Positions 1-60,104 of a stretch of DNA of 60,104 bases are shown piece by piece; the first letter of the stretch is position 1, and each line of letters starts with the position of its first letter. The translations under genes were made by a program, and so were the position numbers. The stretch covers positions 1 through 60,104 of the forward strand of contig BEIQ01000007.1 of assembly GCA_002898275.1 (NCBI GenBank). Direction: 5' to 3'. The notes beneath the pieces are model-generated. The model did no database searches and was not told the origin of the DNA. It saw only the letters and a list, made by a program, of their open reading frames with translations. The stretch is from a bacterium HR40. GTDB taxonomy: Bacteria > Pseudomonadota > Alphaproteobacteria > Geminicoccales > Geminicoccaceae.

Positions 1-937
<937 letters not shown>

Positions 938-1126
938 CCCATCCCAGCTACCCTGGCACGCAAGGCGATCCCCCAAGGCCCCTACCACCCACGCGAACAG
1001 CCAAGCACCTACCCCTCGACCACCCACGCAGGCCATAGAGACCCCAAAAGACCCACCTCAGGCAAGGATACCACGGACGACCTCAACCACCGCCGCCCGC
1101 ACATCCCTTCCCCTCAACCATCACGA

Positions 1127-1159
1127 TGAGAAAGAGCGAAGGCGAGACATCCGTCTCGC
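1127..1159 (-). promoter_or_regulatory. rRNA leader antitermination site: boxB-like hairpin and boxA
   Basis: Read on the minus strand, a perfect 7-bp hairpin GCGAGAC-GGAT-GTCTCGC (1142-1159) is followed after four bases by GCTCTTTCTCA (1127-1137). The latter matches 9 of 11 positions of the bacterial boxA consensus GCTCTTTAACA. In rRNA leaders boxB precedes boxA, which is the order seen here. These elements load the Nus factors that keep RNA polymerase from terminating in the untranslated rRNA operon. The position between promoter and 16S supports the reading; function is inferred. Confidence 0.6.
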
Positions 1160-1187
1160 GTGCGGCCCGACCGCCGCGACGGACCGC

Positions 1188-1216
1188 CATATAGCGAGGG
1201 CATACCCGGTCCGCAA
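1188..1216 (-). promoter_or_regulatory. rRNA operon promoter
   Basis: On the minus strand a -35 element TTGCGG (1211-1216) is separated by exactly 17 bases from a -10 element TATATG (1188-1193). Transcription would start near 1181, giving a leader of about 240 bases that contains the boxB/boxA pair before the 16S gene. No other equally good pair was seen in the leader. Additional upstream promoters cannot be excluded. Confidence 0.55.
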
Positions 1217-1357
1217 GAGGGGAGATCGCGCTTTTTTTCCTCCCCTGCTCAGGGGGCGGCAGTCGAGAAGATCCCGCCTCGCACCGCCGCCCCCTTCCGG
1301 CTGCGCGCCACGCCGATGCGCGACGCCTCCCCCGGCTGACACACCGCACGCCGTCTC

Positions 1358-1373
1358 GTAACCGTGCGGTTAC
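1358..1373. promoter_or_regulatory. operator-like inverted repeat upstream of the FAD monooxygenase
   Basis: GTAACCG-TG-CGGTTAC is a perfect 7+7 inverted repeat with a 2-base centre, 115 bases before the monooxygenase start and between the divergent rRNA promoter and that gene. A further half site GTAACC lies at about 1445. The form resembles operators of TetR-type repressors. No regulator gene is adjacent in the window, so the binding protein is unknown. Confidence 0.4.
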
Positions 1374-1487
1374 CTGCATCTAGGCACATTGCCGCAGCTG
1401 CGCAAGACACCCGCTCGTCGGCCGCTGGAAAAAGTTTCGTCTGTAACCATCTCCTTTCGCGGAACCGCGCTCCTTCCGGAGGCCGAG

Positions 1488-3125
1488 GTGGGCCGCTACG
1501 TCCATCCACGCTTCGCCTGGCATCCCACCCCAGACGCCGCGGCGTCCTCGCCCGTGGAACACGAGACCGTCATCGTCGGCGCCGGCCCCGTCGGCCTTGC
1601 CCTCGCTCTCGATCTCGCCGCCCGCGGCCGCCCGGTGCTGCTCGTCGACGACGACGACACGGTGAGCGTCGGCTCGCGCGCCATTTGCTGGTCCAAGCGC
1701 ACCCTCGAGATCATGGACCGCCTCGGGCTCGGCGATCGGCTGCTCGCCAAAGGGGTGACCTGGAACACCGGCCGAGTCTTCTTCCGCGATCGCGAAGTCT
1801 GGCGCTTCGACCTCTTGCCCGAGCCCGGCCATCGCATGCCCGCCTTCGTCAACCTGCAACAGTACTGGTTCGAACAATTCGCGGTCGAAGAGGCCGGCGC
1901 TCGGCCGCGCGTCGAGATCCGCTGGAAGACCCGCGTGACAGCGGTGGAGCCGAGCCCGGACGGTGTCCTCGTGACCCTCGTCGATCCCGCCGGTCGCTAT
2001 CGCCTCCATGCCCGCTATCTGCTCGCCTGCGATGGCGCGCGCAGCAGCATCCGCCGCATGCTCGGCCTCGATTTTCGCGGCCGGGTGTTCGAGGATCGCT
2101 TCCTCATCACCGACGTCCACATGCAGGCCGAGTTCCCGGCGGAACGTTGGTTCTGGTTCGAGCCGCCGTTCCATCCGGGCCATTCCGCCCTCCTCCACCG
2201 CCAGGCCGACGACATCTGGCGCATCGACCTGCAGCTCGGACCGGAGGCCGATCCCGAAGAAGAAAAGAAGCCCGAGCGCGTCATCCCGCGGCTGCGGGCC
2301 ATGTTGGGCGAGCGGCAGTTCGAGCTCGACTGGGTCAGCGTCTATACCTTCCAGTGCCGCCGGTTGCCGCACTTCCGCCACGGTCGGGTGATCTTCGCCG
2401 GCGATTCGGCGCACCAAGTGTCGCCGTTCGGCGCCCGCGGCGGCAATGGCGGCATCCAGGATGCCGACAATCTCGCCTGGAAGCTCGCCCTCGTCCTCGA
2501 CGGCCGGGCCCCCGAAAGCCTGCTCGAGAGTTACGATCTCGAGCGCGGACAGGCGGCCGACGAGAACATCCTCCACTCCACCCGCTCCACCGACTTCATC
2601 GTGCCGCGCACGCCGGCGGCGATCGCCTTCCGGGACGCCGTGCTGGAGCTCGCCGAGCGCTTCCCCTTCGCCCGCCGCTTCGTCAACAGCGGCCGCCTGT
2701 CGCTGCCCACCGTCTACGACGGCTCGCCCCTCAATAGCCCGGACGAGGCCGCATTTCCCAGCGCCATGCGACCGGGATCGGCAGCGACCGACGCCCCGGT
2801 GGGAATCGACGGGCGGCGGGACTGGCTCTTGCACGCTCTGGGCCCGGAGTTCACCTTGCTGCTCGCTCCGGGCGACGGGGTCGCAGTCGAGGAACTGCGC
2901 AACGCCGTGGCCGACCTGCCGGTGTCCGTGGCGGTGCGCACTGTCGGCCTCGGCCAAGATGCCGATCTCCACGACTGCGACGGCCTCGTGACCCGCCGCT
3001 ACGACCTGTGGCCGGGAACGGCCTATCTCTTCCGCCCGGACCAGCATGTCTGCGCCCGCTTCCGGTCGCCGCGGCCCGAGGGGGTGCGACGCGCGGTGTT
3101 GCGCGCCATGGGCTGGGAGGTGTGA
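1488..3125 (+). CDS. FAD-dependent aromatic-type monooxygenase
   Basis: This 545-residue flavoprotein belongs to the class A hydroxylase family (phenol 2-monooxygenase / MhpA type), whose members use NAD(P)H and O2 to hydroxylate mostly aromatic substrates. It shows the N-terminal FAD Rossmann motif VIVGAGPVGL (about residues 28-37), the SVGSRAICWSKRTLE stretch typical of the group, and the second FAD motif RVIFAGDSAH (about 299-308) followed by GGNGGIQDADNLAWKL. A thioredoxin-like C-terminal part follows. I chose the GTG at 1488 because GGAGG stands seven bases before it; the open frame extends upstream to a TTG at 1389 without such a site. The DUF2783 gene follows after three bases, a pairing common for this oxidoreductase group. 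The substrate cannot be told from sequence. Confidence 0.85.
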   Translation: MGRYVHPRFAWHPTPDAAASSPVEHETVIVGAGPVGLALALDLAARGRPVLLVDDDDTVSVGSRAICWSKRTLEIMDRLGLGDRLLAKGVTWNTGRVFFRDREVWRFDLLPEPGHRMPAFVNLQQYWFEQFAVEEAGARPRVEIRWKTRVTAVEPSPDGVLVTLVDPAGRYRLHARYLLACDGARSSIRRMLGLDFRGRVFEDRFLITDVHMQAEFPAERWFWFEPPFHPGHSALLHRQADDIWRIDLQLGPEADPEEEKKPERVIPRLRAMLGERQFELDWVSVYTFQCRRLPHFRHGRVIFAGDSAHQVSPFGARGGNGGIQDADNLAWKLALVLDGRAPESLLESYDLERGQAADENILHSTRSTDFIVPRTPAAIAFRDAVLELAERFPFARRFVNSGRLSLPTVYDGSPLNSPDEAAFPSAMRPGSAATDAPVGIDGRRDWLLHALGPEFTLLLAPGDGVAVEELRNAVADLPVSVAVRTVGLGQDADLHDCDGLVTRRYDLWPGTAYLFRPDQHVCARFRSPRPEGVRRAVLRAMGWEV

Positions 3126-3128
3126 GCC

Positions 3129-3389
3129 ATGCCGGAGATGGGGGAAGGATCGAGGATCCGCGATCCCGACGAGATCTACAGTCGGCTCATGGAAGCGACC
3201 CGCGATCTCGATCCCGAAGCCACTTTGCGTTTTTGCGCCCGGCTCGTGTTGCTGCTGGCGCAAGAGATCGGCGATGACGAGCGGATCGGCCGCGCCATCC
3301 GCCTCGCCCGAGACAGCGACAGCCGGCGGGCCGAGCTCGGCGCCGCCGCAGGCGCATCGCCTTCCCTCAGCTGCCGCCCTGGACCCTGA
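3129..3389 (+). CDS. DUF2783 domain protein
   Basis: A small acidic helical protein of 86 residues. The core about residues 12-65 (DPDEIYSRLMEATRDLD, then CARLVLLLAQEIGDDERIGRAI) matches the DUF2783 pattern, a short family usually found directly after FAD-dependent hydroxylases. Its function is unknown; a partner or stabilising role for the flavoprotein is a guess from gene order. It starts three bases after the monooxygenase stop, so the two are probably co-translated. Its last 23 bases overlap the 3' end of the convergent acuI gene, and the tail beyond residue 66 looks like low-complexity read-through. Confidence 0.8.
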   Translation: MPEMGEGSRIRDPDEIYSRLMEATRDLDPEATLRFCARLVLLLAQEIGDDERIGRAIRLARDSDSRRAELGAAAGASPSLSCRPGP

Positions 3390-4368
3390 CCACCAGTCGG
3401 CCGCGCACGCGTCCCGAGAGGAAGTCCGCCGCGCGCTCTCCCGCCTCCTTCAGGGAGATCTCGCTCGTCACTCGCTCGAGCACGGCCGGTGAGAGCTCGC
3501 GCACGAGCGCCCGCCACACTCGCTCCCGCCGCTCGCGCGGACAGTAGACGGAATCGATACCGATCAGGCGCACGCCGCGCAGGATGAAGGGGTAGACGGT
3601 GCAAGTGAACTCGGCACCGCCGGCGAGGCCACAGGCGGTCACCACGCCGCGGTAGCGGGTCGCCTTCAAGATGTTGGCGAGGGTGGTGCCGCCTACCGTG
3701 TCCACGGCCCCCGCCCAGCGTTGCGATTCCAGCGGCGCCTTGCTGGGTTCGGCCAGCACCTCCCGTTTGAGGATCTCGCTGGCTCCGAGCTCGCGCAGCC
3801 AATCCGCGAGCTCGGGTCGACCCGTCGAAGCGACGACGCGATGACCGCGTCCGGCGAGCAAGGCCACCGCGAGCGATCCCACACCCCCCGCCGCACCGGA
3901 GACGAGGACATCCCCTGCATCGGCGGAAAGTCCTTGTTCCGCCAGCTCGAGGACGGCCAGCATGGCGGTGAAGCCGGCGGTGCCGATCGCCATCGCCTGG
4001 CGCGTGGTGAGCCCTTCCGGCAACGGCAGCAGCCAGTCGCCGGGAACGCGCGCCAGTTCCGCGAGGCCACCCCAGTGCCGCTCGCCGACGCCCCAGCCGG
4101 TGAGCACCACCCGATCGCCCGGGCGGAAACGGGGATCGGCCGATTCCCGCACTCGACCGGCGAAGTCGATGCCGGGCACGAAGGGAAATTCGCGGACGAT
4201 CTTGCCGGCGCCGGTAATCGCCAGCGCATCCTTGTAGTTGAGACAGGACCAGTCGACGTCGACGAGCACGTCGCCTGGCGGCAACCGGTCGACGGGAAGG
4301 CGCTCCAAACGCCACACCGTCCGCCCGTCGACGCGATCGAGGACCAGGGCTTCGAAGGTCTCTGCCAC
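3367..4368 (-). CDS. acuI: acrylyl-CoA reductase (NADPH), AcuI/YhdH type
   Basis: A zinc-free medium-chain dehydrogenase/reductase of 333 residues, close to the usual AcuI length. It has the N-terminal GroES-like fold with SCLNYKDALAITGAGKIVR and PGIDFAGRV (residues about 45-75), GDRVVLTGWGVGERHWGG, and the nucleotide motif VSGAAGGVGSLAV near residue 155. The near-invariant tail EAGERAADFLSGRVRGRLVVR completes the match. AcuI reduces acrylyl-CoA to propionyl-CoA and so detoxifies acrylate and lets cells assimilate 3-hydroxypropionate. GTG at 4368 is chosen because VAETFEALVL matches the usual family N-terminus; the frame is open for 26 codons more. It is divergent from a TRAP transporter pair, and a 16-bp palindrome lies in the gap. 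Confidence 0.87.
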   Translation of the reverse strand: MAETFEALVLDRVDGRTVWRLERLPVDRLPPGDVLVDVDWSCLNYKDALAITGAGKIVREFPFVPGIDFAGRVRESADPRFRPGDRVVLTGWGVGERHWGGLAELARVPGDWLLPLPEGLTTRQAMAIGTAGFTAMLAVLELAEQGLSADAGDVLVSGAAGGVGSLAVALLAGRGHRVVASTGRPELADWLRELGASEILKREVLAEPSKAPLESQRWAGAVDTVGGTTLANILKATRYRGVVTACGLAGGAEFTCTVYPFILRGVRLIGIDSVYCPRERRERVWRALVRELSPAVLERVTSEISLKEAGERAADFLSGRVRGRLVVRVQGGS

Positions 4369-4400
4369 AGCCTCGCTTCCCCCGCTGCCGGGCCGGTCTC

Positions 4401-4416
4401 GCCCGGGGCCCCGGGC
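4401..4416. repeat. 16-bp perfect palindrome in the acuI/dctQ divergent gap
   Basis: GCCCGGGGCCCCGGGC is fully self-complementary. It lies 32 bases before the acuI start on the minus strand and 65 bases before the dctQ start on the plus strand. A near copy of it with its left flank (GGTCTCGCCCGGG-CCCCGGG, one base shorter) occurs before leuA at 19624-19643. It could be an operator or an RNA hairpin; chance occurrence in GC-rich DNA is possible. Confidence 0.35.
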
Positions 4417-4481
4417 ATGGGTAGTAGGCAGCCGGCCGACGGTCAACTATCTCCGCAGGCGGCATCGAGCAGGCCCGCGGT

Positions 4482-5015
4482 ATGGACAAGCTCGCCCGCA
4501 TCGCCTCGGCGATCGAAACCCTCCAAGAGCGGCTCGGACGGTTCGTGTGCTGGCTCTTGCTCGCGGTGGCCGGCCTCGGATTCGTCATCGCCGTGCTGCG
4601 CTACGCTCTGGGAACGGGTGCGGTCTGGCTGCAGGAAAGCCAGCTGTGGTTACATGGTACGGTCTTCATGCTCGCCGCCGGCTGGACGCTCCTCCACGAT
4701 CGTCATGTACGCGTCGACATCTGGTACCGCAGCGCATCGCCGGCCGCTCGCGCCGTTACCGATCTGTGCGGCACCCTTTTCCTCCTCTGGCCCATGTGCC
4801 TCACTCTCCTCTGGACCTCGTTTCCCTGGCTCAGGGCCTCGTGGCAACGGCTCGAGGGATCGCGCGAAGCGGGCGGCCTGCCCGGTCTGTTCCTGCTCAA
4901 GAGCCTGGTTCCGGCTTTCGCATTGCTGCTCGCCCTTGCCGGCCTGGTCCGCGTCCTGCGGGCGCTCGGGACGCTGCGCGGCCGTTTGCCGGGCGATGGG
5001 AGTCCGCGGTCGTGA
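4482..5015 (+). CDS. TRAP transporter small permease (DctQ family)
   Basis: A 177-residue inner-membrane protein with four predicted helices (about 20-42, 55-72, 88-110 and 135-160), the canonical size and topology for DctQ. The conserved W-LQESQLWLHGTVFMLAAGWTL region and the HVRVDIWY motif after the second helix are typical. DctQ pairs with the large permease DctM in sodium-driven uptake of organic acids delivered by a periplasmic binding protein. It overlaps the next gene by four bases (GTGA), so translation is coupled. No binding-protein gene adjoins this pair. Confidence 0.85.
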   Translation: MDKLARIASAIETLQERLGRFVCWLLLAVAGLGFVIAVLRYALGTGAVWLQESQLWLHGTVFMLAAGWTLLHDRHVRVDIWYRSASPAARAVTDLCGTLFLLWPMCLTLLWTSFPWLRASWQRLEGSREAGGLPGLFLLKSLVPAFALLLALAGLVRVLRALGTLRGRLPGDGSPRS

Positions 5016-6385
5016 GTGCGGAAGCGCTCGCGGTCGCGAGCGTGGCGGCCACCTGCCTGGTACTGCTCGCCGGTTACCCGGTGGCCGCGGTCCTTGCCGG
5101 GGTGCCCCTCGCCTTTGCCTTCGCCGGCGCGCTCGTCGGCGTTTTCGACCTCTGGCTGCTGGCCAGTCTGCCATCGCGGCTTTTCGGCATCCTCACCAAC
5201 GAGGTGCTGGTGGCGGTGCCGCTTTTCGTGCTCATGGGTGTGGTGCTGGAACGGTCGGCCATCGCCGAAGACCTCCTGCGCGTGGCCTCCGCTCTGCTCG
5301 GCCGGGTACGGGGTGGGCTCGCCTGCGCGGTGACCGTGGTCGGCGCGTTGCTCGCCGCCTCCACCGGCATCGTCGGTGCCACGGTCGTCACCATGGGTTT
5401 GCTCGCGGTGCCCGCTATGTTGCGGGCCGGCTACGATCCGCGTCTCGCCTGCGGTGTCGTGTGCGCGGCCGGCACCCTCGGCCAGATCATCCCCCCTTCC
5501 ATCGTCCTCGTGATCCTCGCCGATGCCCTCCAAGGGGCCAATGCTCAAGCCCAGCTCGCCCTCGGGAATTTCGCCCCGGAGCCGGTGTCGGTGGTGGATC
5601 TGTTCGCCGGGGCCCTCTTGCCCGGTCTCCTCTTGGTCGCCCTTTACCTCGCCTGGATCCTCGTCGTCGTTCGCCTCCGGCCGGACCTCGCGCCGCCCCT
5701 GGCGGACACCCTCGCACGCCCCTCGGGGGCCGAGGTCGTGCGGGCGCTGGCGACACCCGTCCTCCTCGTCCTCGCCGTTCTCGGCTCGATCCTCGCGGGT
5801 GTCGCCACACCGAGCGAGTCGGCAGCCTTTGGCGCCGTCGGAGCCATCGCCCTGGCCGCCAGCCGAAGGCGGCTCGACCGCACGGTCCTGCGCTCCTGCC
5901 TCGAACGTGCCACCCAGTTGAGCGCCATGATCTTCTTCATCCTCGTCGGCGCCTCGATCTTCTCTCTGGTCTTCCGCGGCTTCGGCGGCGACCGTCTCGT
6001 CCACTCGGTCTTGACCGCCACGCCAGGTGGCAGCGTCGGCGCCCTCCTCGTGGTGATGATCGCGCTCTTCCTCCTCGGCTTCTTCCTCGACTTCGTCGAG
6101 ATCGTCTATGTGGTGGTGCCGGTGGTCGGGCCGGTGTTGATCGCCATGGGGATCGACCCGGTGTGGCTCGGGGTGATGATGGCCGTCAATCTGCAGACGA
6201 GCTTCCTCACCCCCCCTGTCGGCTACGCCCTTTTCTATCTCCAAGGAGTGGTGCCGAGCGAGGTCAAGACGATCGACGTCTACCGCGGTGTCGTCCCGTT
6301 CGTGCTGCTCCAGCTCGGCGGCCTCGTCCTGGTGGCGGCTTTCCCCGGCCTCGCGACTTGGCTGCCGGCGGCGCTGTTCGGCTGA
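5012..6385 (+). CDS. TRAP transporter large permease (DctM family)
   Basis: A 457-residue polytopic membrane protein, of normal DctM length. Family signatures are VPLFVLMGVVLERS, STGIVGATVVTMGLLAVPAM, AAGTLGQIIPPSIVLVILAD, VATPSESAAFGAVGA and NLQTSFLTPPVGYALFYLQG. It forms the ion-coupled translocation pathway of a TRAP transporter. The GTG start overlaps the dctQ stop (GTGA). The gene ends ten bases before the stop of a second, oppositely oriented dctM, so two TRAP loci meet tail to tail. The periplasmic receptor for this pair is not in the window, so the substrate is unknown. Confidence 0.9.
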   Translation: MSAEALAVASVAATCLVLLAGYPVAAVLAGVPLAFAFAGALVGVFDLWLLASLPSRLFGILTNEVLVAVPLFVLMGVVLERSAIAEDLLRVASALLGRVRGGLACAVTVVGALLAASTGIVGATVVTMGLLAVPAMLRAGYDPRLACGVVCAAGTLGQIIPPSIVLVILADALQGANAQAQLALGNFAPEPVSVVDLFAGALLPGLLLVALYLAWILVVVRLRPDLAPPLADTLARPSGAEVVRALATPVLLVLAVLGSILAGVATPSESAAFGAVGAIALAASRRRLDRTVLRSCLERATQLSAMIFFILVGASIFSLVFRGFGGDRLVHSVLTATPGGSVGALLVVMIALFLLGFFLDFVEIVYVVVPVVGPVLIAMGIDPVWLGVMMAVNLQTSFLTPPVGYALFYLQGVVPSEVKTIDVYRGVVPFVLLQLGGLVLVAAFPGLATWLPAALFG

Positions 6386-6394
6386 GGCCCTAGC

Positions 6395-9052
6395 CTAGAA
6401 CCACATCGACAGATCCCGGTGCACGGCCAGGCAGGCCGCCACCTGGCTCGCCACGGCCTTGGGAAGACGCGGCTGCTGACGCAGGCCGATGGTATCGCGG
6501 ATCCGATCGGCATAGGCCTCGAGCTCGGGCAGCAGCGTCGCGGTTGCCGCCTGCCGCCAGGCTAGCTCCTGATCGTAGGCGCGACGCGCCTGGAGCAAGG
6601 CCTCGCGCGCCGCCGCCACGCCGCGCTGGCCGTTGCGCAGGGCGGTACGGACCTGGCCGAGCGCGCTGCGGATCGCCCCTGTCCCTTCGATCCCGCTCAA
6701 GCGGTCCCTGAGCTCCTGCACCCGCGCGCTCGCCGTCTCGAGCTCGCCGTCGAGCGCCGAATCGATCGCCGCAAAGGCGTCCGCGAGCCGCCCCAGCGCC
6801 TCGCCGCTGCGGAGCACAGCGAGCAGTTCGGCGATCGGCAGCCAGGCCTCGTCGACGTTGCGACGATAGACGGACACCGCTCGCTGCTCGGCGGTCAGGA
6901 GCGCCTTGACCCGGTCGCGGACCTCGGCCCAGTCGCCCGGGATCTGCCGGGCGAGGGCCTCGCGTTCGCGCCGCGCTTCGAGGAGACGACTCTCGAGGCG
7001 CTGGACGGCACCGGCATTCGCCGGATCGCCGCGGTCCAAGCGAGAGAGATCGCGTTCGAGCGCCGCGATCGCCCGATCGATGCGCGCCATCTGGCGTTCG
7101 ATGTCGCGCACCTGCGCTCGCAGCGGCCGGTACTCGCTGGCTGCCGCATCGATGGCGGCACGGGCCTCCTCCACTTGCGCCGCGAGATCGAAGGTGCGGC
7201 GCGCCCGCTCGATCCCTTCGCGCAGTTTCTTCGCATAGTCCTCGGGCAAAAACGGCAGGTCGAGCGCGGCGACGCGCGCCATTGCCTGCTCGAGCTCGGC
7301 GCGCCGCTGGTCGTACTCCCTGAATACTACGTGCTCGATGCAATACTGGAGTCGGGGATTGAGCGGCGGTGGTGCCGTCTCGGCCGTGAGCGCGCTGCGG
7401 ATCGGCAGAAAGTTCGAGAGCTGTGGGAAAAAACCGACGATCGCGAGGGCGAGGAGCTGAAGGCCGATGAACGGGACGACCCCGCGATAAATGTGGAGAG
7501 TGGTGACCTCGGGCGGCGCCACTCCGCGCAGATAGAACAGAGCGAATCCGAACGGCGGCGTGAGGAAGGAGGTCTGGAAGTTCACGCCGATCATGACCCC
7601 GAACCACAGAGCCATGACGTTGGCGCTCGGATCGGCGAGGAGGATAGGAGTGACGATCGGTACGACCACGACGGCGATTTCGATGAAATCGATGAAGAAT
7701 CCGAGAACGAAGATCACCGCATTGACGATGAAAAACTGCGTCCAAAAGCCTCCTGGCAGAGATTGCAAGAAATTGCGTACGAGCTCCTCGCCCCCGAAGG
7801 CCCGGAAGGCTGCGGTGAGCATCGCCGCTCCCATGAGGATGACGAAGACCAGAGCCGAGGTCTTGGCGGTCTCCATCATCACGTGCTGCAGCGTGTGGCC
7901 CTCGCGGAACGTCCGCCAGCCGCTCCAGAGGAGGGCGACCGTGAGGCCCAGCACGCCGAGGGCGGCCACCATGAGCGACACGAACTGCCCGACCGTGGCG
8001 ATGTTCTTGACGTTGACGGGGGCGAGCCACAGCGCGAGGCCGATCAGGAGGAGCGAGCCCAAGGCCAGCAGGCTCGGGGTGTAGGCGCCGGGTCGCCCCT
8101 CCCACAGGCGATAGCCGGCCATGATCGTCGCACCAGCGGCGCCGATGGCACCCGCCTGGTTGACCGTCGCGACCCCCAGCATGATCGAGCCGAGCACGAG
8201 CAGGATCAGGGCGAGCGGCGGCACGAGCGAGGTCACGACGCGCATGAAAAAGGCGCGGTCGAAATGCCCCTCGTGGACCGGGGGCGCCACCTGTGGGCGG
8301 AACAGGGCGAGGACCAGGATGTAGAGCATGTAGAGCCCGACCAGCAGGAGGCCGGGCAGGAGGGCGCCCAAGAACAGCTCGCCGGCGCTGGTCGACGGAA
8401 TCTCGAACTCCGAGGGCATGGCGAGCTCGCCCGTTGCCGTCTTGTAGAGCGCCTTGCGCAGCGTGTTGGCCTGATCGACGGCGTTGGCGAGCTGGTCGGC
8501 GAGGATGATGAGCACGATCGAGGGCGGAATGATCTGGCCGAGGGTGCCGGAAGCGGCGATGGTGCCCGCCGCGAGGGTCTTGGAATAGCCGTGCCGCAGC
8601 ATGGCCGGCAGCGAGATGAGGCCCATGGCGACGACCGTGGCGCCGACGATCCCGGTGGTGGCGGCGAGCAGGCCGCCGACGAAGACCACCGATATCCCGA
8701 GCCCGCCGCGCACCGGCCCGAACAGCCGGGCCATGGTGAGGAGCAAATCGTCGGCGATCTTCGAACGCTGCAGCATGATCCCCATGAAGACGAAAAGGGG
8801 GATCGCGATCAGCGTGTCGCGGTCGGCCTCCCAGTAGACGCTGCGAAGGTTGGTGACCCCCGCCGATAGCCATTCGCCGGGCCCGCCCTCGGCGAAGAAT
8901 GCACTGACATCGCCGACGAATAGCCAGCCGGTGACGGCAGCGAGCAGAACCGTGAGGATGGCCGCCCCGGGCAGGGCGAAGGCGACCGGAAATCCCGAGG
9001 CGAGCGCCGCGCCCATAGCGAGAATGAGCAGGACGACGAAGACGTTTTCCAC
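6395..9052 (-). CDS. TRAP transporter large permease (DctM) with long C-terminal coiled-coil extension
   Basis: An 885-residue protein, about twice the usual DctM length. Residues 1 to about 555 are the permease, with LIAIPLFVFMGIMLQRS, TTGIVGATVVAMGLISLPAM, SGTLGQIIPPSIVLIILADQ, and NFQTSFLTPPFGFALFYLRG near the end. Inserted loops and extra hydrophobic helices lie in the middle (around LLALGSLLLIGLALWLAPVN). From about residue 560 to the end the protein is hydrophilic and strongly helical, rich in Arg, Glu, Ala and Leu heptads (for example RDIERQMARIDRAIAALERD), which predicts a coiled coil. It is the last gene of a dctP-dctQ-dctM operon, starting 15 bases after dctQ. The role of the tail is unknown; it may bind a cytoplasmic or regulatory partner. 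Confidence 0.88.
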   Translation of the reverse strand: MENVFVVLLILAMGAALASGFPVAFALPGAAILTVLLAAVTGWLFVGDVSAFFAEGGPGEWLSAGVTNLRSVYWEADRDTLIAIPLFVFMGIMLQRSKIADDLLLTMARLFGPVRGGLGISVVFVGGLLAATTGIVGATVVAMGLISLPAMLRHGYSKTLAAGTIAASGTLGQIIPPSIVLIILADQLANAVDQANTLRKALYKTATGELAMPSEFEIPSTSAGELFLGALLPGLLLVGLYMLYILVLALFRPQVAPPVHEGHFDRAFFMRVVTSLVPPLALILLVLGSIMLGVATVNQAGAIGAAGATIMAGYRLWEGRPGAYTPSLLALGSLLLIGLALWLAPVNVKNIATVGQFVSLMVAALGVLGLTVALLWSGWRTFREGHTLQHVMMETAKTSALVFVILMGAAMLTAAFRAFGGEELVRNFLQSLPGGFWTQFFIVNAVIFVLGFFIDFIEIAVVVVPIVTPILLADPSANVMALWFGVMIGVNFQTSFLTPPFGFALFYLRGVAPPEVTTLHIYRGVVPFIGLQLLALAIVGFFPQLSNFLPIRSALTAETAPPPLNPRLQYCIEHVVFREYDQRRAELEQAMARVAALDLPFLPEDYAKKLREGIERARRTFDLAAQVEEARAAIDAAASEYRPLRAQVRDIERQMARIDRAIAALERDLSRLDRGDPANAGAVQRLESRLLEARREREALARQIPGDWAEVRDRVKALLTAEQRAVSVYRRNVDEAWLPIAELLAVLRSGEALGRLADAFAAIDSALDGELETASARVQELRDRLSGIEGTGAIRSALGQVRTALRNGQRGVAAAREALLQARRAYDQELAWRQAATATLLPELEAYADRIRDTIGLRQQPRLPKAVASQVAACLAVHRDLSMWF

Positions 9053-9067
9053 GGCCCTCTCTCCTGC

Positions 9068-10057
9068 TCAGGCGACGTGCGCCGATGGCTGGCTGTGGCC
9101 GCCAGGCTCTCCTCGCCAGTCGGCTACCGCGTCGAACAGATAGGCGACGAACTGGAGCAGCATGGTGACGGCGAAGAAGGCGAGAAAGCCGGCCATCAGA
9201 TATTTGACGTACATCCCGAACCCTGACTGCGAGATTTCGAAGTTGAAGAGCGGCGAGGCGATAACGGCTGAGCGATTGGCGAAGCCGACGAGCAGGATCG
9301 TCCAGCAGAAGCTCATCCCGAGGAGGATGGTGCCGATGGCGTTGATGGCCCCGCGCTGGCGCCGGTCCATGCGCATATAGAAGACATCCACCCGCACATG
9401 TCCTTCCTCGGCCAGGGTGCGAGCGCTGGCGAAGAGGAACAGCGCGCCATACCAGAACCGCACGAGATCGGCCATGAACGCCTGCTCGTAGGAAAACACG
9501 AAGCGGGCAAAGACGATGAGCAGCTCGGCCACCACCACGAGCAACGCCAGCCAATGGAAAGCCGGAGTGCGGCGCACGAGCGTGCCGACGACGAAGCCCG
9601 CGACCAGCAGCGGCAGGTGCACGACCGCGCCGCGATAGTGGGGGCGACCGAGGTCGGTGGCGAGGGTCTCGCCCAGCAGACGAGGAAGCCAGCCTTCGAC
9701 GCGCAAAAAGGACAGCGCTGCGTCGACGATACCCACCAACAGGACGGCAAAGAAGCCGCAGCGCACGAGCCAGGAGACGAACTGCGCGATGCGGGCGCTA
9801 TCGTGCCGCAGCGACACCTCCCGCGACCGCAGCACATGGACGAGGGCGACCAGGATGGCGGCGGGATAGAGGAGCAGCTGCAACCATGCGCGTCCCGTAC
9901 CGCCGGCGACGGCCGCGGATCCCGGCCAACCGGCAACGAACGACAGCCCGCTGTTGACGAGAAACGCGGCGAGTACCGCGATCACCGACCAACCCAACGC
10001 GCGCACAGCAACCGTCGCGCGGCCGGTGGTCGACCCCATGGCAAGTGCCTGCGACAT
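9068..10057 (-). CDS. TRAP transporter small permease (DctQ), enlarged
   Basis: A 329-residue membrane protein with about eight predicted helices, whereas ordinary DctQ has four and some 170 residues. The second half carries the DctQ core, recognised by the LVRFWYGALFLFASARTLAEEG stretch and HVRVDVFYMRMDRRQRGAINAIG. The first half adds about four helices plus loops. It sits between the dctP and dctM genes of the same operon and presumably forms the membrane complex with the enlarged DctM. ATG at 10057 follows GGGGAAGG closely; the frame stays open 27 codons upstream and a later ATG at 10039 is also possible. Confidence 0.82.
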   Translation of the reverse strand: MSQALAMGSTTGRATVAVRALGWSVIAVLAAFLVNSGLSFVAGWPGSAAVAGGTGRAWLQLLLYPAAILVALVHVLRSREVSLRHDSARIAQFVSWLVRCGFFAVLLVGIVDAALSFLRVEGWLPRLLGETLATDLGRPHYRGAVVHLPLLVAGFVVGTLVRRTPAFHWLALLVVVAELLIVFARFVFSYEQAFMADLVRFWYGALFLFASARTLAEEGHVRVDVFYMRMDRRQRGAINAIGTILLGMSFCWTILLVGFANRSAVIASPLFNFEISQSGFGMYVKYLMAGFLAFFAVTMLLQFVAYLFDAVADWRGEPGGHSQPSAHVA

Positions 10058-10166
10058 CCCTTCCCCGCGCCGCTCTCGCCCGCGCCGGGCGACCGTCCCG
10101 GCATGAGGCATTGGTCGAGCCGTCGCACCGGCCGCCATCGCGCGATGGCGGCCGGTACCCCGCGCC

Positions 10167-11282
10167 TCAGCTGCGGATCCCGAGCACGCGGTTGCGCTGG
10201 ACCGAATAGGCGACCTCGGCGATCGCCGTCCACGACGCGATTTCCCGCAGGTTGTCGACGAACGCGTCGTGGATCTTGCGCGCCAGCTCGCTGTGCTGGC
10301 GAATCTCCTCGAATACCTGCATCGAGGCCTCGCCGAAAGCGTCGTAGATCTCGTCGGAGAACCGACGCAGCTGGACCCCGTGCTCCTCGATCATCTTTTT
10401 GAGGTAGATGCCGTTGTTGGCGATGGTCTCCTCGTATTGGTTGGCATGTTCTTCGTAGCAAGCGGCCTTGATGACCTCCTGCTGCCACTTGGTCAGGCTA
10501 CCCCAGAACGACTTGTTGATACCGAACGACAACCCGCCGCCCGGCTCGTGGAAGCCGGGATAATAGTAGTATTTTGCCGCCTCGTAAAACTTTAGAAAGT
10601 AATCGTTGTACGGGCCGACCCATTCCGTGCCGTCGATCGCGCCGGAGACCAGGTTCTCGTAAATCTGCCCGCCGGGCAGAGACACCGGCGAGGCGCCGAG
10701 CTTCGCCATGACGTCGCCGCCGATCCCCGGGATACGGAACTTCAGGCCCTTGAGATCGTCGGCGGTCTCGATCTCCTTGCGGAACCAGCCGCCCATCTGG
10801 GTGCCGGTGGCTCCAACGGGCAGGCACTTGAGGCCGAACTGATCGCCGAGTTCGTCCCACAGCTCCTGACCGCCGCGGTATTTGATCCAGGCGTTCCACT
10901 CCGGCGTCGTCATGCCGAAGGGCACGCTCGTGAAATACGCCCAACCCGGGTGCTTTCCTTTCCAGTAGTAGTCGGCAGCGTTGTAGGCCTGGGCGTTGCC
11001 GGAGGCGACCTCGTCGAAGGCGTCGAAGGCGCCGACCCGCTCGCCGGCGGCAAAGTACTGGGTGACGATCTGCCCCTCGCTGAGCTCGGTGATGCGGGCG
11101 GCGTGACGCTGAGCCGAGATGCCGAGGCCGGGGAAATCGCGCGGCCAGGTCGAGACGATGATCATTTCCTTGCGCGCCTGGGCGACTGCCGGCTTGGGGA
11201 AACTGGACGCGGTGGCGGCGGCACCCACGGTGACGCCGGCTGCCACGGCCTTCGACACGAACTCGCGACGTTTCATGCTCAT
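10167..11282 (-). CDS. TRAP transporter periplasmic binding protein (DctP, TakP-like)
   Basis: A 371-residue extracytoplasmic solute receptor. The N-terminus MSMKRREFVSKAVAAG...AVAQA is a signal peptide with a KRR pair, probably Tat-dependent. The mature part has the DctP pattern. MGGWFRKEIETADDLKGLKFR carries the arginine that usually binds the substrate carboxylate, and GTEWVGPYNDYFLKFYEAAKYYYYPGFHEPGG resembles the alpha-keto-acid receptor TakP and its relatives. An organic acid substrate is therefore likely but not proven. ATG at 11282 is preceded by GGGAG at a good distance. It is first in the dctP-dctQ-dctM operon. Confidence 0.9.
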   Translation of the reverse strand: MSMKRREFVSKAVAAGVTVGAAATASSFPKPAVAQARKEMIIVSTWPRDFPGLGISAQRHAARITELSEGQIVTQYFAAGERVGAFDAFDEVASGNAQAYNAADYYWKGKHPGWAYFTSVPFGMTTPEWNAWIKYRGGQELWDELGDQFGLKCLPVGATGTQMGGWFRKEIETADDLKGLKFRIPGIGGDVMAKLGASPVSLPGGQIYENLVSGAIDGTEWVGPYNDYFLKFYEAAKYYYYPGFHEPGGGLSFGINKSFWGSLTKWQQEVIKAACYEEHANQYEETIANNGIYLKKMIEEHGVQLRRFSDEIYDAFGEASMQVFEEIRQHSELARKIHDAFVDNLREIASWTAIAEVAYSVQRNRVLGIRS

Positions 11283-11381
11283 TGGATCGTTCTCCCTCAC
11301 CGACCGGACGACTCGCGGCGGTGACGGGCCGTACCCCGCCCTCGCCGGCGGCGCCACACTTCCCTGAAATCGCGCGCCAGA

Positions 11382-12113
11382 TCAAGCGCCAGCCGCCGAT
11401 TCGGCGTCCGGCTCGAACGCTACCCACTGCGCCCCCGCGAGTCGCTCGAGCGGTTGGAAACGGTTCTTGTAGGCCATCTTGCGGCAGCCGGCGATCCAGT
11501 AGCCGAGATAGACGTAAGGCAGGCCGAGCTCGAAGGCGCGCACCACGTGCCACAGCACGATCAACGTGCCGAGGCTCCGTCGTTCGCAGTCCGGGTCGAA
11601 GAATTTGTAGACCCCGGAAAGCCCGTCGGCGACACGGTCGGTCAGCGTGGCTCCCACGAGCCGGCCGCTCGGATCGCGGAACTCGACGAGAGCCGTATCG
11701 GGCGCCGCCTCCTCCACCATCTCGCGATAGTCGTCGAAATCCATCTTCGCCATGCCGCCGTCGGCGTGACGGCTCGCCAGATAGCGGGCGAAGAGCTCGT
11801 ATTGCTCGGGCGTCGCCCGGGGAGGCCGCTCCTCGACCGCGAGGTCCCGGTTGCGATTCCACACCTTCCGGAAGCTCCGACTCCAAGCGAAGCGCTCGAC
11901 GGCGATGCGCACCGGCACGCAGGCCGAACAGGCCGGACAGTCCGGACGGTAGACGAACCGCTGGGTGCGACGGAAGCCGGCGGCGGTCAGCAGATCGAAG
12001 GCCCCGGGGGCGAGCTCGTCGAGCACGGCCACCACGCGCGCTTCGCTTTGGCCCGGCAGATAGGGGCAAGGGCTGAGGCGGGTGCGATAGAGCGGGATCT
12101 GCAAGGACCTCAC
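11382..12113 (-). CDS. bpt: aspartate/glutamate leucyltransferase (bacterial arginyltransferase family)
   Basis: A 243-residue member of the ATE/Bpt family, which transfers an amino acid from aminoacyl-tRNA to protein N-termini and so creates N-degrons for ClpAP. The N-terminal CPYLPGQSEA, the cysteine motif CPACSACVPVRIAV, SFRKVWNRNRDL, FARYLASRH and the closing YLGYWIAGCRKMAYKNRFQPLE are all characteristic. The start is uncertain: GTG at 12113 and TTG at 12104 are both possible, and the latter has GAGG just before it. It stands 99 bases upstream of the dctPQM operon on the same strand. Confidence 0.85.
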   Translation of the reverse strand: MRSLQIPLYRTRLSPCPYLPGQSEARVVAVLDELAPGAFDLLTAAGFRRTQRFVYRPDCPACSACVPVRIAVERFAWSRSFRKVWNRNRDLAVEERPPRATPEQYELFARYLASRHADGGMAKMDFDDYREMVEEAAPDTALVEFRDPSGRLVGATLTDRVADGLSGVYKFFDPDCERRSLGTLIVLWHVVRAFELGLPYVYLGYWIAGCRKMAYKNRFQPLERLAGAQWVAFEPDAESAAGA

Positions 12114-12360
12114 GAACCGCGGCTCGCAGGAAAAGGCTTGGACCGTTATATGGCACGGGCGAGAGCGCAAGCGAGAGCGAGCGGATCCGCGCCGCGGCGC
12201 ATCGGGCGGAGCAGGCGCAGGTCCGCTTCTTTCGCTTTTCCGGCCGCAGGCGCCCGAAACCGGATTCGTCCCCGGCCCTGCCGAGCACCCGTCGCGTTCG
12301 GGCGGAACGGTGCGCCGCTCGCGAACCGCACCTTCCGCTTCGTCTTGCGCCGATCGCCCC

Positions 12361-12588
12361 CTAGCTCGCCCGCTCGATGACGAGGCGGAAGACGCCGTCC
12401 TGTTCGCGGTTCTCGACGAGCCGGTGGCCACTGGCCTCGCAGAAATGGGCGAAATCGCTGGGCGCTTTGGGATCGGTCGCGAGCACCACGAGGCGGGTTC
12501 CCGGCGCCAGCTCTCTCAGGCGCTTTCGCGCCTTGAGGACCGGCAGCGGGCAGACGAGCCCGCGCGCATCGAGCTCCACCTCCTGCAT
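12361..12588 (-). CDS. TusA/SirA-family sulfur carrier protein
   Basis: A 75-residue protein with the family fold signature: DARGLVCPLPVLKARKRLREL near the N-terminus contains the CPxP motif whose cysteine (residue 13) carries the persulfide. DFAHFCEASGHRLVENREQDGVFRLVIER follows. TusA-like proteins pass sulfur for tRNA thiolation, molybdenum cofactor maturation or sulfur oxidation. It stands divergent to mobB-moeA, which suits sulfur delivery to molybdenum enzymes; that link is inference. The length is standard. Confidence 0.88.
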   Translation of the reverse strand: MQEVELDARGLVCPLPVLKARKRLRELAPGTRLVVLATDPKAPSDFAHFCEASGHRLVENREQDGVFRLVIERAS

Positions 12589-12656
12589 ATTGGCTCTCCC
12601 GGGTCGGCGTGCTAGCTGTTAGACCGTCGACCGCAGCGAGCAAGGGGCGTGCACGT

Positions 12657-13181
12657 TTGCGCCATGGCATTTCGCATCCCGGCCCCGTCATCGGGATCGT
12701 CGGCTACAAGAACAACGGCAAGACAACCCTCATCGTCCGTCTCGTGCGCCATTTCACCGAACGAGGTCTGCGGGTGTCGACGGTCAAGCACGCTCACCAC
12801 ACCGTCGACATCGATCAGCCCGGCAAGGATAGCTGGCGTCACCGCGAGGCCGGGGCGCGAGAAGTAGTGCTCGCCACCTCCCGACGCTGGGCGATCGTCC
12901 ACGAGCTCGTCGACGAGCCCGAGCCGCCACTCGCCGAGCTCCTCGCTCGCATGAGCCCGGTCGATCTGGTCATTGTCGAGGGCTTCAAGGCCTTCCCGCA
13001 TCCCAAGATCGAGGTCCATCGGCGGGAGCGCGGAACCCCGCTGCTCGCCCGCGACGACCCGAGCGTGATCGCGGTGGCGTCCGACGAGCCGATTGCCGGC
13101 TTCGACCGCCCGGTGTTCCATCTCGACGATGTCGAAGCGATCGCCGAGTTCGCCCTCGCCCACGCCTCGAGCTGGCCATGA
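12657..13181 (+). CDS. mobB: molybdopterin-guanine dinucleotide biosynthesis adaptor MobB
   Basis: A P-loop GTP-binding protein of about 174 residues that assists attachment of GMP to molybdopterin. The Walker A region is VIGIVGYKNNGKTTLIVRLV, followed by STVKHAHHTVDIDQPGKDSWRHREAG and the VDLVIVEGFK Walker B-like stretch, all typical of MobB. Start choice is weak: TTG at 12657 has AAGGGG nine bases upstream, while the frame is open back to a GTG at 12609. The stop overlaps the moeA start (ATGA), so the two molybdenum cofactor genes are coupled. Confidence 0.85.
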   Translation: MRHGISHPGPVIGIVGYKNNGKTTLIVRLVRHFTERGLRVSTVKHAHHTVDIDQPGKDSWRHREAGAREVVLATSRRWAIVHELVDEPEPPLAELLARMSPVDLVIVEGFKAFPHPKIEVHRRERGTPLLARDDPSVIAVASDEPIAGFDRPVFHLDDVEAIAEFALAHASSWP

Positions 13182-14437
13182 CTGCCGTCCTTCGGGAATG
13201 TGGCGATAGCGACCCCGACCAGCTGCCCGTCGCGCTCGCTTGGAAGCGGCTCGCCGAGGCGGCGGGGGTTCGGGTCGGGGTGGAGCGGGTGCCGCTCGCC
13301 CACGCTTGTGGACGCATCCTCGCGCGAGCCCTGGTGGCACCGCGGGACGTGCCGGCCTTCACGAATGTCGCCGTCGACGGTTTTGCCATCCGCCATGCCG
13401 ACCTCTCGGCTTTTGGCGGCCTTCTGCGACTGGCGCGAGGTCGAGCCGCTGCCGGCCATCCCTTCGCGCGCCCGCTGGCTCCCGGAGAGGCCGTGCGGGT
13501 GCTGACCGGAGCGCCGCTTCCCGAGGGTGCGGACACGGTGGTGATGGAGGAGGAGGCGGAGGTCCTGGGGGAGCAGCTGCGCCTCCCGATGCGGTATCCG
13601 CGCGGTCGGGGTGTGCGGCCAGCCGGCGAGGACATCCGCGCCGGGAGCCTGGTTGTGGCTGCCGGAACGCGGCTTTTGCCGCATCATCTCGGGATCGCGG
13701 CCTCCCTCGGTCTGGCCGAGCTCGAGGTGTACGCGCCGCTGCGCGTCGCCCTTTTCTCTTCCGGCGACGAGCTGGTCGAGGTGGGCGAGCCCCTTCCCCG
13801 AGGGGGGCTATGGGACGTCAACCGACCATTGTTGCGCGGCTTGCTCCAGCGCTTGCCTTGCCGAGTGAGCGATTTGGGGATCCTGCCCGATCGCGCCGAA
13901 CGCGTGCAGGCAGCGGTGGCCGAGGCAGCCGCATCGCACCATGCGATCTTGACCTCGGGTGGAGCATCGCGCGGCGAGGAGGATCATCTCGCCCGCAGCC
14001 TCGCGACCCTCGGTCGGCTGTATTTCTGGCGGGTGCGGATGAAGCCCGGCCGGCCACTGGCAGCGGGCGAGCTCGGCGGCGCCGCCTTCATCGCCCTGCC
14101 GGGCAATCCGGTTGCCGCCGCCGTCGGCTTCGCCTTGTTCGCGCGACCGCTCCTTCTCGCCATCGCCGGTGCACCCTTCGCCCCGCCGCGGTTCGTCGAG
14201 CTTCCCGCCGCCTTCTCCCTGCGGCGACGAGCGGGACGGGCCGAGTTCCTGCGCGCGCGGCTCGTGCGCGATGCCACCGGTCGGACCGCGGTGGAGCGGA
14301 TTCTGCGCGAGGGATCGGGCATCTTGACCGCGCTCGCCGAGGCCGACGGGCTCGTGCACATCGAGGAGACGGTGGCTACCGTCGAGCCGGGAGATCCCGT
14401 TCCCTTCGCGAGCCTAGCCGAACTCGGGCTCGGCTGA
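13178..14437 (+). CDS. moeA: molybdopterin molybdotransferase MoeA
   Basis: This 419-residue protein inserts molybdate into adenylylated molybdopterin, the last step of basic molybdenum cofactor synthesis. Visible family features are ALVAPRDVPAFTNVAVDGFAIR, VLTGAPLPEGADTVVMEEE, RGRGVRPAGEDIRAG, LFSSGDELVE, the TSGGASRGEEDHL loop, MKPGRPLAAGEL and FIALPGNPVAAAVGF. The C-terminal domain IV ends with GSGILTALAEADGLVHI. Length is normal. It overlaps mobB by four bases. The next gene, an MFS carrier, begins three bases after its stop, so all may share a transcript. Confidence 0.95.
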   Translation: MTAVLRECGDSDPDQLPVALAWKRLAEAAGVRVGVERVPLAHACGRILARALVAPRDVPAFTNVAVDGFAIRHADLSAFGGLLRLARGRAAAGHPFARPLAPGEAVRVLTGAPLPEGADTVVMEEEAEVLGEQLRLPMRYPRGRGVRPAGEDIRAGSLVVAAGTRLLPHHLGIAASLGLAELEVYAPLRVALFSSGDELVEVGEPLPRGGLWDVNRPLLRGLLQRLPCRVSDLGILPDRAERVQAAVAEAAASHHAILTSGGASRGEEDHLARSLATLGRLYFWRVRMKPGRPLAAGELGGAAFIALPGNPVAAAVGFALFARPLLLAIAGAPFAPPRFVELPAAFSLRRRAGRAEFLRARLVRDATGRTAVERILREGSGILTALAEADGLVHIEETVATVEPGDPVPFASLAELGLG

Positions 14438-14440
14438 GCG

Positions 14441-15724
14441 GTGGCCAAAGGACATCCCTCTTCGCCTGCCGGGCGAGCGCAAGGTGGATGGGCGAGACAG
14501 GCTCCGGTGCCTCGCGAATGGCGCCTGACGCTCGCATTTTGCACGATGCAGGTTTTGGGGCTCTCGGGAACGCTGGCCTTCCAGGCGTTGATCCCGCAGT
14601 TCCGCGATCTGTGGCAGCTCACAGCGACGGAAGCCGGCTGGATCGCCAGCGCCAGCTATGTGAGCTATGCCCTGGCAGCGCCGCTGTTGGTCGCCCTCAC
14701 CGATCGGCTGGACGCCCGGGCGATCGTCGTGGCCTCGTGCCTTCTTTCGGCAGCCGCCGGTTTCGGTTTCGCGCTGTTCGCCGATGGCTTGCGGAGTGCG
14801 CTCTGGTGGCGCACGGTCGCCGGCATCGGCATCGCTGGGACTTTCATGCCCGGCCTCAAAGCCCTGAGCGATCGGCTCCGAGGACCGCACACCGGTCGTC
14901 TGCAGTCGTTCTATACCGCCAGCTTCTCCCTCGGTTCGGCACTCTCGCTCTTTCTCTGCGGGGTTACCGCGTCGCTTTTCGGCTGGCGCGCCGCTTTTCT
15001 GGCGACCGGTGTTTCGGCCCTCGTCGCGGCGCTCCTGCTCTTTTTCGGCGTCGCGCCCGAACCACCCCCAGCGGGCCGCAGCCGTCGGTTCCTTCCCGAC
15101 CCGCGACCGGTGTTGGCCGATCGGCGGGCGATGGCCTACATCTTCGCCTATGCGGCCCACACCTTCGAGCTCTTCACCTTCCGCACCTGGGTGGTGGCGC
15201 TCTTGACCTTCGCCGCCACCGCGTCCGGCAACGCCATGACCGCTGCCGCCATCGCCAGCCTCGCGACCAGCTTCGTGCTGCTCGGGTTGCCAGCGAGCAT
15301 TCTCGGCAACGAGCTCGCCACCCGATGGGGCCGCCGTCGCGCACTCGTCCTCATCATGACCGCCTCGGCGGCAGCCGGACTGTTCACCGCCGTCTGCGTG
15401 AGCGGGCCGCCTGCGCTCTTCCTGCCGCTCCTCGCCCTCTATGCCTGCCTCGTGATGGCCGACAGCGCCGCCATCACTGTCGGCACGCTCGAGGTGACCC
15501 CGGCCGAGCGGCGCGGCACCGCCATCGCTGTCCAGACCCTTCTCGGCTCGCTCGCGGCCATGGCCGGCCCCCTCGCCGCCGGCATGACCCTCGATCGCTT
15601 CGCCACCGAGCCGGCTTCGGGCTGGTTTGCGGTCTTCGCCCTCACCGGGCTCGGCGTGCTCGCCGGCCCGCTCGCTCTCCACTATCTTGCGCGAGAACCG
15701 TCCAGCAGCGAGGCGAGCGCGTGA
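14441..15724 (+). CDS. major facilitator superfamily transporter
   Basis: A 427-residue inner-membrane carrier with about 12 predicted helices. It has the loop 2-3 motif LLVALTDRLDARAIVVASC (the MFS GxxxDRxGRR-like signature in relaxed form) and a second similar motif ELATRWGRRRALVLIM between helices 8 and 9. The substrate cannot be assigned; the overall look resembles the CynX/NimT and NNP-like exporters. It begins with GTG three bases after moeA and overlaps the following folate gene by one base (TGATG), suggesting an operon. Confidence 0.8.
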   Translation: MAKGHPSSPAGRAQGGWARQAPVPREWRLTLAFCTMQVLGLSGTLAFQALIPQFRDLWQLTATEAGWIASASYVSYALAAPLLVALTDRLDARAIVVASCLLSAAAGFGFALFADGLRSALWWRTVAGIGIAGTFMPGLKALSDRLRGPHTGRLQSFYTASFSLGSALSLFLCGVTASLFGWRAAFLATGVSALVAALLLFFGVAPEPPPAGRSRRFLPDPRPVLADRRAMAYIFAYAAHTFELFTFRTWVVALLTFAATASGNAMTAAAIASLATSFVLLGLPASILGNELATRWGRRRALVLIMTASAAAGLFTAVCVSGPPALFLPLLALYACLVMADSAAITVGTLEVTPAERRGTAIAVQTLLGSLAAMAGPLAAGMTLDRFATEPASGWFAVFALTGLGVLAGPLALHYLAREPSSSEASA

Positions 15725-16389
15725 TGGGCGAGGAACTGCGGCAATTCCGCCGCCAGCTGCGGGAGGAGCTGCTCGCCCGCCGCAGCGCTCTATTGCCGGC
15801 AGCCCGGGCGGCAGCTGCGGCTGCGGTCTGCGACTTTCTGGAAGCGCTGGCGCCGGAGCTGCCGGATGGCCCTCTCGCCTTCTATTGGCCGATCCGCGAA
15901 GAGATCGACATCCGCCCGTTCGCCAGCCGCGAGGCAGCAAGAGGCCGCCTGCTCGCCTTGCCGGTGATCGTCGCCAAAAAGGCACCCTTGCAGTTCCGCC
16001 GCTGGTTTCCCGGAGTGCCGATGACGAGCGGCATTTGGGACATTCCGATCCCAGCACCCGACGAGCCGCTTTTTCCGGCCACCGTGATCGTGCCGCTGGT
16101 CGGGTGGGATCGCGCCGGCTTCCGCCTCGGCTATGGCGGCGGCTATTACGATCGCACCCTCGCGCAGTTGCGGCCGCGACCGCTCGTGATCGGCATAGGC
16201 TTCGCCTTCGCTCGCCTCGCCGACATCCAGCCGCAACCGCACGACCAGCGGCTCGACCTCGCGGTCTGCGAGGAGGGAATCGAGCGCTTCACCGTGACGG
16301 CCCGATCGATGGGCGCCGAGGTCGTGGCCTGCGCTTCTCCCCCGTGCCTCGCGCACGAGATCGACCCCGCCTTCCGGGACCTCGGCTGA
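15724..16389 (+). CDS. 5-formyltetrahydrofolate cyclo-ligase
   Basis: A 221-residue enzyme that converts 5-formyl-THF to 5,10-methenyl-THF with ATP, returning stored folate to use. The C-terminal signature VPLVGWDRAGFRLGYGGGYYDRTL contains the conserved glycine-rich ATP/folate-binding loop, and the N-terminal RRQLREELLARRSALL carries the conserved basic residues. DQRLDLAVCEEGI is also typical. The ATG overlaps the MFS stop by one base. Length matches the family. Confidence 0.9.
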   Translation: MGEELRQFRRQLREELLARRSALLPAARAAAAAAVCDFLEALAPELPDGPLAFYWPIREEIDIRPFASREAARGRLLALPVIVAKKAPLQFRRWFPGVPMTSGIWDIPIPAPDEPLFPATVIVPLVGWDRAGFRLGYGGGYYDRTLAQLRPRPLVIGIGFAFARLADIQPQPHDQRLDLAVCEEGIERFTVTARSMGAEVVACASPPCLAHEIDPAFRDLG

Positions 16390-16413
16390 CGCCATGTGGC
16401 CGGCCTCGCACCT

Positions 16414-17430
16414 CTAGCTGCGGCCCGAACGCGGTACCCGGCCCTCGATGGGATACGCCGGGTCGTTGTACCCGTGGGTGGACGGATGGCCGATGGGGAC
16501 GAGGGAGTCGACGAAGGCCTCGTCCTCGGCGGTGAAGCGGTAGGCGAGCGCCCCCAGATAGTCGCGCATCTGTTCGACGGTACGCGGACCGACCACGGGA
16601 GCGGTGACGAGGGCGTTGTTGAGCAGCCAGGCGACGGCGAACTGACCTGGAGTCATGCCGCGTGCCTCGGCCCACTCGCGCACCTTCTGGGCGATGATCA
16701 GGCTCTCGCGTCGCCACTCCGTTTCCAGCATGCGTTTGTCGCCGCTTCCCGCCCGGCTGTCGGGGGGCGGCGGCGCGTCCGGCACATATTTGGCGGTGAG
16801 CACGCCGCGTGCGAGAGGACTGTAGGGGCACACGGCAAGCCCGTAATAGCCACAGGCCGGGAGCAGCTCCACCTCCGGCTGCCGGTTCAGCATGTTGTAG
16901 TAGGGCTGCAGCACCACCGGTCGGTCGACAGCCAGTTCGTCGCACAGGCGGACGATCTCGGCGATGCGCCAGCTGCGGAAGTTGGACAGACCGAAGTAGC
17001 GAATCCGGCCGCTACGGACGAGATCGCCCACCGCCGACACGGTCTCGGCGAGCGGGGTCGCCGGGTCCTCGCGGTGCAGATAGAAGATGTCGATCCAGTC
17101 GGTGCGAAGTCGCCGAAGGCTCGCCTCGCAGGCGAGGAACAGCCAGCGCCGCGACAGTCCGCGGGCATTGGGATCGCTGCCCATGGGATTGCCGGCCTTG
17201 GTCGCGAGGATCCAGCGCTGGCGCTCGTTCCGGATCAGGCTCCCGACGATCTCCTCCGCCCGGCCTTCGTTGTAGATATCGGCGGTGTCGATGAAATTGA
17301 GTCCGGCCTCGCGCGCGAGGGCGAAGATGCGCTCGGCCTCGGCCGCATCCGTGCGGCCCCCGAACATCATGGTGCCGAGGCAGAGCGGCGAGACCCGCGG
17401 GCCGAAGCGGCCGAGTTGCACATAGTCCAT
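16414..17430 (-). CDS. aldo/keto reductase
   Basis: A 338-residue NADPH-dependent oxidoreductase with the (beta/alpha)8 fold of the AKR family. The catalytic tetrad is visible: Asp and Tyr in FIDTADIYNEGRAEEIVG, Lys in ILATKAGN, and His in FYLHREDP. The cofactor region near the C-terminus includes GMTPGQFAVAWLLNNALVTAPVVG. The physiological substrate is not deducible. ATG at 17430 has GGGGGAGG six bases upstream. It lies 11 bases downstream of the 6PGDH-like gene, forming a two-gene unit. Confidence 0.88.
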   Translation of the reverse strand: MDYVQLGRFGPRVSPLCLGTMMFGGRTDAAEAERIFALAREAGLNFIDTADIYNEGRAEEIVGSLIRNERQRWILATKAGNPMGSDPNARGLSRRWLFLACEASLRRLRTDWIDIFYLHREDPATPLAETVSAVGDLVRSGRIRYFGLSNFRSWRIAEIVRLCDELAVDRPVVLQPYYNMLNRQPEVELLPACGYYGLAVCPYSPLARGVLTAKYVPDAPPPPDSRAGSGDKRMLETEWRRESLIIAQKVREWAEARGMTPGQFAVAWLLNNALVTAPVVGPRTVEQMRDYLGALAYRFTAEDEAFVDSLVPIGHPSTHGYNDPAYPIEGRVPRSGRS

Positions 17431-17441
17431 GACACCTCCCC

Positions 17442-18233
17442 CTATGCGAGATCCTCGGGTGTGACGAACGTTCCGCAGCGCGGCGGTGGCGGTGTGGAGC
17501 GGCATTCCTCGAGCCTCTCGGCCGCCCGCAGGACAGCGGCGAGGCTCAAGAGCGGTGCCGCCGCCTCGAGTCTGAGCGCGTCATCGATCACCCAGGCCTC
17601 CCGCCCGCAGGCGGTGGAACCGTCGTCGGGCCAGAGCGCGCGCACCAGCTCCTGGTCGAGTTCTCCCGGAAAGGCTTCGGCGAGCTGGACGGCCTCGCGG
17701 CGGGCCTGGGCGAGGGCGACATCGACAGCCTCCTGCACCGCCGCGAGATAATGGGCCGCAGCCGGCGGGCCGATGTGCCGCAGCGGCGCCGGTGCCACGA
17801 GCCGTGTCAGCACCGGCAAGGCCAGTTCGACGCCGCGTTCTTCGCCGGCCACCAGCCAGAGCTCGCCCTGCGCCGTCGTCAGCCCGGCGGCATCGACGTA
17901 CCATAGCGCTCGATGGCGCATCCGCCGCCAGCGCCGCAGGGTGTCGCACCACCAGCTGGTGCCCGGATCCACCACCACATCGCCGGGCTCCATCACGGCC
18001 GAGGCCTCGTCGAGGATCGGATCGAAATCCGCTCCCGCCACGAGGTCCAAAAGCCACACCCGAGGCGAGGGCAGGCATTCGAGGAACGCCGGCCACTCCG
18101 GCAGGATGCGAATGCCGGCAGCCTCGGGTATCGCCCTGTCCTCGGATCGCCACCGACGGACGAAGACGTCGAGCCCGGCCCGCTGGGCTTGGAGCGCCAG
18201 GCCGGAGGCCGTTCCGATCACGGCGACCTGCAC
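17442..18233 (-). CDS. degenerate 6-phosphogluconate dehydrogenase-like protein, probably non-catalytic
   Basis: A 263-residue protein that aligns by eye with the N-terminal and central parts of 6-phosphogluconate dehydrogenase, but key residues are changed. The dinucleotide motif GxGxxG reads VIGTASGL (residues 5-12). The substrate loop GGNS is replaced by DPGTS (89-93). In the catalytic helix H-x-x-K-M-V-H-N the sequence is HYLAAVQEA (161-169), so the catalytic Lys and Asn are Ala and Glu. Alternative readings are a binding or regulatory paralogue or a new activity. GTG at 18233 is chosen because GAGGGG precedes it by six bases. It is co-transcribed with the aldo/keto reductase. Confidence 0.6.
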   Translation of the reverse strand: MQVAVIGTASGLALQAQRAGLDVFVRRWRSEDRAIPEAAGIRILPEWPAFLECLPSPRVWLLDLVAGADFDPILDEASAVMEPGDVVVDPGTSWWCDTLRRWRRMRHRALWYVDAAGLTTAQGELWLVAGEERGVELALPVLTRLVAPAPLRHIGPPAAAHYLAAVQEAVDVALAQARREAVQLAEAFPGELDQELVRALWPDDGSTACGREAWVIDDALRLEAAAPLLSLAAVLRAAERLEECRSTPPPPRCGTFVTPEDLA

Positions 18234-18301
18234 AGGGTACCCCTCTTCCAGCAAAAGGGCCGGCTATGGCCGGCCCTCGAGCCGATCCCCTCGCTTCCGG
18301 C

Positions 18302-18469
18302 TCAGCTCTTGCTGTTGCCCGGCAGGCGCACCGGTGCCGGGGTCTGGGGCGGCGTCGCAGCCTCCGCTCCGGCGATCACCGGATGCTTGTCGCCGTGCAT
18401 GGGACAAGCATAAGCGGTGCCGGCCACGGCGAGGGACATCAGCACCAGCCCCCATACGAGCACACGCAT
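18302..18469 (-). CDS. tiny exported CPMH-motif protein
   Basis: A 55-residue gene. AAGGAGG lies nine bases before its ATG at 18469, so it is very likely translated. Residues 1-21 form a signal peptide (positively charged start, hydrophobic WGLVLMSLAVAG, AYA cleavage site), leaving a mature peptide of about 34 residues beginning CPMHGDKHP. CPMH is the core of the heavy-metal-binding motif YxCPMHP found in metal efflux systems. A small periplasmic copper or other soft-metal binder is a reasonable guess. The rest is Pro/Ala-rich. It is divergent from a NanR-like regulator. Confidence 0.65.
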   Translation of the reverse strand: MRVLVWGLVLMSLAVAGTAYACPMHGDKHPVIAGAEAATPPQTPAPVRLPGNSKS

Positions 18470-18589
18470 CCCGCACCTCCTTCGCCCCGCTGTGCCACGT
18501 CCCCAGTCTGCCGTGACGAAGCGGTCGACACAAGAGCGACCACGCCAGGACTCCCCGTCCGCGTCGACGCGCGCTAGGTGATGCGAGCC

Positions 18590-19345
18590 ATGTCCACCGG
18601 AAGCGATCTCTTCGCGAAACTCCAGACTCCCGTGCGGCGACGCAAGCTCGCTGACGAGGTGGAAGCGCGGTTGCTCGCCCTCATTCGCGAAGGCGGGCTG
18701 CGGCCGGGCGACCCCCTGCCCTCGGAACGCGAGATCATGACCTCCTGCGGGGTCGGCCGGCCAGCGGTGCGGGAGGCGATGCAACGCCTCGAGCGCATGG
18801 GCTTGGTGGAGATCCGCCACGGGGAACGGGCGCGGGTCGCCTGCCCGTCGATCGCCCGCACCATCCGACAGGTCGGCGAGACGGTGCGTCACCTCCTCGC
18901 CCACTCACCGGCGAGCCTCGAGCATTTGAAAGAGGCGCGTGCCACCTTCGAGAAGGAAACGGCGCGCATCGCGGCTGAACGTCGCACCCCCGCCAAGGTA
19001 GCGCGGCTGCGCGAACTGCTCGCCGAACAGGAGGCGGCCCGTCTGGAGCCCGAGCGTTTTACCGCCCTCGACGGCTTGTTGCACCGCGAGATCGCAGCGA
19101 TCTCGGGCAACCCGATCTTTCCCGCCGTGGTCGAGGCGGTCTTCGGCTGGCTGTCGCGCTACCATTTGCGCCTGGTACGGGTGCGCGGAGCGGAGTTCCT
19201 CACCCTTGCCGAGCATCGGGCCATCGTCGAGGCGATCGCGGCCGGTGACGGCGAGGCCGCGGCCGCAGCCATGCAAGCGCATCTCCTGCGCGCCAACGCC
19301 CTCTATCGGCATTTCGAGGAGGCGGCGGAGGAGGAGGACGCTTGA
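18590..19345 (+). CDS. GntR/FadR-family transcriptional regulator (NanR-like)
   Basis: A regulator of about 251 residues. The N-terminal winged helix is clear: LADEVEARLLALIREGGLRPGDPLPSEREIM, then GVGRPAVREAMQRLERMGLVEI and the HGERARV wing, wording close to the NanR subgroup. The C-terminal FCD domain has LLHREIAAISGNPIF and EHRAIVEAIAAGDGEAAAAAMQAHL with the metal-binding histidines typical of the fold. Ligand unknown; NanR-type proteins often control uptake and use of sugars or organic acids. The ATG at 18590 follows AGGTG; a GTG at 18578 is an alternative. It is divergent from the CPMH mini-gene. Confidence 0.85.
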   Translation: MSTGSDLFAKLQTPVRRRKLADEVEARLLALIREGGLRPGDPLPSEREIMTSCGVGRPAVREAMQRLERMGLVEIRHGERARVACPSIARTIRQVGETVRHLLAHSPASLEHLKEARATFEKETARIAAERRTPAKVARLRELLAEQEAARLEPERFTALDGLLHREIAAISGNPIFPAVVEAVFGWLSRYHLRLVRVRGAEFLTLAEHRAIVEAIAAGDGEAAAAAMQAHLLRANALYRHFEEAAEEEDA

Positions 19346-19404
19346 CCGCGCGCGATGCCGCCTTCGCCTGGCGGGCGATCGGGTCGGAACGCGCTCGCCG
19401 AGAC

Positions 19405-19434
19405 TTTACAAGCATGGGTCCCCTCCTCCATATA
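19405..19434 (+). promoter_or_regulatory. promoter of the leuA leader
   Basis: TTTACA (19405-19410) and CATATA (19429-19434) are spaced by 18 bases. Transcription would begin near 19442, just before the leucine-rich leader reading frame. The assignment rests on element match and position only. Confidence 0.4.
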
Positions 19435-19451
19435 GGAGACCGATCCGGGGA

Positions 19452-19595
19452 ATGTTCCGGATGCCAGCGGTTCTCGAACGGGCGATGAGCGGACCGGCCA
19501 GAAGCGAGAGATTCGGTCGTTTCCGGAGCGGGGCTTCGGTCTTGCTCGCGTCCGTGCTCGCCGGACTTCGGCTGCTTCGACTTACCGGCCCCTGA
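19452..19595 (+). CDS. leucine-rich leader peptide of leuA
   Basis: A 47-codon frame placed between a promoter-like site and leuA. Its last 17 residues before the stop read VLLASVLAGLRLLRLTG-P, with seven leucines coded by TTG, CTC, CTC, CTT, CTG, CTT and CTT. The stop codon lies in the 5' arm of a strong hairpin. Such frames sense charged tRNA-Leu in transcription attenuation of branched-chain amino-acid operons. ATG at 19452 has GGGGA just before it; an ATG at 19485 would give a 36-codon version. The identification is inference from composition and placement. Confidence 0.55.
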   Translation: MFRMPAVLERAMSGPARSERFGRFRSGASVLLASVLAGLRLLRLTGP

Positions 19596-19643
19596 ACCCG
19601 CCGCTTCGCGGCGTGTTCAGGGGGGTCTCGCCCGGGCCCCGGG
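19589..19643 (+). promoter_or_regulatory. leuA leader hairpins, possible attenuator
   Basis: CCCCTGAAC (19589-19597) pairs with GTTCAGGGG (19615-19623), enclosing an inner GCCG-CTTCG-CGGC stem. The same G run (about 19620-19625) can instead pair with GCCCC at 19636-19640, so two structures exclude each other. The leader stop codon lies in the first arm, so ribosome position would choose between them. No long U tract follows, so termination may be Rho-assisted or control may act on translation. Confidence 0.45.
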
Positions 19644-19684
19644 TGTCGACAGCACAGCGGAACCGCAGCCGAAGGATCCTGCCG

Positions 19685-21241
19685 ATGACCATGCGAGAGC
19701 CAGCTTCCGACTATATCGTGATCTTCGACACCACGCTCCGCGACGGCGAGCAGTCGCCCGGCGCCTCGATGACCATCGAGGAAAAGCTGAAGGTGGCCGA
19801 GGTGCTCGAGGACATGGGGGTGGATGTCATCGAGGCCGGCTTCCCGATCGCCTCGGAAGGCGACTTCCAGGCGGTGCGCGCCATCGCCGAGAAGGTGAAG
19901 AAGAGCGTCGTCTGCGGGCTCGCCCGTGCCCATCCGGCCGACATCGATCGCGCCGGTGAGGCCCTCGAACCCGCCGAGCGCAAGCGCATCCATACCTTCA
20001 TCGCCACCAGTCCGCTGCACATGCGCTACAAGCTCCAGATGACGCCGGAGCAGGTGCTGGAGCGGGTGGAGGAGAGCGTCAAACGGGCGCGGCAATGGAC
20101 GGACGACGTCGAGTGGAGCGGCGAGGACGCCTCGCGCAGCGACCGCGACTTCCTGTGCCGCTGCATCGAGACGGCGATCCGCGCCGGAGCGACGACCATC
20201 AACATCCCGGACACGGTCGGCTACGCCTATCCCGAGGAGTTCGCCGACCTCATCCGGTACATCCGCGAGACGGTGCCGAACATCGATCGGGCGGTGCTGT
20301 CGGTGCACTGTCACAACGATCTCGGGCTCGCCGTCGCCAACAGCCTGAGGGCGATCCAGGCCGGGGCGCGGCAGGTCGAATGCACCATCAACGGCATTGG
20401 CGAGCGGGCAGGCAATGCGGCGCTCGAGGAGATCGTGATGGCGATCCGCACCCGTCACGACGTCCTGCCCTTCCGTACCGGCATTCGCACGCAGGAGATC
20501 ATGCGCGCCTCGCGCCTCGTGAGCGCCGTGACCAACTTCCCGGTGCAGCCCAACAAGGCGATCGTCGGCGCCAACGCCTTCGCCCACGAGAGCGGCATCC
20601 ATCAGGATGGCGTGCTCAAGCACGCCCAGACCTACGAGATCATGCGGCCGGAGGACGTGGGTCTCGTCAAGTCCAGCCTGGTGCTCGGCAAGCATTCCGG
20701 GCGGCACGCTCTCAGGCGCAAGCTGCAGGAGCTCGGCTACGATCTCGGCGACAATGCCCTCAACGAGGTGTTCGCGCGGTTCAAGCAGCTCGCCGACCGC
20801 AAGAAGGAGATCTTCGACGAGGATATCGTCGCCCTCGTCAACGAGGAGGCGCAGGGTTTCGAACCGCGCATCCGGCTCGTGCGGCTGCACATCGAATGCG
20901 GGACCGACGTCCAGCCGACGGCGGAGATGACGCTCGAGGTCGACGGCGAGCAACGCTCGGCTCGCGCAACCGGCGACGGTCCGGTCGATGCCACCTTCCG
21001 CGCCATCCGCGAGATCGTGCCGCATCGCTGCGAGCTGCAGCTGTTCCAGATCCATGCCGTGACTCAGGGAACCGATGCTCAGGCGCAGGTGAGCGTGCGC
21101 CTTGCCGAGAACGGGCGGATGGTGCACGGCCAGGGGGCCGACACCGACACCCTCGTGGCATCGGCGCGCGCCTATCTCGCCGCTCTGAACAAGCTGCTTG
21201 CCAAGCGCGAGAGGGGCGAGCCAGCGGCGATCGCGGTCTGA
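19685..21241 (+). CDS. leuA: 2-isopropylmalate synthase
   Basis: A 518-residue enzyme catalysing acetyl-CoA plus 2-oxoisovalerate to 2-isopropylmalate, the first committed step of leucine synthesis. The catalytic barrel starts with [17 protein letters not shown] (residues about 12-28). It contains the metal-binding [14 protein letters not shown] near residue 210 and the [13 protein letters not shown] motif, then [11 protein letters not shown]. The C-terminal LeuA dimer domain, about residue 390 onward, is the allosteric leucine site. ATG at 19685 is preceded by AAGGA. Expression is probably governed by the leucine leader peptide and hairpins upstream. Confidence 0.97.
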
Positions 21242-22414
<1,173 letters not shown>

Positions 22415-22455
22415 GACTCGGACGCGGCGTGCGTCCGTCCAGGGATGGCAATCGG

Positions 22456-23412
22456 ATGGCGTCCCACGCTGCCTTTCCCTCTGCGCCGTCCCGCATGCAG
22501 CGCCTCCGGCAGCTGTCGCAACGCCATCTCCGCCAGCTGCGCCGCACCCTTGCCCACCTCGCGCCGCGGCTGTGGCTGCTGTGCGCGGTCGCCCTGCTCG
22601 TCGTCTCCAAGGCCGATCTCCGCTTCGTCAACTGGCTCTCCGCCACCGCCTCCGACCTCTACGTCCCTGCCGCCGGGCTCCTCTACCAGCCTGTCGATTG
22701 GCTGCGCCGTCTCGGCGAAGAGGCAGCGGAGCTGCTCGTCCTGCGCGAAGAGAACGCCCGCCTGCGGGCGCGCATCGGCGAACTCGAGCGGCTGCGCGAC
22801 GAGGCGTTGCGACTGGAGGTGGAGAACCGGGTGCTGCGCCGCATGCTGGCGATGCCCTCGCCGCCCGCTACCGTCCGCCAGACCACCGCGCGCGTGATCG
22901 GCGACAGCGGCGGTCCGTTCCGTCACGCGCGGCTGCTCGATGCTGGCAGCGAACGCGGCGTGGCGGTGGGCATGGCGGTGGTCGACGAGCACGGCATGGT
23001 CGGTCGCGTGGTGGCGGTGGGCCGGCGCAGCGCGCGGATCCTCCTGCTCACCGACCTCAACTCGCGCATCCCGGTGCTCGTCGCGCCTTCGGGCGACCCG
23101 GCGATCCTCGAAGGCGATAACACCGCCCATCCCAAGCTCGCTTTTTTGCCCCTCGATCCGGCCATGGCGGTGGGCGACCGGGTCATGACCTCGGGCCACG
23201 ATGGCCTCTTGCCGCCAGGCTTGCCGGTGGGCGAGATCGAGGCGATCGAGGAGGGGCGGGTCACCGTCCGCCCCTATGCGGACTGGCAGCGACTCGACTG
23301 GGTGACCGTGCTCCAGTACGCACCGGTGGTCCCGCCCGAGCAGGAGGAGCCGGGGGCTGCGGCAGGACCGGCAACCGCCGCGGCCGGACAACCGGCTGCC
23401 GCCCTCCGATGA
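22456..23412 (+). CDS. mreC: rod-shape determining protein MreC
   Basis: A 318-residue bitopic protein. A short cytoplasmic Arg-rich segment precedes one membrane helix (LWLLCAVALLVVS, about residues 38-50). A coiled coil with LREENARLRARIGELERL follows (about 95-130), then the beta-rich MreC core with RVIGDSGGPFRHARLLDAGSERGV, VVDEHGMVGRVV and MTSGHDGLLPPGLPVGEI. MreC bridges MreB to PBP2 and activates it. The start at 22456 is the first ATG with an upstream AGGGATGG; a GTG at 22429 is in frame. The Pro/Ala-rich tail is variable in the family. It overlaps mreD by four bases. Confidence 0.93.
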   Translation: MASHAAFPSAPSRMQRLRQLSQRHLRQLRRTLAHLAPRLWLLCAVALLVVSKADLRFVNWLSATASDLYVPAAGLLYQPVDWLRRLGEEAAELLVLREENARLRARIGELERLRDEALRLEVENRVLRRMLAMPSPPATVRQTTARVIGDSGGPFRHARLLDAGSERGVAVGMAVVDEHGMVGRVVAVGRRSARILLLTDLNSRIPVLVAPSGDPAILEGDNTAHPKLAFLPLDPAMAVGDRVMTSGHDGLLPPGLPVGEIEAIEEGRVTVRPYADWQRLDWVTVLQYAPVVPPEQEEPGAAAGPATAAAGQPAAALR

Positions 23413-23948
23413 TGCGGCCGCTCGCCCCCGCGGCAGCCGCGGCCGAGCACTCGCCGAAGCGTCACTTGCCGTTCGTCACCGCGCTTTTCGCCGTCGTCGT
23501 CGACGTGCTCCCGCTGCCGAGCGCCGCACCGACCGCCGTCGCGCCGCTTTTCACCGTGTGCGTGCTCTTCTATTGGACGCTCTTCGAGCCGGCGCTGATG
23601 TCGCCGCTGCGCACTTTCCTCGTCGGGCTGCTGTTCGACCTGTTCTCGGGCCTGCCGCCCGGGCACTCGGCCACCGCCTTTCTCGGTCCTCGCCTGTTGC
23701 TCGCACCGAGCCAGCCGTCGCTGCGCGCTCAGCCATTCGCCGTGATTTGGGTCTGCTTCGCCTTCGCCGCGGCCCTCGTCGAGCTGCTGCGTTGGACGCT
23801 CTCGGTGGCATGGTGGGGCACGCTTTTCTCTCCCACTCCCGTGCTCGACGAACTGCTCCTCACCATCGCCGTCTACCCCGCGATTTCCTATCTCCTGTCG
23901 CGGGTGCGGGCACGACTGCCGAGGCCGCGTTATGGAGATCGAGTCTGA
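23409..23948 (+). CDS. mreD: rod-shape determining protein MreD
   Basis: A 179-residue integral membrane protein with about five hydrophobic helices. It shows the family pattern of helical segments with GLLFDLFSGLPPGHSATAFLG, where the conserved D and G of the D(L/F)xxGxPxG motif are visible. MreD is part of the elongasome membrane core. It overlaps mreC (ATGA) and its 3' end overlaps mrdA by 17 bases, showing tight coupling. It belongs to the mre operon by position as well as by motif. Confidence 0.85.
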   Translation: MMRPLAPAAAAAEHSPKRHLPFVTALFAVVVDVLPLPSAAPTAVAPLFTVCVLFYWTLFEPALMSPLRTFLVGLLFDLFSGLPPGHSATAFLGPRLLLAPSQPSLRAQPFAVIWVCFAFAAALVELLRWTLSVAWWGTLFSPTPVLDELLLTIAVYPAISYLLSRVRARLPRPRYGDRV

Positions 23949-25803
23949 CCGTCAGCGGCTGCTCACCCGCCGAGCGCTGGTCGTCGGGGGCGTCCAGCTT
24001 GCGCTCTTCGGCACGCTGGCCGCCCGGCTGTGGCATCTCCAGGTGGAGGAAGGAGCCCGTTACGCCGGTCTCGCCGAAGACAATCGGGTCAATCTCGAGC
24101 TCACCGTCCCGCCCCGCGGCCGCATCCTGGATCGGCGCGGCCGACCGCTCGCCGTCAATGCACCCACTTATCGCGTGCGGGTGATCCGCGAGCGCACCCC
24201 CAACCTCCGCCGTACCCTCGAGGACCTCGCCCGTCTGATCCCGATCTCGCCCCACCGGCTCGAGGAAGTGGAGCGTCAGGCCTATGCCCGCATGCCGTTC
24301 GTGCCGGTGGTCGTGCGCGATGACCTCACCTGGGAAGAAGTGGCGCGGATCGCCGTCCAGACACCCGAACTCCCGGGTATCGTGCTCGATTCCGGTCTCG
24401 TTCGCCGCTACCCGCACGGCCCCTTGCTCGCCCATATCCTGGGCTATGTCGGACCGGTGAGCGAGCGCGAGCTCGCCGCCGGATCGGATGCGCTCCTCCA
24501 GCTGCCCGAATTCCGGATCGGCAAGTCGGGCATCGAGAAAGCCTACGACCCCGTGCTGCGTGGCCGCGCCGGCCGCAGTCGGGTGGAGGTCAATGCCTTC
24601 GGCCGGCGGATCCGCGAACTCCATCGCGAGGAGGGGCAGCCGGGAGAGGACATCGAGCTCAGCCTCGACCTCGAACTCCAGGCGTGGTGCTTCGACCGGC
24701 TGGCAAGCGAGAAAGCAGCGGCGGCGGTGGTGCTCGACGTCCGTACCGGGGCGGTGCTGGCGGCGGTCTCGGTCCCCGCCTTCGACCCGCAACCGTTCAC
24801 GAACGGCATCGATCCCACGACCTGGAAGACCCTCCTCGAGAATCCGCTGCATCCCCTCGTCGACAAGTGCATTCGTGGCGAATATCCGCCAGGCTCGACG
24901 TTCAAGATGATCACGGCGCTCGCGGCGCTCGAGGCGAACGTCGTCGGGCCGAACTACGAGGTCTATTGCCCGGGCTTCGTCGCCCTCGGCAATACGCGGT
25001 TCTATTGCTGGAAAGAGGGAGGGCACGGGACCCTCTCCCTCGTGGAAGCGATCGCCCAGAGCTGCGACGTCTACTTCTACGATCTCGCCCGCCGCGTCGG
25101 TGTCGACGCGATCGCCGCCATGGCAGCCCGCTTCGGTCTCGGGGCGCGACTCGGCATCGATCTGCCGGGCGAGAAACCCGGAAACGTCCCCACGCGCGAG
25201 TGGAAGAAGCGGCGATTTGGCTCGCCCTGGCAGAAGGGCGAGACGCTCGTGACCGGCATCGGCCAGGGCTATGTGCTGGCCACCCCGCTGCAGCTCGCGG
25301 TGATGACCGCGCGGCTCGCGAACGGCGGCCGCGCGGTGTCGCCCTGGCTGGTACGCCGTGCCCGGGCAGAGGCCATGGATCCGACCGGAGTCGCCTGGCC
25401 GTCGATCGGCGTCTCCGAGGCGTCGCTGCGGTCCGTCCTGCAGGGGATGTGGGAGGTGGTGAACGGCCGACGGGGCACGGCGCGCGGCGCCCGCCTCGAT
25501 CTTCCGGGAGTCGAGCTTGCCGGCAAGACCGGCACCTCGCAGGTGAGGCGAATCACTCGGGCGGAACGGTTGACCGGCGCCCACAAACGCACCGACATTC
25601 CGTGGGAGGAGCGCGATCACGCCCTGTTCGTCTGTTTCGCCCCCTTCGCCTCTCCCCGCTACGCGGTGGCGGTGGTGGTCGAGCACGGCGGCAGCGGTGC
25701 CCGCGCTGCCGCGCCCATCGCCAAGGATATCATGACCCGCACCCTCGAGATCGACCCGTCGGGCCGGCCGCTCGTCGAGCGTTCCGGCCAGGTGGCCGGC
25801 TGA
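23932..25803 (+). CDS. mrdA: penicillin-binding protein 2 (elongation transpeptidase)
   Basis: A 623-residue class B penicillin-binding protein that cross-links peptidoglycan during cell elongation. One N-terminal membrane anchor (about residues 15-35) is followed by the dimerisation domain with VPPRGRILDRRGRPLAVN. The transpeptidase domain carries the active Ser322 in GSTFK, the SCD motif at 377-379 and KTGTS at 532-536. All catalytic motifs are intact. Its start lies inside mreD and its stop overlaps the rodA start (TGATG). Confidence 0.96.
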   Translation: MEIESDRQRLLTRRALVVGGVQLALFGTLAARLWHLQVEEGARYAGLAEDNRVNLELTVPPRGRILDRRGRPLAVNAPTYRVRVIRERTPNLRRTLEDLARLIPISPHRLEEVERQAYARMPFVPVVVRDDLTWEEVARIAVQTPELPGIVLDSGLVRRYPHGPLLAHILGYVGPVSERELAAGSDALLQLPEFRIGKSGIEKAYDPVLRGRAGRSRVEVNAFGRRIRELHREEGQPGEDIELSLDLELQAWCFDRLASEKAAAAVVLDVRTGAVLAAVSVPAFDPQPFTNGIDPTTWKTLLENPLHPLVDKCIRGEYPPGSTFKMITALAALEANVVGPNYEVYCPGFVALGNTRFYCWKEGGHGTLSLVEAIAQSCDVYFYDLARRVGVDAIAAMAARFGLGARLGIDLPGEKPGNVPTREWKKRRFGSPWQKGETLVTGIGQGYVLATPLQLAVMTARLANGGRAVSPWLVRRARAEAMDPTGVAWPSIGVSEASLRSVLQGMWEVVNGRRGTARGARLDLPGVELAGKTGTSQVRRITRAERLTGAHKRTDIPWEERDHALFVCFAPFASPRYAVAVVVEHGGSGARAAAPIAKDIMTRTLEIDPSGRPLVERSGQVAG

Positions 25804-26957
25804 TGGCAGCGTTCGAACCTGTTCTGCTGCGGCCACAAGAGCTCTCTTTGTCGGAGAAGCTCTCCCTGCTCAACTGGCCGTTCGTCCTGCTGGTGGTGCC
25901 GGCTTTCGGCATCATCGGTTATCTCGTGCTCTATTCGGCCGCCGGTGGTGCCCACGAGCCCTGGGCATGGCGCCACGCCCTCCGTTTCGCGCTCGGCTAC
26001 GCGGTGATGCTGGGGGTGGCGTTCGTCGACATCCGCTTCTGGCACCGCTGGGCGCACGTGTTCTATGGCCTCGTCATCGTTCTTTTGCTTGCCGTCGACA
26101 TCGTCGGCAGCATCAACAAGGGCGCCCAGCGCTGGCTGGCGTTCGGGCCATTCCAGCTGCAACCCTCCGAGCTCGCCAAGCTCGCCCTCGTGCTCATGCT
26201 CGCGCGCTTCTATCACGGCCTGCGGCTCGAAGACGTCGGGCGGCCGATTCACCTCATCGTACCGCTCGCCCTCATCGGCCTGCCGGCTGCGCTCACCGTC
26301 GCCCAGCCGGACCTCGGCACCGGCGTGCTGATCGTCGCGCTGGGCGGCGGGCTCATGTTCCTCGCCGGCGTGCGCATCTGGAAGTTCGTCCTCGCGGGCG
26401 GTCTCCTCGCGGCCGCCGTGCCCCTGGTGTGGACCCGTCTGCACGACTACCAGCGCGAACGGGTGCTGACCTTCCTCGATCCCGAGCGCGATCCGCTCGG
26501 GGCCGGCTACCACATCATCCAGTCGAAGATCGCGCTGGGTGCGGGCGGTCTCGCCGGCCGCGGCTTCCTCCACGGCACGCAAGCGCAACTCGATTTCCTG
26601 CCGGAAAAGCAGACCGACTTCGCCTTCACCTTGCTCGCCGAGGAGACGGGGTTCGTTGGCGCCGCCACGGTGTTGACGCTTTGCCTGATGGTGGCCTTCG
26701 TCGCCCTGCGCATTTCTTTGCGCGCGACGAGCGACTTCGGACGACTGGTGGCCATGGGGGTGGGCCTCAACTTCAGCATCCACGCCGTCGTCAACATCGC
26801 CATGGTGACCGGCCTCGTGCCGGTGGTGGGGGTACCCTTGCCGCTCATCTCCTACGGCGGAACGGCGATGCTCACCACCCTCTTCGGCTTCGGCCTCATG
26901 CTCTCCGCCGACATCCACCGGGCACTCCGGGTTCCGCGACATCCCGGTGAGCTCTAG
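25803..26957 (+). CDS. rodA: peptidoglycan glycosyltransferase RodA
   Basis: A 384-residue SEDS-family polymerase with ten predicted membrane helices. It joins lipid II into glycan strands and works with PBP2. Family motifs are INKGAQRWLAFGPFQLQPSELAKL, TVAQPDLGTG (containing the catalytic Asp of the large periplasmic loop region), FLPEKQTDFAFTLLAEETGFVG and VVGVPLPLISYGGTAMLTTL. It overlaps mrdA by one base and ends the mre operon, stopping nine bases before the convergent ecm gene. Confidence 0.96.
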   Translation: MAAFEPVLLRPQELSLSEKLSLLNWPFVLLVVPAFGIIGYLVLYSAAGGAHEPWAWRHALRFALGYAVMLGVAFVDIRFWHRWAHVFYGLVIVLLLAVDIVGSINKGAQRWLAFGPFQLQPSELAKLALVLMLARFYHGLRLEDVGRPIHLIVPLALIGLPAALTVAQPDLGTGVLIVALGGGLMFLAGVRIWKFVLAGGLLAAAVPLVWTRLHDYQRERVLTFLDPERDPLGAGYHIIQSKIALGAGGLAGRGFLHGTQAQLDFLPEKQTDFAFTLLAEETGFVGAATVLTLCLMVAFVALRISLRATSDFGRLVAMGVGLNFSIHAVVNIAMVTGLVPVVGVPLPLISYGGTAMLTTLFGFGLMLSADIHRALRVPRHPGEL

Positions 26958-26966
26958 ATCTCCCCC

Positions 26967-28958
26967 TCACGCCGCTCGACGATACGCAGCCAGCACGATC
27001 TCGACGAGATCGGCCAGGATCTCGTGGATCCGAAAGTCCTTGGGCGTATAGACGCGGACCACGCCCGCTGCCCGCAGCCGTTCGGCATCGGCTGGCGGAA
27101 CGATACCGCCGACCACCACCGGCACCTCGCCGATGCCGAGGCGGCGCATGCGGGCCAGGACCTCCTCGACGAGCGGCAGATGGGAGCCCGAGAGGATCGA
27201 GAGCCCGACGAGATGCACCCCTTCCTCGAGGGCGCTGTTGGCGATGCGCGCCGGCGACAGGCGGATGCCTTCGTAGACCACCTCCATCCCGGCATCGCGC
27301 GCTGCCACCGCGATCTGCTCGGCTCCGTTGGAATGGCCATCGAGCCCTGGCTTGCCCACCAGGATCTTCGGTCGGCGCCCGAGCAGGCGGCTCGCCTCTT
27401 CCACCCGCGCCCGCACCGGCGCCAGAAGATCGGCGGCTGGCGAATGCACCGCTCCCACCCCGGTCGGTGCCCGATACTCGCCGAACACCTCGCGCAGCAC
27501 CTGCGCCCATTCGCCTGTCGTCACCCCGGCTTCGGCGCAGAGGATCGAAGGTGGCACGATGTTGCGCCCCTCCTGCGCCGCCTCCCGCAGGACCGCCAGA
27601 GCCCGGGCCACCGCCTGCGGGTCGCGGCTGCGACGATGCGCTTCGAGACGGGCAATCTGCTCGGCTTCGGCAGCGGGATCGACAGCGAGGAAAGCGGCGC
27701 CGCCGTCCGCGAGAAGGGGCGAGGGTTCGCTTTCCGTATAACAGTTCACACCCACCACCTTGATCCGTCCGGCAGCGATGTCGGCAACACGTTTCGCGTT
27801 AGCCGCAACCAGTTGGCTTTTGATGTAGCCGTTTTCCACCGCCGCCAACACTCCACCCATCTCCTCGACTCGCCGCATCTCCTCCCGCGCTTCGGCGACG
27901 AGCTCGGCGACCCGTCGCTCGATCACCGGCGAGCCGTCGAAGATGTCGTCGTACTCGAGGAGATCGGTTTCGAAGGCGAGGATCTGCTGGGCCCGCAGCG
28001 ACCATTGTTGGTCCCACGGGCGCGGCAGGCCGAGAGCCTCGTTCCAGGCCGGCAACTGCACCGCCCGGGCACGGGCGTTCTTCGACAAAGTGACCGCCAG
28101 CATCTCGAGCAGGATGCGGTAGACGTTGTTCTCCGGCTGCTGTTCGGTGAGCCCGAGGGAGTTCACCTGCACCCCATAGCGGAAGCGGCGCAGCTCGGCA
28201 TCGGCAATGCCGTAACGCTCGCGGCCGATCTCGTCCCACAGGCGCACGAAGGCGCGCATCTTGCAGAGCTCGGTGATGAAACGGATGCCGGCATTGACGA
28301 AGAAGCTGATACGGCCGAAGACCCGCGGGAATTCCTCGGTGCTCACCACCCCGCTCTCGCGGATGGTGTCGAGCAAGGCGATGGCGGTGGCGAGTGCATA
28401 GGCGAGTTCCTGGACCGGCGTCGCTCCCGCCTCCTGGAGATGGTAGCTGCAGATGTTCGTCGGGTTCCATCTCGGCATTTCCCGCGCCGTATAGGCGACG
28501 ATATCGGTGGCGAGCTTCATCGAAGGGCGCGGCGGGAAGATGTAGGTGCCGCGGGACAGGTACTCCTTGACGATATCGTTCTGGACGGTGCCCTGCAGCT
28601 CGCGCGGATCCGCCCCTTGGCGCTTGGCCACCGCGATATAGAGGGCGAGGATCCAGGCGGCGGTGGCATTGATGGTCATCGAAGTGTTCATGCGCGCCAG
28701 CGGAATACCGGCGAACAGCGTCTCCATGTCGCGGATCGAGCTCACCGGCACCCCGACCTTGCCGACTTCGCCGCGGGCGAGTGGATGGTCGGCGTCATAG
28801 CCGGTCTGGGTCGGCAGGTCGAAGGCGATCGACAGACCGGTCTGGCCGCGCGCCAGATTGGCCCGGAACAGGGCGTTGCTCGCCGCGGCCGAGCTGTGTC
28901 CGGCATAGGTGCGAAAGAGCCAGGGCCGATCGCGGTGTGGCGCAGCTTCGGAGGCCAT
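26967..28958 (-). CDS. ecm: ethylmalonyl-CoA mutase
   Basis: A 663-residue adenosylcobalamin enzyme that rearranges (2R)-ethylmalonyl-CoA to (2S)-methylsuccinyl-CoA. The N-terminal catalytic barrel begins PWLFRTYAGHSSAAASNALFRANLARGQTG and includes TQTGYDADHPLARGEVGKVGV and NNVYRILLEMLAV. The C-terminal B12 domain has KPGLDGHSNGAEQIAVAARDAGMEV, where the His of DGHSNG (about residue 539) is the lower cobalt ligand, and GLSILSGSHLPLV. The GLDGHSNG form and the neighbouring ccr and mcd genes point to Ecm rather than methylmalonyl-CoA mutase. ATG at 28958 follows GAGAGGTG. It is divergent from ccr over a 127-bp control region. Confidence 0.93.
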   Translation of the reverse strand: MASEAAPHRDRPWLFRTYAGHSSAAASNALFRANLARGQTGLSIAFDLPTQTGYDADHPLARGEVGKVGVPVSSIRDMETLFAGIPLARMNTSMTINATAAWILALYIAVAKRQGADPRELQGTVQNDIVKEYLSRGTYIFPPRPSMKLATDIVAYTAREMPRWNPTNICSYHLQEAGATPVQELAYALATAIALLDTIRESGVVSTEEFPRVFGRISFFVNAGIRFITELCKMRAFVRLWDEIGRERYGIADAELRRFRYGVQVNSLGLTEQQPENNVYRILLEMLAVTLSKNARARAVQLPAWNEALGLPRPWDQQWSLRAQQILAFETDLLEYDDIFDGSPVIERRVAELVAEAREEMRRVEEMGGVLAAVENGYIKSQLVAANAKRVADIAAGRIKVVGVNCYTESEPSPLLADGGAAFLAVDPAAEAEQIARLEAHRRSRDPQAVARALAVLREAAQEGRNIVPPSILCAEAGVTTGEWAQVLREVFGEYRAPTGVGAVHSPAADLLAPVRARVEEASRLLGRRPKILVGKPGLDGHSNGAEQIAVAARDAGMEVVYEGIRLSPARIANSALEEGVHLVGLSILSGSHLPLVEEVLARMRRLGIGEVPVVVGGIVPPADAERLRAAGVVRVYTPKDFRIHEILADLVEIVLAAYRRAA

Positions 28959-28962
28959 GGGC

Positions 28963-29042
28963 AACACCTCTCGGTGTTTTCGCATAGGCGATAACAACAC
29001 TGCTGCGCCGCGTCAAATGAATTTTCGTGTTGACGTCCAACA
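28963..29042. promoter_or_regulatory. ecm/ccr divergent control region with inverted repeats
   Basis: Three AACA-type elements occur here: AACAC-CTCTCG-GTGTT (28963-28978), the direct form AACAACACT (about 28994-29002) and the perfect TGTTG-ACGTC-CAACA (29028-29042). The last overlaps a TTGACG hexamer at 29030-29035 that could be the ccr -35 box. The pattern suggests one regulator binding several sites to control both genes. The HTH domain encoded at the start of the ccr frame is the obvious candidate; that is inference. Confidence 0.5.
28988..29016 (-). promoter_or_regulatory. ecm promoter
   Basis: On the minus strand TTGACG (29011-29016) and TATCGC (28988-28993) are separated by exactly 17 bases, giving a transcript start near 28981 and a short leader of about 23 bases to the ecm ATG at 28958. 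The AACAC...GTGTT repeat lies in that leader, where a repressor would block initiation or early elongation. Confidence 0.5.
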
Positions 29043-29085
29043 TCGCCCGTGTCAGGGTCTCGGCAGCAGGACGGGAGACGGAGCG

Positions 29086-30669
29086 ATGTCGCGTCAGAAT
29101 GTCGAACGGATCATCCGCAAGTTCGGCTCGCAGCAGCGTGTGGCCGAGCTGCTCGGCATCTGGCAGACCGCGGTCTCGGGCTGGATCCGCCGGGGCGTCA
29201 TCCCGACGAGACGGCAGGCCGAGCTCCTCGCCATCGCCCGCCGCGAGGGTATCGACCTGCGTCCGGAGGACTTTTTCGAGGACGGTCTCGCGGTGACCGG
29301 CACCGATGCCGGAGTCGCTGCTGTCTCCCGTACCCCCGTCGCCTCGAACTCGGAAGGCAGCAGGACCATGCCCGCAACCGCCGACAACATCGTCTCGTTC
29401 CCCCAGGGCCGCGCCCCCGCCGTCGTCCGTGCCACCAAGGACCTCTACGAGGTCGGCGAGATTCCGCCGCTCGGCCATGTGCCGAAGAACATGTACGCCT
29501 GGGTGATCCGTCAGGAGCGACACGGCGACCCGATCCATGCCATGCAGCAAGAGGTGGTGCCGACCTGGGAGATCGGCGATGACGAGTGTCTCGTCATGGT
29601 CATGGCGGCCGGGGTCAACTACAACGGTGTGTGGGCGGCGCTCGGCAAGCCGATTTCGCCGATCGACGTGCACAAGCAGCCCTATCACATCGCCGGTTCG
29701 GACGCCTCCGGCATTGTCTGGGCCGTCGGATCCAAGGTGCGGCGCTGGAAGGTCGGCGACGAGGTGGTGATCCACTGCAACCAGGACGACGGCGACGACG
29801 AGGAATGCAATGGCGGCGACCCGATGTTCTCGCCGTCGCAGCGGATCTGGGGTTACGAGACGGGAGACGGCAGTTTCGCCCAGTTCTGTCGGGTGCAATC
29901 GCGCCAGCTGATGCCCCGCCCCAAGCACCTGACCTGGGAGGAATCGGGCTGCTACGTGCTGACTCTCGCCACCGCCTATCGCATGCTCTTCGGCCATCCG
30001 CCGCACACCCTCAAACCGGGGGACAATGTGCTCGTCTGGGGTGGAGCGGGCGGCCTCGGCTCGATGGCCATCCAGCTCATCGCGGCCAGCGGCGCCAACG
30101 CCATCGCCGTCATCTCGGACGAGGAGAAGCGCGATTTCGTGCTCTCGCTCGGCGCCAAGGGAGCGATCAACCGCAAGCAATTCCATTGCTGGGGGGAGAT
30201 GCCCGATCCCGCCGACCGCGAGGCCTATGGCGCATGGATCAAGGAAGTGCGTCGGTTCGGCAAGGCGATCTGGGACATCACGGGCAAGCAGGATGTCGAC
30301 ATCGTGTTCGAGCATCCCGGGGCCGCGACCTTCCCGGTCTCGGTCTTCGTCGTCAAGCGCGGCGGCATGGTCGTCATCTGTGCCGGCACTACCGGCTACA
30401 AGCTCACCCTCGACGCGCGCTATCTGTGGATGCGCCAGAAGCGGGTGCAGGGCAGCCACTTCGCCCATCTCAAGCAGGCGATGGCGGCCAACCGATTCGT
30501 CCTCAACCGTCAGGTCGATCCCTGCATGAGCGAGGTGTTCGCCTGGCACGACATCCCGCGGGCACACCAGAAGATGATGAAGAACGAGCACCGGCCCGGC
30601 AACATGGCGGTGCTGGTGCAGGCGAAGCGGCCTGGCATGCGCACCTTCGAAGAAGCTCTGGAGGCCTGA
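29086..30669 (+). CDS. ccr: crotonyl-CoA carboxylase/reductase with in-frame N-terminal helix-turn-helix domain
   Basis: One open frame of 527 codons. Residues about 5-66 form a Cro/YdaS-like HTH: FGSQQRVAELLGIWQTAVSGW gives helices 2 and 3, and GIDLRPEDFF ends the domain. A linker of about 28 residues follows. From Met95 onward (433 residues) there is a complete crotonyl-CoA carboxylase/reductase with DLYEVGEIPPLGHVPKNMYAW, HCNQDDGDDEECNGGDPMFSPSQRIWGYE, VWGGAGGLGSMAIQL and RVQGSHFAHLKQAM. Ccr reductively carboxylates crotonyl-CoA with NADPH and CO2 to ethylmalonyl-CoA. ATG at 29368 has GGAAGG and AGGA upstream, so a shorter enzyme could also be made. mcd follows after three bases. Whether the long form is produced is not shown by sequence alone. 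Confidence 0.85.
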   Translation: MSRQNVERIIRKFGSQQRVAELLGIWQTAVSGWIRRGVIPTRRQAELLAIARREGIDLRPEDFFEDGLAVTGTDAGVAAVSRTPVASNSEGSRTMPATADNIVSFPQGRAPAVVRATKDLYEVGEIPPLGHVPKNMYAWVIRQERHGDPIHAMQQEVVPTWEIGDDECLVMVMAAGVNYNGVWAALGKPISPIDVHKQPYHIAGSDASGIVWAVGSKVRRWKVGDEVVIHCNQDDGDDEECNGGDPMFSPSQRIWGYETGDGSFAQFCRVQSRQLMPRPKHLTWEESGCYVLTLATAYRMLFGHPPHTLKPGDNVLVWGGAGGLGSMAIQLIAASGANAIAVISDEEKRDFVLSLGAKGAINRKQFHCWGEMPDPADREAYGAWIKEVRRFGKAIWDITGKQDVDIVFEHPGAATFPVSVFVVKRGGMVVICAGTTGYKLTLDARYLWMRQKRVQGSHFAHLKQAMAANRFVLNRQVDPCMSEVFAWHDIPRAHQKMMKNEHRPGNMAVLVQAKRPGMRTFEEALEA

Positions 30670-30672
30670 GCC

Positions 30673-32337
30673 GTGATCACCGGGACGGCCGATCGCGTTC
30701 GCCCCGAGGAGCTGCTCCGTGCCGCCGACCGCGCGCTCGAGCGCGTGCACACCATGGTCGAGCGTGCTCGGGATCGTCTCGCCCGGCGATTCGCCCCGGG
30801 GGGCGACTTCGATGTCGCGCTGTTCGAGCGCGAGCAGACGGCAGCCCACGGGCTCGCCTGGTACGAGGTGTACCGCCGGGCGCTCGAGCAACTGCAGGCC
30901 TGGGCCCGCAGGCTCGCGGACAGCGGCCGCTTCGGCGAGCGCGAGCGGCTGATCTTGGAGCTCGGCTTCGGAGAATACCTCGCCCGCATGGCGGGTGGCG
31001 TGCCCATGAGCCAGGGGGAATACGTCCGTCCCTGGCAAATCGGCCTCGATGCTACCGATCTCGACACCTTCCGGTCCTCCGAGGTGTGCGGCTTCTGTCG
31101 CCTCGCGGCCGATCCCGCCAGGGTGCTGCGCCTCGCCCAGCTGATCGAGGAGGGAGAGTTCGGCGATCCGGGCTATGCCCGCGAGGAGCTCGAGCTGGTG
31201 CGCGAGCAGTTCCGGCGGTTCGCCGACGAGCGCATCCTGCCGTTCGCCCATCGCTGGCACCTCGAAGACCGGCTCGTGCCGCTCGAGCTCATCGGCGAGC
31301 TCGCCAAGCTCGGAGTCTTCGGCCTCACCGTGCCGGAGCGCTACGGCGGGCTCGGCATGGGCAAGGAAGCGATGTGCGTGGTCACGGAGGAGCTGTCGCG
31401 CGGCTGGATCGGCGTCGGCTCCCTGTCGACCCGCTCGGAGATCGCCGCCGAGCTCGTCCGCCTGGGCGGCACCGAAGAGCAGCGCCAGCGCTTCTTGCCC
31501 AGGATCGCCTCGGGCGAGAGCATCCCCACGGCGGTCTTCACCGAGCCCGACACCGGGTCCGATCTCGCTTCGCTGCGGACGCGTGCGGTGCTTCGCGACG
31601 GTTTCTACGAGGTCTATGGGTCCAAGACCTGGATCACCCACGCGGCCCGCGCCGATCTCATGACCATCCTCGTGCGCACCGACACGAGCGAGCCAGGCTA
31701 CCGCGGTCTGTCGATGCTGATCGCCGAAAAGCCTCGCGGCCGCGAGGATGACCCCTTCCCCGTGGCGGGTCTGAGCGGTTCCGAGATCCCGGTGCTGGGC
31801 TACCGCGGCATGAAGGAATACGCCCTCTCCTTCGACGGCTTCCGCGTGCCGGCGGCCAATCTCCTAGGCGGCGTGCCCGGTCGCGGCTTCAAGCAGCTCA
31901 TGGCGACCTTCGAGAGCGCGCGCATCCAGACCGCGGCGCGGGCCATCGGGGTGGCCCGCAGCGCTCTCGAGCTCGCCCTCTCCTATGCGCGGGAACGTCG
32001 ACAGTTCGGCAAGCCCATCTTCGCCTTCCCGCGGGTGCACGGCAAGCTGGCAGGAATGGCGGTGGAGATCATGCTCGCTCGCCAACTCACTCTCTTCGCC
32101 GCGCGCGAGAAGGACGCCGACCGCCGCTGCGACCTCGAGGCCGGGCTCGCCAAGCTGCTCGCCGCTCAGGTGGCGTGGTCGGCAGCCGACAATGCCGTGC
32201 AGATCCATGGCGGCAACGGCTACGCCCTCGAGTTCCCGATCAGCCGCGTGCTGTGCGACGCGCGCATCCTCAACATTTTCGAGGGCTCGGCGGAGATCCA
32301 GGCGCAGGTGATCGCCCGACGACTGTTCACCGCTTGA
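30673..32337 (+). CDS. mcd: (2S)-methylsuccinyl-CoA dehydrogenase
   Basis: A 554-residue FAD enzyme of the acyl-CoA dehydrogenase family that oxidises methylsuccinyl-CoA to mesaconyl-CoA. It carries the extra N-terminal domain of about 150 residues that marks Mcd (ALERVHTMVERARDRL ... FGEYLARMAGGVPMSQGEY), then the dehydrogenase core with FGLTVPERYGGLGMGKEAM, AVFTEPDTGSDLASLRTRA, SYARERRQFGKPIFAFPRV, QIHGGNGYALEFPISRVLCDARIL and FEGSAEIQ. GTG at 30673 follows the ccr stop by three bases, so the two form an operon. The upstream Ccr and divergent Ecm supply the two preceding steps. Confidence 0.93.
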   Translation: MITGTADRVRPEELLRAADRALERVHTMVERARDRLARRFAPGGDFDVALFEREQTAAHGLAWYEVYRRALEQLQAWARRLADSGRFGERERLILELGFGEYLARMAGGVPMSQGEYVRPWQIGLDATDLDTFRSSEVCGFCRLAADPARVLRLAQLIEEGEFGDPGYAREELELVREQFRRFADERILPFAHRWHLEDRLVPLELIGELAKLGVFGLTVPERYGGLGMGKEAMCVVTEELSRGWIGVGSLSTRSEIAAELVRLGGTEEQRQRFLPRIASGESIPTAVFTEPDTGSDLASLRTRAVLRDGFYEVYGSKTWITHAARADLMTILVRTDTSEPGYRGLSMLIAEKPRGREDDPFPVAGLSGSEIPVLGYRGMKEYALSFDGFRVPAANLLGGVPGRGFKQLMATFESARIQTAARAIGVARSALELALSYARERRQFGKPIFAFPRVHGKLAGMAVEIMLARQLTLFAAREKDADRRCDLEAGLAKLLAAQVAWSAADNAVQIHGGNGYALEFPISRVLCDARILNIFEGSAEIQAQVIARRLFTA

Positions 32338-32713
32338 GCGACAGCGACCTGTGTTGTCTCGGCGACGCTGTGGCGTTGCGCCGTTGCCGATAATCCTGGT
32401 TCCCTCCGCTCGACGGCTGCGATAGTGTTTTTCCTGACCCGAAAGGGTAGAATGGCCGGGAACGGCGCGGGCGGACGCACGATCGCCGCGAAAGGATGCG
32501 CGGCGGTTTCCGGCCGGGTGGAAGGTAGGGAGGCTTGCGCCGGGGCCGCGATGGGGCCTACGACGTCGGGCGAGGGGGCAAAAGCCCCCTCTTTCCGTCG
32601 ATGGGAGTTTCGCACCCTCGTAGCTCGCGAGGCGAGCCGATCGCTTCCCTCCGCCCTTGCCGAGTCCTGCTCCTTCGGGCACCCTGCCGACGGTCGTCGT
32701 CCCGGAGCGACGG
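32338..32713. other. intergenic region between mcd and the GST gene
   Basis: About 376 bases without a supportable gene. The only clear element is the strong intrinsic terminator at 32572-32594. The remainder is irregular GC-rich sequence; short open frames in it lack ribosome-binding sites and family-like composition. A promoter for the downstream GST gene presumably lies after the terminator but no convincing hexamer pair was seen. Confidence 0.5.
32572..32594 (+). terminator. intrinsic terminator after the ccr-mcd operon
   Basis: GAGGGGGC-AAAA-GCCCCCTC is a perfect 8-bp stem with an AAAA loop, followed by TTT. It lies 235 bases after the mcd stop and 120 bases before the GST start, and separates the two units. 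Confidence 0.7.
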
Positions 32714-33439
32714 ATGATCGATCTCTATTACTGGCCGACGCCGAATGGCCACAAAATCACCCTCTTCCTCGAGGAGGCCGGCCTCGAATACCGCCTGGTG
32801 CCGGTCGACATCGGCCGCGGTCAGCAGTTCGAGCCTCGCTTCCTGGCCATCTCGCCCAACAACCGCATTCCCGCCATCGTCGACCATGCACCGGCGGATG
32901 GCGGCGAGCCTCTCGCCCTGTTCGAGTCGGGCGCGATCCTGCTTTACCTCGCCGAGAAGACGGGCCGCTTCCTGCCGACCGACCTGCGCGGCCGCAAGAC
33001 CGTGCTCGAGTGGCTGTTCTGGCAGGTGGGCGGGCTCGGACCCATGGCCGGCCAGGCGCACCACTTCCTCCACTATGCGCCCGAGCGCATCCCCTATGCC
33101 ATCGAACGCTATGTGCGGGAGGTCTCGCGCCTTTACGGCGTGCTCGACGGCCATCTCGCCGGACGTCGGTTCATCGCCGGCGCGGATTACACCATCGCCG
33201 ACATGGCCTGCTATCCGTGGATCGTGCCATGGGAGCGGCAAAACCAGCGTCTCGACGACTTCCCCCATCTTCGCCGGTGGTTCGAGGAGATCCGCGAACG
33301 GCCGGCGGTGGCTCGGGCCTATGCACGGGGCAAGGAGGTGGTGACCCGCGAGGTCACGGTCGACGACGAGGCCCGGCGCTTCCTTTTCGGCCAGTCCGCG
33401 GAAACGACCCGTCGCGCCCGGGAACAGCGGCCGAGCTAG
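32714..33439 (+). CDS. glutathione S-transferase family protein (YfcG/YghU type)
   Basis: A 241-residue protein with an N-terminal thioredoxin-like domain MIDLYYWPTPNGHKITLFLEEAG, LAISPNNRIPAIVDH and LFESGAILLYLAEKTG (the glutathione-binding ESGAI motif). A helical C-terminal domain follows with VLDGHLAGRRFIAGADYTIADMACYPW. The wording matches the nu-class proteins YfcG and YghU, which act as disulfide-bond reductases with glutathione. ATG at 32714 is preceded by GGAG. It stands alone downstream of a terminator. Confidence 0.88.
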   Translation: MIDLYYWPTPNGHKITLFLEEAGLEYRLVPVDIGRGQQFEPRFLAISPNNRIPAIVDHAPADGGEPLALFESGAILLYLAEKTGRFLPTDLRGRKTVLEWLFWQVGGLGPMAGQAHHFLHYAPERIPYAIERYVREVSRLYGVLDGHLAGRRFIAGADYTIADMACYPWIVPWERQNQRLDDFPHLRRWFEEIRERPAVARAYARGKEVVTREVTVDDEARRFLFGQSAETTRRAREQRPS

Positions 33440-33525
33440 GGACGGCGCACGGTCGGGTCGGTACGTCATCCAGGCAGGCGGCCGTGCGACGACCGGCTGC
33501 CATGGCGCGCTCGCGCGGCCCAGCT

Positions 33526-33897
33526 TCAGGGATCGCGCGACAGGCCCTTTTCCTCGAGCGCCCGCAGATATTCGGCCCAGATCCGCTCGCGGTCGCGGCC
33601 GAGGCGGTAGAGCCAGGACCAGCTGTAGATGCCCGTGTCGTGACCATCGTCGAAGACGATGCGCACGGCGTAGTTGCCGACCCGCTCCACGGCCACGATG
33701 CCGACGTTGCGCTTGCCGGCGACCGTCACCTTTTGCGCCGGTCCGTGACCCTGCACTTCCGCCGATGGGCTCTCCACGCGCAGCAGCTCAGCCGGCAACT
33801 CGAAGCGACTGCCGTCGTCGAATTCCACCACGAGCGTACGCGCCGCGCGCTGGACAGTGAGGCGGAGCGGCCAGGGTTCGTGCTGCGTGCGTGACAC
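33526..33897 (-). CDS. DUF971 domain protein
   Basis: A 123-residue protein matching the DUF971 family (the N-terminal domain of gamma-butyrobetaine hydroxylase and of some Fe-S scaffold proteins). The pattern is an RTLVVEFDDGSRFELPAELLRVESPSAEVQGHG segment followed by GNYAVRIVFDDGHDTGIYSWSWLYRLG. Stand-alone DUF971 proteins have no settled function. Its GTG start lies six bases after the stop of the Trm112-like gene upstream on the same strand, so both are probably cotranscribed. Confidence 0.85.
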   Translation of the reverse strand: MSRTQHEPWPLRLTVQRAARTLVVEFDDGSRFELPAELLRVESPSAEVQGHGPAQKVTVAGKRNVGIVAVERVGNYAVRIVFDDGHDTGIYSWSWLYRLGRDRERIWAEYLRALEEKGLSRDP

Positions 33898-33903
33898 CCC
33901 TTT

Positions 33904-34131
33904 TCACCCCTTGCGCCGCAGCGGCTCTGGCACCGTCTGCTCCTCGTCGAGACGGCGTGCCTCGTCCACCAGCATGATCGGGATTCCGTCGCGGATCGGA
34001 TAGGCGAGGCCGGCCTGTTCGCTCACGAGCTCGTTGCGCTCGCGATCGTAGCGGAGCCGCCCCTTGGTGAGCGGACAGACGAGGATCTCGAGCAGCTTCG
34101 GATCGATGCCGGGTTCCGATCGTTCGCCCAT
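33904..34131 (-). CDS. Trm112 family protein (UPF0434)
   Basis: A 75-residue protein with [51 protein letters not shown], the complete Trm112-like fold signature. Eukaryotic Trm112 activates methyltransferases; bacterial relatives are small and their partners are mostly unknown. ATG at 34131 with GAGAGG upstream gives the usual length; the frame is open 11 codons more. It is upstream of the DUF971 gene and downstream of the CnoX gene on the same strand. Confidence 0.9.
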
Positions 34132-34257
34132 GGCCTCTCTCGTCTCCCCAGCTAGCTTGCGCACGGCTCGCCGGACCCGCGCGGCTCGGACGCCGCTCGC
34201 GCCGCCCCGCGATCGCAGCCGAGTGCCCGAAGCCGGGCCCCGGCGCCGATCGGACGG

Positions 34258-35178
34258 TCAGGCGAACAGCACGGTCGAGAGCTTCCGTCGGCCCTTCATC
34301 GTTTCCGGATGCGACGGACCCAGCGCCTCGAAGAACTTCAAGAGCTGCTTGCGCGCAGCGTCGTCCCGCCACTTTCGGTCGCGCTTCACGATATAGAGCA
34401 AATGGTCCATCGCCGCCTCGAAGCGTCCCCGCAGGAAGAGCAGATTGGCGAGCTGGAAACGGGCTTCGAAGTCGTCGGGATCGGCCGCGATCCGCCCCTC
34501 GAGCGCCCGCGCGTCGACGCCAGCGGGCACTTCTTCGGCGAGTTCCAGCGCCGCCCGCGCCCCGCTCACCGCGGGATGGCTAGCGATGGCCGAGGGCGCG
34601 TCCGACAGCAACCGCTTGGCCTCCTCCCGCTCGCCCAAGGCGAGGAGCGCCCGTGCCAAGCCGCCATAGGCCTCGCCGTTCTCCGGATCCTCTTCGAGCA
34701 CCCGGGAAAAATGCGCCGCCGCCGTTTCCGGCTCGCCCCGTTCGAGCGCTTTCCTCCCTGCCTCGAGTTCGGCCTCGAGATCGGCAGCGAGCGGCCCACC
34801 GATCAGGCGTTCGACCAGCGCCCGGATCTGGCTTTCCGGCTGGGCACCGGCAAAGCCGGTGACCGGCTGCCCGCGGATGAAGGCGTAGACCGTCGGGATG
34901 GACTGAATGCGCAACTGCTGAGCGAGCTCCGGATTCTCGTCGACATTGATCTTGACGAGCCGTACCCGCCCCTTTGCCGCCCGCACCACCTTCTCGAGCA
35001 CCGGCCCCAGCTGCTTGCACGGTCCGCACCACGGTGCCCAAAAGTCGACGAGCACCGGGACCTGCTGCGAGGCATAGAGCACGTCGCGGGCAAAGGTCTC
35101 GATGCTGCCGTCCTTGACGATGTCGTCCTGTGTCGAAGTCCTTGCTGCCGCCGGAGCGCGGCTGCCGCTCAACTGCAT
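34258..35178 (-). CDS. cnoX: thioredoxin/TPR co-chaperone CnoX (YbbN)
   Basis: A 306-residue two-domain protein. The N-terminal thioredoxin domain (about residues 20-125) has VLVDFWAPWCGPCKQLGPVLEKV with an intact CGPC site and IQSIPTVYAF with the cis-proline. The C-terminal part (about 135-300) consists of TPR-like helices ending in FEALGPSHPETMKGRRKLSTVLFA, typical of YbbN. In E. coli CnoX protects substrates from oxidation and hands them to GroEL and DnaK; alphaproteobacterial forms keep CGPC and may act as real thioredoxins. It appears to be the first gene of a small minus-strand group. Confidence 0.9.
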   Translation of the reverse strand: MQLSGSRAPAAARTSTQDDIVKDGSIETFARDVLYASQQVPVLVDFWAPWCGPCKQLGPVLEKVVRAAKGRVRLVKINVDENPELAQQLRIQSIPTVYAFIRGQPVTGFAGAQPESQIRALVERLIGGPLAADLEAELEAGRKALERGEPETAAAHFSRVLEEDPENGEAYGGLARALLALGEREEAKRLLSDAPSAIASHPAVSGARAALELAEEVPAGVDARALEGRIAADPDDFEARFQLANLLFLRGRFEAAMDHLLYIVKRDRKWRDDAARKQLLKFFEALGPSHPETMKGRRKLSTVLFA

Positions 35179-35298
35179 GGATCAAGACCCTTCGGAGCTC
35201 GAAGCCGGCTGAACCATCGAGGGATGGCGAACCCGGGCTAACATGGCCACCTGCTCGGGAGGTTGCAAGAGAGCGGCGCTAGGCAGCTCGGCGATGGC

Positions 35299-36384
35299 TC
35301 AAGCCCATTTGTCGGCATCCTCCGCGCGCTTGGCGAGCTCCGCGGGGGCCGGCAAGTCGGCCTCGAGCAGCGCCCGCATATCGAGGATGCCGCTGCCAGG
35401 TGCCGGCGTCGCCCCATTGAGGGGCGCGGCGGTCCGGCGCAGGAGCAGACGGAAGGCCTCGACCCGCTGCCACGGTTGCGGGTACCGCTGGGCGGCCTCG
35501 GCCCCGCGCAGGCGCAACCACAGCGCAGCGGCAGCGGCTACGTGCACGGTCGCGTAGGAGGTGCCGCTGCCCTTGCCGACCGTTCCTGGCGAGGATCGGC
35601 TCGAGACCCCGGCAGAGCTGCCCGGGTCGTCGCCCTCGACCGGCGGCAGAGCGCGATCGGGATCGGATGGAAGCGGTTCGGCGCGCAGCACCTCGTGGGC
35701 CGGTGCCCAGACATCCACCGCATCGCGGCCAGCACCATAGTCGAACCAGATCCGCCGTTGGCGAGTCACGCCCCCGACGCAAAGGGTGCGGTCGTACTTG
35801 CCCGGATAGGTGACGCGGTCGACGAACTGGCCGGCGGCGGCCACCACGATCGCGCCCGCTTCGTAGGCCTCGTCCATCGCCCGTCCCATGCCGCCCGTGG
35901 TGCCCGGTGGAAAAAAGGGAACCCCGAGGCTGATGCTCACGACCGGGATGCCTCGAGCGATCGCCAGGCGGATGGCTTGCGCCACGCGCTCGCGAGCCCG
36001 TTCGGGGGATAGGACCACCCAGCGCACGACCCGGTAGGGGACCACCGGCAGTCCCGGGGCCACACCGAGCTCGCTTCCCGCTGCCGGATCGCGCAAGAGA
36101 CCGCAAAGCACGCTCGCCGTGCGCGTGCCGTGACCGGGGCTACCCTCGTAGTCGCAGGGATCGAGCGGATCGTCGCCGTCGAGGAAGTCGTGGCCTTCCC
36201 CCGGCTGCAGCCAGCTGTTGCCAGTCTGCCAGTCGCCGAAGACCGGATGCTTCGTGTAGCCGGTATCGAGGTGGGCCACCCGTATGTCGCCCCAATCGGT
36301 GCCGCCCTCGGGTGACCGGGGCAGAAGCGCGAGGGCCTCCCGCGCTCTCACCATCCGCAGGTTCCAGTCGTCGCGGCTCGCCAT
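35299..36384 (-). CDS. S8-family serine peptidase (subtilase), cytoplasmic form
   Basis: A 361-residue subtilisin-like protease. The triad is visible: Asp40 in VAHLDTGY, His85 in GHGTRTASV and Ser276 in GTSYATVHVA. The oxyanion-hole asparagine of VVAAAGN is replaced by Gln186 (VVAAAGQ), which is unusual. No signal peptide or long propeptide is seen; the protein starts almost at the catalytic domain, so it may be cytosolic or exported another way. The flanking genes do not suggest a substrate. Activity with the altered oxyanion residue is uncertain. Confidence 0.85.
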   Translation of the reverse strand: MASRDDWNLRMVRAREALALLPRSPEGGTDWGDIRVAHLDTGYTKHPVFGDWQTGNSWLQPGEGHDFLDGDDPLDPCDYEGSPGHGTRTASVLCGLLRDPAAGSELGVAPGLPVVPYRVVRWVVLSPERARERVAQAIRLAIARGIPVVSISLGVPFFPPGTTGGMGRAMDEAYEAGAIVVAAAGQFVDRVTYPGKYDRTLCVGGVTRQRRIWFDYGAGRDAVDVWAPAHEVLRAEPLPSDPDRALPPVEGDDPGSSAGVSSRSSPGTVGKGSGTSYATVHVAAAAALWLRLRGAEAAQRYPQPWQRVEAFRLLLRRTAAPLNGATPAPGSGILDMRALLEADLPAPAELAKRAEDADKWA

Positions 36385-36545
36385 GTCCGAGGCTCCGCGA
36401 GGGGTGGTCTCATCTCTTGGTATGTTAACCCGGAGAGGACTTCCGGGCGAGCGCGATCCGAACGTCGGCTTCGGTCTGCGCCCCCTTGCGGGCGTCGCCT
36501 AGCGGCCGATATCCCGGATAGCAGACCCCGATCCGGAGCGGCGCC

Positions 36546-36893
36546 ATGCAGACACAGAACCGCCTTTTCGACGATCTCGCTCGGGTGGCGAGCGGCGCCC
36601 TGCACACCCTGGGCGGCCTCAAGGACGAAATCGAAATGCGCGTGCGCGAGCGTCTGGAACGCCTCGCCACTGAGATGAACCTCGTGCCGCGCGAGGAGTT
36701 CGAGGCGGTTCGGGCGATGGCGCAGAAGGCGCGGGAGGAGCAGGAACGGCTGGCAGCGCGGCTTGCCGACCTCGAGGCCGAAGTCGACAGGCTGCGGGCA
36801 GCGGTCTCCCGTCGCCAGCGGCGGGGCGCGGCCAGCGAAAGCCCCGCCGATGACGCCGCCACGACGCCGGAAGCCGCGCCCGGAGACGAGTGA
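36546..36893 (+). CDS. ubiK: ubiquinone biosynthesis accessory factor UbiK
   Basis: A 115-residue protein of the BMFP/YqiC family, with MQTQNRLFDDLARVASGALHTLGGLKDEIE forming an amphipathic N-terminal helix and REEFEAVRAMAQKAREEQERLAARLADLEAEV forming a C-terminal coiled coil. The tail is acidic and low complexity. UbiK binds membranes and UbiJ and helps the quinone-making enzyme complex. It stands between a divergent protease gene and the YbjN gene. Confidence 0.85.
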   Translation: MQTQNRLFDDLARVASGALHTLGGLKDEIEMRVRERLERLATEMNLVPREEFEAVRAMAQKAREEQERLAARLADLEAEVDRLRAAVSRRQRRGAASESPADDAATTPEAAPGDE

Positions 36894-36996
36894 CGGCGCA
36901 TCTGTCTTGTAACCCTCGTGCGCTTCTGGCACGCTCCCAGCCGCAGGCGGATCGTTGCCGGCCGGCGGCCGTGCGCCCACTAGAGGAGTGGATCCC

Positions 36997-37500
36997 ATGT
37001 CCTCTCTGGCGATCGAATCCCGCGATCCCCCCAACAACCCGGTCGACATCGTCGAGCAGCTCGCTGCCGATCACGACTGGAACTTCCAGCGCCGCAGCGA
37101 GGACGAACTCGCCGCTGAGATTCCGGGCCAGTGGTGCAGCTATCGTCTGTGGTTCTGCTGGCATCCCGAGATCGGCGTCTTCCATCTGACCTGCGCCCTC
37201 GACCTCGAGGTGCCGGAGCGCCGGCTGCCGGCCGTCTATCGCTTGCTCGCTCTCGCCAACGAGCGGCTGTGGCTCGGCCACTTCGAAATGTGGAGCGAGG
37301 AGGGGGTCCCCACCTTCCGCCACGGAGTGCTCTTCCGCGACGGCATGTCGGCGACCGGCGAGCTCGTCGAAGAGCTGGTCGAGATCGCCGTCAACGAGTG
37401 CGACCGCTTCTATCCTGCCTTCGAGTTCGTGATCGCGCGCGGCAAGCGGCCGGAGGAGGCGCTCGCCGCCTCGCTGCTAGAGACCGAGGGCGAGGCCTGA
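36997..37500 (+). CDS. YbjN domain protein
   Basis: A 167-residue protein with the YbjN fold pattern: VDIVEQLAADHDWNFQRRSEDELAAEIPG, then WHPEIGVFHLTCALDLEVPERRL, ALANERLWLGHFEMWSEEGVPTFRHGVLFRDG and VNECDRFYPAFEFVI. YbjN proteins resemble type III secretion chaperones; they have been linked to stress and motility in E. coli, but the biochemical role is unknown. In alphaproteobacteria the gene usually sits directly before proC, as here (one base apart). GAGGAG precedes the ATG. Confidence 0.9.
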   Translation: MSSLAIESRDPPNNPVDIVEQLAADHDWNFQRRSEDELAAEIPGQWCSYRLWFCWHPEIGVFHLTCALDLEVPERRLPAVYRLLALANERLWLGHFEMWSEEGVPTFRHGVLFRDGMSATGELVEELVEIAVNECDRFYPAFEFVIARGKRPEEALAASLLETEGEA

Positions 37501-37501
37501 G

Positions 37502-38326
37502 ATGAACGAGCTCCCGCGGCCCTTGCTGCTCGTCGGCGGCGGCCGAATGGGAAGTGCCCTGGCTCGCGGCTGGCTCGCTCGAGGTCTTCTCCCTTCCGAT
37601 CTCTACGTGGTGGAGCCGGACGAAGGCCGGCGCCTCGCATTCGTCGGTGCCCATGTCGTCGCCCAGCCCGCGGAGCTGCCGCCAGAGCTCGCCCCGCAGG
37701 TGGCGCTCTTCGCTGTCAAACCGCAGGTGCTCGAGGCTGTGCTCCCCGCCTATCGGGAGATCGCCCGCCGCACCGGTGTCCTGCTCTCGATCGTCGCCGG
37801 CAAGCCCATTGCCGCTTTCGAGGCAGTCTTCGGCAGCGATCGGCCGATCGTGCGCAGCATGCCCAACACGCCGGCGCAAGTCGGTCGCGGCATGACCGTG
37901 CTGTTCGCCAATCCCGCCTGCGGCGAGAACGAGCGGCGGATGGCCGAAGCGCTCATGGCGGCAGTGGGCGAGGTGGCGTGGGTCAGCGACGAGGATTGGC
38001 TGCACGCGGTCACCGCCGTCTCGGGCAGCGGCCCCGCCTATGTCTTCCACCTGGTCGAGGCCCTCGCGCAGGCAGGCGAGCGGCTCGGGCTTCCCGCCGA
38101 GCTCGCCATGCGGCTTGCCCGCGCCACCGTTGCCGGGGCCGGCGAGCTCCTGTACCGCAGTGGAGAGTCGGCGAGCGCCCTGCGGGAAGCGGTGACCAGC
38201 CCGGGCGGAACCACCGAGGCAGCGTTGCGGGTGCTCATGGGCGAGCAATCCCTCGCGGCACTGGTGAGCGAGGCCGTCGCCGCCGCCGAGCGGCGCTCGC
38301 GCCAACTCGCCGCCGCGGGGAACTGA
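37502..38326 (+). CDS. proC: pyrroline-5-carboxylate reductase
   Basis: A 274-residue enzyme making proline from pyrroline-5-carboxylate with NAD(P)H. The Rossmann start LLLVGGGRMGSALARGWLARGL, SIVAGKPIAAFE, RSMPNTPAQVGRGMTVLFAN, HAVTAVSGSGPAYVFHLVEAL and the C-terminal SPGGTTEAALRVL signature are all present. Length is normal. It follows the YbjN gene by one base and is followed by a TetR-like gene three bases after its stop. Confidence 0.96.
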   Translation: MNELPRPLLLVGGGRMGSALARGWLARGLLPSDLYVVEPDEGRRLAFVGAHVVAQPAELPPELAPQVALFAVKPQVLEAVLPAYREIARRTGVLLSIVAGKPIAAFEAVFGSDRPIVRSMPNTPAQVGRGMTVLFANPACGENERRMAEALMAAVGEVAWVSDEDWLHAVTAVSGSGPAYVFHLVEALAQAGERLGLPAELAMRLARATVAGAGELLYRSGESASALREAVTSPGGTTEAALRVLMGEQSLAALVSEAVAAAERRSRQLAAAGN

Positions 38327-38329
38327 GCC

Positions 38330-38953
38330 ATGCCGCAGAATCCCTCGACCCCTCCCGATCTCTTGGTCCTCGCCTTCGCCCAGATCGCGGAGCGAGGGCC
38401 CACCCGCTTCTCGCGGCTCGCCCTGGCCCGCGCCGCCGGGCTCGAGCTCGTCGAGGTGCATGCCTACTTGCCCGATCGGGCGAGCCTCGTCCGGCGGCTC
38501 GGGGAACGCCTCGACCGCGAGATGTTGCAGGTCCCCGTGCGCGAGCTCGAGGGACTGGATCGGCGCGAGCGGCTGTTCGAGCTCGTGATGCGCCGGCTCG
38601 ATGCCGCGGCTCCCTTCCGCGCCGGGCTCGCGCGGCTGGTCGCTACCCGCGGCTGCGAGTTTCGGCTGCTTCTCGCCTCGCTCGGCAATCTCGATCGGCT
38701 GGGCGACTGGCTGATCGAGGGCTCCGGGCTCGATCCCGGTCCGCTCGGCCGCCTGGTGGTCAAGCCCGCTCTGCTCGCGCTCTACGCCCGGGTGTTTCGG
38801 GTGTGGCTCACCGACGAGACACCGGACCGCTCCCCGACCATGGCCGCTCTGGATCGCGGACTCGCGCGCATCGAGCCGCTGTTCGGCCTGTGCGCGCGTG
38901 GCGCCTCGATGGCGCCGCCATCGGCCACCGGAGCGAGCGAGGCCCCGGCATGA
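38330..38953 (+). CDS. TetR-like regulator
   Basis: A 207-residue protein with a TetR-type N-terminal HTH: ILVLAFAQIAERGPTRFSRLALARAAGLELVEVHAYLPDRASLVRRLGER in outline, where the usual Y/F of the recognition helix is replaced by AYLPDRASLV. The C-terminal helices are weakly conserved (FRAGLARLVATRGCEF). It belongs to a set of TetR-like or COQ9-like proteins often found after proC in alphaproteobacteria. The ligand and targets are not known. It overlaps the next gene by four bases. Confidence 0.75.
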   Translation: MPQNPSTPPDLLVLAFAQIAERGPTRFSRLALARAAGLELVEVHAYLPDRASLVRRLGERLDREMLQVPVRELEGLDRRERLFELVMRRLDAAAPFRAGLARLVATRGCEFRLLLASLGNLDRLGDWLIEGSGLDPGPLGRLVVKPALLALYARVFRVWLTDETPDRSPTMAALDRGLARIEPLFGLCARGASMAPPSATGASEAPA

Positions 38954-39300
38954 GCGAGACTCCCCCGGTCATCGCCTACGAGGATTTCCTCAAGGTCGAC
39001 ATTCGGGTCGGTACCGTCGTCGCCTGTAGCGTCAACCGGCGCGCCCGCAAACCTTCCTATCGGTTGGAGATCGATTTCGGACCGCAACTCGGCCGCCGGA
39101 CCAGCTCGGCCCAGCTGGTCGCCAACTACCGCCCGGAAGACCTCGTCGGTCGACAGGTCGCCGCCGTCGTCAATTTCCCGCCGCGGCAGATCGCCGAGGT
39201 GCGCTCGGAGGTGCTGGTGCTCGGCTTTCCCGACGAGCGGGGCGAAGTGGTGCTGGTGGGCCCCGATCGTCCGGTGCCGAACGGCGGCCGGCTCTACTGA
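38950..39300 (+). CDS. tRNA-binding domain protein, CsaA-like
   Basis: A 116-residue OB-fold protein. The pattern FLKVDIRVGTVVACSVNRRARKPSYRLEIDFG, then SSAQLVANYRPEDLVGRQVAAVVNFPPRQIAEVRSEVLVLGFPDERGEVVLVGPD matches the CsaA/Trbp111 group, which binds tRNA and has been described as a secretion-related chaperone in Bacillus. The ATG overlaps the preceding stop (ATGA). It ends the YbjN-proC-TetR-CsaA run. Confidence 0.9.
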   Translation: MSETPPVIAYEDFLKVDIRVGTVVACSVNRRARKPSYRLEIDFGPQLGRRTSSAQLVANYRPEDLVGRQVAAVVNFPPRQIAEVRSEVLVLGFPDERGEVVLVGPDRPVPNGGRLY

Positions 39301-39304
39301 CGCG

Positions 39305-39934
39305 CTACTGCTGGAGCTGGCGGCGGAGCAGCGCTGCGATCCCCGTGCCGACGGCCACCAACAGGGCCCCCGCCAGCCCGGTCGCAACCCCGGCGAGAAA
39401 GCGCGATTTGAGCGCCTCGAAACCGCGGGCGAGGCGGACGGCGAGCCGTACGCCCTCGCGGTCGTCGCACTCGAGCCGCGCCAGCACCGCTGCGCTGGCC
39501 CGCTCCGCGGCGAGCTCCGCGGCACGGCGTACCGCCTCTTCGAGGGTCACCCGCCACTCCGCCTCGTGCACCGCCGCGAGCTGCTGCACCCGATGCTGCT
39601 CGAAGACCATCGTCTCGGCCGCACCGCTCGCCCGACCGCGCGACACGGCGAGCGCCGCCGCCTCCACCTGAACCGCGACCGCGAGGTCGAGAGGATCGCA
39701 GACGAGGATCGGTGTGCCCAAGGCTGCGTCCTGGATCGCCCGCAGCATGCTGTAGCCCTGGGCGTCGGGCAGGTCGAGGTCGGTGACAATGAGATCCGGC
39801 CGGTCGAAGGGCTGCACCAGGTCGAGCAGCGCCTCGGCAAGGCTGCCCGCAGTGCGCACCTCGTGCTCGACCGCGAGCCGGCGGCCGAGCTGGTTCGCAC
39901 GCTGGGTGTCGCTCGTGAGCAAGAGCACGCGCAC
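39305..39934 (-). CDS. receiver-like domain with C-terminal membrane helix
   Basis: A 209-residue protein. Residues 1 to about 95 look like a response-regulator receiver: VLLLTSDTQRANQLGRRL, PDLIVTDLDLPDAQGYSML with a possible phosphoacceptor Asp52, and TPILVCDPLD. The conserved acidic pair near strand 1 is reduced to SD, and the strand 5 lysine is absent (CDPLD), so it may not be phosphorylated normally. A helical region (about 110-170) leads to one hydrophobic segment, FLAGVATGLAGALLVAVGTG (179-198), and a basic tail. It would sit on the membrane as a tail-anchored protein. No kinase gene is near. Confidence 0.65.
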   Translation of the reverse strand: MRVLLLTSDTQRANQLGRRLAVEHEVRTAGSLAEALLDLVQPFDRPDLIVTDLDLPDAQGYSMLRAIQDAALGTPILVCDPLDLAVAVQVEAAALAVSRGRASGAAETMVFEQHRVQQLAAVHEAEWRVTLEEAVRRAAELAAERASAAVLARLECDDREGVRLAVRLARGFEALKSRFLAGVATGLAGALLVAVGTGIAALLRRQLQQ

Positions 39935-40032
39935 GGATCGCTCTCCGGATGGCGGCCGGCGGCAGGCCGGCTCGGGCGCTTGCGACCGTCGCGAGGCTAG
40001 CGTTTCGGCTCCGCCCTGTAAAGACTATTTTC

Positions 40033-41265
40033 CTATGAACCGCCGTCGCCCTGCAGCGGCCGAACGGGAAAACCGGAAGCCTCGAGGCGCCGTTCGATCT
40101 CCCTCGCGTGGGCGGCGTTGCGGGTCTCGATGGTGAAGTCGACGTCCGCCTGCTTCACCGAGAGACGGGAGAAGGCACGCTGATGGACGACGTCGACGAT
40201 ATTGCCGCCGGCCTCGGCGACGAGCGCTGTCACGCGCGCCAGGCTGCCCGGGCTATCGGGCAGCGCCACCCGGAATCGCACGAGGCGATGGGTGCGCACG
40301 AGGCCGCGGAGGATCACCGCGCTCAGGATCCGACTATCGATGTTCCCGCCGGACAGCACGAGGCCAACGCGCCGTCCGCGGAAAGCCACGGGATCGTCGG
40401 CCACAGCGGCGAGGGTGACGGCACCCGCACCTTCCACCACCGTCTTTTCGATCTCGAGCAGCTCGACGATGGCCGCCTCGATGGAGGCCTCCTCGACCGT
40501 TCGGATCTCGTCCACCAAGCGGCGGATCACCGGCAGGGCGAGGCGACCGGGCTGCTTGACCGCGATCCCTTCGGCGATGGTGGGGCCACCCAGCACGCCG
40601 GCTTGGCCGGCGAGCAGCCGCTTGACCGCGGGGAACAGTGCTGCCTCGACCCCAGTGATCCGGATCTGGGGGACGAGGGTCTTGGCGGCGATCGCCATCC
40701 CGCTGATGAGTCCTCCGCCGCCGACCGGCACCACCAGCCATTCGAGCCCCGGCACCTGCTCCAACATCTCGAGGGCGACGGTACCCTGGCCCGCGATCAC
40801 CGCGGGATCGTCGTAAGGATGGATGAAAACGAGGCCCTGTTCACGGGCGAGCGCGAGCGCGTGGTCCGCCGCCTCCTCCACGCTCTCGCCGAAGAGCACC
40901 ACTTCGCCGCCGAGCTTGGCGGTGTTCTCGATCTTCACGAAAGGGGTGCTGCGCGGCATGACGATGACCGCCCGCACACCCAGGCGGCTCGCGTGATAGG
41001 CGACCCCTTGGGCGTGGTTGCCGGCGGAGGCCGCGACCACTCCTCTCTCGCGCTCCTCCTCGCCGAGCGCCAGCAGGCGATTCAAGGCCCCGCGCTCCTT
41101 GAACGAGGCGGTATATTGCAGGTTCTCGAACTTGAGCCACAGTTCGCAGCCGTGGATCTCCGAAAGGGTGCGCGACAGCAGGCAGGGCGTGTGGACCAAG
41201 TGGCCGCGGATGCGCGCGAAAGCGGCGCGGATATCGTCGAAGTCGGGTGCCGCCGGCTCGGTCAC
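40033..41265 (-). CDS. ilvA: threonine ammonia-lyase (threonine dehydratase) with ACT domain
   Basis: A 410-residue PLP enzyme that makes 2-oxobutyrate from threonine for isoleucine synthesis or threonine breakdown. The PLP lysine is Lys56 in ENLQYTASFKERGA; the phosphate loop VPVGGGGLISG and the C-terminal VLSGGNIDSRIL are present. A single ACT domain occupies about residues 325-405 (FRVALPDSPGSLARVTALVAEAGGNIVDVVH), the form often annotated as TdcB/IlvA in alphaproteobacteria. It stands 18 bases downstream of argC on the same strand. Confidence 0.92.
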   Translation of the reverse strand: MTEPAAPDFDDIRAAFARIRGHLVHTPCLLSRTLSEIHGCELWLKFENLQYTASFKERGALNRLLALGEEERERGVVAASAGNHAQGVAYHASRLGVRAVIVMPRSTPFVKIENTAKLGGEVVLFGESVEEAADHALALAREQGLVFIHPYDDPAVIAGQGTVALEMLEQVPGLEWLVVPVGGGGLISGMAIAAKTLVPQIRITGVEAALFPAVKRLLAGQAGVLGGPTIAEGIAVKQPGRLALPVIRRLVDEIRTVEEASIEAAIVELLEIEKTVVEGAGAVTLAAVADDPVAFRGRRVGLVLSGGNIDSRILSAVILRGLVRTHRLVRFRVALPDSPGSLARVTALVAEAGGNIVDVVHQRAFSRLSVKQADVDFTIETRNAAHAREIERRLEASGFPVRPLQGDGGS

Positions 41266-41283
41266 CGCGCTCGTCCGCCGGCC

Positions 41284-42330
41284 CTAGGGAAAGAGCGGCA
41301 CGGGGTCGAGCCCGGCCCGCTCGTCCAGGCCGAAGAGGATGTTCATGTTCTGCACCGCCTGCCCGGAGGCACCTTTGACGAGATTGTCGAGCACGCTCAC
41401 GAGGATCGCTTGGCCCGGCACGCGACTGCGGTGCACGCCGATGAGACACAGGTTGCTGCCCTGCACGTGCCGCGTAGCGGGCAGCTGCTCGTAAGGAAGC
41501 ACACGGACGAACGGCTCTCGCGCATAGGCGCGCCACAGCAGGGCGTGGAGTTCGCGGGCATCGAGACCGTTCGCCAGCCGGACGTAGATGGTGGCGAGGA
41601 TCCCGCGGCTCATCGGCATGAGGTGCGGGGTGAAGGTCACCGCGACCGGCCGGCCCGCGAAGTCGGCAAGGCACTGTTCGATTTCCGGCGTGTGGCGATG
41701 GGTGGCCACCCCGTAGGCATGGATGCCCTCCGCGACCTCGCAGTACAGACTCGACAGCTTCGCCTCGCGTCCGGCACCGCTCACTCCCGACTTGGCGTCG
41801 ATGATGATGCCGTCCGCGTCGATCGCCCCGGCCCGCAACAGGGGCACGAGGGGGAGTTCCGCTGCGGTGGTATAGCAGCCCGGATTGGCGACCAGCCAGG
41901 TCCGGCGTACGGCCTCGCGATAGTGTTCGCAGAGGCCATAGACCGCTTCCCTCTGGAGTTCGATGGCGCGGTGCGCGTGGCCATAGGTGCGGGCGTAGAG
42001 ATCGGGATCGCGCAGCCGGAAGTCGGCCGAGAGGTCGACGATCTTCGGGCCGCGCGGCAGCGCCTTCACGACTTCCTGGGTCACCCCGTGGGGCAGGCAG
42101 AGGAAGAGACAGTCGAAACGATCCGCCTGCAGCTCCTCGAGGCGAACGAGGCTCGGCAGCCCGAAGCCGTCGAGATGCGGGAAGACCTCCGCGAGCGGCC
42201 GGCCAGCGCTCCGTTCGGCGGTGAGCGCTCCGATTTCCACATGCGGATGGCGCACGAGCAGGCGCAGGAGTTCGGCCCCAGTGTAGCCACTCGCACCGAC
42301 GATCGCGACCTTGATCTTCTCCGCCGCCAC
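41284..42330 (-). CDS. argC: N-acetyl-gamma-glutamyl-phosphate reductase
   Basis: A 348-residue NADPH enzyme of arginine synthesis that reduces N-acetylglutamyl phosphate to the semialdehyde. The cofactor motif VAIVGASGYTGAELLRLL is at the N-terminus, the catalytic cysteine is in VANPGCYTTAAEL, and VSGAGREAKLSSLY, VTFTPHLMPMSRGILAT and GASGQAVQNMNILFGLDE complete the signature. The GTG start at 42330 has GGAGAG at seven bases. It is divergent from the alpha/beta hydrolase across a gap that holds an 11-C tract. Confidence 0.96.
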   Translation of the reverse strand: MAAEKIKVAIVGASGYTGAELLRLLVRHPHVEIGALTAERSAGRPLAEVFPHLDGFGLPSLVRLEELQADRFDCLFLCLPHGVTQEVVKALPRGPKIVDLSADFRLRDPDLYARTYGHAHRAIELQREAVYGLCEHYREAVRRTWLVANPGCYTTAAELPLVPLLRAGAIDADGIIIDAKSGVSGAGREAKLSSLYCEVAEGIHAYGVATHRHTPEIEQCLADFAGRPVAVTFTPHLMPMSRGILATIYVRLANGLDARELHALLWRAYAREPFVRVLPYEQLPATRHVQGSNLCLIGVHRSRVPGQAILVSVLDNLVKGASGQAVQNMNILFGLDERAGLDPVPLFP

Positions 42331-42396
42331 GATCCGCTCTCCGGTCGCTGCCCCGTTCGCGGTTGTGGTACGCCTGCCGGCCGAAGGCAACGGTCT

Positions 42397-42407
42397 CCCC
42401 CCCCCCC
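42397..42407 (+). repeat. homopolymeric C tract (11 C) in a divergent promoter gap
   Basis: Eleven consecutive cytosines lie between the divergent argC and hydrolase genes, 57 bases before the hydrolase ATG. Runs of this length are prone to slippage and can change promoter spacing. No other run of this length was noticed in the window. The read count of such a tract can also be a sequencing artefact. Confidence 0.6.
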
Positions 42408-42463
42408 ACTCCCGGCGAGGGCCGAGTGCACCATCTGGGCTCGCGGAAACCGAGGAGCGAAGC

Positions 42464-43327
42464 ATGCGGCGACGGAGCGCAGCGATCGACGACGAGGGGC
42501 GCAACCTCCGGCTCTCTTTCGTGGAATGGGGCGATCCGCAAGGGCCGCCCGTCGTCTGCGTACACGGGCTCACCCGCAACGCCCGCGATTTCGATGCCCT
42601 CGCCGCGGCCCTCGCGACGCGGGGAGCGCGCGTCCTGTGCATCGACGTCGCCGGTCGCGGCGAGAGCGATTGGCTGACCGACCCGATGCGCTACACGGTC
42701 GCCGTCTACGCCCGCCAGCTCGCGGCCCTCCTCGACACCCTCGGCCTTGCCGCGGTCGACTGGGTCGGCACCTCCATGGGCGGCCTGATCGCTCTCGACA
42801 TCGCGCGCCGCACCCCCGGCCGCTTGCGTCGGCTCGTGCTCAACGACATCGGCCCCTTCGTCTCGCGCGAGGCGCTCGTTCCCATCCGGGGGTATCTCGG
42901 TCTCGATCTCGCTTTCGCCAACCTCGACCAGGCGGAAGCACATTTGCGCACGATCCATGCCGGATTCGGTCCGCTCGCCGACCGAATCTGGCGTCATCTC
43001 GCCGCCCACAGCGTGCGCTTCGACGGCGACCGGCTGCGGCTCCACTACGATCCGCGCATCCGCGATCCTTTCCTCGCCACCGCCGATACGGGAATCGACA
43101 TGTGGGAGGCATGGCAACGGCTGGCCTGCTCGGTGCTCGTGCTGCGCGGCGCCGAGAGCGCCATCCTCGATACCACGACTCTCCAGCGCATGACCCGCAG
43201 CGGTCCGCCCGTGCGGATCGTCGAGTTCCCGGGCGTGGGACACGCACCCGCCCTCTTCGATCCTGCCCAGATCGAGGTGGTGGTCGAGTTTCTCGCGCCG
43301 GTTCCCGCGGCCCCGGGCTCGGCATAG
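42464..43327 (+). CDS. alpha/beta hydrolase
   Basis: A 287-residue alpha/beta-fold hydrolase. The oxyanion region is VCVHGLTRNARDFDALAAAL, the nucleophile elbow is WVGTSMGGLIAL (Ser), and the histidine is in GVGHAPALFDPAQI. An intact triad makes it a likely esterase or C-C hydrolase; the substrate is unknown. ATG at 42464 is well placed after GAGGAG. The start of the frame further upstream lacks support. It is followed by the CoxG-like gene after 127 bases. Confidence 0.88.
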   Translation: MRRRSAAIDDEGRNLRLSFVEWGDPQGPPVVCVHGLTRNARDFDALAAALATRGARVLCIDVAGRGESDWLTDPMRYTVAVYARQLAALLDTLGLAAVDWVGTSMGGLIALDIARRTPGRLRRLVLNDIGPFVSREALVPIRGYLGLDLAFANLDQAEAHLRTIHAGFGPLADRIWRHLAAHSVRFDGDRLRLHYDPRIRDPFLATADTGIDMWEAWQRLACSVLVLRGAESAILDTTTLQRMTRSGPPVRIVEFPGVGHAPALFDPAQIEVVVEFLAPVPAAPGSA

Positions 43328-43454
43328 CCCCGACAGGAGGGAACGGGAGCGGGTGCCGGCCTACCCTCCGGCTGTGCCTCGACAGGGCAAGGCGCGCCTC
43401 TTAGAAGGGGGCCCAACGCCCGGTGCCGCGAACGCATGCGAGAGGTTGCCGCCC

Positions 43455-44066
43455 ATGGACATGACCGGCGAATATCGGATTCCCGCACCCCGCGAGCGGG
43501 TCTGGCAAGCGCTCAACGACCCGGAGATCCTGCGGCAGGCCATCCCGGGGTGCGAGGAACTGACGCGCAAGTCCGATACCGAATTCGAGGCGGTGGTACG
43601 GGCCAAGATCGGACCGGTGCAGGCGCGCTTTACCGGCGCCGTGTCCCTGTCCGACATCCGGGCGCCGGAGAGCTATGTGATCCAGGGCGAGGGCAAGGGG
43701 GGCGCGGCTGGCTTCGCGCGGGGCGGAGCTCGGGTCGAGCTGCTCGCCGATGGGGCGAATGCGACGATCCTGCGCTACGAGGCAAAGGCCGATGTCGGCG
43801 GCAAGCTCGCCCAGATCGGCTCGCGTCTGATCCAGAGCACGGCCAAGAAGATGGCCGATGACTTCTTCGCGCGCTTCGCCGAGCTCGTGGCCGCCCGCGA
43901 GGCCGCCCCAGCGCCGGGGGCGCCTGCTGTCGCCGAGGGCGAGGCCGTGCCACCGCCTCCGCTTCCGGCCCCGGCCGGACCGGAGTGGGCACAGAAGCCC
44001 TGGGTCTGGTTGCTGGGTATCGCCATCGCGGTGGCCATCCTCGCCTATCTGCTCGCGCCCGAATGA
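43455..44066 (+). CDS. CoxG-like SRPBCC protein with C-terminal membrane anchor
   Basis: A 203-residue protein. Residues 1 to about 150 match the CoxG/carbon monoxide dehydrogenase subunit G fold: MTGEYRIPAPRERVWQALNDPEILRQAIPGCEEL, then AKIGPVQARFTGAVSLSDI and YEAKADVGGKLAQIGSRLIQSTAKKMADDFFARF. A Pro/Ala/Glu-rich linker follows, and PWVWLLGIAIAVAILAYLLA (about 182-201) anchors it. CoxG recruits CO dehydrogenase to the membrane; no cox genes are present here, so it may serve another molybdenum hydroxylase or lipid role. AGAGG precedes the ATG. Confidence 0.87.
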   Translation: MDMTGEYRIPAPRERVWQALNDPEILRQAIPGCEELTRKSDTEFEAVVRAKIGPVQARFTGAVSLSDIRAPESYVIQGEGKGGAAGFARGGARVELLADGANATILRYEAKADVGGKLAQIGSRLIQSTAKKMADDFFARFAELVAAREAAPAPGAPAVAEGEAVPPPPLPAPAGPEWAQKPWVWLLGIAIAVAILAYLLAPE

Positions 44067-44096
44067 ACCGGGGACGCGAGGGATGGCGAGGGCTGC

Positions 44097-44906
44097 TCAG
44101 GTCGGTGTCGTCACCTCTCCCGAAGCTGCCGCGATTTGCGCGAGGGCCTCGGCGGCGAGATCCGGATCGCAGGCGGCGAGGACATGGCCATCCGAATCGA
44201 GGCCGAGCGCCCGACCTTGCCAGTCGGTGATGCAAGCGCCGGCCTCTTCGAGCACCGGCACGAGAGGCAGACAGTCGTAGACCTCGAGACCCGCTTCCAA
44301 GACGAGGTCGGAAAAGCCGCTTGCCATCAGCGCATAGCCGATGCAGTCCCCTCCCCACACCCAGAAGGCTGCCCGTTCCCGCAGCGCTGCCCAGCTGGCC
44401 CGATCGCGAGCGGTCCGGAACATTTCTGGGCTGGTGGTGGAACCCACCGCCCCGGCGAGACGGCCGCGCCGGCGGGCCCGCATGCGGCGGCCGTTGAAGA
44501 AGGCGCCTTGACCGCGGCAGCCGATCCAACGATCGCCGGTGATCGGCTGGTCGATCACCGAGAGGACCGGTCGGCCATCGAGCAGCAGCCCGACGAGCGT
44601 ACCGAACATCGGCCGACCGGTGACGAACATCTTGGTGCCGTCGATGGGGTCGAGTACCCAGACCGGTCCCTCGGCGCCGCCGTCCCGCCCATACTCCTCG
44701 CCGATGACACGGTGATCCGGTGCCTCCCGCGCGAGGATCTCTCGCATCGCTGCCTCCGCCTCGCGGTCGGCCACGGTAACCGGACTGAGATCGCTCTTGG
44801 TCTCGACGGCAAAGGACCGACGGAAATAGCGCCGCGCCACGTCGCCCGCTGCATCCGCCAGCCGACAGGCGAGCTCGAGCCAGCGGGAAAGATCGGAATG
44901 ACCCAC
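44097..44906 (-). CDS. hisN: histidinol-phosphatase, inositol-monophosphatase fold
   Basis: A 269-residue Mg-dependent phosphatase. Metal-binding motifs are intact: GEEYG (Glu), WVLDPIDGTKMFVTG (Asp-Pro-Ile-Asp-Gly-Thr) and VYDCLPLVPVLEEAGACITDW (the second WD-like site). The wording around LDPIDGTKMFVTGRPMFGTLVGLL and SVIDQPITGDRWIG fits the HisN branch, which completes histidinol synthesis in alphaproteobacteria lacking other phosphatases. Inositol monophosphatase activity is an alternative. The GTG start has GAGGAG upstream. Confidence 0.87.
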   Translation of the reverse strand: MGHSDLSRWLELACRLADAAGDVARRYFRRSFAVETKSDLSPVTVADREAEAAMREILAREAPDHRVIGEEYGRDGGAEGPVWVLDPIDGTKMFVTGRPMFGTLVGLLLDGRPVLSVIDQPITGDRWIGCRGQGAFFNGRRMRARRRGRLAGAVGSTTSPEMFRTARDRASWAALRERAAFWVWGGDCIGYALMASGFSDLVLEAGLEVYDCLPLVPVLEEAGACITDWQGRALGLDSDGHVLAACDPDLAAEALAQIAAASGEVTTPT

Positions 44907-45109
44907 TCCCGATACTCCTCTCTCGCGAAGGAAGGGCGGGCGGAACCGGACAGGCTCTCGTCCCCGGCCCTCCAACCAGATGCCTTCGCCCCTTCCGGTG
45001 CCACGGCCCGGCGTCGGCCAGAGCCGAGTCGCTCGCTCCGCCGGACGGTCATGCTGCCGCTCCCGCTCGCCGCGGCGCGCGCTGCGCCCCGCCCAGGCGC
45101 CGCGACCGA

Positions 45110-45685
45110 CTAATGGGATTGGGTGGGCAAGTCCTGGGCTCCAGCTTCCGGCAAGGGCGCCGGCTCGTCCGCCTGGTCCCGCAACCATGCGAGCAGGTTG
45201 GCCCGCTCCTCGGCCTTCCTGATGCCGGCGAAGGCCATCTTGGTGCCCGGCGCGAAGGCCTTGGGATCGGCGAGGAAGGCATCGAGCCGCTCGAAGGTCC
45301 ATTCCCCGCCGAGAGCCTTGAGCGCGTCGGAATAGGCGAAGCCCTCGTGGCTCGCCACCGGCCGCCCGACGACGCCCCAGAGATTGGGTCCAACCTTGTT
45401 GGCACCGCCTTTCTCGAAACTATGGCAAGCGGCACACTTCTTCGCCACCGCCTCGCCGGCCGCCGGGTCAGCGGCGGCGAGCAGCGTGGCGAGCGGCTTC
45501 GCCTCCGCTTCCTTTGCGGCTACCGTCGCGGTCCCGCTCTCTCGCTCGGCCGCGACACGATAGACGGGTTCCTCGAGCTCGTGCGGAACATAGATGAAGC
45601 GAGAAAGGTTGCCGGCGGCCGACGCGATCAGCGCGCCGGTCAGGATCGCGCCCACGATCTTGTTGATTTCGAGGGATGCTGCCAT
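45110..45685 (-). CDS. membrane-anchored class I cytochrome c
   Basis: A 191-residue cytochrome. An uncleaved N-terminal helix (about residues 8-28) anchors it. The haem site is Cys84-Cys87-His88 (CAACH), with Met150 in the PGTKM loop as sixth ligand, followed by FAGIRKAEERANLLAWLR. It resembles CycM-type cytochromes that pass electrons from the bc1 complex to terminal oxidases. The order cytochrome / divergent kdsB-pheA is a conserved alphaproteobacterial arrangement. A possible promoter (TTGACG, 16 bases, GATTCT) lies at 45773-45800 on the minus strand. Confidence 0.92.
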   Translation of the reverse strand: MAASLEINKIVGAILTGALIASAAGNLSRFIYVPHELEEPVYRVAAERESGTATVAAKEAEAKPLATLLAAADPAAGEAVAKKCAACHSFEKGGANKVGPNLWGVVGRPVASHEGFAYSDALKALGGEWTFERLDAFLADPKAFAPGTKMAFAGIRKAEERANLLAWLRDQADEPAPLPEAGAQDLPTQSH

Positions 45686-45772
45686 GAAGTGGCCTCGCTC
45701 GGGAAACGGAAACCATCGATGGCGGTAACCGCGAAGAGCCCGCCGCAAGGTGGGACCTGCGCGCTGCCGCAC

Positions 45773-45800
45773 AGAATCGGCACGGCTTCGGAGACGTCAA
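45773..45800 (-). promoter_or_regulatory. possible promoter of the cytochrome c gene
   Basis: On the minus strand TTGACG (45795-45800) and GATTCT (45773-45778) are 16 bases apart, in the gap between the divergent cytochrome c and kdsB genes. The -10 element is a poor match, so the call is weak. Confidence 0.3.
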
Positions 45801-45803
45801 TAG

Positions 45804-46595
45804 TTGCCCCAGCACAGCGGATCCACCGACAAAAGGTCGCGCACCGCGGTTCTCATTCCGGCGCGGCTAGCGAGCGCGCGGCTTCCGCACAAGCCGCTCC
45901 TCGACATCGCCGGCGAGCCGATGATCGTGCATGTGTGGCGGCGCGCCGTCGCCGCCGACATCGGCCCGGTATGGGTCGCCTGCGCCGAGGAGCGCATCGC
46001 CGAGGCAGTGGAACGGGCAGGCGGACGGGCGGTTCTCACCGATCCGGCGCTGCCCTCCGGTACCGACCGCATCCATGCCGCTCTCGCGCTGGTCGATCCG
46101 GATCGCCACTTCACCTCGGTCGTCAATCTCCAGGGCGACATGCCAACGGTCGATCCGGCCTGTGTCGCCGCAGTGCTCGAACCCTTGACGGAGGGCAGCT
46201 TCGACATCGCCACCCTGATCGCGGCGAGCGAGGATCCGGAGGAGCGACGGGATCCCAATGTGGTCAAGGCGATCCCGAGTTTTCCGAAGCCCGGCGCCAG
46301 GATCGGCCGGGCGCTCTATTTCACCCGGGCCGAGGCGCCGAGCGGCCCTGGGCCGATCTGGCATCACATCGGCATCTATGCCTTCCGGCGCGAGGTCCTC
46401 GAGCGTTTTGCCGCCCTCCCGCCGAGCCCCCTCGAAAAGCGCGAACGCCTCGAACAGCTGCGCGCGCTGGAATACGGCATGACCATCGGGGTACGGGTCG
46501 TGGAGAGCGTGCCCTTCGGCGTCGACACCCCCGCCGATCTCGCCCGCGCACGGGCCATTCTCGAACGGGTCGGCGAGCGCGGATCTCGCCCATGA
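45804..46595 (+). CDS. kdsB: 3-deoxy-manno-octulosonate cytidylyltransferase
   Basis: A 263-residue enzyme that activates KDO with CTP for lipopolysaccharide core synthesis, implying a Gram-negative outer membrane. The signature IPARLASARLPHKPLLDIAGEPMIVHV, ATDDERI-like region CAEERIAEAVERAGG, LPSGTDRIHAAL, VVNLQGDMPTVDP and HHIGIYAFRREVLERF are all clear. A TTG at 45804 is the only start in a sensible place. The stop overlaps the pheA start (ATGA), so the two are translationally coupled. Confidence 0.95.
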   Translation: MPQHSGSTDKRSRTAVLIPARLASARLPHKPLLDIAGEPMIVHVWRRAVAADIGPVWVACAEERIAEAVERAGGRAVLTDPALPSGTDRIHAALALVDPDRHFTSVVNLQGDMPTVDPACVAAVLEPLTEGSFDIATLIAASEDPEERRDPNVVKAIPSFPKPGARIGRALYFTRAEAPSGPGPIWHHIGIYAFRREVLERFAALPPSPLEKRERLEQLRALEYGMTIGVRVVESVPFGVDTPADLARARAILERVGERGSRP

Positions 46596-47458
46596 CAACC
46601 CTGCCGCCGAACCCCGATTCGCTTCCCGTCGTCGCTTTTCAAGGCCAGCCTGGCGCCTATTCCCACCTTGCCGCTCGCCAGATCTTCCCCGACTGCGAAG
46701 TCCTCGCCTGCGAGTCCTTCGAGGACGTCTTCCAGTCGGTGCGCGAGAAGCGCGCGCGCTTCGCGGTGATCCCCGTCGACAATACCGTCGCCGGCCGGGT
46801 GGCGGATGTCCATCATCTGTTGCCGCGCGGCGGGCTCCATATCGTCGGCGAGCACTTCCTGCGGGTCAATCACCATCTCTTGGCGGTGCCCGGTGCGCGC
46901 CTCGAGACGATCCGCACCGTACTCTCCCACACCCATGCCCTCGGCCAGTGCCGCAGCTTCATCCGCCGTCACGGTCTCCGGACGCGAGTGGTGGCAGATA
47001 CGGCAGGGGCGGCAGCAGAAGTCGCGGCCTGCGGCGATTCCACCCAGGCGGCGATCGCCTCCCGGCTCGCAGCCGAAATCTACGGTCTCGAGATCATCGC
47101 CTCGGATCTCGAGGACGCCGAGCACAACACCACCCGATTCCTCGTTCTCGCACGCGAACCCCGCCTGCCCGCTGTGGGTTCAGGACCGGTGATCACCACA
47201 TTCGTGTTCACCGTGCGCAATGTACCCGCGGCCCTCTACAAGGCGCTCGGAGGGTTCGCGACCAACGGCGTCAATATGCTCAAACTCGAGAGCTACATCG
47301 ACGGCAGCTTCGCCCAGGCGCAGTTCTACGCGGACATCCTCGGTCATCCGGAAGAGGAGCGGGTGCGACTCGCCTTCGAGGAGCTGCGCTTCTTCGCTCA
47401 CCGGGTGGAGTTGCTCGGAGTCTATCCGGCATCGCCCTATCGCTCGCGTTTCGGTTGA
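46592..47458 (+). CDS. pheA: prephenate dehydratase
   Basis: A 288-residue monofunctional enzyme converting prephenate to phenylpyruvate. The catalytic domain has VAFQGQPGAYSHLAARQIFP, AVIPVDNTVAGRVADVHHLL, LSHTHALGQCRSFI and the catalytic Thr-Arg-Phe in EHNTTRFLVLAREP. A C-terminal ACT domain (about residues 200-280; FTVRNVPAALYKALGGFATNGVNMLKLESY) gives phenylalanine feedback. No chorismate mutase domain is fused. It overlaps kdsB by four bases, an alphaproteobacterial arrangement. Confidence 0.95.
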   Translation: MTTLPPNPDSLPVVAFQGQPGAYSHLAARQIFPDCEVLACESFEDVFQSVREKRARFAVIPVDNTVAGRVADVHHLLPRGGLHIVGEHFLRVNHHLLAVPGARLETIRTVLSHTHALGQCRSFIRRHGLRTRVVADTAGAAAEVAACGDSTQAAIASRLAAEIYGLEIIASDLEDAEHNTTRFLVLAREPRLPAVGSGPVITTFVFTVRNVPAALYKALGGFATNGVNMLKLESYIDGSFAQAQFYADILGHPEEERVRLAFEELRFFAHRVELLGVYPASPYRSRFG

Positions 47459-47663
47459 TCCGCCGCGACATCGCGTCGCGCAGGCCGCCTCTGGGCGACA
47501 GCCCATTGACGCATAGGTAGGGGACGTTTCGCGCCCGGTATCGCTCGGGCCCGTTCCGGGTCCGGACACGGGTCCTCGGTCCAAGAGAGGGCGCGCGGCG
47601 AAAGACGCAAGCCAGGCCCGCGGCACGCCGAGGACGAGCTCCAGGATAGGGGACCTGTCATCC

Positions 47664-47945
47664 ATGAACGAACGGGGAATCCCTTCGTCCCTCGACGAAG
47701 CCACGCGTCGCGAGCTCGGCGAGGTAGCGAGACGCCTGCGGATGGTAGCCGAGAGCTGCCGGGAGCTCGAGCTCCTGTGTCACGACCTGGCTCGCATCGT
47801 CGAGCGCATTGCCGACACGCCACCCGCTCGACTCGACCGCGTGATCATCCACTGTCTCGACGCCGAGGGCTCCCTCCTCGCCGGCCCGCGGGAGTGGCTC
47901 TTGCCCTCGCCCGACGCTTCCGAAGCACCGGGCGAGGGGGGTTAG
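47664..47945 (+). CDS. small protein of unknown function
   Basis: A 93-residue frame, not recognised. It is largely helical: LDEATRRELGEVARRLRMVAESCRELELLCHDLARIVERIA could form a long amphipathic helix or coiled coil with two cysteines, and a less ordered tail follows. It is oriented with pheA and upp and fills the gap between them. The ribosome-binding site is weak (a GGGGACC stretch about ten bases ahead). It may be a real lineage-specific gene or a chance frame in GC-rich DNA. Confidence 0.4.
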   Translation: MNERGIPSSLDEATRRELGEVARRLRMVAESCRELELLCHDLARIVERIADTPPARLDRVIIHCLDAEGSLLAGPREWLLPSPDASEAPGEGG

Positions 47946-47990
47946 GAGGGAGACGCCGGCGATTGCCGGCGCCCGCCAAGGCCGAGGCTC

Positions 47991-48018
47991 TTGACGCGGC
48001 GATCGGCCCCCCTATCCC
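47991..48018 (+). promoter_or_regulatory. upp promoter
   Basis: TTGACG (47991-47996) and TATCCC (48013-48018) are 16 bases apart, 64 bases before the upp GTG. A GCCGGC-GATT-GCCGGC hairpin at 47955-47970 lies just upstream and may close the preceding unit. Confidence 0.5.
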
Positions 48019-48081
48019 TGCCGCCGACGCCCATCAGCCGGGGCCGCGGCCTGTCTGTCTCCATTGCCGGGAAGAGAACCC

Positions 48082-48711
48082 GTGCCGACGGTGACTGTGG
48101 TCGACCATCCGCTCGTGCAACACAAGCTCACTCTCATGCGCCGGCGCGAGACGCCGACCGCCGAGTTCCGGCGTCTGGTGCGGGAGGTGGCGATGCTCCT
48201 CGGCTACGAGATCACCCGCGACCTTCCGCTGACCCGGGTGACGGTGGAGACGCCACTCGAGGAGACCGAGGCCTGCGTGCTCGCCGGCAAGAAGCTCTGC
48301 ATCGTCTCCATCCTGCGGGCCGGCAACGGGTTGCTCGAGGGCATGCTCGACCTGCTACCCAGTGCCCGGGTGGGGCATATCGGCATTTACCGCGACCCTC
48401 GCACTCTCGAGGCGGTGGAGTACTATTTCAAGGTGCCGCAGGACATTGCCGAGCGGCCGGTGGTGGTGGTCGACCCGATGCTGGCGACCGCCAATTCGGC
48501 GGTCGCCGCCATACGTCGCCTCAAACGGGCGGGGGCGACGGATTTGCGGTTCGCTTGTCTGCTCGCCGCCCCCGAGGGCATCGCGCATTTCCACCGCGAG
48601 CATCCGGATTGCCCGATCTTCACCGCCGCCATCGATCGCTGTCTCAACGATCACGGCTATATCCTGCCCGGTCTCGGCGATGCCGGCGACCGCATCTACG
48701 GCACGCGCTGA
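48082..48711 (+). CDS. upp: uracil phosphoribosyltransferase
   Basis: A 209-residue salvage enzyme forming UMP from uracil and PRPP. Typical segments are [74 protein letters not shown], the PRPP loop [22 protein letters not shown] and the uracil-binding tail [16 protein letters not shown]. The GTG at 48082 with GGAAGAG upstream gives the standard length; a TTG at 48064 is also in frame. Confidence 0.96.
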
Positions 48712-48762
48712 AGGCCTGAAGCGGCCGCGCCCGCCTCTTGTCCGGGGACGCCGAGTGCGGCC

Positions 48763-49491
48763 TCAGATCATGTACTGCCCACCGTTGACCGTCAGGGTCG
48801 AGCCGGTAATCCATCCGGCCTCCTCGGCGACCAGGAAGAGCACGCAGCGCGCGACTTCCTCGGGCTCGCCCAGACGCCCGGTCGGGATCTGGGGCAGGAT
48901 CTTCTTCTCCAGCACCTCCTGGGGCACCGCCCGCACCATCTCCGTGCCGATGTAGCCCGGCGCTACCGCGTTGACGGTGATCCCGCGGCCGGCGTTTTCG
49001 AGTGCGAGGGCCTTCGTGAAACCGAGCACGCCCGCCTTGGCCGCGGCATAGTTGGTCTGACCGACCTGCCCCTTCTGGCCGTTGATCGAGGAGATGTTGA
49101 CGATGCGGCCGAAGCCGCGCGCGCGCATGCCTTCGATCACCTGGCGCGTGACATTGAAGAGGGAGTCGAGGTTGGTGGCGATCACCGCCCGCCACTGTTC
49201 GGGCGTCATCTTGTGCAAGGTGACGTCGCGCGTGATTCCGGCGTTGTTGACCAGGATGTCGATGGGCCCGACCTCCGCCTCGACTCGCGCCACCCCGTCG
49301 CGGCAGGCGGCAAAGTCGGAGACGTCGAACCGATAGACCGGAATGCCGGTCTCTTCGTGGAATTTCCTGGCGGCCTCGTCATTGCCGCCGTAGTTGGCGG
49401 CCACGCGATAACCGGCGTCGCGGAGCGCCACCGAGATCGCGGCACCGATTCCCCGTGTGCCTCCTGTCACCAGAGCGACGCGTGTGGGCAT
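48763..49491 (-). CDS. phaB: acetoacetyl-CoA reductase
   Basis: A 242-residue short-chain dehydrogenase that reduces acetoacetyl-CoA to (R)-3-hydroxybutyryl-CoA for polyhydroxybutyrate. It has VALVTGGTRGIGAAI (cofactor motif), VNNAGITRD, the catalytic Ser in NISSINGQKGQVGQ and Tyr-x-x-x-Lys in TNYAAAKAGVLGFTKALA, then VNAVAPGYIGTEMV. The INGQKGQ and GWITGSTLTVNGGQYM wording is specific to PhaB. GGAGGAG precedes the ATG. It follows phaA by 71 bases on the same strand, with a GC hairpin between. Confidence 0.96.
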   Translation of the reverse strand: MPTRVALVTGGTRGIGAAISVALRDAGYRVAANYGGNDEAARKFHEETGIPVYRFDVSDFAACRDGVARVEAEVGPIDILVNNAGITRDVTLHKMTPEQWRAVIATNLDSLFNVTRQVIEGMRARGFGRIVNISSINGQKGQVGQTNYAAAKAGVLGFTKALALENAGRGITVNAVAPGYIGTEMVRAVPQEVLEKKILPQIPTGRLGEPEEVARCVLFLVAEEAGWITGSTLTVNGGQYMI

Positions 49492-49526
49492 CTCTCCTCC
49501 CTTTCCCAGGCTCGGCCGATGTCCAC

Positions 49527-49550
49527 GGCCGGGCCGTCCTCGGCCCGGCC
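49527..49550 (-). repeat. hairpin between phaA and phaB
   Basis: GGCCGGGCC and GGCCCGGCC form a perfect 9-bp stem with a 6-base loop in the 71-bp gap. There is no U tract, so it may adjust the phaA:phaB ratio by RNA processing or partial termination. Confidence 0.45.
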
Positions 49551-49562
49551 CCCTCTGCCCTC

Positions 49563-50981
<1,419 letters not shown>

Positions 50982-51024
50982 TCAAGCTCGCGTGCGTTGG
51001 GGTCAACCAGCGGGAGCAAAGCCC

Positions 51025-51198
51025 ATGGAGATGCTGCGCACATTGTGGCGGGACGAAGACGGAGCGACGGCCATCGAATATGGCCTGATCGCTGCGCTGG
51101 TGGCGGTCGCCATCATCGGTATCCTTTCGACGCTCGGCACCAATCTGGTGAGCGTCTTCACCGAGGTGTCGGACCAACTCCAAAGCGCCACCAACTGA
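51025..51198 (+). CDS. flp: Flp-family type IVb pilin
   Basis: A 57-residue prepilin. A short basic/acidic leader ends in Gly13 (RDEDG), and the mature protein begins ATAIEYGLIAALVAVAIIG, the Flp signature with the conserved Glu5 and Tyr6. The single hydrophobic helix forms the pilus core. GGGAG precedes the ATG. An AT-rich stretch (about 50956-50985) upstream probably contains the promoter. It is followed by the prepilin peptidase gene and the remaining tad operon. Confidence 0.93.
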   Translation: MEMLRTLWRDEDGATAIEYGLIAALVAVAIIGILSTLGTNLVSVFTEVSDQLQSATN

Positions 51199-51292
51199 GG
51201 CGGTTCCACAGGCGCGGCGGCGGGGACGATCGCCCGCCCCGCCGCTGGCTGCCTGCTTCGGCTTCCGTTTCTTGAGGCCAGAGAGCAGCGGG

Positions 51293-51817
51293 ATGGGCTC
51301 GGGTCATCTTCGCCTCGCCCTTGAATGGGGAATGGCCGGCACACTGCTGCTCTGCGCCCTGAGCGATCTCCGCCACCGCCGCATCCCCAATCGCCTCGTC
51401 CTCTCGATCGCGGCCCTAGCCTTGCTCCAGCACCTGCTGTCCCTGCCGCTCGCCGTGCTTTGGCAACCCCTGGCGGCGGCCTCGCTCGCTGCCATCCTCC
51501 TTTTTCCCTGCTGGCACTTCCGCTTGCTCGGCGGCGGCGATCTCAAGCTCTTCGTCGCCGCGGCCCTGTGGGCGGGTCGACGTCTACCCGATCTCGTCCT
51601 CGCGGTCGCCCTCGCCGGCGGTCTCCTCGCCGTCCTCTGGCTCGCAGCCGATCTCTTGCAGCGTCGGTGGCTCCGCTGGCTGGCGGCCCTGCCCTACCTC
51701 GCTCCCTGTGTCCCGAGCTCGTTAACCGAATATTCGCAGAAGGGCGCTAGCCTCCCCTACGGAGTGGCGATCGCGGCAGGGACCATCGGTCTCATGCTCG
51801 GCGCCCACGCCGGCTAG
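51293..51817 (+). CDS. cpaA: prepilin peptidase CpaA/TadV
   Basis: A 174-residue aspartic peptidase of the inner membrane that cleaves Flp prepilin. The two catalytic aspartates lie in LCALSDLRHRRIPN and LLGGGDLKLFVAAALW, the latter the GxGD motif. About four to five helices are predicted, the short form typical of tad systems. The ATG at 51293 follows GAGAGCAGCGGG; a TTG at 51272 is an alternative. It stands 94 bases after flp. Confidence 0.88.
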   Translation: MGSGHLRLALEWGMAGTLLLCALSDLRHRRIPNRLVLSIAALALLQHLLSLPLAVLWQPLAAASLAAILLFPCWHFRLLGGGDLKLFVAAALWAGRRLPDLVLAVALAGGLLAVLWLAADLLQRRWLRWLAALPYLAPCVPSSLTEYSQKGASLPYGVAIAAGTIGLMLGAHAG

Positions 51818-51827
51818 GGTCGCATCC

Positions 51828-52694
51828 ATGACGTTCAGGCGCGTCCTCTTGCTTTTCGCAGCGGTCGCCGCCGCTATCGCGACCGCTCACGCCATGCGTC
51901 GATGGCTCGACGGTCGGCAGCGGCAGATCGCGGCCCCGGCGAGCGCCGCCCCCGCCGAGCCGCGCCAAGCGGTGCTGGTGGCGCGGGATGCCATACCAGC
52001 TGGCAGTTTTCTCACCCCCGCCAGTCTCGCTTGGCAGGAATGGCCGGATGTCCCACTGCCGGCGAGCTACGTCCTGCGGGGCGAAGCCACACCCGAGGAT
52101 TTCGCCGGCGCCGTCGCCCGCCGCGATCTCGCAACCGGAGAACCGATCACCACCGAGGTCCTGGTGCGGCCCGGCGAGCGGGGGTTTCTCGCCGCCGTGC
52201 TCGAGCCGGGTATGCGGGCGATATCGGTCGCGATCGACGAGGCCACCGGCAATGCCGGCTTGGTCTTTCCGGGCGACCGGGTGGACGTGGTGCTCATTCA
52301 GCGCCTCGACCGCGGCGGGGAGCGGGTCGCGGCGAGCGAGGTGGTGGTGCGGGACGTGCGGGTGCTGGCCGTCGGCCAGCGACTGTCGCCGGCCGCCGCC
52401 GGCGATCGGGCGGAGGAGGCGAGTCGGGTGCGCACGGCGACGCTCGAAGTGACCCCGGAAGATGCCAAGCGGATCGCCTTGGCCCAGCAGTTGGGCGTCC
52501 TCGTTCTCAGCCTGCGCAGCCTCGCCCGGCCGCAAGCGGCGGAAATGGCGCACGCGAGCGAGGGCCCGGATGCGCCGCTCTGGGACCACGACCTCAGCCG
52601 TGCCGTGGGTTCGCGGCGCGGGGTGCGTGTGATCCGCGGCAGCGAAGCGGGCACGGTCACCACCGCGACCGGTTCAGGGGAGGCGGAGCGATGA
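51828..52694 (+). CDS. cpaB: Flp pilus assembly protein CpaB (RcpC)
   Basis: A 288-residue protein with one N-terminal hydrophobic segment (RVLLLFAAVAAAIATAHAM) and a SAF-type domain, AVLVARDAIPAGSFLTPASLAWQEWP, followed by YVLRGEATPEDFAGAVARRDLATGEPIT and AISVAIDEATGNAGLVFPGDRVDVVL. These are characteristic of CpaB, a periplasmic component near the secretin. Its stop overlaps the cpaC start (ATGA). The C-terminal tail is variable. Confidence 0.92.
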   Translation: MTFRRVLLLFAAVAAAIATAHAMRRWLDGRQRQIAAPASAAPAEPRQAVLVARDAIPAGSFLTPASLAWQEWPDVPLPASYVLRGEATPEDFAGAVARRDLATGEPITTEVLVRPGERGFLAAVLEPGMRAISVAIDEATGNAGLVFPGDRVDVVLIQRLDRGGERVAASEVVVRDVRVLAVGQRLSPAAAGDRAEEASRVRTATLEVTPEDAKRIALAQQLGVLVLSLRSLARPQAAEMAHASEGPDAPLWDHDLSRAVGSRRGVRVIRGSEAGTVTTATGSGEAER

Positions 52695-54112
52695 GGCGCG
52701 CATCCCGCACCGCCCCGGGTTCCGTGCCGCTCGCCGCGCTCTTTTGGGTCCTGGTGTGCACCATCCTCCCCTTTTCCGCCTCGCCCGCGCGCGCCGCCGA
52801 GACGCTCGCCGCCGAGCGGGCCCTCGTCGTCGAGATCGGCCGCGGGAGGCTCGTGCGTCTGTCGGAGCCGGCAAGCGGCGTCTTCGTCGCCGATCCGGCG
52901 GTCGCCGATGTCCAGGTCCATTCGCCCCGGGTCGTCTACGTCCTCGGCAAGAAGGCCGGACAGACTACCGTGTTCGTGGTCGATGCAGAGGATCGTCCGC
53001 TCCTTCGGCTCGCCCTCGAAGTGCGGCATGCCGTCGACGAACTGCGCGCCCTCGTCACCCGGGCGGTGCCGGAGAGTGCCGTGACCGTCACCTCCCTGCC
53101 GGGCGGACTCATGCTCGAGGGATCGGCCCCTTCGCCCGTAGCCGCCGCCGATATCCGGGCGCTCGCCGGACGTTTCCTCGGCGAGGGCGAGCAGCTGATC
53201 GACCGTTTGCGGGTCACTGCGCCCATCCAGGTGAGCCTCCACGTCCGGGTGGCGGAAGTCAGCCGCGAGGTGACCCGGCTTTTCGGCATAAACTGGGACA
53301 ATGTGGTCGCACCCGGCGATTTCGTCTTCGGCCTCGCCACTGGGCGCCCGTTCGGCGGCGGGGCGGGCAATGTCTCGCGTCTGACCGACGCCGAAGGGAC
53401 GGCTGGGGCGCTCTCCGGCGCCTATCGCAACGGTGACGTCGACATCAACGGTCTCCTCGATGCGCTCGAGCGCGAGGGCCTGGTCACCGTTCTCGCCCAA
53501 CCCAACCTCACGGCCCTGTCGGGGGAAACGGCGGCGTTCCTCGCCGGCGGAGAATTCCCGGTACCGGTCGGCACCGACAATGGCGACATCCAGATCGAGT
53601 TCAAACAGTTCGGGGTGAGCCTGTCGTTCACCCCGACGGTCCTCGAGTCGCGACGGATCAGCCTGCGAGTCCGGCCGGAAGTCAGCGAGCTCAGCGACAA
53701 TGGCGCCATCGTCCTGCAAAACATCACCATTCCGGCGCTCGCCACCCGCCGTGCCGAGACGACGGTGGAGCTGGCGAGCGGTCAGAGTTTCGCCATCGGC
53801 GGCTTGATCTCGAGTTCGACCCGTCACAGGCTCGAGAAATTCCCGGGACTCGGCGATCTGCCCGTGCTCGGACCGCTTTTCCGCTCCACCCGCTTCCAGC
53901 GCGACGAGAGCGAGCTGGTCATCATCGTCACCCCCTATCTCGTGCAGCCGGTCGCACCCACCGCGCTTTCGGACCCGGTCCAAGGCGTTCGCCCGCCGAA
54001 CGAGATCGAACGCCTGTTACACGGGCGGCTGGCCGCGCGGCTCGGCGGTGCCCCTGCGGGTGGCGGAAGCCTGCCGCGATTGAGGGGTGGTGCCGGTTTC
54101 GCGCTCGATTGA
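52691..54112 (+). CDS. cpaC: Flp pilus outer-membrane secretin CpaC (RcpA)
   Basis: A 473-residue secretin with a signal peptide ending SPARA-A (about residue 35). The N-terminal domain includes VVEIGRGRLVRLSEPASGVFVADPAVADVQVHSPRVVYVLGKKAGQTTVFVVD, typical of CpaC. A BON-like region follows, and the secretin core from about residue 260 carries VTVLAQPNLTALSGETAAFLAGGEFPVPV and FPGLGDLPVLGPLFRSTRFQRDESELVIIVTPYLV. It forms the channel for the pilus. Its end is 14 bases before the cpaD ATG. Confidence 0.94.
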   Translation: MRRASRTAPGSVPLAALFWVLVCTILPFSASPARAAETLAAERALVVEIGRGRLVRLSEPASGVFVADPAVADVQVHSPRVVYVLGKKAGQTTVFVVDAEDRPLLRLALEVRHAVDELRALVTRAVPESAVTVTSLPGGLMLEGSAPSPVAAADIRALAGRFLGEGEQLIDRLRVTAPIQVSLHVRVAEVSREVTRLFGINWDNVVAPGDFVFGLATGRPFGGGAGNVSRLTDAEGTAGALSGAYRNGDVDINGLLDALEREGLVTVLAQPNLTALSGETAAFLAGGEFPVPVGTDNGDIQIEFKQFGVSLSFTPTVLESRRISLRVRPEVSELSDNGAIVLQNITIPALATRRAETTVELASGQSFAIGGLISSSTRHRLEKFPGLGDLPVLGPLFRSTRFQRDESELVIIVTPYLVQPVAPTALSDPVQGVRPPNEIERLLHGRLAARLGGAPAGGGSLPRLRGGAGFALD

Positions 54113-54126
54113 GAGGAGACAGGGCG

Positions 54127-54882
54127 ATGGACTCCGTCCTTTCGGCCGCATGCCGTGGCAGTTTCGGCCACATGCGCCAGGGCACGGGACCGCGTCGAGG
54201 TAGGTATCTGCTGCTCGCCCTCCTCCTCGCCTCCTGCGCCCTCCCCGAGAGCTCGCTGCCACCAGCGGTGGAGTGGCCGGCAGCACCCCGCGCCGAACTC
54301 GTCGAAATGCACCATACCGTACGTTTCGCCACCGATAGCGACCGGCTCACCCCCGTCGAACAGGCCCGTCTCGTCGCTTTCCTCGATCAGCTTCCGTCGC
54401 GTCCGGCGGGACATGTGCGCGTTGCCGCCCATGCCGATGCGCGCGGCACGCGGGCCTACAACCTCGATCTGGCGGCACGCCGGGCACGGGCGGTGGCGGA
54501 TGCGATCCGGGCGCATACCGGAGCCGAGACCGCGGTCGATCTGCGCAGCTTTGGCGAGGGGTGGCCGCTTGCCCCTGGTGACGGGGAGGAAGCTTGGGCT
54601 CGCAACCGGCGCGCCGAGGTGACGGTGAAAGTCGCCGTGATCCGGATCGCCGGTTGCGAGCCCGCCACCCCGGCGTCGGGCTTCCAGCTCGATAACGGTC
54701 CCTACGCGGGACTCGGCTGCGCCACGGCCCGCAATCTGGCGGCGATGCTGGCCGCCCCTTCCGATCTCGCCGCCCCCTCTCCCGTCGCACCGGCGTTCGG
54801 GGACGCCGCCGCGGCGGCGGTGGGCCGCTACCGGGAGGGCAAGGTGACCCCGCTTCTCGACGCCGCGGGAGGTGCGCCGTGA
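54127..54882 (+). CDS. cpaD: Flp pilus assembly lipoprotein CpaD
   Basis: A 251-residue lipoprotein. The lipobox LLAS-C puts the lipid on Cys37 if ATG 54127 is used, or Cys22 from ATG 54172, which would give a more usual signal length; 54127 has the better ribosome site (GGAGACAGG). The middle region HTVRFATDSDRLTPVEQARLVAFL and VRVAAHADARGTRAYNLDLAARRARAVADAI is OmpA-like. The C-terminal NGPYAGLGCATARNLAAMLAAPSDL and VGRYREGKVTPL are typical of CpaD. It is coupled to cpaE (GTGA). Confidence 0.9.
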   Translation: MDSVLSAACRGSFGHMRQGTGPRRGRYLLLALLLASCALPESSLPPAVEWPAAPRAELVEMHHTVRFATDSDRLTPVEQARLVAFLDQLPSRPAGHVRVAAHADARGTRAYNLDLAARRARAVADAIRAHTGAETAVDLRSFGEGWPLAPGDGEEAWARNRRAEVTVKVAVIRIAGCEPATPASGFQLDNGPYAGLGCATARNLAAMLAAPSDLAAPSPVAPAFGDAAAAAVGRYREGKVTPLLDAAGGAP

Positions 54883-56099
54883 ACCGACTGCTGCTGGCGG
54901 ACCCGGCGTCGGCGCCGGCCGAGGAGAGCATGCCGGCGAACGCGCTGGCGTTCGTCTCCGACGCCGAGACCCGCGCCGCGGTCGAGACGGCGTTTTCCCG
55001 TCTCGAGCTCGAGAGCGCCCGCATCGAGAACGGCGACGTGCGCACGGCCATCGAGCGCCTCGGGGTGGAACGCTCCCCGCGGCTGCTCGTGGTGGATCTC
55101 GAGGCCTCGCAAATGCCTCTTTCCGACATCGACGAACTCGCGGAAGTGTGCGAGCCAGGCGTGTCGGTGGTGGCGATCGGTCGCCGGGACGAAGTGGCCC
55201 TGTTCCGCTCGCTCCTCGAGCGGGGTGTAGCCGACTATTTCGTCAAGCCCGTGCCACCCGAGCTGCTCGCCCACAGTCTGCGCCGGGCGATGGAGGGCAT
55301 GCCAACCGGACGCCGGACGGCTCGGCTCGGGCGCGTCGTGGCGGTGCTCGGCGTGCGCGGTGGCGTCGGGGCGACCACGATCGCCTGCGGTCTCGCCCAT
55401 ATGGTAGCCAGTCGTCACCGGCGCCGAGTGGCGGTGCTCGATCTCGATCTGCATTTCGGCACCGTCGCGCTCTCCTACGATCTCGATCCGGTGAACGGTC
55501 TGCGCGACGTCCTCGAACGGCCCGAGGGACTCGATCCCCTTCTCGTGGAACGGCTCGGCAACAGCGTGTCGGAGAACCTCAGCGCCTTTGCCGCGGAATT
55601 GCCGCCCGGCGAACGCTGGAACCCCGAGCCGGCCGCGGTCGAGGGCGTGCTCGACATGCTCCGCCACCGCTTCCACTATGTCTTCGTCGATCTGCCTCGC
55701 CACCCACAGGACTTGCTGATCTTCGCGCTCGAGCGCGCCGATGTGGTGCTGTTCGTGGTCGATCTGTCGCTCGCCTCGATGCGCGACACTCTGCGGCTCT
55801 CCCAGCTCCTCACCCGCGTCAATCCGGCAGCTCGCAGCCTCGTCTTGGCCAACCGGGTCGGCTGGCTCAAGGGGGCCGAGATCGACCGCTCGGAGTTCGA
55901 GCGCGGGATCGGCCGCAGCATCGATCATCTCGTCCCGTTCGACGGGGTGCGGGTGGTTTCGGCCGTCAACACGGGTCAGCTGGACCATCTCGCGCGGGGA
56001 CGGTTCGCGGCCGCCCTCGAACTCGTGAGCCACAGCCTGACCGGCCGACAGCCGTCGGAGCGCCGCGGCCTGTTGGGCCTGCTGCGACGGGGGCGATAA
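54879..56099 (+). CDS. cpaE: Flp pilus assembly ATPase CpaE
   Basis: A 406-residue MinD/ParA-like protein with an N-terminal receiver-like domain (about residues 20-135, LLVVDLEASQMPLSDIDELAEV ... YFVKPVPPELL). The ATPase domain begins VVAVLGVRGGVGATTIACGLAH, a deviant Walker A in which the usual GKT lysine is replaced, as in other CpaE proteins. VAVLDLDLHFGTVALSYDLDP follows. CpaE localises the pilus machine in Caulobacter. GTG at 54879 overlaps the cpaD stop. It is followed directly by cpaF. Confidence 0.93.
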   Translation: MNRLLLADPASAPAEESMPANALAFVSDAETRAAVETAFSRLELESARIENGDVRTAIERLGVERSPRLLVVDLEASQMPLSDIDELAEVCEPGVSVVAIGRRDEVALFRSLLERGVADYFVKPVPPELLAHSLRRAMEGMPTGRRTARLGRVVAVLGVRGGVGATTIACGLAHMVASRHRRRVAVLDLDLHFGTVALSYDLDPVNGLRDVLERPEGLDPLLVERLGNSVSENLSAFAAELPPGERWNPEPAAVEGVLDMLRHRFHYVFVDLPRHPQDLLIFALERADVVLFVVDLSLASMRDTLRLSQLLTRVNPAARSLVLANRVGWLKGAEIDRSEFERGIGRSIDHLVPFDGVRVVSAVNTGQLDHLARGRFAAALELVSHSLTGRQPSERRGLLGLLRRGR

Positions 56100-57503
56100 G
56101 TGGCGTTCGGAAAGCGCACCCAACCTCCGGAGCCTGCCGCCATCCTGCCGCGCCCGCCCGCGGCGCACCCGGAGCGGAGCGGGCGCAGCCCGGTCGCATG
56201 GACAGCAGAGAGCGCGGCACCACGCGACGAGCGCCAACGAGTGGACAAAGCCTACGAGCTGATCCAGCGTCGGCTCTACGATCGCATCGATGCCTCGGCT
56301 GCGGCGCGCCTGCCGCGCGAGGAGCTCGCCCGGCAGCTCGTCGAGCTGGTGGCCGAGATCGTCGCCGAGCACCGCCTCTCGGTCGGCGCCCGCGAACAGC
56401 AGGAGCTGTGCGAGCGGCTGGTGGACGACATGATCGGCCTCGGTCCCCTCGAGCCCCTGCTACGCGACGAGACGGTGACCGACATCATGGTCAACGGTCC
56501 CTACAATGTCTATGTCGAAAGGCGCGGCAAGCTCGTCCGTACCGACGTCCGTTTCCGCGACGACCAGCATTTGCTCAACATCGCTCAGCGCATCGTGGCG
56601 CGAGTGGGACGCCGGGTCGACGAGACGAGCCCGATTTGCGATGCCCGACTGGCCGATGGCAGTCGCGTGAACATCGTGATCCCGCCGCTCGCCCTCGACG
56701 GCTGCGCCATCTCGATTCGCAAGTTCGCAAAACACCGGATTACGCTCGACACCATGGCGCGCCAGCGCAACGTGAGCGAGGCGCTCGCGCGAGTGCTCAA
56801 GATCGCCGCCGCCTGCCGGCTCAACATCGTGATCTCGGGCGGCACCGGTTCGGGCAAGACGACTCTGCTCAACGCTCTCTCGCAACTGATCGATCCGGGC
56901 GAGCGCATCGTCACCATCGAGGATGCGGCGGAACTGCAGCTGCAGCAACCCCACGTCGTGCGCCTCGAGACCCGCCCGCCCAATCTCGAGGGCGTGGGGG
57001 AAGTCACCATGCGCGATCTCGTCCGCAATGCCCTGCGCATGCGCCCGGACCGCATCATCTGCGGCGAAGTCCGTGGACCGGAAGCGCTCGACATGCTGCA
57101 GGCGATGAACACCGGGCACGACGGTTCGATGTGCACGCTGCACGCCAACAGCCCGCGCGAGGCGATCACCCGTCTCGAGAACATGGTGACCATGGCCACC
57201 GCCAATCTCCCCGCCCGTGCCATCCGCCAGCAGATCGTCGGGGCGGTGAATCTCATCATCCAGGTGGCGCGCATGCGCGATGGCGTGCGGCGAGTCACGC
57301 ACGTGACGGAAATCGTCGGCATGGAGGGCGAGGTCGTCACCCTGCAGGACCTGTTCGTTTACGAGTACCAAGGCGAGGCGCCCGATGGGACCCTCATCGG
57401 CGAGTTCAAGCCGGCACCCGTGCGACCGCATTTCCTCCGTCGAGCCGCCTATTACGGGCTCGACCGAGCGCTGCTCGCAGCGATGCGTGGAAGCGAGGCC
57501 TGA
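56100..57503 (+). CDS. cpaF: Flp pilus assembly/retraction ATPase CpaF (TadA)
   Basis: A 467-residue type II/IV secretion ATPase. The N-terminal region LPREELARQLVELVAEIVAEH and LGPLEPLLRDETVTDIMVNGP is typical of CpaF. Walker A is VISGGTGSGKTTLLNALSQL (about residues 243-262), with IVTIEDAAELQLQQPHVVRLETRPPN, the Asp box and GSMCTLHANSPREAITRLE. It energises pilus polymerisation. GTG starts immediately after the cpaE stop, and its stop overlaps tadB (TGATG). Confidence 0.96.
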   Translation: MAFGKRTQPPEPAAILPRPPAAHPERSGRSPVAWTAESAAPRDERQRVDKAYELIQRRLYDRIDASAAARLPREELARQLVELVAEIVAEHRLSVGAREQQELCERLVDDMIGLGPLEPLLRDETVTDIMVNGPYNVYVERRGKLVRTDVRFRDDQHLLNIAQRIVARVGRRVDETSPICDARLADGSRVNIVIPPLALDGCAISIRKFAKHRITLDTMARQRNVSEALARVLKIAAACRLNIVISGGTGSGKTTLLNALSQLIDPGERIVTIEDAAELQLQQPHVVRLETRPPNLEGVGEVTMRDLVRNALRMRPDRIICGEVRGPEALDMLQAMNTGHDGSMCTLHANSPREAITRLENMVTMATANLPARAIRQQIVGAVNLIIQVARMRDGVRRVTHVTEIVGMEGEVVTLQDLFVYEYQGEAPDGTLIGEFKPAPVRPHFLRRAAYYGLDRALLAAMRGSEA

Positions 57504-58489
57504 TGACGACCGCACTAGCCGATCCGGCTATCCTCGCCCTCCTCGGGTTCGCCATCTTCGCGGCACTGCTCGCCTGGCTTCCGGGCGGCAGAAGCGACCG
57601 CGCTCTGACCCGCCGCATCCGTCGCATCCGCCACGCCGCGATCGAGGCCCAGGCTGCGCCCCGTCGGCCGAGCGACCTCGTGCGCCGCGAGCGCGCCACC
57701 CGCCTCGGCTCCATGGCGGCGGCGCTGCAGCGGGCGATGCCCCGGCTGGAACGGATGCAGGCGCGCTTCGCTCAGGCGGGCCTGACCTGGGCTCCAGCCG
57801 ACGCCCTCGTGACCGCCCTCCTCCTCGCCGGAATCCTCTCCTTGGCGTTCACCATCCTCGGCCTGCCGCTGCCGGCGGCTACCGCTCTCGCCATTTCCCT
57901 CGTCTTTGGCGGCGGCATGCTGTTCGTGAGCCGGCTCGTTGCCCGGCGGGCGCAGAAGTTCCTCTCTCTCCTTCCGGAAGCGATCGAACTCGTGGTGCGG
58001 GCGGTCAAGGCCGGGCTGCCGGTGTCGGAGGCCATCGCGCTGATCGGCGAGGAAGTGGCGGATCCGGTCGGCGAAGTGTTCCGCGAGGTGGCGAGCAACA
58101 TGCGCATCGGCATGGGCCTCGAGGAGGCGCTGTGGCAGGCCACGCGGCGGGTCGACTTGGCCGAGTTCCGATTCCTCGTGGTGAGCGTCGCGCTGCAGCG
58201 CGAAACGGGCGGCAATCTCGCCGGCATCCTGTCCAACCTCGCGACCATGGTGCGCCGTCGCGAGCAGATGAAACTCAAAGTCCGGGCGATGTCCTCCGAG
58301 GCGCGAGCTTCCGCCGCCATCATCGGATCCCTGCCGTTTTTGGTCGGCGCCATCATCTTCGCCATCAACCCCGATTACATCGCCAAGCTGTTCGTCGATC
58401 CGCGGGGGCAGATGCTGGCGCTTTTCGGGCTCGCGAGCATGCTGACCGGGATCGCCGTCATCGCCCGCCTGGTGAGGTTCGACATATGA
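57503..58489 (+). CDS. tadB: Flp pilus assembly membrane protein TadB
   Basis: A 328-residue inner-membrane protein of the GspF type. After an N-terminal helix (about 8-27) and a basic stretch, helices lie near 100-140 and 265-320. The F domain shows LLPEAIELVVRAVKAGLPVSEAIALIGEEV and GMGLEEALWQATRRVDLAEFRFLVVSVALQRETGGNLAGILSNLATMVRRREQM. TadB and TadC form the membrane platform driven by CpaF. The end of the gene is followed by a 67-base gap and then tadC. Confidence 0.93.
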   Translation: MTTALADPAILALLGFAIFAALLAWLPGGRSDRALTRRIRRIRHAAIEAQAAPRRPSDLVRRERATRLGSMAAALQRAMPRLERMQARFAQAGLTWAPADALVTALLLAGILSLAFTILGLPLPAATALAISLVFGGGMLFVSRLVARRAQKFLSLLPEAIELVVRAVKAGLPVSEAIALIGEEVADPVGEVFREVASNMRIGMGLEEALWQATRRVDLAEFRFLVVSVALQRETGGNLAGILSNLATMVRRREQMKLKVRAMSSEARASAAIIGSLPFLVGAIIFAINPDYIAKLFVDPRGQMLALFGLASMLTGIAVIARLVRFDI

Positions 58490-58556
58490 TGCCATTCTTC
58501 CGCCCGGCCGCAGTCGGCGGTTCGCGGCGCAGCACCGTGACCGGAGAGGAGCGGCC

Positions 58557-59513
58557 GTGTCACCTCTGAGCGTGCCGGCTTCGCCCGAGACCGTGGTGGT
58601 CGGCCTCGCCGCTCTGACCGTCTTTCTCACCGTCGTCGCCGTTTGGTATGCCCTCGTCGAAAAGGATCCGTCCCAGCTCCGGGCACGCATCCTCGAGCGC
58701 CGGCGGGTCGAGCTCGCCGACGGACCGCGCCGGACAGCTGCACGGCGGCGACGTCAGCTCGCGGCGGTCGCCACCACCCTGGTGGAGCGCCTCGACCTGG
58801 CTCGCGCGCGCGGCGTGGAGCAGGTGCGCGAACAACTGCAGGCGGCCGGCTTCCGGTCGCGCGAAGCGGTGGCGATCTACCTCACCGCTCAGCTCTGTCT
58901 GCCCGCACTCGCCGTCATGGGGGCCTTCGCGCTGACGGCAGCCGGAAGCTCCTCGGGCTCCGCTCGGATGCTCGTCCCGGCAGCCGGCGGTTTGCTCGGG
59001 ACGTTGGCGCCGCGTTGGTACATCCATTGGCGTCTGGGCCGACGGCTCGCCCGCCTGCAGCGGACACTGCCCGATGCGCTCGACCTCCTCGTGATTTGCG
59101 CCGAGGCCGGTCTCGCCCTCGATGCCGCTCTCGATCGGGTGGCTCGCGAGCTCGGCCATGCCGCACCGGAGCTCGCCGACGAGCTAGCGCTCACGGCAGT
59201 GGAGCTCACCTTTCTGCCCGAACGGCGTCAGGCGCTCCACAATTTCGCCCGTCGGGTGCCGCTGCCAGCCGCACGCGCGCTCGTCAGCACTCTCGTGCAA
59301 ACGGAGCGTTACGGAACGCCCCTCGCCGTTTCTCTGAGGGTGCTCGCCCACGAGCTGCGGGAGCAACGCCTCATCCGGGCCGAAGAGAAGGCGGCGCGCC
59401 TGCCGGCGGTGCTCACCGTGCCGCTCATCCTCTTCATCCTTCCGGCCCTGTTCGTGGTCCTCGCCGGACCGGCAGCCATCGACATCTACGACCAGATCGT
59501 GCGCCGGCCGTGA
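58557..59513 (+). CDS. tadC: Flp pilus assembly membrane protein TadC
   Basis: A 318-residue GspF-type membrane protein. Helices are predicted near 12-33, 105-150 and 290-310, and the central F domain shows LPDALDLLVICAEAGLALDAALDRVARELG and ALVSTLVQTERYGTPLAVSLRVLAHELREQRLIRAEEKAARLPAVLTVPLILFILP, typical of TadC. The GTG is preceded by GGAGAGGAG. It is the last pilus gene in the window: no tadD, tadE, tadF or tadG follows before the rRNA region. Confidence 0.93.
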   Translation: MSPLSVPASPETVVVGLAALTVFLTVVAVWYALVEKDPSQLRARILERRRVELADGPRRTAARRRRQLAAVATTLVERLDLARARGVEQVREQLQAAGFRSREAVAIYLTAQLCLPALAVMGAFALTAAGSSSGSARMLVPAAGGLLGTLAPRWYIHWRLGRRLARLQRTLPDALDLLVICAEAGLALDAALDRVARELGHAAPELADELALTAVELTFLPERRQALHNFARRVPLPAARALVSTLVQTERYGTPLAVSLRVLAHELREQRLIRAEEKAARLPAVLTVPLILFILPALFVVLAGPAAIDIYDQIVRRP

Positions 59514-60076
59514 AGACGAGGAGCAAAGAGCGAGGGACTGCGGGTACCGCGCGCCCGAGCGGCGGCCGGCGACCTGGTCGTCCCCGATAGCCCCGTACCT
59601 GCGGACGGCGCCCACGGTCGCCCGCGGTGTCCGGGCTTTCCTCCCTCGCAGTCCCGAGGCGCACGGCCGTCGCATCGTTCGGGGCTGGCGCAGCGCGTGC
59701 GCTGCGAACCGGGGGCGCTTTCGGGAGCGGACGCTCCCGGGTCGCGGCCCTCGCCCCCAACTGGCGATCGAGCCGGGACTGCGAGAGGCTTCGAGCTGCC
59801 TGGGGAACCTCGATCCGGCGCGGGCCGAGGCCCGGAGCATGAGCGGGCGGATGGCGGCAGGAGAAGGCGAGAAACCTCTCGCCCGAGCCGCTTTTTCGCC
59901 GCCGGCCGAGCGCTGCACTGCCGGGCAGGCGCGGCTCGGTGGGATCTCCGGCCTGCGCCGGAGGATCGGTTTTTCTCACCCTCGGGATGCGAGAAAATAC
60001 ACGGTCACCCTCGAGGTAGCGGGGGCGGTTTGCGTTGCGCTTGGGTCGGGGGAGTGAGGTTTGGGGTGGTGGTGGG
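59514..60076. other. non-coding gap between tadC and the tRNA
   Basis: About 560 bases without a convincing gene; frames here have poor composition and no ribosome sites. It holds three hairpins: CGGGAGC-GGAC-GCTCCCG (59722-59739), GGCGAGA-AACC-TCTCGCC (59866-59883, with TTTTT nine bases later) and the terminator at 59943-59974. The region probably ends tad transcripts from the left and contains the tail of an rRNA operon transcript from the right. Confidence 0.55.
59943..59974 (+). terminator. intrinsic terminator facing rightward
   Basis: GATCTCCGGC-CTGC-GCCGGAGGATC makes a long stem with one bulged G and is followed by GGTTTTT. It would stop transcripts leaving the tad operon before they enter the oppositely oriented tRNA/rRNA region. 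Confidence 0.6.
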
Positions 60077-60104
60077 TTGCGGGGGTGGGATTTGAACCCA
60101 CGAC
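60077..60104 (-). tRNA. tRNA 3' part, probably initiator tRNA-fMet(CAU), cut by the right edge
   Basis: Read on the minus strand the window ends with GTC, a T arm GTGGG-TTCAAAT-CCCAC, the acceptor strand CCCCGCA and discriminator A. The CCCCGCA acceptor strand and the preceding GTC fit bacterial initiator tRNA, whose first base C does not pair with A72. The anticodon lies outside the window, so identity is inferred. CCA is not encoded exactly (CCC follows). In alphaproteobacteria tRNA-fMet commonly ends an rRNA operon after 5S. Confidence 0.7.

Follow-up and report, generated by a model that had tools for sequence, protein, structure and literature searches.

In the Geminicoccaceae, the carbon-fixing enzyme crotonyl-CoA carboxylase/reductase (Ccr) probably regulates its own pathway directly, because copies of the word AACAC stud the control region between ecm and ccr in members whose Ccr carries a phage-repressor-like N-terminal helix-turn-helix (HTH) head and are lacking in relatives with a head-less enzyme. 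From sequence comparison we put the probability that this fused protein, HTH-Ccr, binds and controls the AACAC array, whichever the sign of its effect, at roughly 0.6, and Ccr itself, at which the initial annotation hinted without saying so, appears the most likely regulator. The window (the whole stretch of 60,104 nucleotides analysed here, from a genome of that family) holds ecm (26967-28958, minus strand, ATG start at 28958) and ccr (29086-30669, plus strand) in divergent orientation, sharing a 127-bp intergenic region. The ecm product is ethylmalonyl-CoA mutase-like; MM_CoA_mutase and B12-binding family models assign it to mutases of such kind, and its identity as Ecm comes also from gene order. 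The ccr gene is a single open frame comprising a Cro-like HTH domain (residues 1-64, 29086-29277), a variable linker delimited by alignment and low pLDDT (residues 65-116, 29278-29433) and the crotonyl-CoA carboxylase/reductase domain (29434-30669), all on the plus strand. An acyl-CoA dehydrogenase gene (30673-32337, plus strand) starts 3 bases past the ccr stop codon and probably encodes methylsuccinyl-CoA dehydrogenase (Mcd) of the same pathway and operon, a name that gene context and length suggest and that no model gives.

Both inverted repeats described in the initial annotation are present in the intergenic region. AACAC-N6-GTGTT in the ecm leader (AACACCTCTCGGTGTT, 28963-28978) has one match in the 60 kb, while none of 100 shuffles contained one, and TGTTG-N5-CAACA on the ccr side (TGTTGACGTCCAACA, 29028-29042) also has one match, with one of 100 shuffles containing one; a TTGACG hexamer (29030-29035) overlaps the second repeat, as claimed. 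Read as half-sites, the first repeat, AACACC-N4-GGTGTT in its longer form, consists of 28963 (+) and 28974 (-) and overlaps the likely ecm Shine-Dalgarno sequence, and the second (GTGTTGACGTCCAACA, 29027-29042) consists of GTGTT at 29027-29031, overlapping the ccr -35 hexamer TTGACG, and a near-site CAACA at 29038-29042. The 127 bp contain four AACAC/GTGTT words (28963+, 28974-, 28996+ and 29027-) against 0.10 expected, plus the near match at 29038. The proposal that the repeats are kept in close relatives stood for the directional AACAC word, which recurs, and fell for the palindromes: the left half of the first repeat is present in several other genera too, its right half (28974-28978) is missing at that place in three loci of genus g10 (L002, L003 and L007), and in the second repeat the distance between the arms differs from relative to relative. 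We rejected the palindrome as the conserved unit, since both the spacing and the orientation of the AACAC arms vary between loci; the arm spacing that a palindromic operator of a simple dimer would conserve across relatives is not conserved, and the recurring unit is the directional (Y)AACAC(Y). It is very improbable that the ecm-leader repeat acts as an RNA hairpin hiding the ribosome site; AACACC-GAGA-GGUGUU folds into a stem of 6 bp that covers the likely Shine-Dalgarno sequence, but its folding z-score is just -1.75, 13 of 200 shuffles fold equally well, and the second arm is absent there in the three g10 loci.

Our comparison with relatives started from 28 family loci, of which L022, L023, L024 and L026 (contig ends) and L028 (N) were unused, leaving 23; ecm lies divergently beside ccr in 22 of them, and excluding L021, whose ccr has no adjacent ecm, gave 22 HTH intergenic regions (that of L015 takes in some possible coding bases). 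For the HTH-less set, 48 genomes of the class had a Ccr match and loci were taken from 28; a divergent ecm lies beside ccr in 24 of the 28, and these 24, which include the near-identical pairs L079/L080 and L094/L096, were counted, L077, L086, L087 and L099 having no divergent ecm. Expected word counts were obtained by first-order Markov resampling, region by region. AACAC came first in the five-mer ranking over the 23 family loci (71 against 10.5 expected), the leading six-mers include TAACAC, AACACC, AACACT and CAACAC, and the site consensus is roughly Y-AACAC-Y-T, a directional word. YAACACY occurs at 44 sites in 20 of the 22 HTH loci, all from Geminicoccaceae (1.85 expected), whereas the sampled alphaproteobacterial HTH-less loci with the same divergent order contain 2 sites, in 2 of 24 (2.0 expected), which bears out the prediction that the repeats would be confined to relatives with the HTH-Ccr fusion. 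AACAC density was 20.5 per kb in HTH loci and 1.35 per kb in HTH-less loci (Mann-Whitney p = 1.6e-9, kinship ignored), and three of the ten HTH-less occurrences lie in L095, where 1.2 kb with a gene separates ecm and ccr. Because all HTH loci form one clade, the co-occurrence of AACAC and HTH counts as a single phylogenetic event.

Array size varies within the clade. Counting against control by HTH-Ccr, genus g12 retains just one or two array sites, most of them adjacent to promoter elements, with a head that is nearly unchanged. One locus (L008, G008:C334) carries a perfect 9-bp inverted repeat, TGTTATCGC-CGCT-GCGATAACA, between ecm and ccr, upstream of HTH-Ccr. Two head patterns retrieved 22 head-bearing loci from named genomes, 19 of them with divergent ecm and ccr; L056 and L072 are truncated by their contigs, and in L070 (Arboricoccus pini) ccr has no neighbouring ecm. 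The named genomes with the same N-terminal head include Geminicoccaceae, one of them the complete genome KatS3mg117, and Arboricoccus pini; L072, named Rhodocyclaceae, lies on a contig of 3.3 kb and may be misbinned. Also against such control, in Arboricoccus pini (L021/L070) HTH-Ccr is encoded without adjacent ecm, one AACAC lies in the 200 bp upstream of ccr, and the sole mutase found is 41% identical. Separately, a mutase frame at G020:C66:4248-6209 (L213) aligns with Ecm at 76%, yet its beginning resembles a methylmalonyl-CoA mutase large subunit; its genome, G020, has no Ccr match, and L213 may be a genuine hybrid or the result of contig misjoining.

The repeats and the site cluster do not occur at the same frequency in the rest of the genome, as judged by whole-genome repeat and pair searches and a 460-kb density scan. 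The AACAC/GTGTT background is 0.81 per kb in 400 kb of the organism's own genome, where seven site starts open a 127-bp stretch with three sites, and no other 127-bp stretch with four was found in 460 kb (the 400 kb plus the window). TGTTG-N2-8-CAACA occurs at 10 places in the whole genome against 4 for the reversed control, with N5 at one other place. Site-pair searches of the genome returned, besides ecm-ccr, five direct and two inverted places, and none of the six inspected was clearly intergenic (the seventh, C6:63632, lies outside this count): L141, L156 and L163 lie in frames that are coding-like by composition, and L133, L149 and L177 lie inside long open frames that did not pass the composition test, their coding status being a judgement. 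Among 30 loci matching the mesaconyl-CoA hydratase model MC_hydratase, some of which may not encode the pathway enzyme, each had at most one YAACACY, and L105, L108 and L123 had two plain AACAC/GTGTT words within 80 bp. The regulon may be limited to this locus. The AACAC sites might belong to a separate stand-alone regulator, such as an ScfR- or TetR-type acyl-CoA regulator, while the Ccr HTH serves otherwise; we consider this unlikely, since the sites go with the HTH-Ccr fusion and are not in excess in the sampled HTH-less loci, and the uniqueness of the four-site stretch within 460 kb fits a single-locus regulator.

The sites extensively overlap putative promoter elements, with AACAC words overlying the ecm Shine-Dalgarno sequence, the -10 side of ecm and the -35 of ccr. 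The TTGACG-17-TATCGC promoter proposed for ecm is correct in its letters (29016-29011 and 28993-28988 on the minus strand, together 28988-29016), and a half-site, AACAC at 28996-29000 (+), sits in its spacer beside the -10; a sigma-70 consensus scan called neither it nor the putative ccr promoter TTGACG-N17-CAGGGT (29030-29058, plus strand) at its threshold. A similar TTGAC-N17 arrangement was recognized by eye upstream of ccr in relatives, and the back-to-back -35 core GTCAA-N13-TTGAC is found in 15 of the 22 HTH loci and not in 400 kb of the organism's own genome. This overlap favours a reading in which AACAC mostly represents clade-specific flavours of core elements (ecm -10 GTGTTA, ccr -35 GTGTTGAC, Shine-Dalgarno GGAGGTGTT) retained by shared ancestry. 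When 20 bp beside each start were masked, 57 sites remained in the 22 HTH loci against 7.4 expected, and when promoter elements were masked too, 26 remained against 4.2 expected. Of these 26, 14 fall in the seven loci that lack the canonical core, in which just TTGAC/GTCAA neighbourhoods and ends were masked and the -10 was left unmasked, and 8 in genus g16 (L015 and L027); full masking left no sites in 10 of the 22, the window among them, which suits the core-element reading. Taking one locus per genus (11 loci), 33 sites remained against 4.4 expected with ends masked and 19 against 2.8 with promoter elements also masked, and in the 15 loci with the core, ends unmasked, 20 sites lay outside promoter elements against 4.1 expected. 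Promoters and ribosome sites are present in HTH-less loci as well, yet these loci show no excess (8 sites against 10.3 expected, ends masked), and TTGACG-N11-13-GTGTYA is absent from 400 kb of the organism's own genome. Given these counts and the phased spacing described below, we regard the core-element reading as quite doubtful, and control of the array by HTH-Ccr remains the preferred reading.

Same-strand AACAC spacings favour multiples of 10.5-10.75 bp. Over 29 genus-distinct adjacent distances the cosine was 0.38 at 10.5 bp (p = 0.00025 by jitter; vector length p = 0.0038), and 17 merged same-strand distances gave p = 0.0006 to 0.001 at 10.5-10.75 bp, or about 0.01 when limited to 70 bp (n = 12); opposite-strand pairs were more weakly phased (vector p = 0.076, cosine p = 0.01). 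These p values come from a test picked after the spacings had been looked at, on the same data. Most half-sites point the same way, and the distances between them vary while keeping helical phase; same-face sites spaced like this are what an oligomeric enzyme with several tethered heads would use, and they fit it better than a simple dimer. The suggestion that one dimeric regulator controls both directions therefore holds as regards a shared control region and does not as regards a palindrome of fixed spacing.

The head itself is predicted to adopt a Cro-like helical fold and is under selection. Pfam P22_Cro scored 30.7 bits on the full-length protein and 34.4 bits on the head alone (cut-off 30.2), and 18 of 18 members matched it with E-values no higher than 0.01; a PDB profile search with the head returned the Cro proteins of Xfaso 1, N15 and P22 (3bd1, E = 5e-7). 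The head model (pLDDT 94-97 over residues 1-60) had 3bd1, 2hin, 5w8y and 6on0 as its top Foldseek matches, with probabilities of 0.99-1.00 and E-values of just 0.03-0.12, and high probabilities went with modest E-values through the first eight matches. Mean pairwise identity among 21 proteins was 0.83 in the head, 0.94 in the near-invariant recognition region LGIWQTAVSGW, 0.25 in the linker and 0.84 in the enzyme; a head conserved about as strictly as the enzyme, next to a drifting linker, points to a functional DNA-binding domain and further weakens the case for a stand-alone owner of the sites. The Ccr domain is apparently intact, scoring 631.8 bits with the equivalog model TIGR01751 (cut-off 378.55) and aligning with its closest solved chain, 4gi2, across the whole enzyme domain, and one chain combines a DNA-binding domain and an enzyme domain in the manner of a trigger enzyme. 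The full-length AlphaFold model has a mean pLDDT of 47.7, with poor quality across the linker and a large part of the enzyme.

Among the 31 family genomes, 26 have a Ccr match (three cut by contig ends) and five have none, and the head was present in all 23 whose Ccr N-terminus lies inside the contig. No alignable head was detected in any of the 48 other genomes of the class with a Ccr match or in any of 70 further genomes from a phylum draw, which shares members with the class draw, in searches that would miss heads too divergent to align. In one of these (G169) the Ccr match begins at residue 22, but stops are present and the frame is closed just before ccr; in the phylum draw the lowest match start was residue 52, in a frame too short for a head. 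Outside the family, a class-wide HTH search matched 17 genomes (E = 4e-12 to 5e-7), and the three frames inspected among them (L034, L040 and L042) encode a different, apparently membrane-anchored protein. The Cro-like HTH near the N-terminus of this alphaproteobacterial protein, which is unrelated to Ccr, is a possible source of the head. Near the head-enzyme junction of ccr an in-frame internal ATG (29368-29370), preceded by AGGA, recurs in the closest relatives and could be a fossil start of the unfused Ccr or the source of a head-less form.

A different element marks the HTH-less loci. TGCRNYGCA, a PhaR-type box, is present in 22 of the 24 HTH-less loci (1.0 expected) and in 3 of the 22 HTH loci (0.8 expected), and is absent from the window, where TGCGCCGCG (29004-29012), one mismatch away, is possibly a relic. 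One-mismatch forms (TGCRNYGCG or CGCRNYGCA) occur in 11 of the 22 HTH loci (1.6 expected) and 9 of the 24 HTH-less loci (2.3 expected), which suggests that some members of the clade may retain a relic of the box. A PhaR gene is carried by 30 of the 31 family genomes, and its retention indicates that the loss of the box was local to ecm-ccr. The box is the core of TGCRNYGCASMA, the PhaR consensus in Bradyrhizobium (PMC6201568), and a related PhaR motif is described in Sinorhizobium (PMC12542648); neither ccr nor ecm is named among the PhaR targets in the passages concerned. The HTH-less regions thus resemble known PhaR (AniA) control through this core, from which alone we infer that PhaR may act there, and the HTH-Ccr clade differs in largely lacking the box at ecm-ccr while still encoding PhaR.

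From the sites, their restriction to one clade, the selection on the head, its Cro-like fold and the loss of the box with PhaR retained, we infer that HTH-Ccr would act as an autogenous trigger enzyme with a Cro-like head on a flexible linker. The ecm-ccr intergenic region would serve as its operator array, with half-sites over the ecm leader, the -10 side, the ccr -35 and the spacer, and several heads of one Ccr oligomer may bind the array jointly, by avidity. Bound HTH-Ccr would most likely repress both divergent promoters, and binding would presumably ease when the enzyme engages its substrates (crotonyl-CoA, NADPH), such that pathway flux would set the expression of ecm and ccr(-mcd). As regards sign, HTH-Ccr might instead be an activator that recruits polymerase to weak promoters; the poor -10 boxes and the lack of a consensus promoter in the scan are in its favour, but many sites cover the -10, -35, spacer or leader, where a bound protein usually blocks polymerase, and we consider activation, which is included in the probability of about 0.6 given above, rather unlikely. 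A point against the trigger-enzyme mechanism is that a long variable linker alone fails to explain how substrate binding is signalled to the head. Ccr is a tetramer. At somewhat short of even odds we propose the fuller scheme in which the tetramer, through four tethered Cro heads, reads the helically phased AACAC array, this operator having replaced, in one bacterial family, the box of the storage-polymer sensor PhaR and control having moved from polymer status to enzyme occupancy.

Among the open-licence papers listed, no title or abstract concerned an HTH-fused Ccr, which does not prove absence. If true, the proposal would provide a clear example of an enzyme that became a regulator, in which the operator swap is still visible (the same genes in the same order, with the old box in relatives and the new array in the head-bearing clade), a concrete system for studying DNA recognition by heads tethered to an oligomeric enzyme, and a system for asking how the ethylmalonyl-CoA pathway senses flux. 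Among known systems, trigger enzymes of the PutA type carry their own DNA-binding domain, a ribbon-helix-helix, and repress their operon. HTH-Ccr resembles PutA as a catalytic enzyme that has a DNA-binding domain and whose likely operators lie between the divergent genes of the pathway it serves, and differs in its Cro-like HTH, its reductive carboxylase domain, its long variable linker, its arrayed half-sites and in that its binding is predicted. The Cro proteins of P22, Xfaso 1 and N15 share HTH sequence and fold with the head; they are stand-alone phage or prophage proteins, whereas HTH-Ccr carries this domain as a fused head on a metabolic enzyme. In BzdR, a DNA-binding domain is likewise joined by a linker to an enzyme fold, one that is shikimate-kinase-like, and loss of the ancestral enzymatic activity is described as essential (PMC3602430), whereas the Ccr domain of HTH-Ccr looks intact.
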